A stretch of 38,571 nt of DNA, from the NCBI GenBank assembly GCA_022760335.1, contig JALEGE010000128.1, positions 1 to 38,571 on the forward strand. The letters are read 5' to 3'. A program made the translations under genes and the position numbers. How positions within the stretch are numbered: the first letter of the stretch is position 1; each line of letters begins with the position of its first letter. The DNA is from Hyphomonadaceae bacterium. GTDB lineage: Bacteria > Pseudomonadota > Alphaproteobacteria > Caulobacterales > Hyphomonadaceae. Below, in pieces: positions 1-38,571 of this stretch. The notes under the pieces are model-generated. The model saw only the letters and a program-made list of their open reading frames with translations, was not told where the DNA came from and ran no database searches.

Positions 1-448
1 CAAAGCGAACCTCACAGCTGCCCTCAATGCCGCGCTCAGCCGCGCGTTGCGGATATTGCGGCACTGGCGGGCTGATCGGCTGGGCATCCCGGTCGGAGAT
101 GGCCACCGGATCGATCGCGATGGAGTTGACCCGGCCAAAGTCCAGTTCGGTCGGCGCCGAGCCTTGAATATTCGGCGTGGGCAGATCGATGTCAGACTTG
201 GACGAAGACAGCTTTGGTGGCGGCGGTGGCTTGTCAGCTGAGGCCAGGCGTTGCGGGCGCGAACGCGTGGTGCGCCGAACTTCCTGCACATCCTGAGACG
301 GCGTGATCGCTTCCAGGACACGCTGTTCTGTCTGCTCCGGCTCCTCGAACTCGGCCGAGATCAGCCAGTTCATGAGTTGGAACAGGCCATAGACGATCAG
401 GGCCGCCGCAGCCAGTGCGACCGGAAAGACAACATAAGGACTTTTCAT
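1..448 (-). CDS. tonB: TonB-family energy transducer (C-terminus outside window)
   Basis: Partial gene: 149 codons are visible and the frame is still open at base 1. The product starts MKSPYVVFPVA and has one N-terminal membrane segment (about residues 5-28), an acidic linker, a short proline run (KPPPPPK, near residue 93), and then the beginning of a TonB C-terminal domain: PVPQYPQRAAERGIEGSCEV matches the usual PxYPxxAxxxGxxG pattern. Role by family: it carries proton-motive-force energy from an ExbB/ExbD motor to outer-membrane TonB-dependent receptors. The ATG at 448-446 follows GAAGGAG at 460-454 and sits 12 bases after the stop of the upstream exbD, so it is the last visible gene of the operon. 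The proline stretch is much shorter than in E. coli TonB, as in TonB2-type proteins. Whether a TPR gene follows, as in Vibrio TonB2 loci, cannot be seen. Confidence 0.9.
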   Translation of the reverse strand, partial: MKSPYVVFPVALAAAALIVYGLFQLMNWLISAEFEEPEQTEQRVLEAITPSQDVQEVRRTTRSRPQRLASADKPPPPPKLSSSKSDIDLPTPNIQGSAPTELDFGRVNSIAIDPVAISDRDAQPISPPVPQYPQRAAERGIEGSCEVRF

Positions 449-460
449 ATCCACTCCTTC

Positions 461-877
461 CTAGTCTTGGGCCGTCGACACATTGATACGTGTCGAGCCA
501 TCGATATTCTTCACCGTATCCATGAATTCCACAAGGGACTCAGCGGTCGCCTTGTTGTCGATCTGCAGGACGAGTTCCCCTTTCGGGTTATCCTCGCGCA
601 GTTCGCGCAGACGGAATTCAATCTCGTTCGGCTGAACCAGACGCTTGTCCATATAGATATCGGAATTGTCATCGATGGCGACAAGGATCGCCAGCGGTTT
701 CACATCCGCATCATTTTCAACATCTGTGCGGACGATGTCCACACCCGGTTCCTTGATGAACTGGGCCGTCACGATGAAGAAGATCAGGAGGATGAAGACC
801 ACATCCAGCATCGGCGTGAGGTTGATGTCATCGCCTTCGCTTTCAGAGCCCCCAGATGAACGTTTTCTTCTAGCCAT
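461..877 (-). CDS. exbD: ExbD/TolR-family proton-channel protein (second copy)
   Basis: 138 residues, normal for ExbD. A short basic cytoplasmic tail (MARRKR) is followed by the family hallmark INLTPMLDVVFILLIFFIVT (about 19-38). This is one transmembrane helix with the conserved membrane Asp that takes part in proton translocation. The rest is a small periplasmic domain. Known role: with ExbB it forms the inner-membrane motor that energises TonB. It lies 9 bases downstream of a second exbD and 12 bases upstream of tonB, in one minus-strand operon. The two ExbD proteins share the membrane helix almost exactly (LTPMLDVVFILLIFFIVTA) but differ in their periplasmic parts, so they probably do not do exactly the same job. 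Two exbD genes in a row are also known from Xanthomonas. Confidence 0.93.
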   Translation of the reverse strand: MARRKRSSGGSESEGDDINLTPMLDVVFILLIFFIVTAQFIKEPGVDIVRTDVENDADVKPLAILVAIDDNSDIYMDKRLVQPNEIEFRLRELREDNPKGELVLQIDNKATAESLVEFMDTVKNIDGSTRINVSTAQD

Positions 878-886
878 CCTCGTCTC

Positions 887-1300
887 CTATTCGCCGCCGC
901 TGAGAACAATGTTCACAGGCGTGGCATTGGCCGAATAGGCCTGGTCGCGCACGGCGATGATCAGGCCAGCCTCAGCATTGCGATCCGCCTGGATGATCAC
1001 CGCGCTCTCCGGGTTCTCAGCCTTCAGCCGTTCGATATTGGCCTGTACGGCGCCAATATCTGCCGGCCGGCTGTTCACCCGGATCAGGCCATCCTCATTG
1101 ATATAGATCTGGATGGTCGGGGTCTCCGGCGGGATGACATTTGGCGGCGGTGGCGGTGGCGGCGGCTCAAGGCCGATCGCCTGTTCCTGTGTGAACACGG
1201 CCGTGACGATGAAGAAGATCAGCAGGATGAAGACCACGTCCAGCATGGGCGTGAGATCAACATCGGCCTCTTCGGGTTTTCTGAGAGAACGTCCACGCAT
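887..1300 (-). CDS. exbD: ExbD/TolR-family proton-channel protein (first copy)
   Basis: 137 residues. The basic start MRGRSLRKPEEA leads into DLTPMLDVVFILLIFFIVTA, the single ExbD membrane helix with its conserved Asp. An unusual run of eight prolines follows directly (PPPPPPPPN, about residues 47-55), between the helix and the periplasmic domain. The downstream ExbD copy lacks this run. A stiff proline linker may set the distance between membrane and periplasmic domain (inference). The start codon overlaps the stop of the preceding exbB by one base (at 1300), which suggests translational coupling. Role: partner of ExbB in the proton-driven motor for TonB. Confidence 0.93.
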   Translation of the reverse strand: MRGRSLRKPEEADVDLTPMLDVVFILLIFFIVTAVFTQEQAIGLEPPPPPPPPNVIPPETPTIQIYINEDGLIRVNSRPADIGAVQANIERLKAENPESAVIIQADRNAEAGLIIAVRDQAYSANATPVNIVLSGGE

Positions 1301-1809
1301 CAGCCGATCTCCATCTCGTCTTCAACCGACTGCACCAGGCGGGCGGCCTTGCGGTTCATGCCCGAGGCGAACGGAATGCCCGAGATCGAGGCCACCATGC
1401 CGGCCATGGTCGGGATCGTGGCTTGCGACACACCCGCGGCCATGGCCTTGGCGTCGGCACCATCGGTGAGCGCCATGATGTCGAACACCGCGACCATGCC
1501 GGTCACCGTGCCGAGCAGCCCCAGAAGTGGGGCCAGCGCCACGGCGGCCTTGCACAGAATGATGTTGGCCTCTGCCTTCTGGCGCACTTCCGAGACAAGC
1601 TTGTCACGGATCCAGTGGGCATAGGTTGATTTCCGGTCAGAGCGCAAATGCCACTCCTCCACGGCTTGCCGGGCCACATCGCCATGGGCGACGCGGAAGT
1701 AGAACAGGCGCTCCAGGATCAGGAACCACATCAGGAATGTGGCTGCCATGATCAGGAGGAGCACCGGTCCACCCCGGTCCAGGAATTCCTGTAGCTCGTT
1801 AAATCCCAT
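1300..1809 (-). CDS. exbB: MotA/TolQ/ExbB proton channel protein
   Basis: 169 residues, close to the short ExbB2 proteins. It begins near MGFNELQEFLDRGGPVLLLIM with a first membrane helix (about 14-33), has a cytoplasmic stretch, then the typical ExbB core: LAPLLGLLGTVTGMVAVFDI and a GVSQATIPTMAGMVASISGIP segment in the last helix. Family knowledge: a pentameric ExbB encloses ExbD and forms the proton channel that drives TonB. It is preceded by a TtpC-like ExbB (36-base gap) and followed by exbD with a one-base overlap. Having both a short ExbB and a long TtpC-type ExbB in one operon is typical of TonB2-like systems. Confidence 0.93.
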   Translation of the reverse strand: MGFNELQEFLDRGGPVLLLIMAATFLMWFLILERLFYFRVAHGDVARQAVEEWHLRSDRKSTYAHWIRDKLVSEVRQKAEANIILCKAAVALAPLLGLLGTVTGMVAVFDIMALTDGADAKAMAAGVSQATIPTMAGMVASISGIPFASGMNRKAARLVQSVEDEMEIG

Positions 1810-1845
1810 AGGGAGTCTCCAGGGCCCGGTGGAGGGCGGCGGCCA

Positions 1846-3267
1846 TTAGGCCACCACCCGACGCTCTTGCTCTGCACGCTCGGCAACCAGGCCGGCGGCC
1901 TGCTCGTCGAGCAGCTGCTGGTTACCACGCGCCATGGCGGCGGCCACGGCATGCAGCAGGATCAGCGGAATGGCGGCCAACAGGCCGAGCACCGTGGTCA
2001 CAAGGGCCACCGAGATACCGCCAGCCATCAGCTGCGGGTCACCGGCACCGTAGATCGTGATCGCGGTAAAGGTGATGATCATACCGATCACCGTCCCGAG
2101 CAGGCCGACCAGCGGGGCCACGGCGGCGAGCACCTTGATGATGTCGTTGAAGCGCTCAATGCCAGGTGTCTCCTGCAGGATCGTCTCGTCCAGCTTGAGT
2201 TCCAGCGTCTCCAGGTCGTCATTCTTGTGCTCTTCATAGGTCGCGAACACCTTGGCCAGCGGGTTGCCGGAGCCGCCCTGCTTGGTTTTCGCCGTGGAGC
2301 GCATCGCGCCGCCCTGCAGGAACAGAGTAACAATCTTGAACAGGCCGAGAATGACGCCAATCGGGATCAGCACCAGAATGATGATCCGGCCAACCCAGCC
2401 GCCATCATTCCAAAGGCGGTCGCCCCAGCTGGGAATATCACCAAGAATGCCGAACAGGTCACCCTTGGACGGATCGACCGGGCCGCGCACGGCTTCAGTT
2501 GAACCCGCCTGGATGGCTTTCACGACATTGCCCATGGAAGCGCGGTATTCGCCGCGTGGCTGCTTGCGGAAAGCACGCAGAAATGGCTCGCTGCCATCAT
2601 CGGGTGTACGCACTTCCACGAAACGCGGGCTGCCTTCCGCCGTTGCGGCAGTAAACACGCCAACACGCGCAAGCTCGACATCCTGGTTTTCACCATTCGG
2701 TCCAATATTCGCAACCGTCGCCGTGAAGATCTTTGCTTCAGACTGAGCGATCATTTCCTGCAGAATAGCATTCGGCAGTGTGTCAAGGTCCGCACGGGTT
2801 GGCAGGGTACGCGCCTGGGCGATATCCGCCAGGCCCTGCACACGGCCGGGATAGTCGAAATTCGACAGCGAAGAGGCAATCTCGGGCATGGTCGCGCCGG
2901 CCGCGGTGCGGAACTGGCCGAGCAGCTCGGAGAAGTCACCGGCCTCGGTGTCCAGCTGGGTCTGAAGATCGCTCAGCGTGGCCTCATTGGCGTCAAACTC
3001 GGCGCTCAGCGCACGTCCGCGGGCTTCGGCAGCAGCCAAAGCAGAGCGGGCAGAGGCAAGCTCGTCAGCCTGAGAGTCGCGATCTTGCTGGAACTGGCGC
3101 AGACGAGCCTGGTTCTCAGCACTCATCTCGCTCGCATCGCGGCGGACACGGTCAAGAATATCGCTCAGTGAAGTGGACTGGGCCATGGCCGGGGCGGACA
3201 TGGCGATGGTGGACAGGCCAATCAGCGCAGCCGCGCCGAGAGCCTTGAAAGAAAAGCATTTGCTCAT
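1846..3267 (-). CDS. ttpC: TtpC-like ExbB/TolQ protein with large periplasmic N-terminus
   Basis: 473 residues, far longer than plain ExbB. A signal peptide (cleavage probably after SAPAMA, about residue 29) is followed by a long charged, Ala/Glu/Gln-rich coiled-coil region (about 30-120) and a further periplasmic region. A membrane helix follows (IIILVLIPIGVILGLFKIVT, just before 320), then a MotA/TolQ/ExbB domain with VAPLVGLLGTVIGMIITFTA and GGISVALVTTVLGLLAAIP. This architecture matches TtpC, the extra component needed by Vibrio TonB2 systems, where its periplasmic part is thought to reach toward the outer membrane. The gene lies 30 bases after the DUF3450 gene with a good ribosome site (GGAG, 8 bases before ATG) and is followed by exbB-exbD-exbD-tonB. 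The symbol is given by architecture and context. Confidence 0.82.
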   Translation of the reverse strand: MSKCFSFKALGAAALIGLSTIAMSAPAMAQSTSLSDILDRVRRDASEMSAENQARLRQFQQDRDSQADELASARSALAAAEARGRALSAEFDANEATLSDLQTQLDTEAGDFSELLGQFRTAAGATMPEIASSLSNFDYPGRVQGLADIAQARTLPTRADLDTLPNAILQEMIAQSEAKIFTATVANIGPNGENQDVELARVGVFTAATAEGSPRFVEVRTPDDGSEPFLRAFRKQPRGEYRASMGNVVKAIQAGSTEAVRGPVDPSKGDLFGILGDIPSWGDRLWNDGGWVGRIIILVLIPIGVILGLFKIVTLFLQGGAMRSTAKTKQGGSGNPLAKVFATYEEHKNDDLETLELKLDETILQETPGIERFNDIIKVLAAVAPLVGLLGTVIGMIITFTAITIYGAGDPQLMAGGISVALVTTVLGLLAAIPLILLHAVAAAMARGNQQLLDEQAAGLVAERAEQERRVVA

Positions 3268-3297
3268 TTCGATAACTCCAAATCTCTCGAGGCTGGC

Positions 3298-4068
3298 CTA
3301 TTGTACTTCCAGCGGCGTGACCGGGCCGAACAGCACTTCCTGCTGTTTCTTGCCATCAGCAACACGGATCGCATCGCGCACAGCGGGGATCAGATTGCGC
3401 TCCAGTGGCACCCAGGCGCCCTGCGCACGGTCCCAACGGGCACCGCGGCGGTCATCGGGGGTAATGTAAACCAGAGCCACACGGCCATACTGGAACATGT
3501 CGACATTGGTCGGCTCACCCTCAACCACCTGGTCTTCCTGCCAGGTATCGATCGTGGAGCCATACTCCATCTCGGACTGATAGGCTTCGATGATCAGGCG
3601 ATAGCGCTCGGCCGTGGACACGGTCGGCTCAGCCATTGCGGCATCCAGGCCATCCAGACGCGCCTGACGGAACTCGCTTTTGAACGGCAGGTCAGCCGCC
3701 ACAAAGGCTTTCAGGTCATCAATCATGTCCATCAGCATCGGCGTGGTTTCCGCCGTGATCTCATCAATCCGACCGAGCTGGTCGGTCAGGCTCTCGATTT
3801 CGCGGCGCTGGGACGCGACCACCTGCTCTTGCTGACGCGCAAACAGTTCAGCTGCATCGCGGCGCTGCAACAGCGTGCGATACTCGCGCACCATGTCGGA
3901 GCGCTCATCATCAAGCTGATTGATTTGCTGCTGAACTTGCTCAGCGCGGCGCGTAGCCTGTTCGCCCACATCAAGGGCCTCGCCCAACTGGGCGGACGCG
4001 GGCGTCCCCAGTGTGGCAATCAACGCAGCCGCGATAAATCCGCGGGCCGGTGTCAAGACGTTTCTCAT
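3298..4068 (-). CDS. DUF3450 family periplasmic coiled-coil protein
   Basis: 256 residues, first gene of the TonB operon. A signal peptide (MRNVLTPARGFIAAALIATL..., cleavage after about residue 26 at ASA) precedes a long coiled coil rich in Gln, Arg and Glu (about 27-110), then a C-terminal domain with KAFVAADLPFKSEFRQARLD and GRVALVYITPDDRRGARWD. Both the motif pattern and the place upstream of a TtpC-type exbB match DUF3450, a family almost always found with TonB2-type clusters. Its exact job is not established. It probably acts in the periplasm together with the coiled coil of the TtpC-like protein (inference from the shared architecture and operon). Confidence 0.82.
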   Translation of the reverse strand: MRNVLTPARGFIAAALIATLGTPASAQLGEALDVGEQATRRAEQVQQQINQLDDERSDMVREYRTLLQRRDAAELFARQQEQVVASQRREIESLTDQLGRIDEITAETTPMLMDMIDDLKAFVAADLPFKSEFRQARLDGLDAAMAEPTVSTAERYRLIIEAYQSEMEYGSTIDTWQEDQVVEGEPTNVDMFQYGRVALVYITPDDRRGARWDRAQGAWVPLERNLIPAVRDAIRVADGKKQQEVLFGPVTPLEVQ

Positions 4069-4430
4069 GAGGTCTGCCTCTCACTCACTCTTTCAAAGCC
4101 GTCGCACGGACGTACCATGCGTAAAACTCGTTACAGCGCTCCCGGCAAGGGGGAACGCTGGTTGCGGGTTGCGGCACACACACAGGCCGGCAAAGTGAAC
4201 GAAGGAAATGGCGTGGGGCGCCGATCACCTCCCAAACTGTTTTTCCGGGGCTTTTACACCCTCTTTTTCGTCGCGCAGCTCTGCCCTCCCGTCAGCCGCA
4301 TCGCACGATCTGGGGGACGCTAACAATACGCGCCGAGCGGATCAACTCGCTTAAACGATCCGTCAGGTAATTGAACAGACCGCGGCGATAAGGCAACACA
4401 TCTGTTGCATAAATCGTAGCAAAAACTTCG
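4069..4430. promoter_or_regulatory. Upstream region of the TonB operon
   Basis: About 360 bases without a credible gene. It must contain the promoter of the minus-strand operon that starts at 4068. Visible structure: a 6-base hairpin GCAACA-catc-TGTTGC at 4393-4408 and A/T-rich patches near 4240-4270. I could not place a convincing -35/-10 pair and saw no clear Fur-type palindrome. Confidence 0.35.
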
Positions 4431-4463
4431 AAAAACAGTCATCTACGCGCGGAACTTCGCGTA
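4431..4463 (-). terminator. Possible terminator after tRNA-Gln
   Basis: Minus-strand hairpin with arms TACGCG / CGCGTA (4463-4458 and 4449-4444), 35 bases downstream of the tRNA 3' end. A run of five U follows about 9 bases after the stem. The gap between stem and U-run makes it weaker than a textbook terminator. Confidence 0.35.
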
Positions 4464-4497
4464 ACAGGAAAGGTTCGCGGCCCTGTGGGCTAAGCGG

Positions 4498-4572
4498 TGG
4501 CTGGGGCGCCAGGATTCGAACCTGGGAATGCCGATACCAAAAACCGGTGCCTTACCGCTTGGCGACGCCCCA
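4498..4572 (-). tRNA. tRNA-Gln (anticodon UUG)
   Basis: The minus strand folds into a complete 75-base tRNA with encoded CCA. The acceptor 5' arm is TGGGGCG and the T arm contains GGTTCGAATCC. The anticodon stem CCGGT/ATCGG closes the loop TTTTGGT, giving anticodon TTG. The sequence is nearly identical to E. coli tRNA-Gln(UUG) apart from a few compensated stem bases. It stands alone between the TonB operon promoter region and sppA. Confidence 0.95.
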
Positions 4573-4616
4573 TTATGGAGAGGCGCGGTTTAGCCAATCC
4601 CATCTGCCATGGCAAG

Positions 4617-4728
4617 CACCTGTCTGCGGCGAAATTTGCCATCCACTGACACTGACAGATGGCTGCCTTGAAATTTCCAGAGCGCTTTACAAAATCTGCA
4701 GACAGGTGTTTATCATTTATCGATAAAT
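4617..4728. promoter_or_regulatory. Inverted repeat and palindrome in the tRNA-sppA divergent region
   Basis: An exact 11-base inverted repeat, CACCTGTCTGC at 4617-4627 and GCAGACAGGTG at 4698-4708, is separated by 70 bases. It is followed at once by a perfect 14-base palindrome ATTTATCGATAAAT (4715-4728) in an AT-rich stretch 50 bases before sppA. This divergent region must hold the promoters of both tRNA-Gln and sppA. The palindrome could be an operator or simply the AT-rich -10 region of sppA. Confidence 0.4.
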
Positions 4729-4777
4729 ATATAGCTGGATAGGCCATGAACGGCATACTTTTCAGGAGACAGACCCG

Positions 4778-6535
4778 GTGAAAACATTCCTCCTTTCCAT
4801 GGCAGGCGCTCTTGTGGCGATGTTCCTGTTCATTTTCCTCAGCATATTCCTGCTGTTCATTTTCGCTGGTATCGCCAGCATGGGCCAGAAAGAGCCTGAC
4901 ACAATTGTCTTGACCATGGATCTGCGCCAGCCTGTCAGCGACCAGGCGCCGACTTCGGGTTTTGCTGCTTTCTCCGGCCAGCAGGGCTTTACCGACCTTC
5001 TGGTCAAGATCGACCGCGCCACCGAGGATGATCATGTCAAAGGCATTTTCATTCGCGGCGCCGATACGTCCATCGGCAGCTCGCGCGCTGAAGAGCTGCG
5101 CGATGCCCTGATCGAGTTTCGTGCCAGCGGGAAGTTCATCCTGGCCCACACACAAGGCGCAATGGTCTCCAGCGGGCCGTCCAGCTACCGCGCCATTTCC
5201 GTAGCCGATGAGATCTGGATGCAGCCAGGGACTGATTTCGTGGCAACTGGCATCGCATTCGAGACTCAATTCCTGCGCGGTCTTTTTGACAAGCTCTCGA
5301 TCACACCGGAGATCGAAGCGCTGTATGAGTTCAAGAATGCGCCGAACAGCTACAAGAACGAAACCTATACCGAGCCTCACCGACTCGCGCTCGCCGAACT
5401 GGCTGATTCGATATGGACAGTATCCCTTCATGATATCGCCGAAGATCGCGGCCTGCAGTTTGATGCATTGAAGACACTGCTGGAATCCGGACCGATCCCG
5501 GCAGAACTGGCTCAAGCAGAATCGCTTGTCGACACGCTGGGCTGGCCTGAGGATGCGCGCGATGCCGCCAAGGAGCGTGCCGGCGAGAAGGCAAACCTGA
5601 TTTCCCTGACAGATTATAGCGCCCCAACGCCGCGCCCCGGCGCGCCGATGATAGCTGTGGTCGGCGGTGAAGGTCCGATCGTCACTGGCAGTGCCTCAGG
5701 CGACCCGTTTGCGGACACTGTCGGCTTTGGATCTGACCGCGTGGCACGCGCCATCCTGGATGCAGCTGAAGACGAGAAGATCCAGGCCATAGTCTTTCGT
5801 GTCGACAGCCCTGGCGGGTCCCCGACGGCCTCTGACCAGATCTGGAATGCCATCCAACGTGCCCGCGATGCTGGAAAACCCGTCGTGGTCTCAATGGGCT
5901 CTGTCGCGGCTTCGGGCGGGTACTATGTCTCGGCCGGCGCCGACCGGATCTTGGCCAGCGACACAACCATCACCGGCTCGATCGGCATTTTCGGAGGCAA
6001 GCTGGCGATTGGCGAAGGACTGCAGCGCATCGGCGTGAATATCGAAACCGTGCGCGTGGGCGGAGAGTGGACAGAGGCCTTTTCGGTCGACCGCTTCACC
6101 AATGCACAGCGCGCCCAGATGGTGGATATGCTCGAGCGCGGCTATGACCGCTTCACCTCCATCGTCGCCGAAGGTCGCGGCCTCACCCAGGAAGAAGTAC
6201 ATGAGCGCGCCCGCGGCCGCGTCTGGTCAGGCGAAGATGCTATCCAAAATGGGCTGGTCGACCGGATTGGCGGTTTCCTGGATGCAATCGATGAGGCCAA
6301 AAGCCTCGCGGATATTGACGCCGACAAGCAGGTGCGCCTGGTCTATTTCCCGTCGCGCCGTTCCGGCTTCGATGCCCTGTCAGGCTCATTCGGCGTCTCC
6401 GCCGAAGCGGCAGATACCGCCAGCACCCTGCACGAGTTGGCCTCCGACCCGGATATCCGCATCTTGCTGCAAGAGCTGCAAGCAGCCCGTGAAGGCGGCG
6501 TCCAGGTTCGCGGCCCCATACTGGTAGAGCAGTAA
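4778..6535 (+). CDS. sppA: Signal peptide peptidase SppA, 67K type
   Basis: 585 residues, the length of the double-domain (67K) SppA of Gram-negative bacteria. An N-terminal hydrophobic segment (about 5-33) anchors it in the inner membrane. The N-terminal half carries the likely catalytic lysine K186 (YEFKNAPN), equivalent to E. coli K209. The C-terminal half carries FRVDSPGGSPTASD and SMGSVAASGGYYVS with the nucleophile S379. Together they form the Ser-Lys dyad that cuts remnant signal peptides within the membrane. The start is GTG at 4778, chosen because AGGAG (4764-4768) lies 9 bases upstream and no in-frame ATG fits. It is monocistronic, with its own hairpin terminators, and convergent with the TipN-like gene. 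Confidence 0.92.
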   Translation: MKTFLLSMAGALVAMFLFIFLSIFLLFIFAGIASMGQKEPDTIVLTMDLRQPVSDQAPTSGFAAFSGQQGFTDLLVKIDRATEDDHVKGIFIRGADTSIGSSRAEELRDALIEFRASGKFILAHTQGAMVSSGPSSYRAISVADEIWMQPGTDFVATGIAFETQFLRGLFDKLSITPEIEALYEFKNAPNSYKNETYTEPHRLALAELADSIWTVSLHDIAEDRGLQFDALKTLLESGPIPAELAQAESLVDTLGWPEDARDAAKERAGEKANLISLTDYSAPTPRPGAPMIAVVGGEGPIVTGSASGDPFADTVGFGSDRVARAILDAAEDEKIQAIVFRVDSPGGSPTASDQIWNAIQRARDAGKPVVVSMGSVAASGGYYVSAGADRILASDTTITGSIGIFGGKLAIGEGLQRIGVNIETVRVGGEWTEAFSVDRFTNAQRAQMVDMLERGYDRFTSIVAEGRGLTQEEVHERARGRVWSGEDAIQNGLVDRIGGFLDAIDEAKSLADIDADKQVRLVYFPSRRSGFDALSGSFGVSAEAADTASTLHELASDPDIRILLQELQAAREGGVQVRGPILVEQ

Positions 6536-6545
6536 TGGGAAACGC

Positions 6546-6573
6546 GTCAGGCTAAACCACCGAGCCTGACTTT
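6546..6573 (+). terminator. Hairpin directly after sppA
   Basis: Perfect 8-base stem GTCAGGCT / AGCCTGAC (6546-6553, 6563-6570) with a 9-base loop and then TTT. It begins 11 bases after the sppA stop and is followed by a second, stronger hairpin. Confidence 0.5.
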
Positions 6574-6591
6574 ACCGACACGAAAAACAAT

Positions 6592-6625
6592 AGCGGCGGC
6601 CCCTGGTCTTGGGGCCGCCGCTTTT
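6592..6625. terminator. Bidirectional terminator between sppA and the TipN-like gene
   Basis: A perfect 12-base stem AGCGGCGGCCCC / GGGGCCGCCGCT with a 7-base loop. It is followed by TTTT on the plus strand, and by ATTGTTTTTC on the minus strand. It can stop transcription of both convergent genes. Confidence 0.85.
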
Positions 6626-6661
6626 CGATTGCGGTTATGCGATGAATAAGGAAGAGCCCCC

Positions 6662-8647
6662 CTACCCCCCGATTGCGGCATCCAGCAGCAGGAAGGCTGA
6701 CAGACGTGGTGAGGCGTTTCGATTGGTTGCGTGCGTCCGCTCCAGCGCGGCGATAGCATCGGGAGCTTCCATTGTGACGAATTCCTTCGCCAGATCTGAA
6801 AGACCATCATCGCCACGCACACGGCGGGCCACACGCTCAAGCTCGTTGCGCGCGGCGGACTGGATAGCCAGGCGGCGTTGTTGCTCACCCTTGCGAGCAG
6901 CCTGAGCGATCTTCTTCTTGTCCTTGGGGCGGAACACATTGGCCAGATGCACGCCAGCTGACTCCAAGCGTCGGATCACCGTTTCGGCGGTTTCCTCGCG
7001 AGTCATTTCACCGGCTTCCTCGCGGTCCATATCATTTAGGATGGAAGACCAGCCGGCCTCCTCGCGACCATTCTGAAGGCGCGCGGGTTCCTGAACCGAG
7101 TTCGGCGGCGTTTCTGGCGCGGACTCGATCTCATCAGGATCTTCGAGCGGATCAAACGGCGGCGGCGTGGTCTGCTCATGAGACTCTCCGGAGCTCACCT
7201 CCATGCTTGCCCCGGCCGATGAACTCTGCCCCGCCCCATTGGGCGCACTTTCAGAGGAAGGTCCGTCAAAAAGTTCTTCTTCAACCTCGCGCGTCGGCGC
7301 GGCGGGTCTTGAAGGTTGAGCTTGCTGGACCGGCATGGGCGCACGCGGCGCAGGAGCAGAAACAGGGGCGACAGGCTCGCGCGCAGGCTCGGAACTGGCC
7401 GAGAGCCGCGCGGGCGGAGCGGCGAACAGCGGCGAATGTGTCGGATGATCTCGCCCTGGCGCAGGTGGCGGTGTCTCCACCTCCGGCAAGTCCATGCCGG
7501 CCTCGGCACCATTGCCCGAAACCGAGCGCTGCAGTGCACTGGTCGTCTGGCCAAGGCGGTGTTCTGTCATGTCGGTTTCCGCGCGCGCAGCCACGCCAAC
7601 CATTTTCAGGGCCTCGCCAGCGCTTTCAGCCGACTGACGCAATGCGCCCATCTGGCGGGCCGCATCCTCGCTGGCCTCGCGTGTACGCGCCTGAATCTCA
7701 ATCGAGGCGCGCCGCGCATCGTCCAGCGCTGAAGATACAGCCGCGCGTAGGGATGCGCCGGTATCCGCAGCGGCCTTCACCGCCGAATCACTTGCGGAAA
7801 TCGCCTCATCCACCAGGGCATGGGCATGTTCCAGACGTGCCTCGACATCGGCAACCGACTGCAGCACGGCATCACTTTGCGCACTGGCCGTGCCGGCCAG
7901 CGCGTTCAACCGGCTGAGTTCGGTCGACAAGGCATCGGTGGAAACGCGCATCGCCGACAGACGCTGGTCAAGCGCCTCATCGGCACGCTCGATTTCAGCC
8001 GCCGCCGCGCGGGCGGACTGAACCATTTTCTCGGCCTGGCGCGGAATGGCCTCATTCATGGTGTCGCCCTGGGCGCGCAGATCGCGGATCAGGCCTTCAA
8101 GCGAAGTCCGCTCGGCGGCCAATTGCTGGGCAAGGTCGCGGGCATTGTCGGCCGCCGCATAGCTGACCGACTCCAGACGCAGACGCTCATCCCCGATCTC
8201 CCCGGCAATCGCTTTCATGGTCGCGACCACCTGATCGAAGGCGCGTTCGACCTCCTCGGCACTGGCCGTCATGCGCGCGGCGAAGGCTTCGGCCTTGCGC
8301 AGGCTGGCCTCAGAAGGATCGAGCAACTGGGTGGCCGCATCGAGAACAAGGGTATTGGCCGCCGCACCGCGCGCGCTCTCGCGCGCCATGAAACTTGCCA
8401 TCAGGATCAATAGCCCCGGCAGAATTGCGATCATCGCGCCGCCCGCCAGTGTAATCGGAGGCTGGCTGGCGATCACATTCAGGTCGAAGACCGTGACCAG
8501 GGCGACCGCGAGCGCGCCCCACCACAAGATCGCGAGAACCAGACCTGCCCAAGGCATCCAGCGGCCTGCACCACGTACGATGTCCAACCGCGCGCGGGGT
8601 GAGGCCGATACGGGCAGTTCGGACGATTTGCTTACACTGTCACTCAT
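6662..8647 (-). CDS. Two-TM, long coiled-coil protein, TipN-like polarity factor (tentative)
   Basis: 661 residues from the ATG at 8647. A TTG two codons upstream is possible, but neither start has a strong ribosome site. Two membrane helices lie at the N-terminus (about 30-60 and 70-90). They are followed by about 270 residues of Ala/Glu/Arg/Ser-rich coiled coil, a Pro/Ser-rich disordered middle (about 395-540), and a compact C-terminal domain of about 110 residues ending ASPRLSAFLLLDAAIGG. The order of two TM helices, coiled coil, disorder and end domain resembles TipN of Caulobacter, which marks the new cell pole and positions the flagellum and ParA. This protein is shorter than TipN, and coiled-coil similarity is easily accidental, so the name is a proposal. 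It could be another membrane-bound scaffold, or a chemoreceptor-like helix bundle without a signalling tip. Confidence 0.5.
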   Translation of the reverse strand: MSDSVSKSSELPVSASPRARLDIVRGAGRWMPWAGLVLAILWWGALAVALVTVFDLNVIASQPPITLAGGAMIAILPGLLILMASFMARESARGAAANTLVLDAATQLLDPSEASLRKAEAFAARMTASAEEVERAFDQVVATMKAIAGEIGDERLRLESVSYAAADNARDLAQQLAAERTSLEGLIRDLRAQGDTMNEAIPRQAEKMVQSARAAAAEIERADEALDQRLSAMRVSTDALSTELSRLNALAGTASAQSDAVLQSVADVEARLEHAHALVDEAISASDSAVKAAADTGASLRAAVSSALDDARRASIEIQARTREASEDAARQMGALRQSAESAGEALKMVGVAARAETDMTEHRLGQTTSALQRSVSGNGAEAGMDLPEVETPPPAPGRDHPTHSPLFAAPPARLSASSEPAREPVAPVSAPAPRAPMPVQQAQPSRPAAPTREVEEELFDGPSSESAPNGAGQSSSAGASMEVSSGESHEQTTPPPFDPLEDPDEIESAPETPPNSVQEPARLQNGREEAGWSSILNDMDREEAGEMTREETAETVIRRLESAGVHLANVFRPKDKKKIAQAARKGEQQRRLAIQSAARNELERVARRVRGDDGLSDLAKEFVTMEAPDAIAALERTHATNRNASPRLSAFLLLDAAIGG

Positions 8648-8701
8648 CAGCAACAGCTAATACGTGAATCTGGGCAAAAGTGCGAGCAAGAAAACACAGA
8701 A

Positions 8702-8728
8702 AACGGCTCGCCTTTCAGGCGAACCGTT
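8702..8728 (-). terminator. Terminator of the 43-residue membrane protein gene
   Basis: Stem AACGG-c-TCGCC / GGCGA-a-CCGTT with one mismatch and a 5-base loop. On the minus strand it is followed by TTTCTGTGTTTTCTT. It starts 28 bases after the small gene's stop. Confidence 0.6.
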
Positions 8729-8756
8729 ACAGCAGGCATGGCTGCACGTTATTTGT

Positions 8757-8888
8757 CTAGCCGAAGAAGACCCGTTCGATCGGTGAGCGTTCCAGTTTCT
8801 CGCTCCGATCCGGGACCTTGTCGAACCCAAACAGCATGGCCATCACGGCAACCGCGAGCACCAAAGCAGCAGAGAACAATTCAGACAT
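8757..8888 (-). CDS. Small membrane protein, 43 residues
   Basis: An open frame of 43 codons: one hydrophobic helix (LFSAALVLAVAVMAMLFGF, about residues 4-22), then a charged tail DKVPDRSEKLERSPIERVFF ending in Gly. Evidence that it is real: a strong Shine-Dalgarno GGAGG five to six bases before ATG, a terminator hairpin with a T-rich tail just after the stop, amphipathic logic (short outside start, one TM, charged tail), and its place in an otherwise empty 370-base gap. I recognise no family. By size and shape it could be a regulator or stabiliser subunit of a membrane complex, but nothing in the sequence says which. It may share a promoter region with the divergent stretch around 8890-9020, where I saw no gene. 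Confidence 0.65.
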   Translation of the reverse strand: MSELFSAALVLAVAVMAMLFGFDKVPDRSEKLERSPIERVFFG

Positions 8889-9023
8889 CCCAACCTCCAT
8901 ATATTGAAACTCGATATCAGAAGACTCTTAACGTGTCACCACTTTTGTGTGCCAGATCTTTCCAAGCTTCCTTCATGGCGCCGCTACATCCAAAGGCGAG
9001 TCGCAAGAGTGGGTTGCGCAAGG

Positions 9024-9494
9024 TCAGTCAGGGCGGCGAATCTTGGCAGCAAAGCAGCCATGTATGGCATTATGGGCGTGGATATAGGCCACGTCCGGAC
9101 GCGCCAATGCCGACAGGATTTCAGCTTCTAGCGCGCCACCACGCTCCATGCTGGCCCCCTGCAGCATGCCATCCTCATCAAAAAACCGCAGCGCGATTGG
9201 CCGGCCATGAAAGACCGGCGGTAGTTCATCCACATAGCGGGCAGATGCTGCCTGGTTTTCGCGTACAAAGATCGCATAGGAAGACCGATACGGTGTCTCC
9301 ACCGCGTGACTTGCATGGTTCAACAGCAGGACGGTCTCGCCAATCGAGGCATCTTCCAGGGAAATCCGGCACGGATAACCTGGAAAACTATCCGCCGTTT
9401 TGCGGAGAACGCCTAGCGCGGCAAGTTCGGCATCGCTCTTGCCGAACAGGGGTTTGAAGGGTTCAGGCGACAGGCCAGTCACAATATAAGACAT
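9024..9494 (-). CDS. DUF1203 domain protein
   Basis: 156 residues from ATG 9494 (MSYIVTGLSPEPF). This start is preferred over the longer open frame because DUF1203 proteins begin this way and an ATG coincides. Family features: FPGYPCRISLEDASIGETVL near the first third, LLNHASHAVETPYRSSYAIF in the middle, and a C-terminal AYIHAHNAIHGCFAAK containing several His residues. DUF1203 is widespread in proteobacteria with no established function. The gene lies 80 bases downstream of etfA on the same strand, behind a terminator hairpin whose 3' arm contains this gene's ribosome site. Confidence 0.82.
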   Translation of the reverse strand: MSYIVTGLSPEPFKPLFGKSDAELAALGVLRKTADSFPGYPCRISLEDASIGETVLLLNHASHAVETPYRSSYAIFVRENQAASARYVDELPPVFHGRPIALRFFDEDGMLQGASMERGGALEAEILSALARPDVAYIHAHNAIHGCFAAKIRRPD

Positions 9495-9495
9495 G

Positions 9496-9521
9496 AAAAA
9501 GGGCTCCGTGTTGCGAAGCCC
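9496..9521 (-). terminator. Terminator of etfBA overlapping the DUF1203 ribosome site
   Basis: Minus strand: GGGCTTCG-caaca-CGGAGCCC, eight paired bases including one U-G pair, followed by TTTTTC and then the ATG of the DUF1203 gene. The GGAG that would serve as Shine-Dalgarno is inside the 3' arm. This is a textbook terminator for the etfBA transcript that can also hide the next ribosome site. Confidence 0.75.
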
Positions 9522-9574
9522 CTTTATGAAATGTCGTGGTGGAGCCACGCCACCCGATACTTGCGGCCTTGCGC

Positions 9575-10504
9575 TTACAGCGCCTCGGTAAGCTCCGGCA
9601 CCGCCTTGAAGAGGTCGGCGACCAGGCCATAATCGGCAACCTGGAAGATCGGGGCTTCCTCATCCTTGTTGATGGCGACGATGATCTTGGAGTCTTTCAT
9701 ACCGGCGAGGTGCTGGATGGCACCGGAGATGCCGATGGCGACGTAAAGCTCCGGGGCGACAATCTTGCCGGTCTGGCCGACCTGATAATCGTTGGGAGCA
9801 TAGCCGGCATCCACCGCCGCGCGCGAGGCGCCAACCGCCGCGCCGAGCTTGTCGGCCAGCGGGATGATGTATGTCTGGAAATCCTCTTCCGAGCCGAGGG
9901 CCCGCCCGCCGGAGACGACACGTTTCGCCGCGGTGAGTTCCGGACGGTCGCTCGCGACAATCTCTTCCGACACGAAGCTCGCCTTGAACGGCCCCTCAGG
10001 CGCCGCAACCGTCTCGACAGCAGCAGAGCCGCCCTCATCAGCCGCGTCAAAGGCCGTGCCACGGACAGTGAAGACCTTCTTCGCATCAGAGGACTTCACG
10101 GTCATGATGGCGTTGCCAGCATAGATCGGACGTTCAAAGGTTTCCGCATCGATCACATCGGTGATGTCAGACAGTTGCATGACATCCAGCTTGGCCGCGA
10201 TGCGCGGAGCGACATTCTTGCCCGTGGTTGTGGCCGGCGCGAACAGCGCGTCATAGCCATCCATCAAGGGCAGGATCAGCGCTTCCATCGCCTCGGCGAG
10301 CTGTTTCTCATATGGCGTGCCATCGGCGTGCAGAACCTTGCGCACACCGGCGATCTTGGCGGCCGCCTCGGCCACCGCACCAGCGCCGGAGCCGGCAACC
10401 AGCACATCGACATCGCCGCCAAACTTGGCCGCCGCCGTCACCGTCTTGTGGGTTGCATCCGAGAGGGATGCATTATCGTGTTCAGCAAGAACCAGAACAG
10501 CCAT
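9575..10504 (-). CDS. etfA: Electron transfer flavoprotein alpha subunit
   Basis: 309 residues, the usual size. The C-terminal FAD-binding domain is clear: [13 protein letters not shown], then [40 protein letters not shown] and [20 protein letters not shown]. Function: with EtfB it forms a soluble heterodimer carrying FAD and AMP. It collects electrons from acyl-CoA and other dehydrogenases and passes them to ETF:quinone oxidoreductase. Its ATG overlaps the etfB stop by one base, so the two subunits are translationally coupled. The cluster has no dehydrogenase of its own, which suggests a general housekeeping ETF. Confidence 0.97.
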
Positions 10505-11250
10505 CAGATCGCTCCCTTGGCTTTGAGTTTCGAGACCAGGGTCGGCACATCCTCGACAATCTCACCGGCTTCACGCACCGGCGGCTCGGTGACCTTCACC
10601 ACGCTCAGGCGCGGGGAAATGTCGACGCCATAATCGCCCGGCTCTTTCATATCGATCGGCTTTTTCTTCGCCTTCATGATGTTGGGCAGCGAAGCATAGC
10701 GCGGCTCATTCAGGCGCAGGTCGGTGGTGACAATCGCCGGGCCTTCCAGTGCCACGGTCTGCAGGCCGCCATCCACCTCGCGGGTGACGTGCAGCGCCTC
10801 GCCATCCTTCTTCACTTCCGAAGCGAAGGTGCCCTGAGGCCAGCCGAGCAGCGCAGCCAGCATCTGACCGGTCTGGTTGCTATCATCATCAATGGCCTGC
10901 TTGCCGAGGATCACCAGGTCGGGGCTTTCTTCCTCGACCACTTTCACCAACAGCTTGGCCACAGCCAGCGGCTCGACGGTTTCGTCAGTCTTGATCAGAA
11001 TGCCGCGATCAGCGCCCATGGCCAGCGCGGTGCGGATGGTTTCCTGCGCCTGCTGCGGGCCGATGGAGACGGCGACAATCTCGGTCGCCGTACCGGCTTC
11101 CTTCATGCGAACCGCTTCCTCGACCGAAATCTCGTCGAACGGGTTCATCGACATTTTCACATTGGCGAGGTCCACACCGGTCTGGTCGGATTTGACCCGG
11201 ACTTTGACATTGTAATCGATCACCCGCTTGACGGGGACAAGCACCTTCAT
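10504..11250 (-). CDS. etfB: Electron transfer flavoprotein beta subunit
   Basis: 248 residues, typical length. Starts [19 protein letters not shown] and contains [19 protein letters not shown] and the AMP-site region [19 protein letters not shown]. The recognition-loop region [20 protein letters not shown] docks with partner dehydrogenases in the family. It is the first gene of the etfBA operon. About 120 bases upstream lies the palindrome TTGACG-TTAG-CGTCAA, a possible operator. The upstream region is shared with the divergent type I secretion genes. Confidence 0.97.
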
Positions 11251-11368
11251 GGGCTGGACTCCTGATTGGAATTTTCGCGCGCGCCGCGCTGGAAGCTCTA
11301 TACACAGCTTTTCAGATTAACGTCGAGGGCGTGGGTATCCATGTCTCGATCAAAACTCAACCTTTCCG

Positions 11369-11384
11369 TTGACGTTAGCGTCAA
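11369..11384. promoter_or_regulatory. Palindromic operator candidate between etfB and the secretion ATPase
   Basis: TTGACG-TTAG-CGTCAA, a 6+4+6 perfect inverted repeat in the 395-base divergent region 11251-11645. A second TTGACG half-site lies about 25 bases further right. Its form resembles the palindromes bound by MerR-family acyl-CoA catabolism regulators (LiuR type), which would fit control of etfBA. That link is inference from motif shape. Nothing else in this gap looks like a gene. Confidence 0.4.
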
Positions 11385-11645
11385 TTTAGCGCGCCGCCAT
11401 TCCTGGCTCTTGACGCCAAAATAGATCTTTTCCCCGCCCGAATAAGGGGATGGCCTTGATCTTGTGAACCAGAAGACACATTCGACAGAAGGGAAAGCAC
11501 GCGCCAATTCGCCTCGGTGGAGAAATTTGCAGAGATCAGGCCTCATATTCGCCTAGACTGGTAAAGCGCTCGCCCATCGCGTGTGGCATCACTATTGCAA
11601 CTCGCCCAACAAAGCCTCCGAACAGGGCCGAAGAGGGAATACTCA

Positions 11646-13400
11646 GTGGCATCCAAACACAGCACTCCGTCCGCGTCGTTGCCGGTGCGCGCGCTCGCCG
11701 GCTCACGGCGCACCTTTATCGGGCTAGCCCTTTTCAGCCTGTTCGTCAGCCTGCTCATGCTGACCGGGCCACTCTATATGCTGCAGGTCTATGACCGTGT
11801 CCTGATGAGCAATTCCGTTCCCACACTTGTGGCGCTGACCGGCCTCGTTGCCGCGCTTTACCTGACGCTCGGTATTCTCGACTGGTGTCGCCAGAGCCTT
11901 TTTTCGGTGGCTGCATCCCAAATTGAAGGCCGGCTGGCCGAACCCGTGCTCGATGCCACTTTCGAGCAGAACATGGCCGATGCCGGACGCACCAGTGACC
12001 AGACCCTGCGTGACCTGCGCATGGTGCGCCGCTTCATCGCCAGCCCGGCCCTGCCGGCCCTGTTCGACGCACCCTTCGCACCGATCTTCTTTGCGGTGAT
12101 CTTCATGCTGCACTGGGTCTATGGCATCTGGGCCATGATCGGCGCTGCTATCCTGGTCACGCTCGCCCTGATCAACCAGCTGGTCAACAAGAGAGCGATT
12201 GCCGAAGCCGAGAGCCAGGAGCGCACCGCACAGGGCCAGGCCTATGAGTTGCTGCGCCAATCTGAGGTGGTGTCCGCCATGGGCATGCGCGAGCGTCTGC
12301 GCGCGCGCTGGAAAACGGCCTTTGACGCCTCCGATCTGTCCATGACCCGGTCGGGCTCCTCGCTCAGCGGCTTTACCTCCAGCACCAAGGCGTTTCGCCT
12401 CTTGCTCCAGTCCGGCATTCTCGGCATAGGCGCCTATCTGTCCATCAAGGGCGCTTCGACCCCCGGCGCAATGATCGCCGCCTCGATCCTGATGGGCCGC
12501 GCCATCGCGCCGATCGAACAGACCGTGGGCCAGTGGCGCAATGTCGCCAATGCCCGCAGCGCCTGGACGAACATGAAAAAAGCACTTGAAGGCAAGGGCG
12601 CGACTAGCGAGCCGATGCAACTGCCTCCGATCAAGGGCGCAGTGCGTTTTGAAGGTGTGGTTGCCGCACCGCCAGGCATGAAAACCCCCGTGCTGAAGCG
12701 GCTGAATTTCCAGATGGAGGCCGGCACAATACTGGGCGTCATCGGCCCCAGTGCCTCGGGCAAGTCCACCCTGGCGCGCGTGGTGATGGGACTGTGGCCG
12801 CCCCTGGCCGGCACAGTGCGCATTGATGGCGCGGAAGTTTCTGCCTATCCGGCCGCGACACTCGGCGCGCAGATTGGCTATCTGCCACAGCGCGTGGACC
12901 TGTTTGCGGGCTCGGTGCGCGAAAACATTGCCCGTTTCGATCCTCAGGCCGAACCACAGGCTGTTCTGGACGCCGCCATGGCCGCCAATTGCCATGAGCT
13001 GATCCTGCGCCTGCCTGATGGCTATGACACCGAGATCGGCCAGGCCGGCGCCTATCTCTCAGATGGCCAGCGCCAGCGCATCGGCCTGGCGCGTGCCCTG
13101 TATGGCAGCCCTGCCCTGATCATCCTGGATGAGCCAAACTCGAACCTGGACGCGGAAGGCGACACCGCGCTGCAAAATGCCATTGTCGGCCTGAAACAGC
13201 GCGGAGCATCGGTCCTCATAATCGCCCACCGCCCGAATGCCATCACCCATTGCGACAAGCTGATGGTACTTACCGAAGGTGAGATCCGCCTGTTCGGACC
13301 GCGTGATGAAGTGCTTGCGAAGCTGCAGGGCCAGCCTGGCCCGGATGGCACGGCCAGCCGCGTGTCGGCAATCAGACGAGGAGACAACGCCAATGGCTAG
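11646..13400 (+). CDS. Type I secretion ABC transporter ATPase/permease (PrtD/PrsD type)
   Basis: 584 residues from GTG 11646. AGAGGG lies 8 bases upstream of it, whereas the longer frame from 11583 has no ribosome site. An N-terminal membrane domain with about six helices starts with FIGLALFSLFVSLLMLTGPL and the family segment YMLQVYDRVLMSNSVPTL. The nucleotide-binding domain has Walker A GPSASGKS (K373), a Q-loop region (YLPQRVDLFAGSVREN), signature LSDGQRQRIGLARAL and Walker B ALIILDEPNSNLD. The signature reads LSDGQ where LSGGQ is usual. Role: with the adaptor encoded next and a TolC-like channel it exports proteins with C-terminal signals (RTX proteins, adhesins) in one step. No substrate gene or outer-membrane channel is visible. 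Confidence 0.93.
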   Translation: MASKHSTPSASLPVRALAGSRRTFIGLALFSLFVSLLMLTGPLYMLQVYDRVLMSNSVPTLVALTGLVAALYLTLGILDWCRQSLFSVAASQIEGRLAEPVLDATFEQNMADAGRTSDQTLRDLRMVRRFIASPALPALFDAPFAPIFFAVIFMLHWVYGIWAMIGAAILVTLALINQLVNKRAIAEAESQERTAQGQAYELLRQSEVVSAMGMRERLRARWKTAFDASDLSMTRSGSSLSGFTSSTKAFRLLLQSGILGIGAYLSIKGASTPGAMIAASILMGRAIAPIEQTVGQWRNVANARSAWTNMKKALEGKGATSEPMQLPPIKGAVRFEGVVAAPPGMKTPVLKRLNFQMEAGTILGVIGPSASGKSTLARVVMGLWPPLAGTVRIDGAEVSAYPAATLGAQIGYLPQRVDLFAGSVRENIARFDPQAEPQAVLDAAMAANCHELILRLPDGYDTEIGQAGAYLSDGQRQRIGLARALYGSPALIILDEPNSNLDAEGDTALQNAIVGLKQRGASVLIIAHRPNAITHCDKLMVLTEGEIRLFGPRDEVLAKLQGQPGPDGTASRVSAIRRGDNANG

Positions 13401-14721
13401 CATCGCGATGGCAGGGTCCGGTCTCCCGGACTCCTCCGGCCGCACCACCAGCACAAGGAAATACTTCCTCATCGGCTGGAGCGTGATCATCCTGGTCTTC
13501 GGCGGCCTATTGGCCTGGTCTGTGTTTGCGCCCTTTGAGGGCGCAGTGCTCGCCCAGGGCACCGTCGGCGTGGAATCCCGCCACAAGGCGATCCAGCATC
13601 TGGAAGGTGGCATTGTCGCCGAAATTACCGTGCGCGATGGTGATCGTGTCGAAGAGGGCCAATTGCTGATCCGCCTCGATGGCACACCGATCCGCGCCCA
13701 ACTCGACAATGTCGATGCGCGCCTGGTCGACCTGCTTGCCCGCGAAGCCCGCCTCGTCGCCGAACGCGATGAAGCCACACAGATGAGCTTGCGCGAAGCG
13801 TCCCCCGAGATCCTCGCCCTGCCAGGCCTGCGCGCTGCCGAAGCCAATCAGGTTTCCCTACTGACCGCCAGGGCCGAAGCGCGCCGCACCGAGGTGTCGA
13901 TCCTGACCCAGCGTATCGCCCAGTTGCGCGAAACCATTTCTGGCCTGACGGCGGAAATGAACTCCAAGCTGCGTCAGGCCGAATTGATCGATGATGAACT
14001 GGTCGGCCTGGAAAAGCTGCTGGCGGACGGTCTGGCCCAGCGCCCGCAAGTGCTGGCCCTGCAGCGGGAAAAGTCCAACCTGCTCGGCCAGGTCGATGCG
14101 CTGCACTCGGAAATCGCCGCCACGCAGGTGCGTATCGGCGAGGCGAATCTGGAAATCCTCGGCCTGACCGAAGGCTTCCGCGAGGATGTGATTTCCCAGC
14201 TGACCGAGGTGCAGACCGAAATCGCCGCCCTGCTGACAGAACGTACCGCCGCGGCCGACCGGTTGAAGCGCCTGGATATCCGCGCGCCGCGCGCTGGGCT
14301 CGTGCTTGGCTCTCGCACGCACACGGTCGGCGGCGTTATCGCACCCGGCGATCCGGTGATGCATATCGTGCCGGAAAATGACTCGCTGGTGACACTGGTT
14401 CGTGTCATGCCGCAGGATATCGACAAGATCCATGTCGGTCAGACGGCGCGCCTGCGCTTTTCCGCCTTCAACCAGGACCAGACCCCGGAAGTGCCGGCCA
14501 CGGTGCGGACAATTTCCGCCGACACGATCCAGGACCCCAATACCGGCATGGCCTATTATGAGGTCAGCATCGAGCTGCCCACGCCACTACCACTCGGCGA
14601 AGAGTTCGAAGTGGTGCCCGGTATGCCGGTCGAGGCCATGTTGCAGACCGAGAGCCGCAATGTGTTGTCCTATCTGATCAAGCCACTGACAGACGCCATG
14701 AACCGCACCTTTCGCGAATAG
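13393..14721 (+). CDS. Type I secretion periplasmic adaptor (HlyD/PrsE family)
   Basis: 442 residues from ATG 13393, overlapping the end of the ATPase gene by 8 bases. The longer open frame upstream is only a shadow of that gene. One membrane helix (about 24-48, YFLIGWSVIILVFGGLLAW) is followed by the first half of a lipoyl domain, KAIQHLEGGIVAEITVRDGD. A long alpha-hairpin follows (about 105-290, rich in Leu, Glu, Arg and Gln), then the second lipoyl half (RLDIRAPRAGLVLGSRTHTV) and a beta-barrel/C-terminal domain. This matches PrtE/PrsE membrane fusion proteins, which bridge the ATPase to the TolC channel. The overlap with the ATPase gene indicates one complex. Confidence 0.94.
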   Translation: MASIAMAGSGLPDSSGRTTSTRKYFLIGWSVIILVFGGLLAWSVFAPFEGAVLAQGTVGVESRHKAIQHLEGGIVAEITVRDGDRVEEGQLLIRLDGTPIRAQLDNVDARLVDLLAREARLVAERDEATQMSLREASPEILALPGLRAAEANQVSLLTARAEARRTEVSILTQRIAQLRETISGLTAEMNSKLRQAELIDDELVGLEKLLADGLAQRPQVLALQREKSNLLGQVDALHSEIAATQVRIGEANLEILGLTEGFREDVISQLTEVQTEIAALLTERTAAADRLKRLDIRAPRAGLVLGSRTHTVGGVIAPGDPVMHIVPENDSLVTLVRVMPQDIDKIHVGQTARLRFSAFNQDQTPEVPATVRTISADTIQDPNTGMAYYEVSIELPTPLPLGEEFEVVPGMPVEAMLQTESRNVLSYLIKPLTDAMNRTFRE

Positions 14722-14797
14722 CGCGAGGGGCACAAAATCCACGGCATCTGCAGCCTGCCCGCTAGACCACCCATCAGCAGCGCGCTAGCGATGCTGC

Positions 14798-16087
14798 ATG
14801 TCGAGTGATGCTCAGTCAGATGCGCTGCGTGCGCGGGCCTTCGCGCCCGTCTTTGCCGGGCTTATGGTGCTCTGGCCGCTTATGGCGATCCTCGGCGCGC
14901 AGGGCTATGCGCCCCTGCTGACCCTGGTGGGGCTTTTCAGCCTGGTCTGGCTACGTTGGCCAGCTCGCCCGCCCCTGGTCGCCCTGCTCGCCATCGCTCT
15001 TGTCGCCTGGGTCTCGGCAAGCACCGCCTGGTCGCCGGCAGCTGAGGGGGGACTTGTCTCTGGCAGCCTGCTGGAGGGCACTTTCTCCATCGAAGTCAGC
15101 GCCTTCCGCCTTGTCGGCACCGCGCTGATGGCGATCCTCGCCCTGTCGGCCGCGCTACAGATTTCAGATGGGCAGACCATATGGGCTGGCCGGGTGCTGA
15201 TCGCGGTCTTCGCCCTCCACCTGCTGTTGACCCTGACCATGCCGATGATTTCAGGCCCCCTTCTGGCGTTGGCATATGATGACCCGTTTGAGGCGAAAAC
15301 CGCCGGACTGCAAAACATGTTGCGTGCGATCAATGCCTGCGCCCTGATCCTGCCGATCCTGACCACATTGATGTGGACTTTTGGACGCCTCGGTCAGGCC
15401 ACAGCAATTATCGTGACCCTGGCATCCGCCGCAATCATGGCGCTTTTGGGCAGTGCAGCCGGCCTGCTCAGCGTCCTTCTGGCACCGCTCACCATTGGTC
15501 TTGTAGCCCTGCTGCCACGTATCGGGTTCAGGCTGCTCTTTGCCGGCATGAGCCTTGTCATCCTGGCCGCACCGGCCCTTGGCCTGCTGGCCGGTCTGGC
15601 GGAAAGGTTCGGCATTGTCGCTCCTGCCTCCTTCCAGGCCCGACTATGGGCCTGGCAGCGCGTAACAGAAAACCTGGCCGAACAACCGATCCACGGCCAC
15701 GGCATAGAGGCCGCTTCAACCTGGCGCGAGACCTATGCTGATCATCCGGACTGGCTCGCTGAAATGGTGACGCGCGGTGAGGCGGAGTATGCTTGGAGCA
15801 ACTATCCCGTCATCCCCACCCATCCGCACAATATGGGCCTGCAGATCTGGGCCGAGACCGGCCTGATCGGCGCCCTTTTGGCGGCAGCCACCCTACTCGC
15901 CATCGGCTGGACCCTGCCGCAGGCGCGCACTCTGAGCCCACAACTCCGATTCGCCATTGCCGGCCTTGCCGGGGCAAGTGTTTCGCTTTTCAGCTTTTCC
16001 TACAGTGTGTGGAACGAGGCCTTCTGGGCCAGCATTGTACTGGCCGTGATCGCCCTGATCATCATCGCCAAAGGCCGGCCGGCATGA
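14798..16087 (+). CDS. O-antigen ligase/polymerase (Wzy/WaaL-like) membrane protein
   Basis: 429 residues with about ten to eleven hydrophobic helices. A large periplasmic loop near residues 280-345 carries the usual motifs: RLWAWQRV, QPIHGHGIEAASTWRE and HPHNMGLQIWAETGLIG. This pattern defines the Wzy_C/O-antigen ligase superfamily, which polymerises or transfers undecaprenyl-linked glycans (or glycosylates proteins) on the periplasmic side. The gene lies 76 bases after the secretion adaptor and overlaps the next glycosyltransferase (ATGA at 16084-16087). The ribosome site before ATG 14798 is poor. Which member it is (polymerase, lipid A ligase or protein ligase) cannot be told from sequence. 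Confidence 0.85.
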   Translation: MSSDAQSDALRARAFAPVFAGLMVLWPLMAILGAQGYAPLLTLVGLFSLVWLRWPARPPLVALLAIALVAWVSASTAWSPAAEGGLVSGSLLEGTFSIEVSAFRLVGTALMAILALSAALQISDGQTIWAGRVLIAVFALHLLLTLTMPMISGPLLALAYDDPFEAKTAGLQNMLRAINACALILPILTTLMWTFGRLGQATAIIVTLASAAIMALLGSAAGLLSVLLAPLTIGLVALLPRIGFRLLFAGMSLVILAAPALGLLAGLAERFGIVAPASFQARLWAWQRVTENLAEQPIHGHGIEAASTWRETYADHPDWLAEMVTRGEAEYAWSNYPVIPTHPHNMGLQIWAETGLIGALLAAATLLAIGWTLPQARTLSPQLRFAIAGLAGASVSLFSFSYSVWNEAFWASIVLAVIALIIIAKGRPA

Positions 16088-16887
16088 ACCGTCCGAAAAC
16101 CAGTGCCCTTGTCGTGAGCTATCGCACCGGGCTGCGTCTGCGCGACTGTCTCCACGCCCTGAAATCCGATCCGGAGGTGGATGAGATCGTTTTGGTCGAC
16201 AATGGCAATCCGCCTGAGGATATGGCCTGGATTGAGGATTTCGCCAGCCGCGCGGGTTGGCTGAACCTGATCCGCCCAGGTGAAAATCTCGGTTTCGGCA
16301 AGGCCTGCAATCTTGCTGCGCATGCGGCGGGCGGCGAACTGCTGGTCTTCGTCAATCCCGATGCCATGATCCGGCGTGGCTCTGTCAGTGCGCTGTGGGC
16401 GGCTGGCCATGACCAGCCCTCGCCCTGGCTGGTCGGCGGACGGATTTTCGGCGTGGACGGGGTGGAACAACGCGGCTGCCGCCGGCGCGAGTTGAGCTGG
16501 GCGACCGCACTCGGGCTTGTCCGCTGGACGCTGGAGCGCGAGGCTCCGCCTGTCGGTCCGGTGCCCATGCCGGTGATTTCCGGCGCCTTCTTCGCCATGT
16601 TGAAAGCCGACTTCCTCGGCCTTGGCGGCTTTGACGAGGGTTATTTCCTGCATGTCGAGGATGTCGATCTGTGCCGCAGCGTGCGTGTGGCCGGCGGAGC
16701 TGTGCTCTACCAGCCGCTGGCGGGCGTGCTGCATTATGGCGCCACATCGGATGCGCCCTCGCAGACCGTGGCACGCCACAAGGCCGACAGTCTCGCCTTC
16801 TATTTCCGCAAATGGGCGAGCGGCCCGGTAGACCGGGCGATGAATGCCCTGCTCATCCCCCTGCTGCGCTGGTGGGTGACGCGCTAG
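16084..16887 (+). CDS. Family 2 glycosyltransferase, WbbL-like
   Basis: 267 residues from ATG 16084, overlapping the preceding stop by four bases. The open frame continues upstream only as a shadow of the Wzy-like gene. GT-A features: SALVVSYRTGLRLRDCL at the start, EIVLVDNGNPP, GENLGFGKACNLAAHAAGGE, and VFVNPDAM as the metal-binding DxD-like site. Then GAFFAMLKADFLGLGGFDEGYFLH and EDVDLCRSVRVAGG, which are typical of rhamnosyltransferase WbbL-type enzymes. It has no membrane helix, so it likely acts on lipid-linked sugars at the cytoplasmic membrane face. Its stop codon overlaps that of the convergent HMG-CoA lyase gene (shared CTAG). Confidence 0.88.
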   Translation: MNRPKTSALVVSYRTGLRLRDCLHALKSDPEVDEIVLVDNGNPPEDMAWIEDFASRAGWLNLIRPGENLGFGKACNLAAHAAGGELLVFVNPDAMIRRGSVSALWAAGHDQPSPWLVGGRIFGVDGVEQRGCRRRELSWATALGLVRWTLEREAPPVGPVPMPVISGAFFAMLKADFLGLGGFDEGYFLHVEDVDLCRSVRVAGGAVLYQPLAGVLHYGATSDAPSQTVARHKADSLAFYFRKWASGPVDRAMNALLIPLLRWWVTR

Positions 16888-17780
16888 GCCGGGAACGAAC
16901 CAGCCTTCGAAAGGCTGGATGACACCGGATGGCCGAGCACGCTCTCCAGCCATTTCGCCGTCGCGATCATCGCATCCAGATCAATCCCGGTCTCGAACCC
17001 CGCGCGGTGGAGCATATAGACAACATCCTCGGTGGCGACATTGCCGGTAGCCGCCGGCGCGAAGGGGCATCCCCCAATCCCGCCGCAGCTGGCATCAATG
17101 ATATCCACGCCCGACTGCATCGCCGCATAGACATTGCCAAGCGCAGCCCCGCGCGTGTCGTGGAAATGCGCGCGCAGGCGCAGGTCCGGCGCAGCCGCGC
17201 GCACCGCATCGAAACGCGCATGCACATCCCAGGGCGTTGCGACGCCGATCGTGTCGCCGAGCGCAAGTTCACGTGCCCGCGCAGCCTCGGCGGCATGGGC
17301 GAGATCAGTGAGCACCGCGACCTCCACCTCACCATCATAAGGGTCGCCAAAGGCCACGCTGATCGTGGCTGACAGCGGAATGCCCGCCTCATGCACCAGC
17401 GGCGCGCAATGGATCAGCGCCTCGGCGCTTTGCTCTGGCGTCATGCCCTGATTGCGCGTGCCAAAGCCCTGGCCGGCGACCAGAACGAAGTTGATTTCGC
17501 TGGCGCCTGCATCAATCGCCCGGCGTACGCCTTTTTCATTCAGGGCCAGCGCGATGTGTTTGGTCGGCCGGCTCCGGTCGAGCCCGGCGAACACCTCCGC
17601 ACTGTCGGCCATTTTCGGTACCGCGCGCGGCGAGACGAAACTGCCGCTTTCCATGCGCGTCACGCCACCCGCTTCCAGCCGGGCGATGAATTCCAGCTTC
17701 TGCTCGGTGGTCAGATTGGCGGGATCGTTTTGCAACCCGTCGCGCGGACCGACTTCAACAATTTCAACAGGTCTGGACAT
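16884..17780 (-). CDS. mvaB: Hydroxymethylglutaryl-CoA lyase
   Basis: 298 residues, as expected for bacterial HMG-CoA lyase. A TIM barrel starts EIVEVGPRDGLQNDP (substrate and metal site). Later come RAHFHDTRGAALGNVYAAM with the metal-binding His-x-His, and GGIGGCPFAPAATGNVATED with the catalytic cysteine loop. Reaction: HMG-CoA to acetyl-CoA plus acetoacetate, the last step of leucine catabolism. Related lyases act on citramalyl-CoA-type substrates. No liu dehydrogenase or carboxylase genes are near. The divergent genes (28-base gap) encode an aminotransferase and a class III CoA-transferase, so a different organic acid may be the substrate. A perfect 8-base hairpin (CCAGCCTT-cga-AAGGCTGG, about 16902-16920) lies inside its last codons. 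Confidence 0.9.
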   Translation of the reverse strand: MSRPVEIVEVGPRDGLQNDPANLTTEQKLEFIARLEAGGVTRMESGSFVSPRAVPKMADSAEVFAGLDRSRPTKHIALALNEKGVRRAIDAGASEINFVLVAGQGFGTRNQGMTPEQSAEALIHCAPLVHEAGIPLSATISVAFGDPYDGEVEVAVLTDLAHAAEAARARELALGDTIGVATPWDVHARFDAVRAAAPDLRLRAHFHDTRGAALGNVYAAMQSGVDIIDASCGGIGGCPFAPAATGNVATEDVVYMLHRAGFETGIDLDAMIATAKWLESVLGHPVSSSLSKAGSFPA

Positions 17781-17808
17781 ACACCCTATTTAAGCTCATC
17801 TGCACATC

Positions 17809-18957
17809 ATGACACCCACAAAAAGTATTGGTGACCAGCGTCACCTGTTCGATCTTCCCCGCGACGTGGCATATCTGAACTGCGCCTATATGGGCCCGAT
17901 GATGCGTCAGGCAGCAGAGCTGTGTGCCGAAGGCGCCCGCCGTAAGCTACAACCCTGGCGGCTCAGCTCCGCTGATTTCTTCGACCAGCCAGAACGCGTG
18001 CGCAGCCTGTTTGCCCAGCTGGTAAATGGCGATGCGGATGGCGTTGCCATCGTACCGTCGGCCTCCTACGGGATCACTATTGCAGCACGCAACCTGCCCG
18101 CCGGCCCTGGACGGGAGATCCTGGTCCTCGCTGACCAGTTCCCTTCAAATGTCTATCCCTGGCGCAAACTCGCCGCACAGACTGGCGCGCGCATCACAAC
18201 CGTGACGCTTTCACCTGACATGCTGCCAACAGAGAGTGTGCTTAATGCCGTAACGGAAAATACCGCCATCATTGCCGTGCCCAATGCACTGTGGACCAAT
18301 GGCGCCTTGCTGGACCTTGCCGCGATCGGCCGACGGGCACGCGAGGTTGGCGCGGCCCTGGTGGTAGATGCCAGTCAATCCATCGGTGCAATGCCATTCG
18401 ATGCAGCTGAAATCCAGCCGGACATATTGATCACCGCGACCTATAAGTGGATCCTCGGTCCCTACAATATGGCGCTGGCCTGGATCGCTCCGAAATGGCG
18501 CGATGGCGAACCGGTGGAAGAAACCTGGCTTGGCCGCGCAGGCTCGGAAAATTTCGCGCGCCTGATCGACTACACAGATGTCTATCAGACCGGTGCCCGG
18601 CGCTTTGATGTCGGCGAGCGTTCGAATTTTACCCTGATGCCCGCTCTGATCGCCACTCTGGAACAACTGCTCGACTGGGGCGTCGATGCGATCTCTGCAA
18701 CGCTGTCGGCACGCAATGCCGCACTGGCCCGACGTCTGGGTGAGCTGGGCTTCACCTGTCCAGAAGAACCTTGGCGTGCGCCGCATTATCTCACCGCCCG
18801 GGCCCCCGCAGGCGCACCAGGCGACCTGTTGACCCGGCTGACCACGCGGAATGTTCATGTCAGCCAGCGTGGCGAGCATCTGCGCATCACGCCACATCTC
18901 TATAATGACGCCGAAGACGAGGCCCGCTTGCTGCACGCTCTGGCCGAGATGATCTGA
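17809..18957 (+). CDS. Class V aminotransferase-fold PLP enzyme
   Basis: 382 residues. The product begins with a cysteine-desulfurase/epimerase-like N-terminus (VAYLNCAYMGPMMRQA). Class V features: ALVVDASQSIGAMPFD with the PLP-binding Asp, and TATYKWILGPYNMAL with the Schiff-base lysine K213. The fold family includes isopenicillin-N epimerase-like proteins, kynureninases and cysteine desulfurases. The sequence lacks the SufS/IscS cysteine loop, so desulfurase activity is unlikely. Substrate is unknown. It is 3 bases upstream of a class III CoA-transferase gene and divergent from HMG-CoA lyase, which suggests that it feeds or drains a keto acid into a CoA pathway (inference). Confidence 0.82.
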   Translation: MTPTKSIGDQRHLFDLPRDVAYLNCAYMGPMMRQAAELCAEGARRKLQPWRLSSADFFDQPERVRSLFAQLVNGDADGVAIVPSASYGITIAARNLPAGPGREILVLADQFPSNVYPWRKLAAQTGARITTVTLSPDMLPTESVLNAVTENTAIIAVPNALWTNGALLDLAAIGRRAREVGAALVVDASQSIGAMPFDAAEIQPDILITATYKWILGPYNMALAWIAPKWRDGEPVEETWLGRAGSENFARLIDYTDVYQTGARRFDVGERSNFTLMPALIATLEQLLDWGVDAISATLSARNAALARRLGELGFTCPEEPWRAPHYLTARAPAGAPGDLLTRLTTRNVHVSQRGEHLRITPHLYNDAEDEARLLHALAEMI

Positions 18958-18960
18958 GAA

Positions 18961-20151
18961 ATGACAAAATCTTCCCCCCTCTCGGACCTGAAAGTCATAG
19001 AGCTTGGCCAGCTCATCGCCGGGCCGTTCTGCGGGCAGCTGCTGGCGGATTTCGGCGCCGATGTGGTGAAGGTCGAAGCGCCCGACCGGCCCGATCCCGC
19101 GCGCGGCTGGGGCGCGGCGAAGGTCGGCGACATCGGCCTGATGTGGCCGGTGATCGGGCGCGGAAAGCGCTCGCTGACGCTGAACCTGCGCGTGCCCGAG
19201 GGCCAGGAGATCCTGAAACGATTGGTCGCCGAGGCCGATATTCTGGTAGAAAATTTCCGCCCTGGCACGCTGGAGAAATGGGGCCTTGGTCCGGATGTAC
19301 TGATGGCGCTCAATCCGCGCCTGATCATGGTGCGCGTATCGGGCTATGGCCAGACCGGGCCAGAAGCGCACAAGGCCGGCTATGCCAGTGTTGGCGAGGC
19401 CAAGGCCGGCCTGCGCCACCTGATCGGCGAGCCGGACCGCGTGCCCGCCCGCGCCGGGGTCAGCCTCGGCGACACCATGACCGGCACTTTCGCCGCGCTC
19501 GGCGCCATGATCGCGGTCCATGCGCGTGCCAGCACCGGCAAGGGCCAGGTGGTGGATGCGGCGATCTATGAGAGCGTCATGGCCTTCATGGAGGGCCTTA
19601 TCCCGGAATATGCACTGGCCGGCCATACCCGCGAGCGCACCGGCGCGATCCTGCCCAAGGTGGCGCCCTCCTCGGTCTATCCCTGCTCAGACGGCATGGT
19701 GGTGATCGGGGCGAACCAGGACACACTGTTTGCGCGCCTGGCTGAAATGTGCGGCGCCGACTGGGCCAGCGACCCGCGCTATGCCACCCACGATGCGCGC
19801 GGGGAAAACCAGCTGGAACTGGACGAAAAGATCGGCGCATGGACGGTACAGCACACCATGGCCGAAGTGCTGGCGCTGGCCGAAGCCCATGCCGTGCCCA
19901 GCGGCCAGGTGAATACAGCGAAAGATATGCTGGCCGACGCGCATATCGCCGCGCGTGAGGCAATTGTCCGGCTTGCGCATCCGATCCTGGGCGAGGTGCC
20001 CATGCAGGCGCCCGCACCGAAACTGAACGAAACGCCGGGACGTCTGGAGCGCCCCGCGCCGGCCCTGGGCGAGCATACCAGCGAAATTCTCACCGGTCTC
20101 GGCATTGCAGACGACCAGCAGGTCGAGTTGAAATCCCGCGGCATAATCTGA
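18961..20151 (+). CDS. Class III (CaiB/BaiF) CoA-transferase
   Basis: 396 residues, standard for the family. N-terminus LKVIELGQLIAGPFCGQLLA then FGADVVKVEAPDRPDPARGW. The catalytic Asp sits in GVSLGDTMTGTFAALGAM. Mechanism in the family: formation of an enzyme-linked anhydride on that Asp, then CoA moves between carboxylic acids. The start is ATG at 18961, three bases after the aminotransferase stop, so the two are co-transcribed. With HMG-CoA lyase next door, a likely substrate is a dicarboxylic acid such as hydroxymethylglutarate, glutarate or citramalate (compare mammalian SUGCT). The donor cannot be deduced. Confidence 0.9.
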   Translation: MTKSSPLSDLKVIELGQLIAGPFCGQLLADFGADVVKVEAPDRPDPARGWGAAKVGDIGLMWPVIGRGKRSLTLNLRVPEGQEILKRLVAEADILVENFRPGTLEKWGLGPDVLMALNPRLIMVRVSGYGQTGPEAHKAGYASVGEAKAGLRHLIGEPDRVPARAGVSLGDTMTGTFAALGAMIAVHARASTGKGQVVDAAIYESVMAFMEGLIPEYALAGHTRERTGAILPKVAPSSVYPCSDGMVVIGANQDTLFARLAEMCGADWASDPRYATHDARGENQLELDEKIGAWTVQHTMAEVLALAEAHAVPSGQVNTAKDMLADAHIAAREAIVRLAHPILGEVPMQAPAPKLNETPGRLERPAPALGEHTSEILTGLGIADDQQVELKSRGII

Positions 20152-20163
20152 GCCCGAATGCAA

Positions 20164-20194
20164 ACGCCCCGGCGCCATGACGGCACCGGGGCGT
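20164..20194. terminator. Hairpin between CoA-transferase and outer-membrane barrel genes
   Basis: ACGCCCCGG-c-GCC / GGC-a-CCGGGGCGT, a 12-base stem with one mismatch. It has a short TTT on its minus-strand exit and no clear T-run on the plus side. It sits between two convergent genes. Confidence 0.7.
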
Positions 20195-20221
20195 GGCTAT
20201 ACCTGTCTGACTGGAAAGGCT

Positions 20222-20761
20222 TTAGAAGCGGAATTTGCCGCCAAACGAGACCCCGTCAATCTGGGATTCGTCGAATTCATAGCGGGTATAATCGACATAC
20301 AGCGAAAGGTGCGGAAGGAAGCCGTATTCGATACCGCCGCCGACACCGACACCGGACTCACTGTCGCTTTCACTTGCGCTGGCGCCAAAGCCGGACGCTT
20401 CGGCCTCAATTTCAGCCATCACAACCCCGGAGCGGCCATAGATCAGAATGGAGTTCGTGATGCCAACTTGCGCGCGGGCGAAAGCGCCGACGGCATAGTT
20501 CAAGCCCGCCGTCGCCTCGATTGCTCCAAACTCATCGAATTCTTCATCGACAATCCCTACCATGCCTTCGACTTCGCCGCCGAAATTCGGTGTCACCATC
20601 CATCCCGCGCGTCCGCCGATCGCGCCGAGATTGACGCTCTCGAAATCCTCGATCTCCGAGCTGAGAACTGTGTAGCCGCCCGTAGCGTAGAAGCCGCCTT
20701 CCTGGGCTATGGCCGGCGCCGCGGCCGCCATGCCGAGCAACATCAAAATAGGAGTCTTCAT
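20222..20761 (-). CDS. Small outer-membrane beta-barrel protein (paralog A)
   Basis: 179 residues. Signal peptide MKTPILMLLGMAAAAPAIAQ with cleavage after AIA. The mature part alternates hydrophobic and polar residues in about eight strands and ends in KFRF, the C-terminal Phe signature recognised by the BAM machinery. The fold is that of the OmpA/OmpW-like eight-strand porin families. Central region EIEAEASGFGASASESDSES is an acidic/Ser loop, probably exposed outside. Ribosome site GAGGGA. A paralog follows upstream on the same strand (21017-21544) with the same layout and the same EIEAEA loop. Function unknown. Confidence 0.82.
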   Translation of the reverse strand: MKTPILMLLGMAAAAPAIAQEGGFYATGGYTVLSSEIEDFESVNLGAIGGRAGWMVTPNFGGEVEGMVGIVDEEFDEFGAIEATAGLNYAVGAFARAQVGITNSILIYGRSGVVMAEIEAEASGFGASASESDSESGVGVGGGIEYGFLPHLSLYVDYTRYEFDESQIDGVSFGGKFRF

Positions 20762-20922
20762 GATATTTGTCCCTCAAACCTACACAGGGGAAATTCAACC
20801 TGCGCGCGACGGGGAGTATCAGGCTTATGCTGACATTGGTACTGTGAATCCGTCGCCGCGAACGATTTCCCCAACCTGTCTCCTGTATTCAACAATAGGA
20901 GCAATGGCGTGTCCGGATCTGC

Positions 20923-20956
20923 GAAAACGCCCCACGGACCGGCAGGTCCGCAGGGC
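20923..20956 (-). terminator. Terminator of barrel paralog B
   Basis: Minus-strand stem GCCCTGCGGACC / GGTCCGTGGGGC (two wobble pairs) with a 4-base loop and then GTTTTC. It separates the two paralogous barrel genes into individual transcripts. Confidence 0.75.
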
Positions 20957-21016
20957 GCGCTGTTGGAGGCAGCTTTTAGGGTAAATACTCTACAAACAGG
21001 GTAACAAGACGCCGCG

Positions 21017-21544
21017 TTAGAAACGGCGCTTGTAAGCGAGGGTCAGGGCATCGGCCTCAAGATCCTCAATGTCGTAGCGGGTATAATCGAAACGGACCCC
21101 GTTGACCGCATCGAGCATGAATTCCGCTCCGACACCGTAACCGGCACCGGATTCACTTTGACTTTCGCTGAATCCGCCGGCCTCGGCCTCAATTTCGGCA
21201 TTGACCAGGCCTGCCCGGGCAAAGACCACGATCTGGTCGCCCACAGGAAGCTGGGCGCGGCCAAAGGCGCCGATCAGATAGTTCATGCTGACATCCACAT
21301 TGGTTCCGCCAACACTCACTTCATCATCCTGGATACCCACCGAAACTTCGCCTTCAACAGCGAAATTCGGGGAAAACTCCCAACCGCCATGACCGGTGAT
21401 GGCGCCAATATCGACATCGGCGTCATCGGTGTCTGTCATGACATATGTATAGCCCACATCACCGTAAAATCCGGTATCCTGGGCCACGGCCGGCAGGGCC
21501 AGGCCCGCGGCAAAAAGCGAAACTGAAACAAGTGTCCGTTTCAT
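21017..21544 (-). CDS. Small outer-membrane beta-barrel protein (paralog B)
   Basis: 175 residues from ATG 21544 (MKRTLVSVSLFAAG). This start is chosen because GGAAGGA lies 6 bases upstream and a signal peptide begins exactly there. The open frame continues 56 codons further up but without signal logic. Cleavage is likely after PAVA. It has about eight amphipathic strands, an EIEAEAGGFSESQSESGAGYG loop region matching paralog A, and a C-terminal KRRF. Both genes also share YTRYD/YTRYE near the end. They arose by duplication and have since diverged in their acidic loops. Confidence 0.82.
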   Translation of the reverse strand: MKRTLVSVSLFAAGLALPAVAQDTGFYGDVGYTYVMTDTDDADVDIGAITGHGGWEFSPNFAVEGEVSVGIQDDEVSVGGTNVDVSMNYLIGAFGRAQLPVGDQIVVFARAGLVNAEIEAEAGGFSESQSESGAGYGVGAEFMLDAVNGVRFDYTRYDIEDLEADALTLAYKRRF

Positions 21545-21772
21545 CGAAATTCCTTCCATGACCGGCGATAAGCGGCCGGTCTCCGCTGCGAGTTGAAGAC
21601 CCCCAACCCATGCGCAAAGCCCTAGCGGAGGCCTCCACCCCAAGCCAAATGAAACAAAGGACAGCTTGCGCCCGGAGGCCGGATGTGGCGCAAAGGCTTC
21701 AGTTTCTGACACAAGTGTAAGCTTGAATCTGCCACGAAGCCTGCCAACAAGATCATCATGACGAGGCCAGCC

Positions 21773-22189
21773 ATGCCAGAGAGTTTTCCGCCGCCGCTTG
21801 ACGGATCTGCGCAGGATGAAACCCGTGAACTGCGCCCACGCTTTGATGCCAATGGCCTGATCGCCGCCATCGCGCAGGATGCCGAGACTGGCGAGGTGCT
21901 GATGCTGGCCTGGATGAATGCCGAGGCCCTGGCCACCACGCTGGAAACCGGCCGGGCGACATATTACTCGCGCTCACGCGGCACGCTCTGGATCAAGGGC
22001 GAGACGTCCGGGCATATCCAGGAGGTTGCCGAAGTTCGCGTGGATTGCGACCAGGATGCCATCTTGCTGAAAGTGCGCCAGACAGGCGGCGCCTGCCATA
22101 CCGGCCGCGCGAGCTGTTTTTATCGAACCGTGCCCGCCATGGGCATGACGCTTCACATTGATGCGGAACCCGATAAGGATAACAGTTGA
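21773..22189 (+). CDS. hisI: Phosphoribosyl-AMP cyclohydrolase
   Basis: 138 residues from ATG 21773, which has GAGG six bases upstream. ATG 21758, five codons earlier, lacks a ribosome site. All family hallmarks are present: [35 protein letters not shown], the metal-binding VDCDQDA, and [14 protein letters not shown] with the Zn cysteines. Reaction: third step of histidine biosynthesis, opening the adenine ring of PR-AMP. It is the stand-alone HisI without a HisE domain, as usual in alphaproteobacteria. No other his gene is in the window. A 213-base region upstream (21545-21757) carries its promoter and that of barrel paralog B. Confidence 0.95.
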
Positions 22190-22195
22190 GATTCA

Positions 22196-22230
22196 GCCGG
22201 CATTCAGGGGTGCCGGCCATTTGGGTGGCC
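22196..22230 (+). other. Two mutually exclusive hairpins after hisI
   Basis: GCCGGCA-ttcagggg-TGCCGGC (22196-22217) overlaps GGCC-atttgggt-GGCC (about 22215-22230). Only one can form at a time. Neither has a U-run, so termination is uncertain. They sit in the 54 bases between hisI and the lipoprotein gene. Confidence 0.45.
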
Positions 22231-22243
22231 AAGGGAGCTGTCG

Positions 22244-23140
22244 ATGAAACTGGGGTGGACGATCGGCCTGGCTGGACTGGCGCTGACCCTGGCCGCATGT
22301 GGCGGCAGTCAGGATACGCCCCTCCCCGCGAATGAGCCCGCGCCTGCACTGACGCCGGAACCAGAAACGGAAACCTCGGGCATCGAACAGCTTGAGTTGC
22401 ATGCGCTCGATTGCGGCACCATCGAGATTTCGAATCTGGATGATTTCTCCAGTGCTGGAGACTGGGCTGGCGAGACCGACATTTTCAAAGACACCTGCTG
22501 GCTGATTCGTCATCCCGAGGGGGATCTGATCTGGGATACTGGTGTGCCAGGAATGCTGGCGGGCCAGCCTTCCTTCACCCAGGATATATATACGGTGTCG
22601 CTGGAGCAGACCCTGACGGCGCAGTTGCGCGCACGCGGTATCAGACCGGCGGAAATTGAATACCTCGCCGTCTCGCACAGCCATTTTGACCATGTCGGTC
22701 AGGTTGACCAGATTCCTGACGCAACCTGGCTGGTTCATCAGGCCGAGTATGACTTCATGTTTCCCGAAGGTGTGGAAGGTGAAGGCGAAGCGGCAACGCA
22801 ATTCAGCGCCTTTGCGCAAATGGCGTTCGAGCCTTTTGTCGGCGAACTGGATGTGTTCGGCGATGGATCGGTCATTATCTTTCCGACCCCTGGTCACACG
22901 CCCGGGCATACCTCGCTACAGGTCATGCTGGAAGAGACCGGTCCGGTTCTCCTGTCGGGCGATGTGTTTCATCGCCGTGAGAGCCGGGAGCTGCGGCGCG
23001 TCCCGCGTTTCAACACCGATGAAGCCGCCTCGCTGGCCTCCATGGATGCCTTTGACGCCCGCGCCACACAATTGGGCGCCAAGATCATCATCCAGCATGA
23101 ACCAGAGGATATCGATCCCCTGCCGGATGTACTGCGCTAG
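22244..23140 (+). CDS. Metallo-beta-lactamase-fold lipoprotein, lactonase-like
   Basis: 298 residues. Lipobox LTLAAC puts a lipid-anchored Cys at about residue 19. A Pro/Glu-rich linker follows to about residue 46. The MBL domain has SHSHFDHVG (metal-binding HxHxDH), the PTPGHTPGHTSLQV third ligand region, LLSGDVFH and a final IIQHEPEDI. The layout (short insert, DLIWDTGVPG near the start) is closest to AiiA/AttM N-acyl-homoserine-lactone lactonases, but substrates differ widely in this fold. The lipoprotein signal would place it in the periplasm or outer membrane, unlike cytosolic lactonases. Quorum quenching is a hypothesis. General lactone or ester hydrolysis is equally possible. Confidence 0.85.
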   Translation: MKLGWTIGLAGLALTLAACGGSQDTPLPANEPAPALTPEPETETSGIEQLELHALDCGTIEISNLDDFSSAGDWAGETDIFKDTCWLIRHPEGDLIWDTGVPGMLAGQPSFTQDIYTVSLEQTLTAQLRARGIRPAEIEYLAVSHSHFDHVGQVDQIPDATWLVHQAEYDFMFPEGVEGEGEAATQFSAFAQMAFEPFVGELDVFGDGSVIIFPTPGHTPGHTSLQVMLEETGPVLLSGDVFHRRESRELRRVPRFNTDEAASLASMDAFDARATQLGAKIIIQHEPEDIDPLPDVLR

Positions 23141-23256
23141 GGCGCGCGTGAATACACGTAAAGTGTAACCGGATCGACACATTCCGTCTCAATCAACTGG
23201 CGTTCTTGCAACTGCAACAAAACCATCGCGCAAGTGTCATGAGAGCTGGGTAGGCG

Positions 23257-23275
23257 CGTCTGAAACCCTCAGACG
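23257..23275 (+). other. Leader hairpin before the TonB-dependent receptor
   Basis: CGTCTGA-aaccc-TCAGACG, a perfect 7-base stem. Its last base touches the Shine-Dalgarno GGAG (23275-23278) of the receptor gene. It may be a small translation-control hairpin or a remnant terminator of the upstream gene. Confidence 0.4.
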
Positions 23276-23285
23276 GAGTCCTCCC

Positions 23286-25622
23286 ATGTCGTCTCTTTCC
23301 CGCTTTATGAATTTCTCTACGGTCTCGGCCGCCGCCCTTCTCGGCCTCTCGCCCCTCGCAACCGCGCAAACACCGGCCGAGGATGATCCTCTGGTCCAGA
23401 ACACCATCACCGTGACGGTGCAAAAGCGCGAGCAAAGCCTGCAGGATGTGCCGGTTACCCTGTCGGCGCTCGACGATCAGATCCTCACCGAACTGGGCCT
23501 GGATGAGTTTGACCAGGTCGCCCGCTTCATTCCCGGCCTTGAGGTCCAGGAGCAAAGCCCGAACAATCCCGGCTTCGTGATCCGCGGCATTACCTCTGAC
23601 AGCGGCGAGGCCAATATCGAGCCCCGCATCGCCGTCTTCCAGGATGGTGTTTCCATCTCGCGTTCGCGCGGCTCCATCGTGGAGCTGTTCGACCTTGAAC
23701 GCGTCGAGGTCGCCAAAGGTCCGCAGCCGACCCTGTTCGGGCGCGGCGCTCTGATCGGCGGTATCAACGTGATCCAGGCCAAGCCGCAATTTGAGGGGGG
23801 TGGCCATGTCACGGCCGGCCTCGGCAATCTGGGCGAGATCTATCTCGACGGCCATATCACCGGCCCAATCGTGGACGACATGCTGGCCTTCCGCCTGGCC
23901 GCGCGTTCGCGCCGCCGTCAGGGCTTCGTCGACAGCCTCAATCCCGAGGAAGAGGATTTCAATTCCGAGAGCATGGATGCTTTCCGCGCCTCGCTCGCCT
24001 ACACGCCGACCAGCGACCTGCGCTTCGACCTGATCCTGAACTATCAGGAAGACAAGCCCTCGGGTACAAGCTTCAAGTCTGGCGCGTTCGAGCCTGTCCC
24101 TGGCGCCTCGACCGATGCCTGGGATCCGGCCTTCCTGAACACGTTCGGCAATTTCCTGGGCGGCAAGGGCTTGGGCACAGAACGTGAGATCTTCTCCTCC
24201 ACCCTGTTGGCCGAGTGGCAAATCAATGACGCTCTCACGCTGACCTCGATCACCGGCAACCGGAATTTCGAGAGTGTTGAAGTGTTCGATCCGGACGGCT
24301 TCGCCCTGCCGCTCTTGATCTTCGCCGAGGATGCAGAGGGTGACCAGTTCAGCCAGGAATTCCGGGTGAATTTCGATGATGGTGGCCCGCTCACCGGCTT
24401 TGCCGGCATCAGCTATATCAATGAGGATGGCCGCCAATTCGTGCCGCTGACCTATGACGAGCGCGCCGTGCAGGCCTTCCTTGGCGGCTTTATCGTGCCA
24501 CCTGTGGCCCCGCCGGTGGAGGCGCTGCCAGCCATCAACCTCACTGCACTGCAGCAGTCGGGCGGGACCCTGGTCGTGCCACTGAAGCCGATCCACAATG
24601 AGTTCTACGCCAATACCGGCAAGACCGAGAGCGTGGATATCTTCGCGGACGGCACCTTCGCCGTAACGCCGAAACTGGAGCTCACCGCAGGTGTGCGCTA
24701 CACGCAGGATGACAAGACCACTGGTATCGAGGTCGGCAACCTTAATGGCCCGTCCAACCTGACCTTTGGCGGGATCTTCGTCACCGCCGGCACCGGCCCG
24801 GCGGAAAACGCCCTCGGCACCGCGCGCCTGACCTCCAGCGATACATTCGATGGCGTCACATGGCGTCTGGCGGCGAAGTATGAGCTGACCGAGGACTGGA
24901 ACCTGTTCGCCAACACAGCGCGCGGCCGTCGCCCGGACGTGATCACGGCCTCGACCACTGATGCGGCGAACCGGTTCACCCAACTGCCGGCCGAGGAAGT
25001 TGATAGCTACGAGATCGGCACCAAGGGCTTCCTGTTCGAGGGTGATCTCGCCCTGGATGCCTCGGTCTTCTATTACGACTACACCAATTTCCAGACTTCG
25101 ATCATCGATGATAATGGCGTAATCGTGCCCCTGAATGCTGGCAACGCGACCAGCTATGGCCTTGAGACCCAAGCCAATTGGAACGTGTCGGAGAATTTCG
25201 ACTTCGTCGCCTCCTATGGCTACAACCGTGCCCGCTTTGAGGATGAAGTGGACGGCCAGCCGCAAGAATTCGGCGGCAACAAGCTGCGCCTGTCGCCCGA
25301 CCACACATTCGCGACCTTCGCGCGGTTCAATTTCGACACGCCTGTCGGCAATCTGCGCCTGGTGCCGAACCTGACCTGGCAATCAGAAGTGTTCTTCGAC
25401 AATACAGAGCGCGATCTGATCAGCCAGGATGGCTATTTCCTGGTGAACTTCGATGCCGCCCTCACCTTCGACAACGGGCTGGAGCTGCAATATTACATCA
25501 AGAACGCCTTCGATGAGGAATATCTCATCGATGCCGGCAATACCGGCGATGCCTTTGGCATCCCAACCTTCATCTCCGGCAAGCCGCTGCAATGGGGTGT
25601 GCGCGTTCGCAAGGACTTCTAG
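23286..25622 (+). CDS. TonB-dependent outer-membrane receptor
   Basis: 778 residues. Signal peptide to about residue 28 (cleavage near ATAQ), then a TonB box-like ITVTVQKREQSLQDVPV. The plug has FIPGLEVQEQSP, GFVIRGITSDSG, FQDGVSISRSRGS, ELFDLERVEVAKGPQ and LFGRGALIGGINVI. The 22-strand barrel ends with ...PLQWGVRVRKDF, a final Phe as required by BAM. It belongs to the large class of receptors common in Caulobacterales and Sphingomonadales, many of which take up sugars, aromatic or lipid compounds rather than siderophores. No transcription factor or FecR is nearby. Neighbours with export signals (the lactonase-like lipoprotein and the M20 enzyme) suggest it imports something they act on. Confidence 0.93.
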   Translation: MSSLSRFMNFSTVSAAALLGLSPLATAQTPAEDDPLVQNTITVTVQKREQSLQDVPVTLSALDDQILTELGLDEFDQVARFIPGLEVQEQSPNNPGFVIRGITSDSGEANIEPRIAVFQDGVSISRSRGSIVELFDLERVEVAKGPQPTLFGRGALIGGINVIQAKPQFEGGGHVTAGLGNLGEIYLDGHITGPIVDDMLAFRLAARSRRRQGFVDSLNPEEEDFNSESMDAFRASLAYTPTSDLRFDLILNYQEDKPSGTSFKSGAFEPVPGASTDAWDPAFLNTFGNFLGGKGLGTEREIFSSTLLAEWQINDALTLTSITGNRNFESVEVFDPDGFALPLLIFAEDAEGDQFSQEFRVNFDDGGPLTGFAGISYINEDGRQFVPLTYDERAVQAFLGGFIVPPVAPPVEALPAINLTALQQSGGTLVVPLKPIHNEFYANTGKTESVDIFADGTFAVTPKLELTAGVRYTQDDKTTGIEVGNLNGPSNLTFGGIFVTAGTGPAENALGTARLTSSDTFDGVTWRLAAKYELTEDWNLFANTARGRRPDVITASTTDAANRFTQLPAEEVDSYEIGTKGFLFEGDLALDASVFYYDYTNFQTSIIDDNGVIVPLNAGNATSYGLETQANWNVSENFDFVASYGYNRARFEDEVDGQPQEFGGNKLRLSPDHTFATFARFNFDTPVGNLRLVPNLTWQSEVFFDNTERDLISQDGYFLVNFDAALTFDNGLELQYYIKNAFDEEYLIDAGNTGDAFGIPTFISGKPLQWGVRVRKDF

Positions 25623-25642
25623 AAGGCTCTAATCCTTGATCA

Positions 25643-25677
25643 GGGGCGCGCTATAATCGGCGCGCCCCTTTTCTTTT
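25643..25677 (+). terminator. Terminator of the TonB-dependent receptor gene
   Basis: Perfect 9-base stem GGGGCGCGC / GCGCGCCCC with an 8-base loop, then TTTTCTTTT. It begins about 20 bases after the stop. Confidence 0.92.
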
Positions 25678-25719
25678 CGCTCGGTGCGCGATTAGCTGGG
25701 AGATGTCTGGAGGTGCCTC

Positions 25720-27096
25720 ATGATCCGTTCGCTCGCGCTTGCGCTCGCCCTGTCCACCGCTGCTGGCTGTGCCACGGCGCAACCGGCTTCCCCCCTGCAG
25801 CCCCCGCCGGAAGGCCCCGTGGGTGGCGCCCTGATGGATGTCTACACCTGGCTGCACTCCAACCCCGAACTCTCTTTCCAGGAAGCCAATTCCAGCGCCA
25901 TGCTGGCGGCCGAACTTGACGCGCTGAACTTCGAGGTCACCACCCGTCTTGGCGATGCCTGGGTCCGTGCCAAGGCCGAGGATATCCAGGGCCAGGTGAT
26001 CGACGAGGTTGGCGGCTATGGCGTGGTCGGCGTGTTGCGCAACGGGGATGGCCCGACCGTGCTGATCCGTGCCGACATGGACGCTCTGCCTGTGTATGAG
26101 CGCACCAGCCTCAGCTTTGCCTCAGAGGTGGTCGACACGACCTGGAGTGGGGTGGAGAACGGCGTGATGCATGCCTGCGGGCATGATGTGCACATGACAG
26201 TGTGGGCCGGGGTGGCGCGCGCGCTGGCCCAACGCGCTGATGAATGGTCGGGCACGCTGGTGATGATCCTGCAACCGGCAGAGGAGTTGGGCCTTGGCGC
26301 CCAGGCCATGCTGGCTGACGGCCTGTTCGAGCGTTTTCCGGTGCCGGACTATAATCTCGCCCTGCATGTCTCGGCCAGTCAGCCGGCCGGCAAGGTGGCC
26401 TATTCCTCCGGCTATGCCCTGGCCAATGTCGACAGTGTCGATATCCACGTAAAAGGCGTTGGTGGGCATGGCGCTTATCCTCACACCACCAAAGACCCTG
26501 TCGTGGTCGCAGCCCATATCGTCACCGCCCTGCAGAGCCTGGTTTCGCGCAATCTCGACCCACAGGAGCCCGGCGTGGTGACGGTCGGTTCGATCCAGGC
26601 CGGCGCCAAGCACAATATCATATCGGATGAGGCACATCTGAAGCTCACCGTGCGCAGCTATAGCGACGAGACCCGCGCCCTGCTGTTGGAAGGCATCCAG
26701 CGCATTGCACGCGGCCAGGCCGAGACCTTCGGCGCACCAGAGCCGGAAATCATCATCGAGAGCGACTATACGCCCGCAACCTATAACGACCCGGCGCTCA
26801 CCGAGACTGCGATGGCGGCGATCGGCGCAGCGATCGGCATGGAAAATGTCGTATCCGTCTCGCCCGTTATGGGTGGGGAGGATTTCAGCCAATATGGACG
26901 CACTGGCGAGAAGATTCCCTCGCTGATCTTCTGGCTCGGCGCTGTGGCGCCGGAAACCTATGCCAGCAGCCAGGAGGGCGCGCTCGCCCTGCCCTCGCTT
27001 CACTCGCCCTTCTTTGCGCCTGATGCTGAGCCCACCATCGAGACAGGCGTGAAGGCCATGACCGCTGCGGCGCTTGATCTGTTCCAGGAAGACTGA
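25720..27096 (+). CDS. M20 family amidohydrolase with export signal
   Basis: 458 residues. Signal sequence MIRSLALALALSTAAGC is followed by ATAQPAS. It may be a lipoprotein (AAGC is a weak lipobox) or a Sec-cleaved protein. M20 motifs: ELSFQEANSS near the start, VLIRADMDALPV, HACGHDVHMT (metal ligands), QPAEELGLGAQAM with the catalytic Glu, and GGHGAYPHTTKDPV in the dimerisation domain. The final GGEDFSQY is the last metal ligand region. This is the hippurate/N-acyl-amino-acid hydrolase (M20D) pattern. Acting outside the cytoplasm is unusual for M20 enzymes but known. Ribosome site GGAGG 6 bases before ATG. It has its own promoter region after the receptor terminator. Confidence 0.9.
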   Translation: MIRSLALALALSTAAGCATAQPASPLQPPPEGPVGGALMDVYTWLHSNPELSFQEANSSAMLAAELDALNFEVTTRLGDAWVRAKAEDIQGQVIDEVGGYGVVGVLRNGDGPTVLIRADMDALPVYERTSLSFASEVVDTTWSGVENGVMHACGHDVHMTVWAGVARALAQRADEWSGTLVMILQPAEELGLGAQAMLADGLFERFPVPDYNLALHVSASQPAGKVAYSSGYALANVDSVDIHVKGVGGHGAYPHTTKDPVVVAAHIVTALQSLVSRNLDPQEPGVVTVGSIQAGAKHNIISDEAHLKLTVRSYSDETRALLLEGIQRIARGQAETFGAPEPEIIIESDYTPATYNDPALTETAMAAIGAAIGMENVVSVSPVMGGEDFSQYGRTGEKIPSLIFWLGAVAPETYASSQEGALALPSLHSPFFAPDAEPTIETGVKAMTAAALDLFQED

Positions 27097-27110
27097 GCAG
27101 AGACTTACCT

Positions 27111-27129
27111 GCATTCTCAGAGAGAATGC
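27111..27129 (+). terminator. Hairpin after the M20 gene
   Basis: Perfect 8-base stem GCATTCTC / GAGAATGC with a 3-base loop, 15 bases after the stop. No U-run, so termination is uncertain. The 160 bases to the next gene hold no coding signal and should contain its promoter. Confidence 0.5.
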
Positions 27130-27291
27130 TGCGGGAGGATGACGCGCGCCAGGCTTTCCAGTATAGGCGGCATTGGGCTGAGTCTGATGGACTGCGCGGG
27201 TGGAACTTGTTCCCCTCGGCGCACGATTTGCGCCCAAAAGAATACATACGGGACCCGGAAGGGCCCGCCCGTCCCCCCTGAGAGGATCCTC

Positions 27292-28071
27292 ATGACCTTT
27301 GACACGATTAAAGTGGAGCGTGCCGACGGCGCGATCGCGATTATCACACTCAATCGCGAAGACGCCCTGAACGCGTTCAACAAACAGCTCATGGATGAGC
27401 TGACGGAAGCGCTCGATACACTTGATGGCGACCCGGAAACGCGCTGTGTGATCATCACTGGCGCCGGCCGAGCCTTCGCCGCCGGCGCGGACATCAAGGA
27501 GATGCAGTCCAAATCCTTCCCACAGACCTATATGGAAGACTTCATCACCGCCAATTGGGAGCGCACCGCGCGCATGCGTACCCCGGTCATAGCGGCGGTG
27601 AACGGCTTTGCCCTTGGCGGCGGCTGTGAACTTGCCATGATGTGCGACTTCATCCTGGCCAGCGAGAAGGCCAAGTTCGGTCAGCCTGAGATCAATCTTG
27701 GCGTCTCCCCCGGCGCCGGCGGCACGCAGCGCCTGACACGCTTCATCGGCAAGTCCAAGGCGATGGAAATGTGCCTGACGGGCCGCATGATGGATGCCGA
27801 GGAGGCTGAGCGCTGTGGCCTGGTCTCCCGCATCGTCGCCCATGATGATCTCCTGGAAGAAGCCAAGACCGTGGCCCGCAAGATCGCGGAGAAGCCCGTG
27901 GTGGCGGCCATGATGACCAAGGAAATGGTCAACGCGGCCTATGAGACCACGCTCAGCCAGGGCGTGATGTATGAGCGCCGCCTGTTCCACGCACTCTTCG
28001 CCACTGACGACCAGGCAGAGGGCATGGAGGCCTATGTCGAAAAGCGCACACCGCACTTCCTGCACAAGTAG
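27292..28071 (+). CDS. Enoyl-CoA hydratase
   Basis: 259 residues from ATG 27292, with AGAGGA upstream. The open frame extends 51 codons further up without a ribosome site or similarity. Crotonase motifs: [12 protein letters not shown] (oxyanion hole), [20 protein letters not shown] with the first catalytic Glu, and [20 protein letters not shown] with the second. The C-terminus is of the common length. Reaction: hydration of trans-2-enoyl-CoA in beta-oxidation and amino acid breakdown. Gene order enoyl-CoA hydratase, rpsT, dnaA is the same as in Caulobacter, so this looks like ancestral chromosome structure. Confidence 0.95.
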
Positions 28072-28083
28072 ACGAATGCGGCC

Positions 28084-28112
28084 TTGACGGGCGGGGCGTG
28101 GCTGAGGTATCC
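28084..28112 (+). promoter_or_regulatory. Probable rpsT promoter
   Basis: TTGACG at 28084-28089, 17 bases, then GTATCC at 28107-28112. The -35 is close to the alphaproteobacterial consensus, the -10 is weak. A small GCCC-ttc-GGGC hairpin lies between it and the gene (about 28126-28135). Confidence 0.4.
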
Positions 28113-28150
28113 GACCCGCTTCTTGCCCTTCGGGCATCCAGGAGATTTTG

Positions 28151-28414
28151 ATGGCGAATACGAAGTCAGCCAAGAAAATGGTGCGCAAGATTGCGCGCCG
28201 CACGGAAGTGAACACATCACGTCGCTCGCGTGTGCGCACCCATGTGCGCCGTGTGGAAGAGGCGATCGCATCTGGCGACAAGGCCGCGGCCGAAGCTGCC
28301 CTGCGTGATGCCCAGCCGGAGATCATGCGTGCGGTGACCAAAGGCGTGATGCACAAGAACACCTCGGCGCGGAAAATTTCCCGCCTGTCCGCGCGCGTGA
28401 AGGCGCTCGGCTAA
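28151..28414 (+). CDS. rpsT: Small ribosomal subunit protein S20
   Basis: 87 residues from ATG 28151 with AGGAG ten bases upstream. A TTG directly before it would add only one residue. Starts [20 protein letters not shown], the standard S20 N-terminus, and has the triple-helix, Lys/Arg/Ala-rich composition with [17 protein letters not shown] near the end. It binds 16S rRNA early in 30S assembly. It lies directly upstream of the dnaA leader and has its own strong terminator. Confidence 0.97.
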
Positions 28415-28444
28415 AAAATCAAGACCGCATACGGACAAAAAAGA

Positions 28445-28473
28445 GCTCGCAGGGCAACCTGCGGGCTTTTTTT
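28445..28473 (+). terminator. rpsT terminator
   Basis: GCTCGCAGG-gcaa-CCTGCGGGC (one G-U pair) followed by seven T. It isolates dnaA transcription from rpsT. Confidence 0.95.
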
Positions 28474-28965
28474 GGAGCCACCACCGCGTTAGAGTAATGC
28501 AGCTAAAGTGTAGCTCCGTAGAGTGCTCTTCAGGCCCGCTGTTTTTCGCAGGCAGAGTCGCAAAAAAATGTCAATTCGGAATGCTGCGAATTTCACTGTA
28601 AATTTCGTTGTAACTGGTCTGTGTGCCCGACCTCTGGGCAATCCTGCCAACATGCGCCGGGAAATTCACACACCATCTGGGTACCGAGTATTACAGACTA
28701 ACAACTCACTGTAAGTGTTTACGTTTTTTCAGCAGGCTTGGTGAAAAAAAAGTAAGCATTTCAAGTAACGCGAGAGTGTCAACAGGCATTGATCACCGAA
28801 TCATTGAATTTCGCTGTTGTGCCGAAAGGGGCCTGTGCGGTACGGTTTGGAAGTCCCGAGTTTATCACCGCATACGCACTAAATTTACCCCGACCAGAAG
28901 GGCCGGGACAGTTGAGTTTTGCTGTAGAGTATCAGGGGAAGCACAGCTCTAGAAAGGGGGCACCG
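28474..28965. promoter_or_regulatory. AT-rich dnaA leader, possible origin-related region
   Basis: 490 bases without a credible gene between rpsT and dnaA, clearly more AT-rich than the flanks, with A/T runs at 28561-28568, 28724-28729 and 28743-28750. It holds two GANTC sites (28555-28559 and 28798-28802), which are CcrM methylation targets in Caulobacterales and control dnaA there. It also holds a repeated motif AATTTCRYTGTAA, listed separately. No box matching TTATNCACA was seen on either strand. It must at least carry the dnaA promoter. Whether oriC lies here or elsewhere, as in Caulobacter where it is next to hemE, cannot be decided. Confidence 0.55.
28589..28613 (+). repeat. Tandem 12-base repeat in the dnaA leader
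   Basis: AATTTCACTGTA directly followed by AATTTCGTTGTA and then A. A third copy, AATTTCGCTGTT, is at 28807-28818, and a partial fourth, AACTCACTGTAA, at 28703-28714. TCACTGTAA occurs exactly in copies one and four. Spacing between copies is irregular except for the tandem pair. Confidence 0.6.
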
Positions 28966-30417
28966 ATGGGGTCTCGCAAGAAAGAAGAAAACAAGGCTGC
29001 GTCCACCAAAGACAGCATGGCGGGCAGTACCGGCGCGCCGGCAATTTGGAATCTCACGCGTAAGGATCTGAAAGGTCTGGTCTCATCCTCAGACTTTGAC
29101 CGCTATATTTCAGAACTGAAAATCATCGCTGAGCGTGACGGCAAGATTATCATCGCGGCTCGTACCCGCCTTACGGCAGATCGGGTGCGCGGTGAGCACC
29201 AGCGTCTTCTGCAACGCGTCTGGCGCTCGCATGATCCACGCGATCGGATTATCGACGTCATCGCATGGGATCGTGACGGCGCAGACTATTCTGAGCTGCT
29301 CGGCAATGACCCCTGGGCCGAAGATGTTGTGCCCGATGCCCACAAGACTGAGGCTCGGCCTGCAAACGAGAGCACGATCAGCGGCGAACGCCGGGATTAC
29401 ACCTTCGACAATCTTGTCGTCGGCCCGTTCAACCAGACGGCCTATGATCTGGTGCGCCACATTGCCGATGACGGCGAACTACCCGCCAATGTCATCCTCA
29501 TCTATGGTCTGCAGGGCGTTGGCAAAACGCACATGATTACCGCTCTACAACAGCATGTGGAGCAGGCCGAAGACACGCGCGAAATCTTCTACATCACGGC
29601 AGAGGATTTCCAGAATGAGTATATTGCCGGCGCCATGGCGCGCGATACGCGTGAGTTGAAGGCAAAACTGCGTGCCTGCGATATTGTGCTGATCGATGAT
29701 CTGCAGAACATCGCCAATGCCAAGGGCACGGATGCGGAGTTCTGCCGCAATCTGCGCTCGATCACCGAAGCGGGTGGCCTTGTGATTCTCACGACGGATA
29801 CCGCTCCCGGAAAACTGGACGGCTTCTCCACACGAGTCATGAGCCAGATCCGTGGCGCCATGTCGGTCGAGATCAAGGCCCCGGACAAGGCAGTGCGCCT
29901 GAAGATCCTGCGCCGCTTCGTCGACCGGCTTCAGGCACAGCGTCCGGCCTTCGAGGTTTCCGACGCCATGCTGGAGCAGATCAACCAGCGCATTCGCGGC
30001 CAGGGCCGGGAATTGCTGGGCGGATTGCTGGGTCTCTATTCGGAATGTAGCCTTGGCACGCTGGCACCGACCCAGGATATGCTGGCGCGCGTGCTCGACA
30101 AGCTGGCCGGTGCGGTCACCAATCCGAAGATCAGTGACATCAAGCAGGCCACTTGCGAGATGTTCGATCTCACCAAGGCTGAGATCGAAGGTCCGCGCAA
30201 GCTGCAACGGATTGTCTATGCCCGTCATCTGGCCATGTTCCTGTGCCGGGAAATGACGGACAAATCCTACCCCACCATCGCCCGCTCCTTCGGAAAAAGA
30301 GACCATACTTCAATCATGTACGCGGTTGAGCGTGTGACGGCGTATCTGGAAAAGCGCACTGATACCCCGCAACATCTCGACCAGTTGCGTGAGAGAATTT
30401 ATCAGCTGCAACGCTGA
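28966..30417 (+). CDS. dnaA: Chromosomal replication initiator DnaA, divergent form
   Basis: 483 residues from ATG 28966 (AAAGGGGG five bases upstream). The open frame runs 59 codons further up, but that part is leader. Domain I about 25-105 (WNLTRKDLKGLVSSSDFDRY), short linker, AAA+ domain from about 143 (YTFDNLVVGPFNQTAY). Walker A is GLQGVGKT (K187), not the usual GGxGLGKT. Walker B VLIDD (D244, D245), sensor 1 D278, sensor 2 R348. From Walker B to the end of box VII it aligns with E. coli DnaA without a gap. There, the arginine finger R285 is Gln (Q294) and the ssDNA-contacting R245 is Gly (G254). Domain IV keeps RDHT (445-448) but reads GKRDHTS, with SYPTIA for SLPEIG and YARH for RPRQ. 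Position before dnaN supports it being the working dnaA. Confidence 0.93.
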   Translation: MGSRKKEENKAASTKDSMAGSTGAPAIWNLTRKDLKGLVSSSDFDRYISELKIIAERDGKIIIAARTRLTADRVRGEHQRLLQRVWRSHDPRDRIIDVIAWDRDGADYSELLGNDPWAEDVVPDAHKTEARPANESTISGERRDYTFDNLVVGPFNQTAYDLVRHIADDGELPANVILIYGLQGVGKTHMITALQQHVEQAEDTREIFYITAEDFQNEYIAGAMARDTRELKAKLRACDIVLIDDLQNIANAKGTDAEFCRNLRSITEAGGLVILTTDTAPGKLDGFSTRVMSQIRGAMSVEIKAPDKAVRLKILRRFVDRLQAQRPAFEVSDAMLEQINQRIRGQGRELLGGLLGLYSECSLGTLAPTQDMLARVLDKLAGAVTNPKISDIKQATCEMFDLTKAEIEGPRKLQRIVYARHLAMFLCREMTDKSYPTIARSFGKRDHTSIMYAVERVTAYLEKRTDTPQHLDQLRERIYQLQR

Positions 30418-30426
30418 TCAAACCTC

Positions 30427-30463
30427 TGCAAGCCCTGCTTTCCCCATTTCAGGGCTTGCATTT
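30427..30463 (+). terminator. dnaA terminator, first hairpin
   Basis: Perfect 11-base inverted repeat TGCAAGCCCTG / CAGGGCTTGCA with a 12-base loop, then TTT. It starts 10 bases after the dnaA stop. Confidence 0.8.
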
Positions 30464-30484
30464 CTCGCGAATTCACCAAGTGTA

Positions 30485-30531
30485 GCGGCCCACCCAAATC
30501 CCATTCGGGAACATGAGGTGGGCCGCCTTTT
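30485..30531 (+). terminator. Second, branched hairpin between dnaA and dnaN
   Basis: Outer stem GCGGCCCACC / GGTGGGCCGC, an inner TCCC-att-cGGGA hairpin, and a CTTTT tail. With the first hairpin it makes two terminators in series, leaving about 90 bases for a separate dnaN promoter. Confidence 0.8.
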
Positions 30532-30623
30532 CCGCAGCGCCGCTCCCTATATGGATGCTGGTTCTCTCGGAAGCCGGCGGATACAAGTTTTCCTGATGCG
30601 ACTGTCTTGATGAGGCGCCCATA

Positions 30624-31742
30624 ATGAAACTGACGATCGAACGCGGTGACCTTCTCGGTGCGCTCTCCCATGTCCAGAATGTGGTGGAGCGGCGCAATAC
30701 CATTCCGATCCTGTCCAATATCCTGCTCACCGCCAGCGATGGCGCGCTGACGCTGACGGCCACCGATCTTGATATCGAGGCGGTCGACAGCGCCCCGGCC
30801 AGCATTTCCAAGGAAGGCGCAATCACCGCACCGGCCGGCACCCTGTTTGATGTGGTGCGCAAACTGCCCGGTGGAGCCGATGTGGAACTTTCCCTGGATC
30901 CGGGCAACAACCGCCTGTCGATCCAGTCTGGTCGCTCGCAGTTCGCACTGCCCACCCTGCCCGCTTCGGATTTCCAGACCATGGGCGGCGATGACGAAGC
31001 CACCCGGTTCGAAGTCGACGCAGCCGATCTGCGCCGCCTGATCGACAAGACGCGGTTTGCCATCTCCACTGAAGAGACGCGCTATTATCTCAATGGCGTC
31101 TATCTGCACGCCGCCGATGGCGATGGCGGCAAGGTCTTGCGCTGTGTGGCGACCGATGGCCACCGTCTCGCGCTCGCCGAAACGCCCGCGCCGAAAGGCT
31201 CTGAAAACCTCGAAGGCGTGATCGTGCCGCGCAAGGCCGTCACCGAGGCGCGCCGCCTGATCGATGCGGCCTCCGAGCCAGTTACACTGGAGGTCTCAGA
31301 CAACAAGATCGTTGTGCGTTCGGGTAATGCCGTGCTCACCGCCAAACTGATCGATGGCAGTTTTCCTGACTATGCCCGCGTCATTCCCCAGGGCAATGAC
31401 AAGAAACTCACCATCGACAACAAGGCTTTCGAAGCCGCGGTTGATCGCGTCTCCACTGTTTCGGCGGAGCGTTCACGCTCGGTGAAAATGAGCATGGAAG
31501 ATGGCCGGTTGGTGCTCGCCGTCAGCCACGCCGAAACCGGCCAGGGTCATGAGGAAATCGAGGCGGATTACGCTCACGAGCCCATGGAAATCGGCTTCAA
31601 TGCCAAATATCTGCTCGATATTGCCGGACAGATTGAGGCCGCCGATGCGGAGTTCCTGTTCAACGATCCGGCAAGCCCTGCCCTGGTGCTCGACCCCGAA
31701 GACGCTCACGCGCAATATGTGTTGATGCCGCTGCGCGTATAA
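30624..31742 (+). CDS. dnaN: DNA polymerase III sliding clamp (beta subunit)
   Basis: 372 residues, standard for DnaN. It begins MKLTIERGDLLGALSHVQNV followed by VERRNTIPILSNILL. Three repeated clamp domains are recognisable (FALPTLPASDFQTM, TRFAISTEETRYYLNGVYLH, GFNAKYLLDI). The C-terminal YVLMPLRV is the canonical end, part of the peptide-binding cleft. It forms the ring that tethers polymerase III. A double terminator separates it from dnaA. Downstream, a minus-strand gene ends only 10 bases away, and recF follows after that. Confidence 0.97.
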   Translation: MKLTIERGDLLGALSHVQNVVERRNTIPILSNILLTASDGALTLTATDLDIEAVDSAPASISKEGAITAPAGTLFDVVRKLPGGADVELSLDPGNNRLSIQSGRSQFALPTLPASDFQTMGGDDEATRFEVDAADLRRLIDKTRFAISTEETRYYLNGVYLHAADGDGGKVLRCVATDGHRLALAETPAPKGSENLEGVIVPRKAVTEARRLIDAASEPVTLEVSDNKIVVRSGNAVLTAKLIDGSFPDYARVIPQGNDKKLTIDNKAFEAAVDRVSTVSAERSRSVKMSMEDGRLVLAVSHAETGQGHEEIEADYAHEPMEIGFNAKYLLDIAGQIEAADAEFLFNDPASPALVLDPEDAHAQYVLMPLRV

Positions 31743-31752
31743 ACAGGCCGGC

Positions 31753-33513
31753 TCAGGCGCGCTGGGCACCGAATGTGGCATAGTCTACGTCCGACATTTT
31801 CAGCGCGTCCCAGACATAGGCGGCGAGATGATCGGTCAGCGTGCGTATCCGGTCGGGGGTCCAGTCTTCACACTTGCGCACCCAGTAAACCAGGTTCAGC
31901 CCCTCCAGCTCGCTCTCCCTTTGCGTCAGGGCGGCCATCTTCTCTTCGAAGGTGTCATCGCCGAAGCCCTGATTGATGCTGCGCGGCAAAAGGATGAGAT
32001 TGCCCAATAGGTTCATCACATCGCGGCGGGTTTGCCAGTCGGGGAACTCCTTCAGCCAGCCTGCGGGCAGATGAGTTGAAACCGGCAGGACATGTTCAAC
32101 GGTCATGTCGCGCAGGAAACTGTAGGGGGCGCCAGACATGATGTATTCGATCCAGACAACCGTCGACCGGCGCAACTGATACTGATCGAACGCGCCCGTC
32201 AGCGCGCTATGGATGCGGATCAGGTCCGCCTGCCACATGACCAGCGATTCCAGCCGGTCCGGCGTGGCACCATCCTTGAGCTCCTCAATTGCCTTGGCGA
32301 AGACCAGTTGCCGTTTCATTGGGCTGAACCCTGCCAACTCCATGGCAATGGCAGCGCGGTGCATCTGATCGAAGATGCGCGCGCGCCAGGGCGGCCCAGC
32401 GCTTTCCATCTGGCTGGCGCGGCCCATCACCCGCAGGGCCAGCGGTTTCCACTCTGTCCACCAGACTGCGCGAATTGGCAACAGCGGATTGAAAGGGCTT
32501 GATTGTCCGCCCATGGCCGGCTGGTGCAGCGTGTTCCAGTCCGTCGCGCATTTGTGCAGGAACCGGAAATAGCCCGTCAGCCCCTTGGCCGTGCCATGGC
32601 GGCTTTTCATCAGATCGACAAAACCATTCAGCCGCTCGACGGTGCTGGGCTTGTGATCGGGTGTGTCGGGAGTAAACCGTTCCATCATTTCCAGCGCCAG
32701 GACAAAGCCCTGAAAACCGCTATAGCGGTCATAACGGTGGCTTTCCTCGACCTGGTCCACCCGCGCCTGGCTACGCGCGGTCAAAGCCTGACGGATATCC
32801 TGCCAGGCCGTCAGCAACTCCTCGACCTCTTCGGCGCTGCCGGGAAACTCAGCCAGACGCGACTTGATAAGATCGGCATCCTCCAGTTTCAGCCCGCGCA
32901 TATTGATGGTGCGGAAAATCCGGTTCGCCATGGCTGGTGTCGCCACGCTAAGCCGCAGGATCAGAACACGTTCAAGCACCGTCCAGGCAAGAAAATACAA
33001 AGTGCGCGGCGACAGGGTACGCAGCTGGTCGCGCATATGTTTCTGAGCTGCGCGCAACACTTCGGCCTGGCCTGTCAACCGCCCGGAAGCCAGGCTGAGT
33101 GACTTGCCGCGCGGCTGGATATGGGTGGCAAGATACTGATGGCCGATCAGTTTCAAGCGCGGCTCGCCCTTGCGGTCAAACACACAGGCCTGCAGGCGGG
33201 TTTTCAGCTCCGCATCCTGAATCATGTCACGCAACAAGCAGATCAGGATGGTCAGCGTGGTAATGCGCTGCAAGCCGTCATAGAGACGGAACTGCTGGTT
33301 CATCCCATGCACGATGATCACACCGACGAAATAGGCATCCTCTTCAGCTTCACCATCGGGCGGCACGGCAAAAGTGATGAGATCATCCAGCAGTTCGCTG
33401 ACCTGCTCAGCTGTCCACTGATAGTCGCGCTGGATATCGGCTGGTTCCATCCAGCTATTGCCAAGTACAAACTCCAAAGTGTCGGAGATCGGCTGTAAAT
33501 GATGCATGCTCAT
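31753..33513 (-). CDS. DUF262-DUF1524 protein, GmrSD-type restriction nuclease family
   Basis: 586 residues from ATG 33513. A TTG 12 codons upstream has no support. ATG 33507 is also possible. N-terminal DUF262: IQRDYQW (27-33), LYDGLQRITTL (79-83 DGLQR) and FRTINMRGLKLEDADLIKS. The ParB-like nucleotide-binding motif is normally DGQQR. Here the third residue is Leu. C-terminal DUF1524 HNH-like nuclease: TVEHVLP (H474), LLGNLILLP (N505), RSINQGFGDD (N514) and FEEK. The fused architecture is that of GmrSD type IV enzymes, which cut modified phage DNA, and of relatives in SspE and BrxU systems. It sits antiparallel between dnaN and recF, 10 bases from dnaN and divergent from recF. No methylase or partner gene is next to it, so it would act alone. 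Confidence 0.85.
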   Translation of the reverse strand: MSMHHLQPISDTLEFVLGNSWMEPADIQRDYQWTAEQVSELLDDLITFAVPPDGEAEEDAYFVGVIIVHGMNQQFRLYDGLQRITTLTILICLLRDMIQDAELKTRLQACVFDRKGEPRLKLIGHQYLATHIQPRGKSLSLASGRLTGQAEVLRAAQKHMRDQLRTLSPRTLYFLAWTVLERVLILRLSVATPAMANRIFRTINMRGLKLEDADLIKSRLAEFPGSAEEVEELLTAWQDIRQALTARSQARVDQVEESHRYDRYSGFQGFVLALEMMERFTPDTPDHKPSTVERLNGFVDLMKSRHGTAKGLTGYFRFLHKCATDWNTLHQPAMGGQSSPFNPLLPIRAVWWTEWKPLALRVMGRASQMESAGPPWRARIFDQMHRAAIAMELAGFSPMKRQLVFAKAIEELKDGATPDRLESLVMWQADLIRIHSALTGAFDQYQLRRSTVVWIEYIMSGAPYSFLRDMTVEHVLPVSTHLPAGWLKEFPDWQTRRDVMNLLGNLILLPRSINQGFGDDTFEEKMAALTQRESELEGLNLVYWVRKCEDWTPDRIRTLTDHLAAYVWDALKMSDVDYATFGAQRA

Positions 33514-33588
33514 GCTTCTCGCCCCACACGAAGCCTGAAAAGCATACAATCAAGGACTTTAAGGCACGTCGAGGATAGAAATCGATTT

Positions 33589-34707
33589 ATGACCACTTTG
33601 ACACGACTTCGCCTGACAGATTTCCGGAATTATGAGCAACTTGACCTGAAATTGGACGGTCGACACGTCTGTCTGTATGGAGCCAATGGCGCGGGAAAGA
33701 CCAATCTGCTCGAGGCAATCAGCCAACTTGGGCCCGGCCGCGGGCTGCGCTCGGCCGCGCTAACGGACCTTACCCGCCATGGCGCGCAAGGCGGGTGGAC
33801 CGTCTCGGGCGAATTGGAAGACCGGCGCATCGGGGTTGGGCTGGACCGGTCTGGCTCAGGCAACAAGCGCACCGTGCGAATTGATGGCGAAACCGCCTCA
33901 CCCAGCGACCTGGCGGATCTCATCCGTATCGTGTGGCTCACCCCCGCCATGGACTCCGTATTCCGGGGCAGCGCGTCTGACCGGCGGCGCTTCTTCGACC
34001 GGCAAGTGATGGCCCATTTGCCTGCCCATGGCCCGGCGGCCGCGCGCTATGAAAAGGCGATGCGCGAGCGCAATGCCCTGCTGGAGCGCCAATATGTCGA
34101 CCCGGCCTGGGCCGATGCCATAGAGGCGCGCATGGCCGAGGCCGGCGCGGAGCTCGCCATCGGCCGCGCCCTGGTGCTGGAGCGCCTGCAGAGCTCGGTC
34201 AATGATCGCCCCGAAGGCGCCTTCCCCAAAGCCGACCTTGCCCTGGAAGGCGAGGCCGAGGAGATGGCCGTGGCCGGCGCGGGCCTTGCCGAGATCGAGG
34301 AGACGCTGGCCGAACAATGGGCCGGCATGCGCCATGTCGACAAGAAGGCCGGGCGCACGCTGAAGGGCCCGCACCGGGCCGATCTTTCCGTCATTCACCG
34401 CCCCACCGCCATGCCGGCCAAGGATGCCTCCACCGGCCAGCAGAAGGCCCTGCTGATCGGGCTGATCCTGGCATCCGCGCAAGGCCTGGCGCGCGGCGCG
34501 GGCGGGCCGACGCCGTTCCTGTTGTTGGACGAAGCCGCCGCGCATCTCGACATGGATCGCCGGGCGGCCCTGTTCGACGAGCTGTCCGCCCTGCCCGGCC
34601 AGGCTTGGCTCACCGGCACGGAGGCCTTTCTGTTCGAAGCCTTTGCCGAGCGCGCGCAGCATGTCGCCGTGGATGCCGGCGCAGCCCGACTGGACAGCCT
34701 TGATTGA
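33589..34707 (+). CDS. recF: DNA replication and repair protein RecF
   Basis: 372 residues from ATG 33589 (MTTLTRLRLTDFRNYEQLDL). The open frame is longer upstream but that part overlaps the divergent gene's start. ABC/SMC-type ATPase: Walker A YGANGAGKTNLLEAIS, FRGSASDRRRFFDRQVM, signature STGQQKALLIGLILA and Walker B FLLLDEAAAHLD. Role: with RecO and RecR it loads RecA at single-strand gaps. The ribosome site is weak (GAGGA 13 bases upstream). In Caulobacter gyrB follows recF. Here an exported peptidase follows directly instead. The 75 bases between it and the DUF262 gene start hold both divergent promoters. Confidence 0.95.
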   Translation: MTTLTRLRLTDFRNYEQLDLKLDGRHVCLYGANGAGKTNLLEAISQLGPGRGLRSAALTDLTRHGAQGGWTVSGELEDRRIGVGLDRSGSGNKRTVRIDGETASPSDLADLIRIVWLTPAMDSVFRGSASDRRRFFDRQVMAHLPAHGPAAARYEKAMRERNALLERQYVDPAWADAIEARMAEAGAELAIGRALVLERLQSSVNDRPEGAFPKADLALEGEAEEMAVAGAGLAEIEETLAEQWAGMRHVDKKAGRTLKGPHRADLSVIHRPTAMPAKDASTGQQKALLIGLILASAQGLARGAGGPTPFLLLDEAAAHLDMDRRAALFDELSALPGQAWLTGTEAFLFEAFAERAQHVAVDAGAARLDSLD

Positions 34708-34739
34708 CAGCGCGCAGGTCGCCCCGCAAAGCTTTGTTC

Positions 34740-36869
34740 ATGACAGGAAGACCAACTTTGTTCGGGGCGCTGGCGGCGCTTGTCATTCTAGCCGTCGCCT
34801 TACTTGCACCCACCGTGCTGGCCCAGGCCCTGCCGTCTGGCAAGCAGATGCCCGCCATCAGCTTCACCACGCCCGATGGTGCCGATACCCATGGCGACCC
34901 CTATGAGTGGATGCTGCAGCCGGCCTTCCGCAAGGATCTCAACAAGCAGATGCTGCGCCTGACGCGCGTGCAAGACGGGCCCTTGCGCGCCTCTTCCAGC
35001 TTCTGGCCGGCGCGGGCGGCGATCGAGCGCTATTTCGAGATGGGCCCGAATTATGCCTATGTCGCGCTACTCAATGATCAGGCCCTCTATCTCAGCTATG
35101 GCCGGCTGTTCCTGACCGGCCGGCCCGGCGTTTTCTATGACCCGATCCATCACACGCCCTTTGCCGCGCCCAGCCTGGAAGGGTTTTCCCTCTCGCCGGA
35201 TGGGCGCACGCTCGCCGTCTCGGTGGGCGATGGCGGAACGGAAATCGCCGTGGTGCAGTTCATCGATATGAAGACCGGAATGGTCCTGGAGGCTGAGGCC
35301 GGACCGATCGTTGTCGGCGGCGATATGGGCTTCACCTGGCTGACCTCTCAGACCGGGGTGTTCCGCAAGGCAGCGACCACCAGCCTGGTCGAAGGCGACC
35401 CGAGCGTTGGCGCAGAGTGGACCCTGTTCGACATTGCCAGCGGCACAGCGGGGGCCAGCGTGTTCGGCGAGAACGCGCCCGGCGTGGAGACCGAGTTCGG
35501 CGACTGGTTCGGTTTCTGGGTGCCCGCCCAGTCCGACCGGGCCATGGGTTATCTGTGGCGCGGCAATTTCATTGACGCCTACACCACAGACCTTGCCAGC
35601 CTGCAGGCAGGCACACCGACCTGGCAGGAAATCGGCAGCCACTTCCAGCTCTCTGATGTTGAAATCTACAATAACCACTACATCATGACCGCCGCCAGCG
35701 GTCCGGGCCAGTCAGGCTTGTATGCCCTACCCGTAAGTGGTGGCCATGTTCGCCAGGTCGCGCGCGCGGGCCGTGATGTCAGCTATCTCTACACCATTTC
35801 GCTGGGCGAAATTGCCTATGTCGCCGCACGCAAGGGCGACATGCACTCACTGTTCCGCATGACTGGCGATGATCTTGCGCTGGAGGAAGTCGACCTGCCG
35901 TTTGAAGGTGAGATCGATTTTGACAGCTTCTTTCCGGTCGAAGGCTCCGAAACCTCGGTCACCTTCGACATGTCCTCGCCTGGTCAGCCCTGGCAGCTCT
36001 TGCGGCTCGATGCCGAAGGGGCGGCCTATGCCGTCAATCTGCCGGGCCTGAGCCGCAAGGATGATCTCAGCGACCTGGCGGCCGTAGAGCATTCCACCGT
36101 TTTCGCGCGCAGCCGCGATGGCACCGAAGTGCCGCTCTCCATCACCGCCCCGGCCAGCCAGGCCGGCATGCCCGCTCCCACCATCATCCACGCCTATGGC
36201 AGCTATGGCGAGACCACCATGGCCGGCTGGGACCCGGCCGCACTTGCCTGGGTCAGCCTGGGCGGGGTCCAGGCCGAATGCCATGTTCGCGGCTCGGGCT
36301 ATTATGGTCCCTCATGGCATGCCGACGGCTCCGGTCCGGACAAGCGCCGCTCGCATGAGGACATGATCGCCTGCGGGGAGAAACTGGTGCAACTCGGCTA
36401 TTCCGAGCCCGGCCAAATCGCGGCCCTTGGCGGCAGTGCGGGCGGCCTGATTGCCGCGCCGGTTGCGCTCAAGCGGCCGGATCTGTTCGGCGCGGCAATT
36501 GTCGAGTTCGGCGTGGTCAACCCGCTGCGCAGTCTGGATGGCCCCAATGGCGCCACGCAGATTGACGAATTCGGTGACCCCCGAATTCCCGAGGATGCTG
36601 TCCTGATGGCCGCCTCTGACAGTGTCGAACTTGCCCGCACAGCCGAAACCCTGCCGGACATGTTCCTGTGTGTCGGCTTCCAGGATTCGCGCGTGCCACA
36701 CTGGATGTCGGCGCGCCTGGCGGCTGTCATGGCCGAGCGCGGTGCCGGCGACCAGGTGGTGATCCATGCCGATGCCGATGCCGGACACAGCTGTGGTTTC
36801 TACACCGAAGACCAGCGCGACGCCCTGGCGAAGCAATTCGCCTGGCTGCTCGACCGGTTTGAGGAGTAG
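34740..36869 (+). CDS. Exported prolyl oligopeptidase family (S9) serine hydrolase
   Basis: 709 residues from ATG 34740. A TTG at 34704 overlapping the recF stop is an alternative, but a signal peptide starts at 34740 (MTGRPTLFGALAALVILAVA, cleavage after about LAQA). A beta-propeller region occupies the first about 450 residues. The alpha/beta-hydrolase domain carries the triad: S566 in GGSAGG, D649 in FQDSRV, H683 in AGHSCGF. The family end fold and IIHAYGSYGE and ECHVRGSGYYGPSWH are typical of S9A oligopeptidases. The export signal places it in the periplasm, where it would cut short peptides. Closeness to recF (33-base gap) suggests co-transcription, but no functional link is known. Confidence 0.88.
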   Translation: MTGRPTLFGALAALVILAVALLAPTVLAQALPSGKQMPAISFTTPDGADTHGDPYEWMLQPAFRKDLNKQMLRLTRVQDGPLRASSSFWPARAAIERYFEMGPNYAYVALLNDQALYLSYGRLFLTGRPGVFYDPIHHTPFAAPSLEGFSLSPDGRTLAVSVGDGGTEIAVVQFIDMKTGMVLEAEAGPIVVGGDMGFTWLTSQTGVFRKAATTSLVEGDPSVGAEWTLFDIASGTAGASVFGENAPGVETEFGDWFGFWVPAQSDRAMGYLWRGNFIDAYTTDLASLQAGTPTWQEIGSHFQLSDVEIYNNHYIMTAASGPGQSGLYALPVSGGHVRQVARAGRDVSYLYTISLGEIAYVAARKGDMHSLFRMTGDDLALEEVDLPFEGEIDFDSFFPVEGSETSVTFDMSSPGQPWQLLRLDAEGAAYAVNLPGLSRKDDLSDLAAVEHSTVFARSRDGTEVPLSITAPASQAGMPAPTIIHAYGSYGETTMAGWDPAALAWVSLGGVQAECHVRGSGYYGPSWHADGSGPDKRRSHEDMIACGEKLVQLGYSEPGQIAALGGSAGGLIAAPVALKRPDLFGAAIVEFGVVNPLRSLDGPNGATQIDEFGDPRIPEDAVLMAASDSVELARTAETLPDMFLCVGFQDSRVPHWMSARLAAVMAERGAGDQVVIHADADAGHSCGFYTEDQRDALAKQFAWLLDRFEE

Positions 36870-36876
36870 CGCGCGC

Positions 36877-37365
36877 GTGAGCGCCTCCGCCCCGGTTCTC
36901 CTCATGCGCAAGAGGCTGGCTGGCCTGGAGCCGCCCAGGCCCCTGCCCGGCGGCTTCGCATTCACCGCCTTCGATGAAGCCCGCCATGCCCGCCCGGCAC
37001 GTGATCTGCTCAACGCGGTCTATGCTGATGGTGGCGGCGATGTGCTTGATTTCGAGACCTGGTGGCCGGCCCTGAAGGCGGATTCGGAGTTTGATCCCGC
37101 TCTATGTTTCATTGTGACGGAGACCGCCAGCGGCACGCTCGCCGGGTTCGCTCAGTGCTGGTCCAGCGGTTTCATGAAGGATATCGGCGTGCGCGCGGAC
37201 CTGCGCCGCTTGGGGTTAGGCAAGGCTGTGATCGCGCAGATCTTCGCAGAGTTTGCCGCGCGCGGGCTCAACGAAGTGCATCTGAAAGTCCAATCCGACA
37301 ATCCCTCGGGCGCGGTGGCCTTTTACCGCGCCCTGGGAATGGAAGTGGTGGAGCCGGCGGCCTAA
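36877..37365 (+). CDS. GNAT family acetyltransferase
   Basis: 162 residues from GTG 36877, which has GAGGAG ten bases upstream, inside the end of the preceding gene. ATG 36904 is the alternative. GNAT features: FIVTETASGTLAGFAQCWSS (strands), DIGVRADLRRLGLGKAVIAQ (the acetyl-CoA R/Q-x-x-G-x-G/A loop as RRLGLGKA), and LKVQSDNPSGAVAFYRALGM near the end. It acetylates an unknown amine or protein N-terminus. It lies seven bases after the S9 gene and is probably co-transcribed. It converges with the next gene, with stop codons overlapping by 3 bases. Confidence 0.88.
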   Translation: MSASAPVLLMRKRLAGLEPPRPLPGGFAFTAFDEARHARPARDLLNAVYADGGGDVLDFETWWPALKADSEFDPALCFIVTETASGTLAGFAQCWSSGFMKDIGVRADLRRLGLGKAVIAQIFAEFAARGLNEVHLKVQSDNPSGAVAFYRALGMEVVEPAA

Positions 37366-37802
37366 CCACCGCGCCGGAAGGGCGAGCGCACGACATAGGC
37401 GCGCTTGGGATTTTTCACTTTCTCTGCCCCTTCCGGATCGAGAATGACATCATCCTCATCCAGTTCGCCCTCAATGCCCGGCGCGGTGACGCTGCCATCG
37501 GGCTGGAGCTGGGGTGTGAAACTTTCGGCATACCAGCGGGTGTCATCATCGGTGGCGCTGCGCTCGGCGCCCGGCAGGCTGGGGATCTTGATGTCTTCCG
37601 GCGGAATGATCTCGAAGCCGAGCCAGTTGAGCAGGGCCAGGTATCCCACCCCGGTCATGACGGCGGTGGAGACCACGCGCGCCAGGAATTTCATGATCGC
37701 GCCGGAAAACAGTACCGCAATCCCGGTGCCCGCCGCCCCGCCGATCAGCCCCGCGCCACCCGCCACCGAGGCCAGATCGAACACTTCATTGAACCAGTCC
37801 AT
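37362..37802 (-). CDS. Hypothetical membrane protein, 146 residues
   Basis: No family recognised. Gly/Ala-rich N-terminal half with two probable membrane segments (about 14-36 and 42-63: GGAGLIGGAAGTGIAVLF and VSTAVMTGVGYLALLNWLGF). An acidic, proline-containing cytoplasmic or periplasmic tail follows (EIIPPEDIKIPSLPG, LDEDDVILDPEG), then a basic end (KNPKRAYVVRSPFRRGG). Ribosome site GGGAG 6 bases before ATG. Good codon use and a proper ribosome site make it a real gene. It stands alone, convergent with the GNAT gene, and upstream lies the repeat region. Confidence 0.7.
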   Translation of the reverse strand: MDWFNEVFDLASVAGGAGLIGGAAGTGIAVLFSGAIMKFLARVVSTAVMTGVGYLALLNWLGFEIIPPEDIKIPSLPGAERSATDDDTRWYAESFTPQLQPDGSVTAPGIEGELDEDDVILDPEGAEKVKNPKRAYVVRSPFRRGG

Positions 37803-37926
37803 GTTTCACTCCCATGACCGTTTCCGGCAGCGAAACGGCTGCCCACGGCGCAGAGATTAACCAAGGAATGTGACACGCGCGAGGGGGATGGGCAGATGGG
37901 GCGGCATAAGCGTTCGCCGAGACACC

Positions 37927-38056
37927 GCGGCCCTCACCCTCGGTCCCTCTCCCGCGGCCGGGAGAGGGAGGCGCCCTATTGAAACAGATGCGCTGAACTC
38001 ACCACACGCGTCCCCCTCTCCCGGATTACGGGAGAGGGGTCAGGGGTGAGGGCCGC
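37927..38056. repeat. Nested inverted-repeat element with two G/C-rich hairpins
   Basis: Outer arms GCGGCCCTCACCCT (37927-37940) and AGGGGTGAGGGCCGC (38042-38056) pair almost fully. Inside are two hairpins with related arms, TCCCTCTCCC / GGGAGAGGGA (37944-37969) and CCCCTCTCCCG / CGGGAGAGGGG (38013-38039). CCCTCTCCCG-type repeats of this kind occur between genes in many proteobacterial genomes. This one may be a small non-autonomous element. Confidence 0.7.
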
Positions 38057-38158
38057 AATGCTGCGGCAGGGGTTGGCGTTGATGGGGCAGTCCAAAATCG
38101 AATAATCTGCCCCGCAGGTCCATGCCCCGTCGCGCTCATCCTGCTATGCCCGCGACGC

Positions 38159-38233
38159 GCTCATCCCGAGCGAAGTCGAGGGATGTGGTTGAGATTTCAG
38201 CGCAATCATCCTTCGACTTCGCTCAGGATGAGC
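38159..38233. repeat. 27-base inverted repeat (dispersed intergenic type)
   Basis: Left arm 38159-38185 begins GCTCATCCCGAGCGAAGTCG. Right arm 38207-38233 is its complement at 25 of 27 positions, with a 21-base spacer. The TCATCCTGAGCGAAGTCGAA core is a common intergenic repeat in alphaproteobacteria. CGCGCTCATCC also occurs as a direct repeat at about 38131 and 38156. Confidence 0.75.
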
Positions 38234-38256
38234 ACGCAACTGCGAAAAGGGTAAGG

Positions 38257-38571
38257 TTAAAGCGTCCTAGCCACTCGGAAGCCGATATGATTGTCCCCCT
38301 CGTTGGAAGAGCGCCAGTAGCGGAGCGCCCAGCGACCCAAATTTGGACCACCGTTCCAAGCTCCACCACGGAGGACACGGTACGAGCAATTGCTCACTTG
38401 TCGCGCAGACCCATCTACAGGCGCGCCATCATAGCTATCCTGATAGCAATCCTCGACCCACTCCCACACATTACCGTGCATGTCATAAAGACCAGATGCA
38501 TTGGCATAAAAGGACCCGACAGGCGCGGTCATTTCGCCAAACCCATCCGAGCACGCCCTATTTCTATGTTC
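38257..38571 (-). CDS. Formylglycine-generating enzyme-like (SUMF1) protein, C-terminal part
   Basis: 104 codons visible, open to the right window edge. The frame continues upstream of the internal Met at 38532. Strong family motifs: TAPVGSFYANASGLYDMHGN, VWEWVEDCYQ, YRVLRGGAWNG and a final HIGFRVARTL. This is the FGE-sulfatase fold. True FGEs convert a Cys in sulfatases to formylglycine using two active-site cysteines. The relevant Cys positions are not all visible here, and many family members have other roles (e.g. sulfoxide synthases, iron oxygenases, protein-interaction modules), so function is open. No sulfatase is in the window. Confidence 0.88.
   Translation of the reverse strand, partial: EHRNRACSDGFGEMTAPVGSFYANASGLYDMHGNVWEWVEDCYQDSYDGAPVDGSARQVSNCSYRVLRGGAWNGGPNLGRWALRYWRSSNEGDNHIGFRVARTL

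Follow-up and report, generated by a model that had tools for sequence, protein, structure and literature searches.

Canonical ATP-DnaA, as described in E. coli, B. subtilis and Aquifex, combines domains I, III and IV with Walker A and B motifs, sensors 1 and 2 and a box VII that carries Arg281 and the arginine finger, Arg285 (E. coli numbering). Its gene lies by dnaN and recF. The finger is central to models in which ATP-DnaA, and not ADP-DnaA, fires the origin, and it was called invariant in a 2021 paper (PMC8287927). Eight B. subtilis residues are essential in the AAA+/AAA+ filament interface, H231 among them (PMC6669920). For the switch-off by hydrolysis (RIDA), the partner protein is Hda, or HdaA in Caulobacter crescentus. 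The HdaA finger R145 is essential in C. crescentus (PMC3836487) and the sensor 2 mutant of its DnaA, R357A, over-initiates (PMC3193534), so the ATP switch works in that species. In E. coli, R285 of DnaA is dispensable for RIDA (PMC5742627).

The DnaA described here is encoded in a 38,571-nucleotide stretch of DNA from a Hyphomonadaceae bacterium, referred to as the window, and belongs to the same order as C. crescentus. It shares the canonical domains, motifs and Arg281, and its gene sits in the normal dnaA place, as the first-pass annotation had said:

28148..28414 (+), rpsT (PF01649, 2.3e-28)
28966..30417 (+), dnaA, 483 aa, the sole DnaA found in the genome (PF00308, 2.3e-36; PF08299, 4.9e-24; PF11638, 5.3e-6)
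30624..31742 (+), dnaN, with three DNA_pol3_beta domains
33499..34707 (+), a recF-like gene (PF02463, 1.6e-19)

The three Pfam profiles all score above cut-off and correspond to AAA+ domain III, HTH domain IV and domain I. Against TIGR00362, the NCBI equivalog for DnaA, the protein matches at full length and best by far, with 316.1 bits against a cut-off of 343.9 that is a naming threshold and no biological definition. Its AlphaFold2 model matches 8btg_A (Z 28.9, rmsd 5.7, 333 aligned) and 2z4r_A, T. maritima domain III (Z 26.7, rmsd 1.7 Å over 239 residues). The window DnaA is a divergent member of the DnaA initiator family.

A search for a second, canonical dnaA found none, with a single PF00308 match in this 97%-complete, 215-contig genome. 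The relatives likewise carry one full-length DnaA per genome, single-contig assemblies included. These relatives have further PF00308 matches, but the profile regions covered suggest IstB-type helpers (profile positions ~34-139) or HdaA, and they were rejected as second DnaAs. A close relative is Hyphomonadaceae bacterium UBA5336, whose DnaA is 78% identical. Between the two genes dS is ~0.89, dN ~0.14 and dN/dS ~0.15; the window dnaA is under purifying selection and is maintained. With its gene in the normal place, no other DnaA found and purifying selection acting on it, the protein is probably a working initiator. The genome thus supports the working initiator of the earlier proposal; the changed ATP control that was proposed with it would be consistent with the residues described below. 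Its decay, or a role other than initiation, with replication started otherwise or by an unassembled second dnaA, would fit the TIGR00362 score and the fragmented assembly. That reading is very improbable given the low dN/dS, the kept neighbourhood, the near-identity of residues 239-300 to UBA5336 and the lack of a second DnaA in complete relatives. The origin was not located: only 3 one-mismatch DnaA-box matches, the chance level, occur in window positions 1-38571.

The finger position lies in box VII, which contains the following:

29830..29856 (+), box VII helix of the AlphaFold2 model, residues 289-297, holding R290, Q294 and R296
29833..29835 (+), Arg290, the kept box VII arginine (E. coli Arg281)
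29845..29847 (+), Gln294 (CAG), at the arginine-finger position (E. coli Arg285)
29851..29853 (+), Arg296 (E. coli Gly287), the substitute proposed earlier

The alignments set the window DnaA against E. coli MG1655 DnaA and as many as 180 further DnaAs. Both the replacement of the finger by Gln and the gap-free fit from Walker B to box VII, first noticed by eye, were confirmed. Counted inclusively, 50 residues run from the Walker B Asp236 to position 285 in E. coli and the window DnaA, as in nearly all 181 DnaAs, which makes a frame shift unnecessary. The UBA5336 assembly encodes the same Gln within the almost identical stretch 239-300, so the residue is real and no sequencing error. A hidden register shift is unlikely because the AlphaFold2 model superimposes so closely on the solved domain III. 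A shifted frame with some other Arg at the structural finger position was a refuting possibility raised at the outset; no evidence for such an alignment artefact, or for a sequencing artefact, was found, and set against the alignment, the second assembly and the model the probability of either is close to negligible. The window DnaA lacks the box VII finger of the canonical switch.

Among relatives, we call the window family f1 and the other families of its order f2-f5; family names are inferred and counts are of distinct sequences. Arg is found at position 285 in none of 54 f1 DnaAs, which have 48 Glu, 2 Asp, 2 Gln, one Val and one Ile. It is also absent from f2, which looks like Caulobacteraceae (0/8, all His), and nearly so from f3 (1/12) and f4 (1/13), giving 2/33 for f2-f4 pooled. 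By comparison, Arg is present in 11/11 f5 DnaAs and in 48/50 alphaproteobacterial DnaAs from other orders. Wider sampling of f3 found Val, Ile, Lys or Arg, varying by genus. On protein trees from alignments stripped of the box VII columns, this position changes ~6-7 times; it is labile across f2-f4 and mostly acidic in f1. The finger is thus gone across most of the order, and the window Gln belongs to this order-wide loss and is not the single-gene peculiarity that it had seemed. The alignment of related DnaAs had been proposed to learn whether the Gln is fixed in a clade: what is fixed in f1 is the lack of Arg, while Gln itself occurs in 2/54. C. crescentus DnaA itself presumably has His at the finger position. 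One f2 DnaA is 490 residues long with sensor 2 at 357, the C. crescentus number (PMC3193534).

Two observations concern single genomes. In one f4 genus (g13; L005 and L009), one genome has His at the finger position and another Arg, so the position is evolving freely there. Two low-scoring, long-branch DnaAs from alphaproteobacteria outside the order (L156 in G103, L157 in G116) have Leu.

The ATP pocket presents a different picture. Its motifs are:

29506..29529 (+), Walker A GLQGVGKT, residues 181-188, intact, aligned with E. coli K178/T179; Lys in 54/54 f1
29695..29700 (+), Walker B Asp244-Asp245, intact; invariant in canonical, f1 and f2 DnaAs
30007..30009 (+), Arg348, sensor 2 (E. coli Arg334, C. 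crescentus Arg357), kept; Arg in 54/54 f1 and 79/79 canonical DnaAs

Walker A, Walker B, sensor 1 and sensor 2 are all present in the window DnaA (K187, D244/D245, D278 and R348), and judged by these residues its nucleotide pocket is complete. At least 90% of f1-f4 DnaAs retain the cis residues K178, T179, D235, D236, D269 and R334 and, at the interface, R227 and G338. The Walker A motif had been listed among the altered features; its reading is correct, but the Gly, Lys and Thr positions are canonical. Much of the filament interface departs from the canonical pattern together with the finger. Of the eight essential B. subtilis residues, f1 retains the equivalents of R202, R206 and G317 and replaces F218, H231, R264, L269 and R321. 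In E. coli numbering the departures from canonical ATP-DnaA comprise the finger (Gln in the window, Glu in most f1) and F239, H252, L290 and R342. Because five of the eight are replaced, the f1 inter-subunit contact appears remodelled as a whole, with the finger not the sole stray change.

A new arginine has appeared near this contact:

29755..29757 (+), Arg264 (E. coli Asn255, B. subtilis Asn234), the best candidate for a relocated trans-acting arginine

In 79 canonical DnaAs the E. coli Asn255 column is Asn in 73 and basic in 1%; in f1 it is Arg in all 54. Position 255 comes three residues after H252, the equivalent of the essential B. subtilis H231, on the same helix face. The AlphaFold2 model places R264 in a helix of residues 255-268 and Q294 in the box VII helix of residues 289-297. 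By homology with H231 and by AAA+ topology, R264 would lie close to the neighbour's ATP, and it is plausibly the relocated finger of the window DnaA. Arg255 never occurs with Arg285, and of 92 DnaAs with Arg285 just one has a basic residue at 255, a Lys. With only some three origins behind it, this exclusion is statistically not strong: three changes suffice to place basic 255 on the tree, and an independent-pairs test was not significant, with too few pairs. Two long-branch relatives combine Arg255 with Asp285 and Lys255 with Thr285.

Second DnaAs of Fibrobacter also have Arg255 and no Arg285 (Pro at 285). They differ from the window DnaA in accompanying a canonical DnaA, so that they are not sole initiators. 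In genomes G294 and G295 (L275 and L276, with L273 and L274) such a divergent, finger-less second DnaA is found beside a canonical Asn255/Arg285 DnaA. We tentatively entertain the possibility, short of an even chance, that in Hyphomonadaceae the trans arginine moved from box VII position 285 to position 255, on the helix that follows Walker B and precedes sensor 1, leaving a mostly acidic old site, and that the Fibrobacter second DnaAs did the same independently. In the MCM and E1 helicases, a residue that acts in trans from outside box VII and contacts Walker B or sensor 1 of the neighbouring subunit is called sensor 3 (PMC5039278), and the likeness to R264 would be one of analogy.

Other arginines of box VII could take the role instead. 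R296 had been suggested as the substitute finger, and R290 lies one helical turn before the finger position. R290 is kept in 45/54 f1 DnaAs, and all nine that lost it are basic at the R296 position, so that R296 may help where the R281 equivalent is missing. The R296 position is basic in only 28/54 f1, whereas R264 is Arg in every one, which rules out R296 as a conserved substitute. R290 is also present in canonical DnaAs, beside the real finger, and the link between positions 281 and 287 comes down to one or two independent pairs. That R296 or R290 acts as the finger is improbable.

With a home-made HdaA alignment profile we found HdaA in nearly all of the 61 relatives as well as in the window genome; G042 had no convincing match and a few f5 matches were weak. 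The Hda_lid model (PF22688) missed the HdaA of the window genome, which the home-made alignment recovered (L253, G000:C152:34922-35575, E 6e-62). HdaA is also that protein's best NCBIfam match, below the models' cut-offs. Like described Hda proteins it has a clamp-motif-like N-terminus (VQSSFEF) and a finger Arg (DLASRL), and the finger Arg ([ST]R) is present in 50/50 aligned HdaA sequences. Unlike them it lacks the Walker A Lys (GPPRSGRTT), as do many f1 HdaAs that keep the finger (SGLTT, SGRTT, SGVTS). Read from their motifs, DnaA has a pocket and no finger, and HdaA has a finger, often with no pocket of its own. This pattern fits the dispensability of E. coli R285 for RIDA and the C. crescentus HdaA R145 and DnaA R357A phenotypes.

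The explanation we favour, with somewhat better than even confidence, is that the window DnaA works as the sole initiator, that its trans (finger) face has been remodelled, that its ATP is removed by way of HdaA and that R264 is a probable contact in trans. The ATP pocket would be kept mainly since clamp-bound HdaA supplies the finger for hydrolysis of DnaA's ATP, and the on/off switch would survive with no finger in DnaA itself. At the origin, the contact between DnaA subunits would be carried by the remaining interface, and in f1 R264 (and R290) would probably reach the neighbour's nucleotide or its Walker B acid, resembling the trans sensor 3 residues of other AAA+ proteins. We regard a partial rewiring of ATP control as probable. 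Contrary to this explanation, DnaA of B. subtilis, H. pylori, S. elongatus and D. radiodurans loses its strand-separating activity when it carries an R285A-type mutation (PMC8287927), and E. coli with a normal origin does not survive R285A (PMC6727663).

A relocated finger cannot be the answer for the whole order, because DnaAs of f2-f4 mostly lack a basic residue at both 255 and 285, and f2, the group that looks like Caulobacteraceae, has no Arg at 255. With no obvious substitute there, DnaA might have no trans finger at all: domain I and other parts of the AAA+ interface would carry its assembly at the origin, the ATP of the neighbouring subunit would go unsensed, and ATP would serve only for inactivation by HdaA. 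E. coli DnaA(R285A) functions again when the origin consists of non-discriminating sites only (PMC6727663), several Gram-negative DnaAs unwind equally with ADP (PMC8287927), and the C. crescentus Cori works with weak G- and W-boxes (PMC4468827). For the window DnaA we regard this as rather unlikely: R264 is invariant in f1, beyond what a released interface needs, and in the same ADP unwinding experiments the finger Arg was still required (PMC8287927). A remodelled face with R264 in trans remains our preferred reading for f1.

Across f1 and most of the order, fingerless DnaA is a confirmed variant of DnaA; its mechanism we infer. No earlier report of the finger loss was found in the open-access literature searched, which covers few subscription journals. 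If the loss holds for most of the order, probably including Caulobacter, then assembly of the initiator would be separable from its switch-off by hydrolysis, and this separation is directly testable in a genetically tractable bacterium.

Changes at DNA-contacting residues were also assessed. The Gly254 at E. coli R245, earlier linked to binding of unwound origin DNA, is present but has no special significance, since position 245 varies among canonical DnaAs (S 36, A 15, R 11 of 79); we rejected it as ordinary variation. The nearby K243 to Ala252 is rarer and more notable, with K/R at 243 in 76/79 canonical DnaAs. Domain IV had been described as altered; its contacts D433, H434 and T435 are unchanged, and the more notable difference is at another contact:

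30199..30201 (+), Lys412 at E. coli Arg399 (domain IV)

E. coli R399 is, we assume, a base contact. Its column is Arg in 77/79 canonical DnaAs and Lys in the window DnaA and in 36/54 f1, a substitution that sets these proteins apart from canonical ATP-DnaA and could possibly change affinity for the DnaA box.

What the first reader, a model, noticed from the sequence alone, without database searches (positions are those of the whole stretch)
31753..33513. GmrSD-like nuclease inserted between dnaN and recF
dnaN and recF are core replication and repair genes, and a DUF262-DUF1524 gene here on the opposite strand looks like an accessory insertion of a defence gene. Its DUF262 nucleotide motif is DGLQR rather than DGQQR, so specificity or control may differ. 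No mobility genes or partner genes flank it. It is a stand-alone candidate antiphage factor, or one domesticated to act near the origin.
Basis: partly seen in the sequence, partly recalled or inferred. Interest (0 to 1): 0.65.

Follow-up and report, generated by a model that had tools for sequence, protein, structure and literature searches.

The report
Lone GmrSD-type nuclease beside recF
A single intact gene for a DNA-cutting, defence-type enzyme sits in a gap between two core replication and repair genes of an alphaproteobacterium; it belongs to a divergent branch of a known enzyme family with an altered sensor pocket and seems to have arrived by recombination together with part of its neighbour recF.

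Summary
Its predicted fold matches DndI, SspE and BrxU over nearly full length. The DGLQR motif is real but marks a whole clade (one branch, 100/100). In all 57 proteins read, DGLQR goes with an aliphatic residue before the QR motif and DGQQR with an aromatic one, at the position that senses phosphorothioate in DndI/SspE. The Gln and Arg shown to matter for hydrolysis and the nuclease His/Asn are kept. The site is not a defence hotspot: of 99 readable family intervals only two hold such a gene, this one and its nearest relative (31% identical, another genus) in the same slot and orientation; other long intervals hold unrelated genes. Silent sites of the first 120 recF codons are anomalous, which suggests that the gene came with a recF flank by homologous recombination. 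Most likely it is a stand-alone, type IV-like antiphage or anti-plasmid nuclease with a changed sensor; the cue is unknown. 'Domesticated near the origin' is not supported. New variant of a known kind; interest 0.45.

The parts
31753..33513 (-). GmrSD-type (DUF262-DUF1524) nuclease gene, 586 aa, DGLQR clade
33415..33432 (-). QR motif QRDYQW (residues 28-33); the residue before it is Ile27 where DndI/SspE have the phosphorothioate-sensing Tyr
33265..33279 (-). DGLQR (residues 79-83), counterpart of DGQQR; BrxU Q100 position is Leu, Q101 and R102 positions kept
32083..32097 (-). EHVLP of the His-Me finger (residues 473-477)
   Evidence: motif definition in PMC4619093
31987..32007 (-). LGNLILL of the His-Me finger (residues 503-509)
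30624..31742 (+). dnaN; the nuclease converges on it, 10 bases between the two genes
33589..34707 (+). recF, diverges from the nuclease (75-base gap)
33589..33948 (+). first 120 codons of recF: silent sites anomalous against the sister genome, probable part of the imported tract
33514..33588 (.). shared divergent intergenic region; the sigma-70 scan found no promoter-like site

Best explanation
The gene encodes a stand-alone GmrSD-type restriction nuclease of a divergent clade. SHOWN here by sequence or model: a DUF262 domain joined by a helical linker to a His-Me finger nuclease, with the QR, DGxQR, FxxxN, EH and GN motifs present and a fold like DndI/SspE/BrxU; two clade-fixed changes in the sensor domain (aromatic to aliphatic before QR, Q to L in DGQQR); patchy presence, in 2 of 99 readable family intervals. 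INFERRED: DUF262 binds and hydrolyses NTP and gates the nuclease, as in BrxU and DndI, since the Gln and Arg needed for hydrolysis are kept; the altered pocket reads a cue other than phosphorothioate (another base modification or another feature of foreign DNA), and on that cue the nuclease nicks or cuts phage or plasmid DNA. It reached this slot by homologous recombination that carried about 360 bp of recF with it, from a donor that already had the gene beside recF, so that no mobility gene was needed.
For: Domains (both in 20 of 20 clade members of alignment A2). PADLOC best HEC-06 117 bits, Orf5 103, SspE 44. Model pLDDT 86.3, pTM 0.75; all 7 Foldseek matches at E <= 0.001 are SspE, DndI or BrxU; VIA-align Z 20.9 to DndI over 512 residues (rmsd 7.9), 20.5 to SspE, 12.7-13.0 to BrxU. 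BrxU Q101A and R102A lose hydrolysis and phage resistance (PMC8565348, passages), DndI R87A likewise (PMC11662687, passages): both positions kept here. DndI Y25 senses phosphorothioate and is Ile27 here (alignment); no dndC hit (TIGR03183) in the genome. Clade: one split 100/100. Interval. Recombination tract: third-position identity to the sister genome 57/120 in recF codons 1-120 against 178/238 in the rest (Fisher p 5.6e-7), the largest drop of 406 pairs (0.273; largest without this genome 0.175), GC3 0.683 against 0.846 (sister 0.833 and 0.845), no such change in dnaN (82/120 against 168/252, p 0.81). A lone DUF262-DUF1524 protein, PFLU4242, causes megaplasmid cost with SOS induction (PMC8544851, passages).
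Against: No target and no activity data. No linkage to other defence genes, the usual hint for defence. The full-length alignments to DndI and SspE have large rmsd (7.9 and about 20), so domain placement differs or is flexible. Q-to-L in a motif that PMC4619093 calls conserved in nearly 100% of sequences might impair NTP hydrolysis instead; the Q100 position is not among the 11 BrxU single mutants listed, so its effect is unknown. The recF breakpoint (codon 120) was chosen after looking at the windows. The donor is unsampled: the best third-position match of the anomalous tract among the rows compared is only 0.479.
Confidence: 0.6

Rival explanations
1. Ancient vertical gene: the nuclease entered the dnaN-recF gap once, before the genera split, and was lost in nearly all descendants; this genome and G102 are the survivors.
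For: Same slot and orientation in two genera; the two proteins pair in the tree (100/97, 98/97 with G102 trimmed); G102 dnaN and recF group with its own genus (100/99), so the G102 locus was not handed over whole from this genus.
Against: Only 2 of 99 readable intervals keep it; on the 30-row dnaN/recF tree one gain needs about five losses (my count) against two arrivals; no decayed remnant in 49 loci (tblastn, best E 0.34); the recF 5' anomaly speaks for import here. Both proteins are long branches.
Confidence: 0.2
2. Domesticated housekeeping role at the replication origin or in repair, together with dnaN and recF.
For: Position beside dnaA, dnaN and recF; PMC4619093 lists SMC_N proteins (which it takes as RecF or RecN homologues) as enriched near GmrSD genes (passage).
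Against: Absent from the two other genomes of the genus and from 97 of 99 readable family intervals; clade relatives sit beside rnpA-yidC, ABC-F/prfC, type I secretion or acyl-CoA dehydrogenase genes; opposite strand to dnaN and recF.
Confidence: 0.05
3. A silenced or decaying enzyme: Q-to-L removes NTP hydrolysis and the gene drifts.
For: DGQQR is said to be conserved in nearly 100% of GmrS sequences (PMC4619093); the protein is a long branch.
Against: The change is fixed in the clade (24 of 24 DGLQR proteins read), which keeps 37 invariant columns in 12 members, among them H474, G504 and N505; the ORF is intact and its third-position GC is normal.
Confidence: 0.1

Closest known systems
HEC-06 / Orf5 (PADLOC models of GmrSD-like proteins)
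   Same: Best library matches (117 and 103 bits), same size and domain order; HEC-06 is described as working alone (PMC11411939, passage)
   Different: Match is split into 2-3 stretches and weaker than that of the genome's own DGQQR paralogue to Orf5 (269 bits in one nearly full-length stretch); DGLQR and an aliphatic residue before QR
DndI (PDB 9JFL, Salmonella Cerro 87)
   Same: Fold over 512 residues, Z 20.9; only sequence match in the PDB (E 2.3e-6); hydrolysis Arg and HNH His kept
   Different: No dndC found in the genome, no dnd genes beside it, phosphorothioate-sensing Tyr25 replaced by Ile
SspE
   Same: Fold, Z 19-21, domain order
   Different: Shorter (586 against 771 aa for 7DRS), Tyr30 counterpart replaced, no ssp genes beside it
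BrxU / GmrSD type IV restriction enzymes
   Same: Pfam domains, Z 12.7-13.0 to BrxU, Q101 and R102 counterparts and His kept
   Different: Q100 counterpart is Leu; not within a BREX or R-M locus; lone chromosomal gene
PFLU4242 of Pseudomonas fluorescens SBW25
   Same: Lone chromosomal DUF262-DUF1524 gene (PMC8544851, passages)
   Different: Sequence not compared here; its known effect is on megaplasmid carriage

Membership tests
GmrSD family (DUF262-DUF1524) | Both Pfam domains above their cut-offs in one protein | tested here: met
GmrSD family (DUF262-DUF1524) | QR and FxxxN motifs in the N-terminal domain | tested here: met
   Q28 R29; F200-N204; motif definition from PMC4619093
GmrSD family (DUF262-DUF1524) | DGQQR motif, said to be conserved in nearly 100% of sequences | tested here: not met
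   DGLQR at 79-83, fixed in the clade; so described as a variant clade beside the standard members, not as a standard member
GmrSD family (DUF262-DUF1524) | E/D-H-N-N His-Me finger motifs in the C-terminal domain | tested here: met
   EHVLP 473-477, LGNLILL 503-509, N514; the NxxF motif reads DDTF here
GmrSD family (DUF262-DUF1524) | Cleaves modified DNA | not testable with these tools
   needs a biochemical assay
SspE/DndI phosphorothioate-dependent effectors | Overall fold | tested here: met
SspE/DndI phosphorothioate-dependent effectors | Phosphorothioate-sensing Tyr (DndI Y25, SspE Y30) | tested here: not met
   Ile27 at that place in the phmmer alignment (role from PMC11662687)
SspE/DndI phosphorothioate-dependent effectors | Phosphorothioate modification genes in the genome | tested here: inconclusive
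   no dndC (TIGR03183) match at E <= 0.001 in a 97% complete genome; sspABCD not searched
HEC-06 | Best match of the PADLOC library | tested here: met
   1.9e-34, but in 3 separate stretches
HEC-06 | Embedded in an Hma or other defence locus | tested here: not met
   core genes on both sides
Defence hotspot (dnaN-recF interval) | Same interval holds varied defence genes in relatives | tested here: not met
   20 of the 41 other intervals over 150 bases were opened, all those over 500 bases except G121; products judged by eye: SDR, S9 peptidase, EamA, IS3 transposase, GDPD-like and small proteins

The most novel reading that the evidence does not exclude
The DGLQR proteins are an undescribed clade of GmrSD nucleases, so far read (by record titles) only in Proteobacteria and nearly all Alphaproteobacteria, whose sensor pocket was remodelled in two places to read a signal other than phosphorothioate or the known cytosine modifications, and which travel as single genes between core chromosomal slots by homologous recombination through the flanking housekeeping genes, outside defence islands and without any mobility gene.
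Probability: 0.25. Interest if true: 0.65.

Novelty: new variant of a known kind. Interest (0 to 1): 0.45.

Why it matters
Defence genes are mostly found by their company in defence islands. A clade of restriction-type nucleases that sits alone among core genes would be missed that way, and the tract in recF suggests a simple route by which such single genes spread. The paired change before QR and in DGQQR gives a sharp experimental handle on what the DUF262 pocket senses, which is open for most of this family.

Tried and rejected
Close relatives by exact peptide patterns in genome contigs: none. Viral contigs with the clade alignment: none. Plasmid records at E 1e-20: none; phage records: one weak partial hit. 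Class and phylum searches at E 1e-25: only this genome in 385 and 398 genomes; profile search in 260 class genomes at 1e-80: only this genome; in 299 order genomes at 1e-90: 9, all of them already seen. Insertion-type repeats at the gene's ends: none convincing, only short matches mostly inside the gene. Promoter scan: none found. Foreign composition of the gene as a whole: no, GC 59.1% against 61.2% for the contig, GC3 73.1% against 71.3% in dnaN. Long-branch artefact for the pairing with G102: with either one left out, the other stays in an unresolved fork with the other DGLQR rows, so the pairing rests on the two sequences themselves and on the shared slot. The comparison of the flanks with the sister genome was first run on the wrong strand and repeated. 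In the first 150-genome survey the gene seemed unique to this genome; G102 was not in that set, and the remaining family genomes were then added. The clade search of named genomes used patterns that contain DGLQR, so its 21 loci cannot tell how often DGLQR occurs; the BLAST-based set and the profile search are free of the pattern. Searches for print in the held library: DUF262 with DUF1524 (19 papers), DUF262 from 2023 (14), HEC-06 (11), dnaN+recF+GmrSD (0), DGLQR (1, unrelated), Hyphomonadaceae+GmrSD (0): nothing on this clade or site in the listings and passages seen.

Full report
WHAT IS THERE. The window is one whole contig (C54) of a 97% complete genome of 3.5 Mb. At 31753-33513 on the minus strand lies an ORF of 586 aa from the first ATG. 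It holds GmrSD_N (DUF262) at residues 26-220 and GmrSD_C (DUF1524) at 469-564, both over Pfam's cut-offs. dnaN ends at 31742 and recF begins at 33589; the nuclease converges on dnaN and diverges from recF. Nothing mobile and no partner gene lies within about 5 kb: ECH, dnaA, dnaN, recF, an S9 peptidase, a GNAT.

STRUCTURE. A model built from the window protein and 19 relatives has mean pLDDT 86.3 and pTM 0.75. All 7 Foldseek matches at E <= 0.001 are SspE, DndI or BrxU. VIA-align gives Z 20.9 to DndI (512 residues, rmsd 7.9), 21.4 to an SspE C-terminal domain (349 residues, rmsd 4.0), 20.5 to SspE and 12.7-13.0 to BrxU; the first unrelated row is at 6.5. By sequence, only DndI matches in the PDB (E 2.3e-6). 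The full-length rmsd values are large, so the relative placing of the domains is not settled.

THE DGLQR MOTIF. PMC4619093 (passages) says DGQQR is conserved in nearly 100% of GmrS sequences. Here it is DGLQR, and so it is in the nearest relatives: in a set of 37 proteins found by BLAST, 14 with DGLQR and 23 with DGQQR fall on two sides of one branch with support 100/100. In 57 distinct proteins read in the loci then held, all 24 with DGLQR have an aliphatic residue before the QR motif (Val 19, Ile 4, Ala 1) and all 33 with DGQQR an aromatic one (Tyr 32, Phe 1). Some of these came from a pattern search that contained DGLQR, so the pairing, not the frequency, is what counts, and one branch means one event. 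That residue is Tyr25 in DndI, which senses phosphorothioate (PMC11662687, passages). In BrxU the Q101A and R102A mutants lose hydrolysis and resistance; Q100, the position that is Leu here, is not among the 11 single mutants listed (PMC8565348, passages). So the residues known to be needed for hydrolysis are kept and the pocket next to them is changed.

THE SITE. In 150 relatives, dnaN and recF were found on one contig and strand in 145; 19 genomes not covered or not readable there were searched. Of the 105 family genomes the interval can be read in 99 (86 and 13); not readable are G003, G018, G030, G059, G087 and G098. Only this genome and G102 have room for the nuclease and hold it. The other two genomes of the genus lack it: G001 with a gap of 15 bases, G002 with 271. 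Of the 145 intervals, 103 are at most 150 bases. Twenty of the 41 other intervals over 150 bases were opened, namely all over 500 bases except G121 (dnaN and recF 110 kb apart) and two shorter ones; read by eye they hold short-chain dehydrogenases (G012, G040, G052, G072), S9 peptidases (G137, G156), an EamA transporter (G149), an IS3-type transposase (G152), a glycerophosphodiester phosphodiesterase-like gene (G150) and small proteins (names not checked with a library). So it is a permissive gap, not a defence hotspot.

THE TWIN IN G102. The nearest relative, 31% identical over 574 residues, lies in G102 (another genus) in the same gap and orientation: dnaN to base 715 of L087, the nuclease on the other strand, recF from 2521. 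Yet G102's dnaN and recF group with its own genus (100/99). The two nucleases are sisters in the trees (100/97; 98/97), both on long branches.

THE TRACT IN recF. Between this genome and its sister G002, third codon positions agree at 57 of 120 in recF codons 1-120 but at 178 of 238 in codons 121-360 (Fisher p 5.6e-7). This is the largest drop among 406 pairs of rows compared (0.273; the largest without this genome is 0.175). GC3 of the stretch is 0.683 against 0.846 for the rest, while G002 has 0.833 and 0.845. dnaN shows no such change. Protein identity in the stretch stays near 90%. The breakpoint was chosen after seeing the windows, so the p-value is optimistic, but it survives correction for the number of pairs. 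One other row, G010 (L063), also has a lower GC3 in this stretch (0.658 against 0.787), so low GC3 alone is not proof. The simplest reading is that nuclease and 5' recF came together by homologous recombination from an unsampled donor which had the gene in the same slot.

THE CLADE ELSEWHERE. A profile search of the 105 family genomes gave 19 strong matches (E <= 2.2e-129) in 17 genomes, and a separate weaker group (E 3e-76 and weaker) in about 98 by my count of the list; G062 is unclear because its only match is a fragment. The strong matches whose loci were read have DGLQR. Read by eye, they sit beside rnpA-yidC (G008, G017, G023; G008 by its place in the tree and not opened wide), ABC-F and prfC (g5 genomes and G157 of another family), a type I secretion operon (G027, G017 C9) or acyl-CoA dehydrogenase genes (G000 C190, G002 C31). 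No one partner gene recurs across these sites. The weaker group is the DGQQR gene; in 11 genomes opened it lies in a partly shared neighbourhood.

HOW IT LIKELY WORKS. Shown for relatives, inferred here: NTP binding and hydrolysis in DUF262 gate the His-Me nuclease; in DndI the sensor lets the enzyme leave self DNA, in BrxU hydrolysis precedes the cutting of modified phage DNA. With hydrolysis and nuclease residues kept and the sensor pocket changed, a type IV-like nuclease with another cue is the best reading. PFLU4242, a lone DUF262-DUF1524 gene, makes megaplasmids costly through SOS (PMC8544851, passages), so plasmids are as good a candidate target as phages. Phosphorothioate dependence is unlikely: the sensing Tyr is gone and no dndC was found (ssp genes not searched).

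VERDICT. The sequence observation is right. The defence reading is plausible but untested; hotspot and origin domestication are not supported. What is new is the clade with its paired pocket change, the same-slot twin in another genus, and the probable recombination scar in recF.

Noticed in passing
L085:8438-10087 (G000 C213) and counterparts: A DGQQR GmrSD-like gene (Orf5/HEC-06 type) is present in about 98 of 105 Hyphomonadaceae genomes (my count), in a partly shared neighbourhood: a restriction-type nuclease that behaves like a core gene.
   Followed up: partly
G002 dnaN-recF gap (L035, bases 1230-1500): The 271-base gap of the sister genome holds a GC-rich palindromic, MITE-like repeat (read by eye).
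   Followed up: no
L086:8154-10304 (G000 C190): A second DGLQR gene in the same genome, with an orthologue in G002 in the same neighbourhood.
   Followed up: partly
L013, L014, L015, L090: The g5/G157 subgroup of the DGLQR clade has a gap where the others have residues after GNLxLLP, so its nuclease motif may differ.
   Followed up: no
G012, G040, G052, G072 (L069-L072): Short-chain dehydrogenase genes share the dnaN-recF gap in two genera, another same-slot pattern.
   Followed up: no
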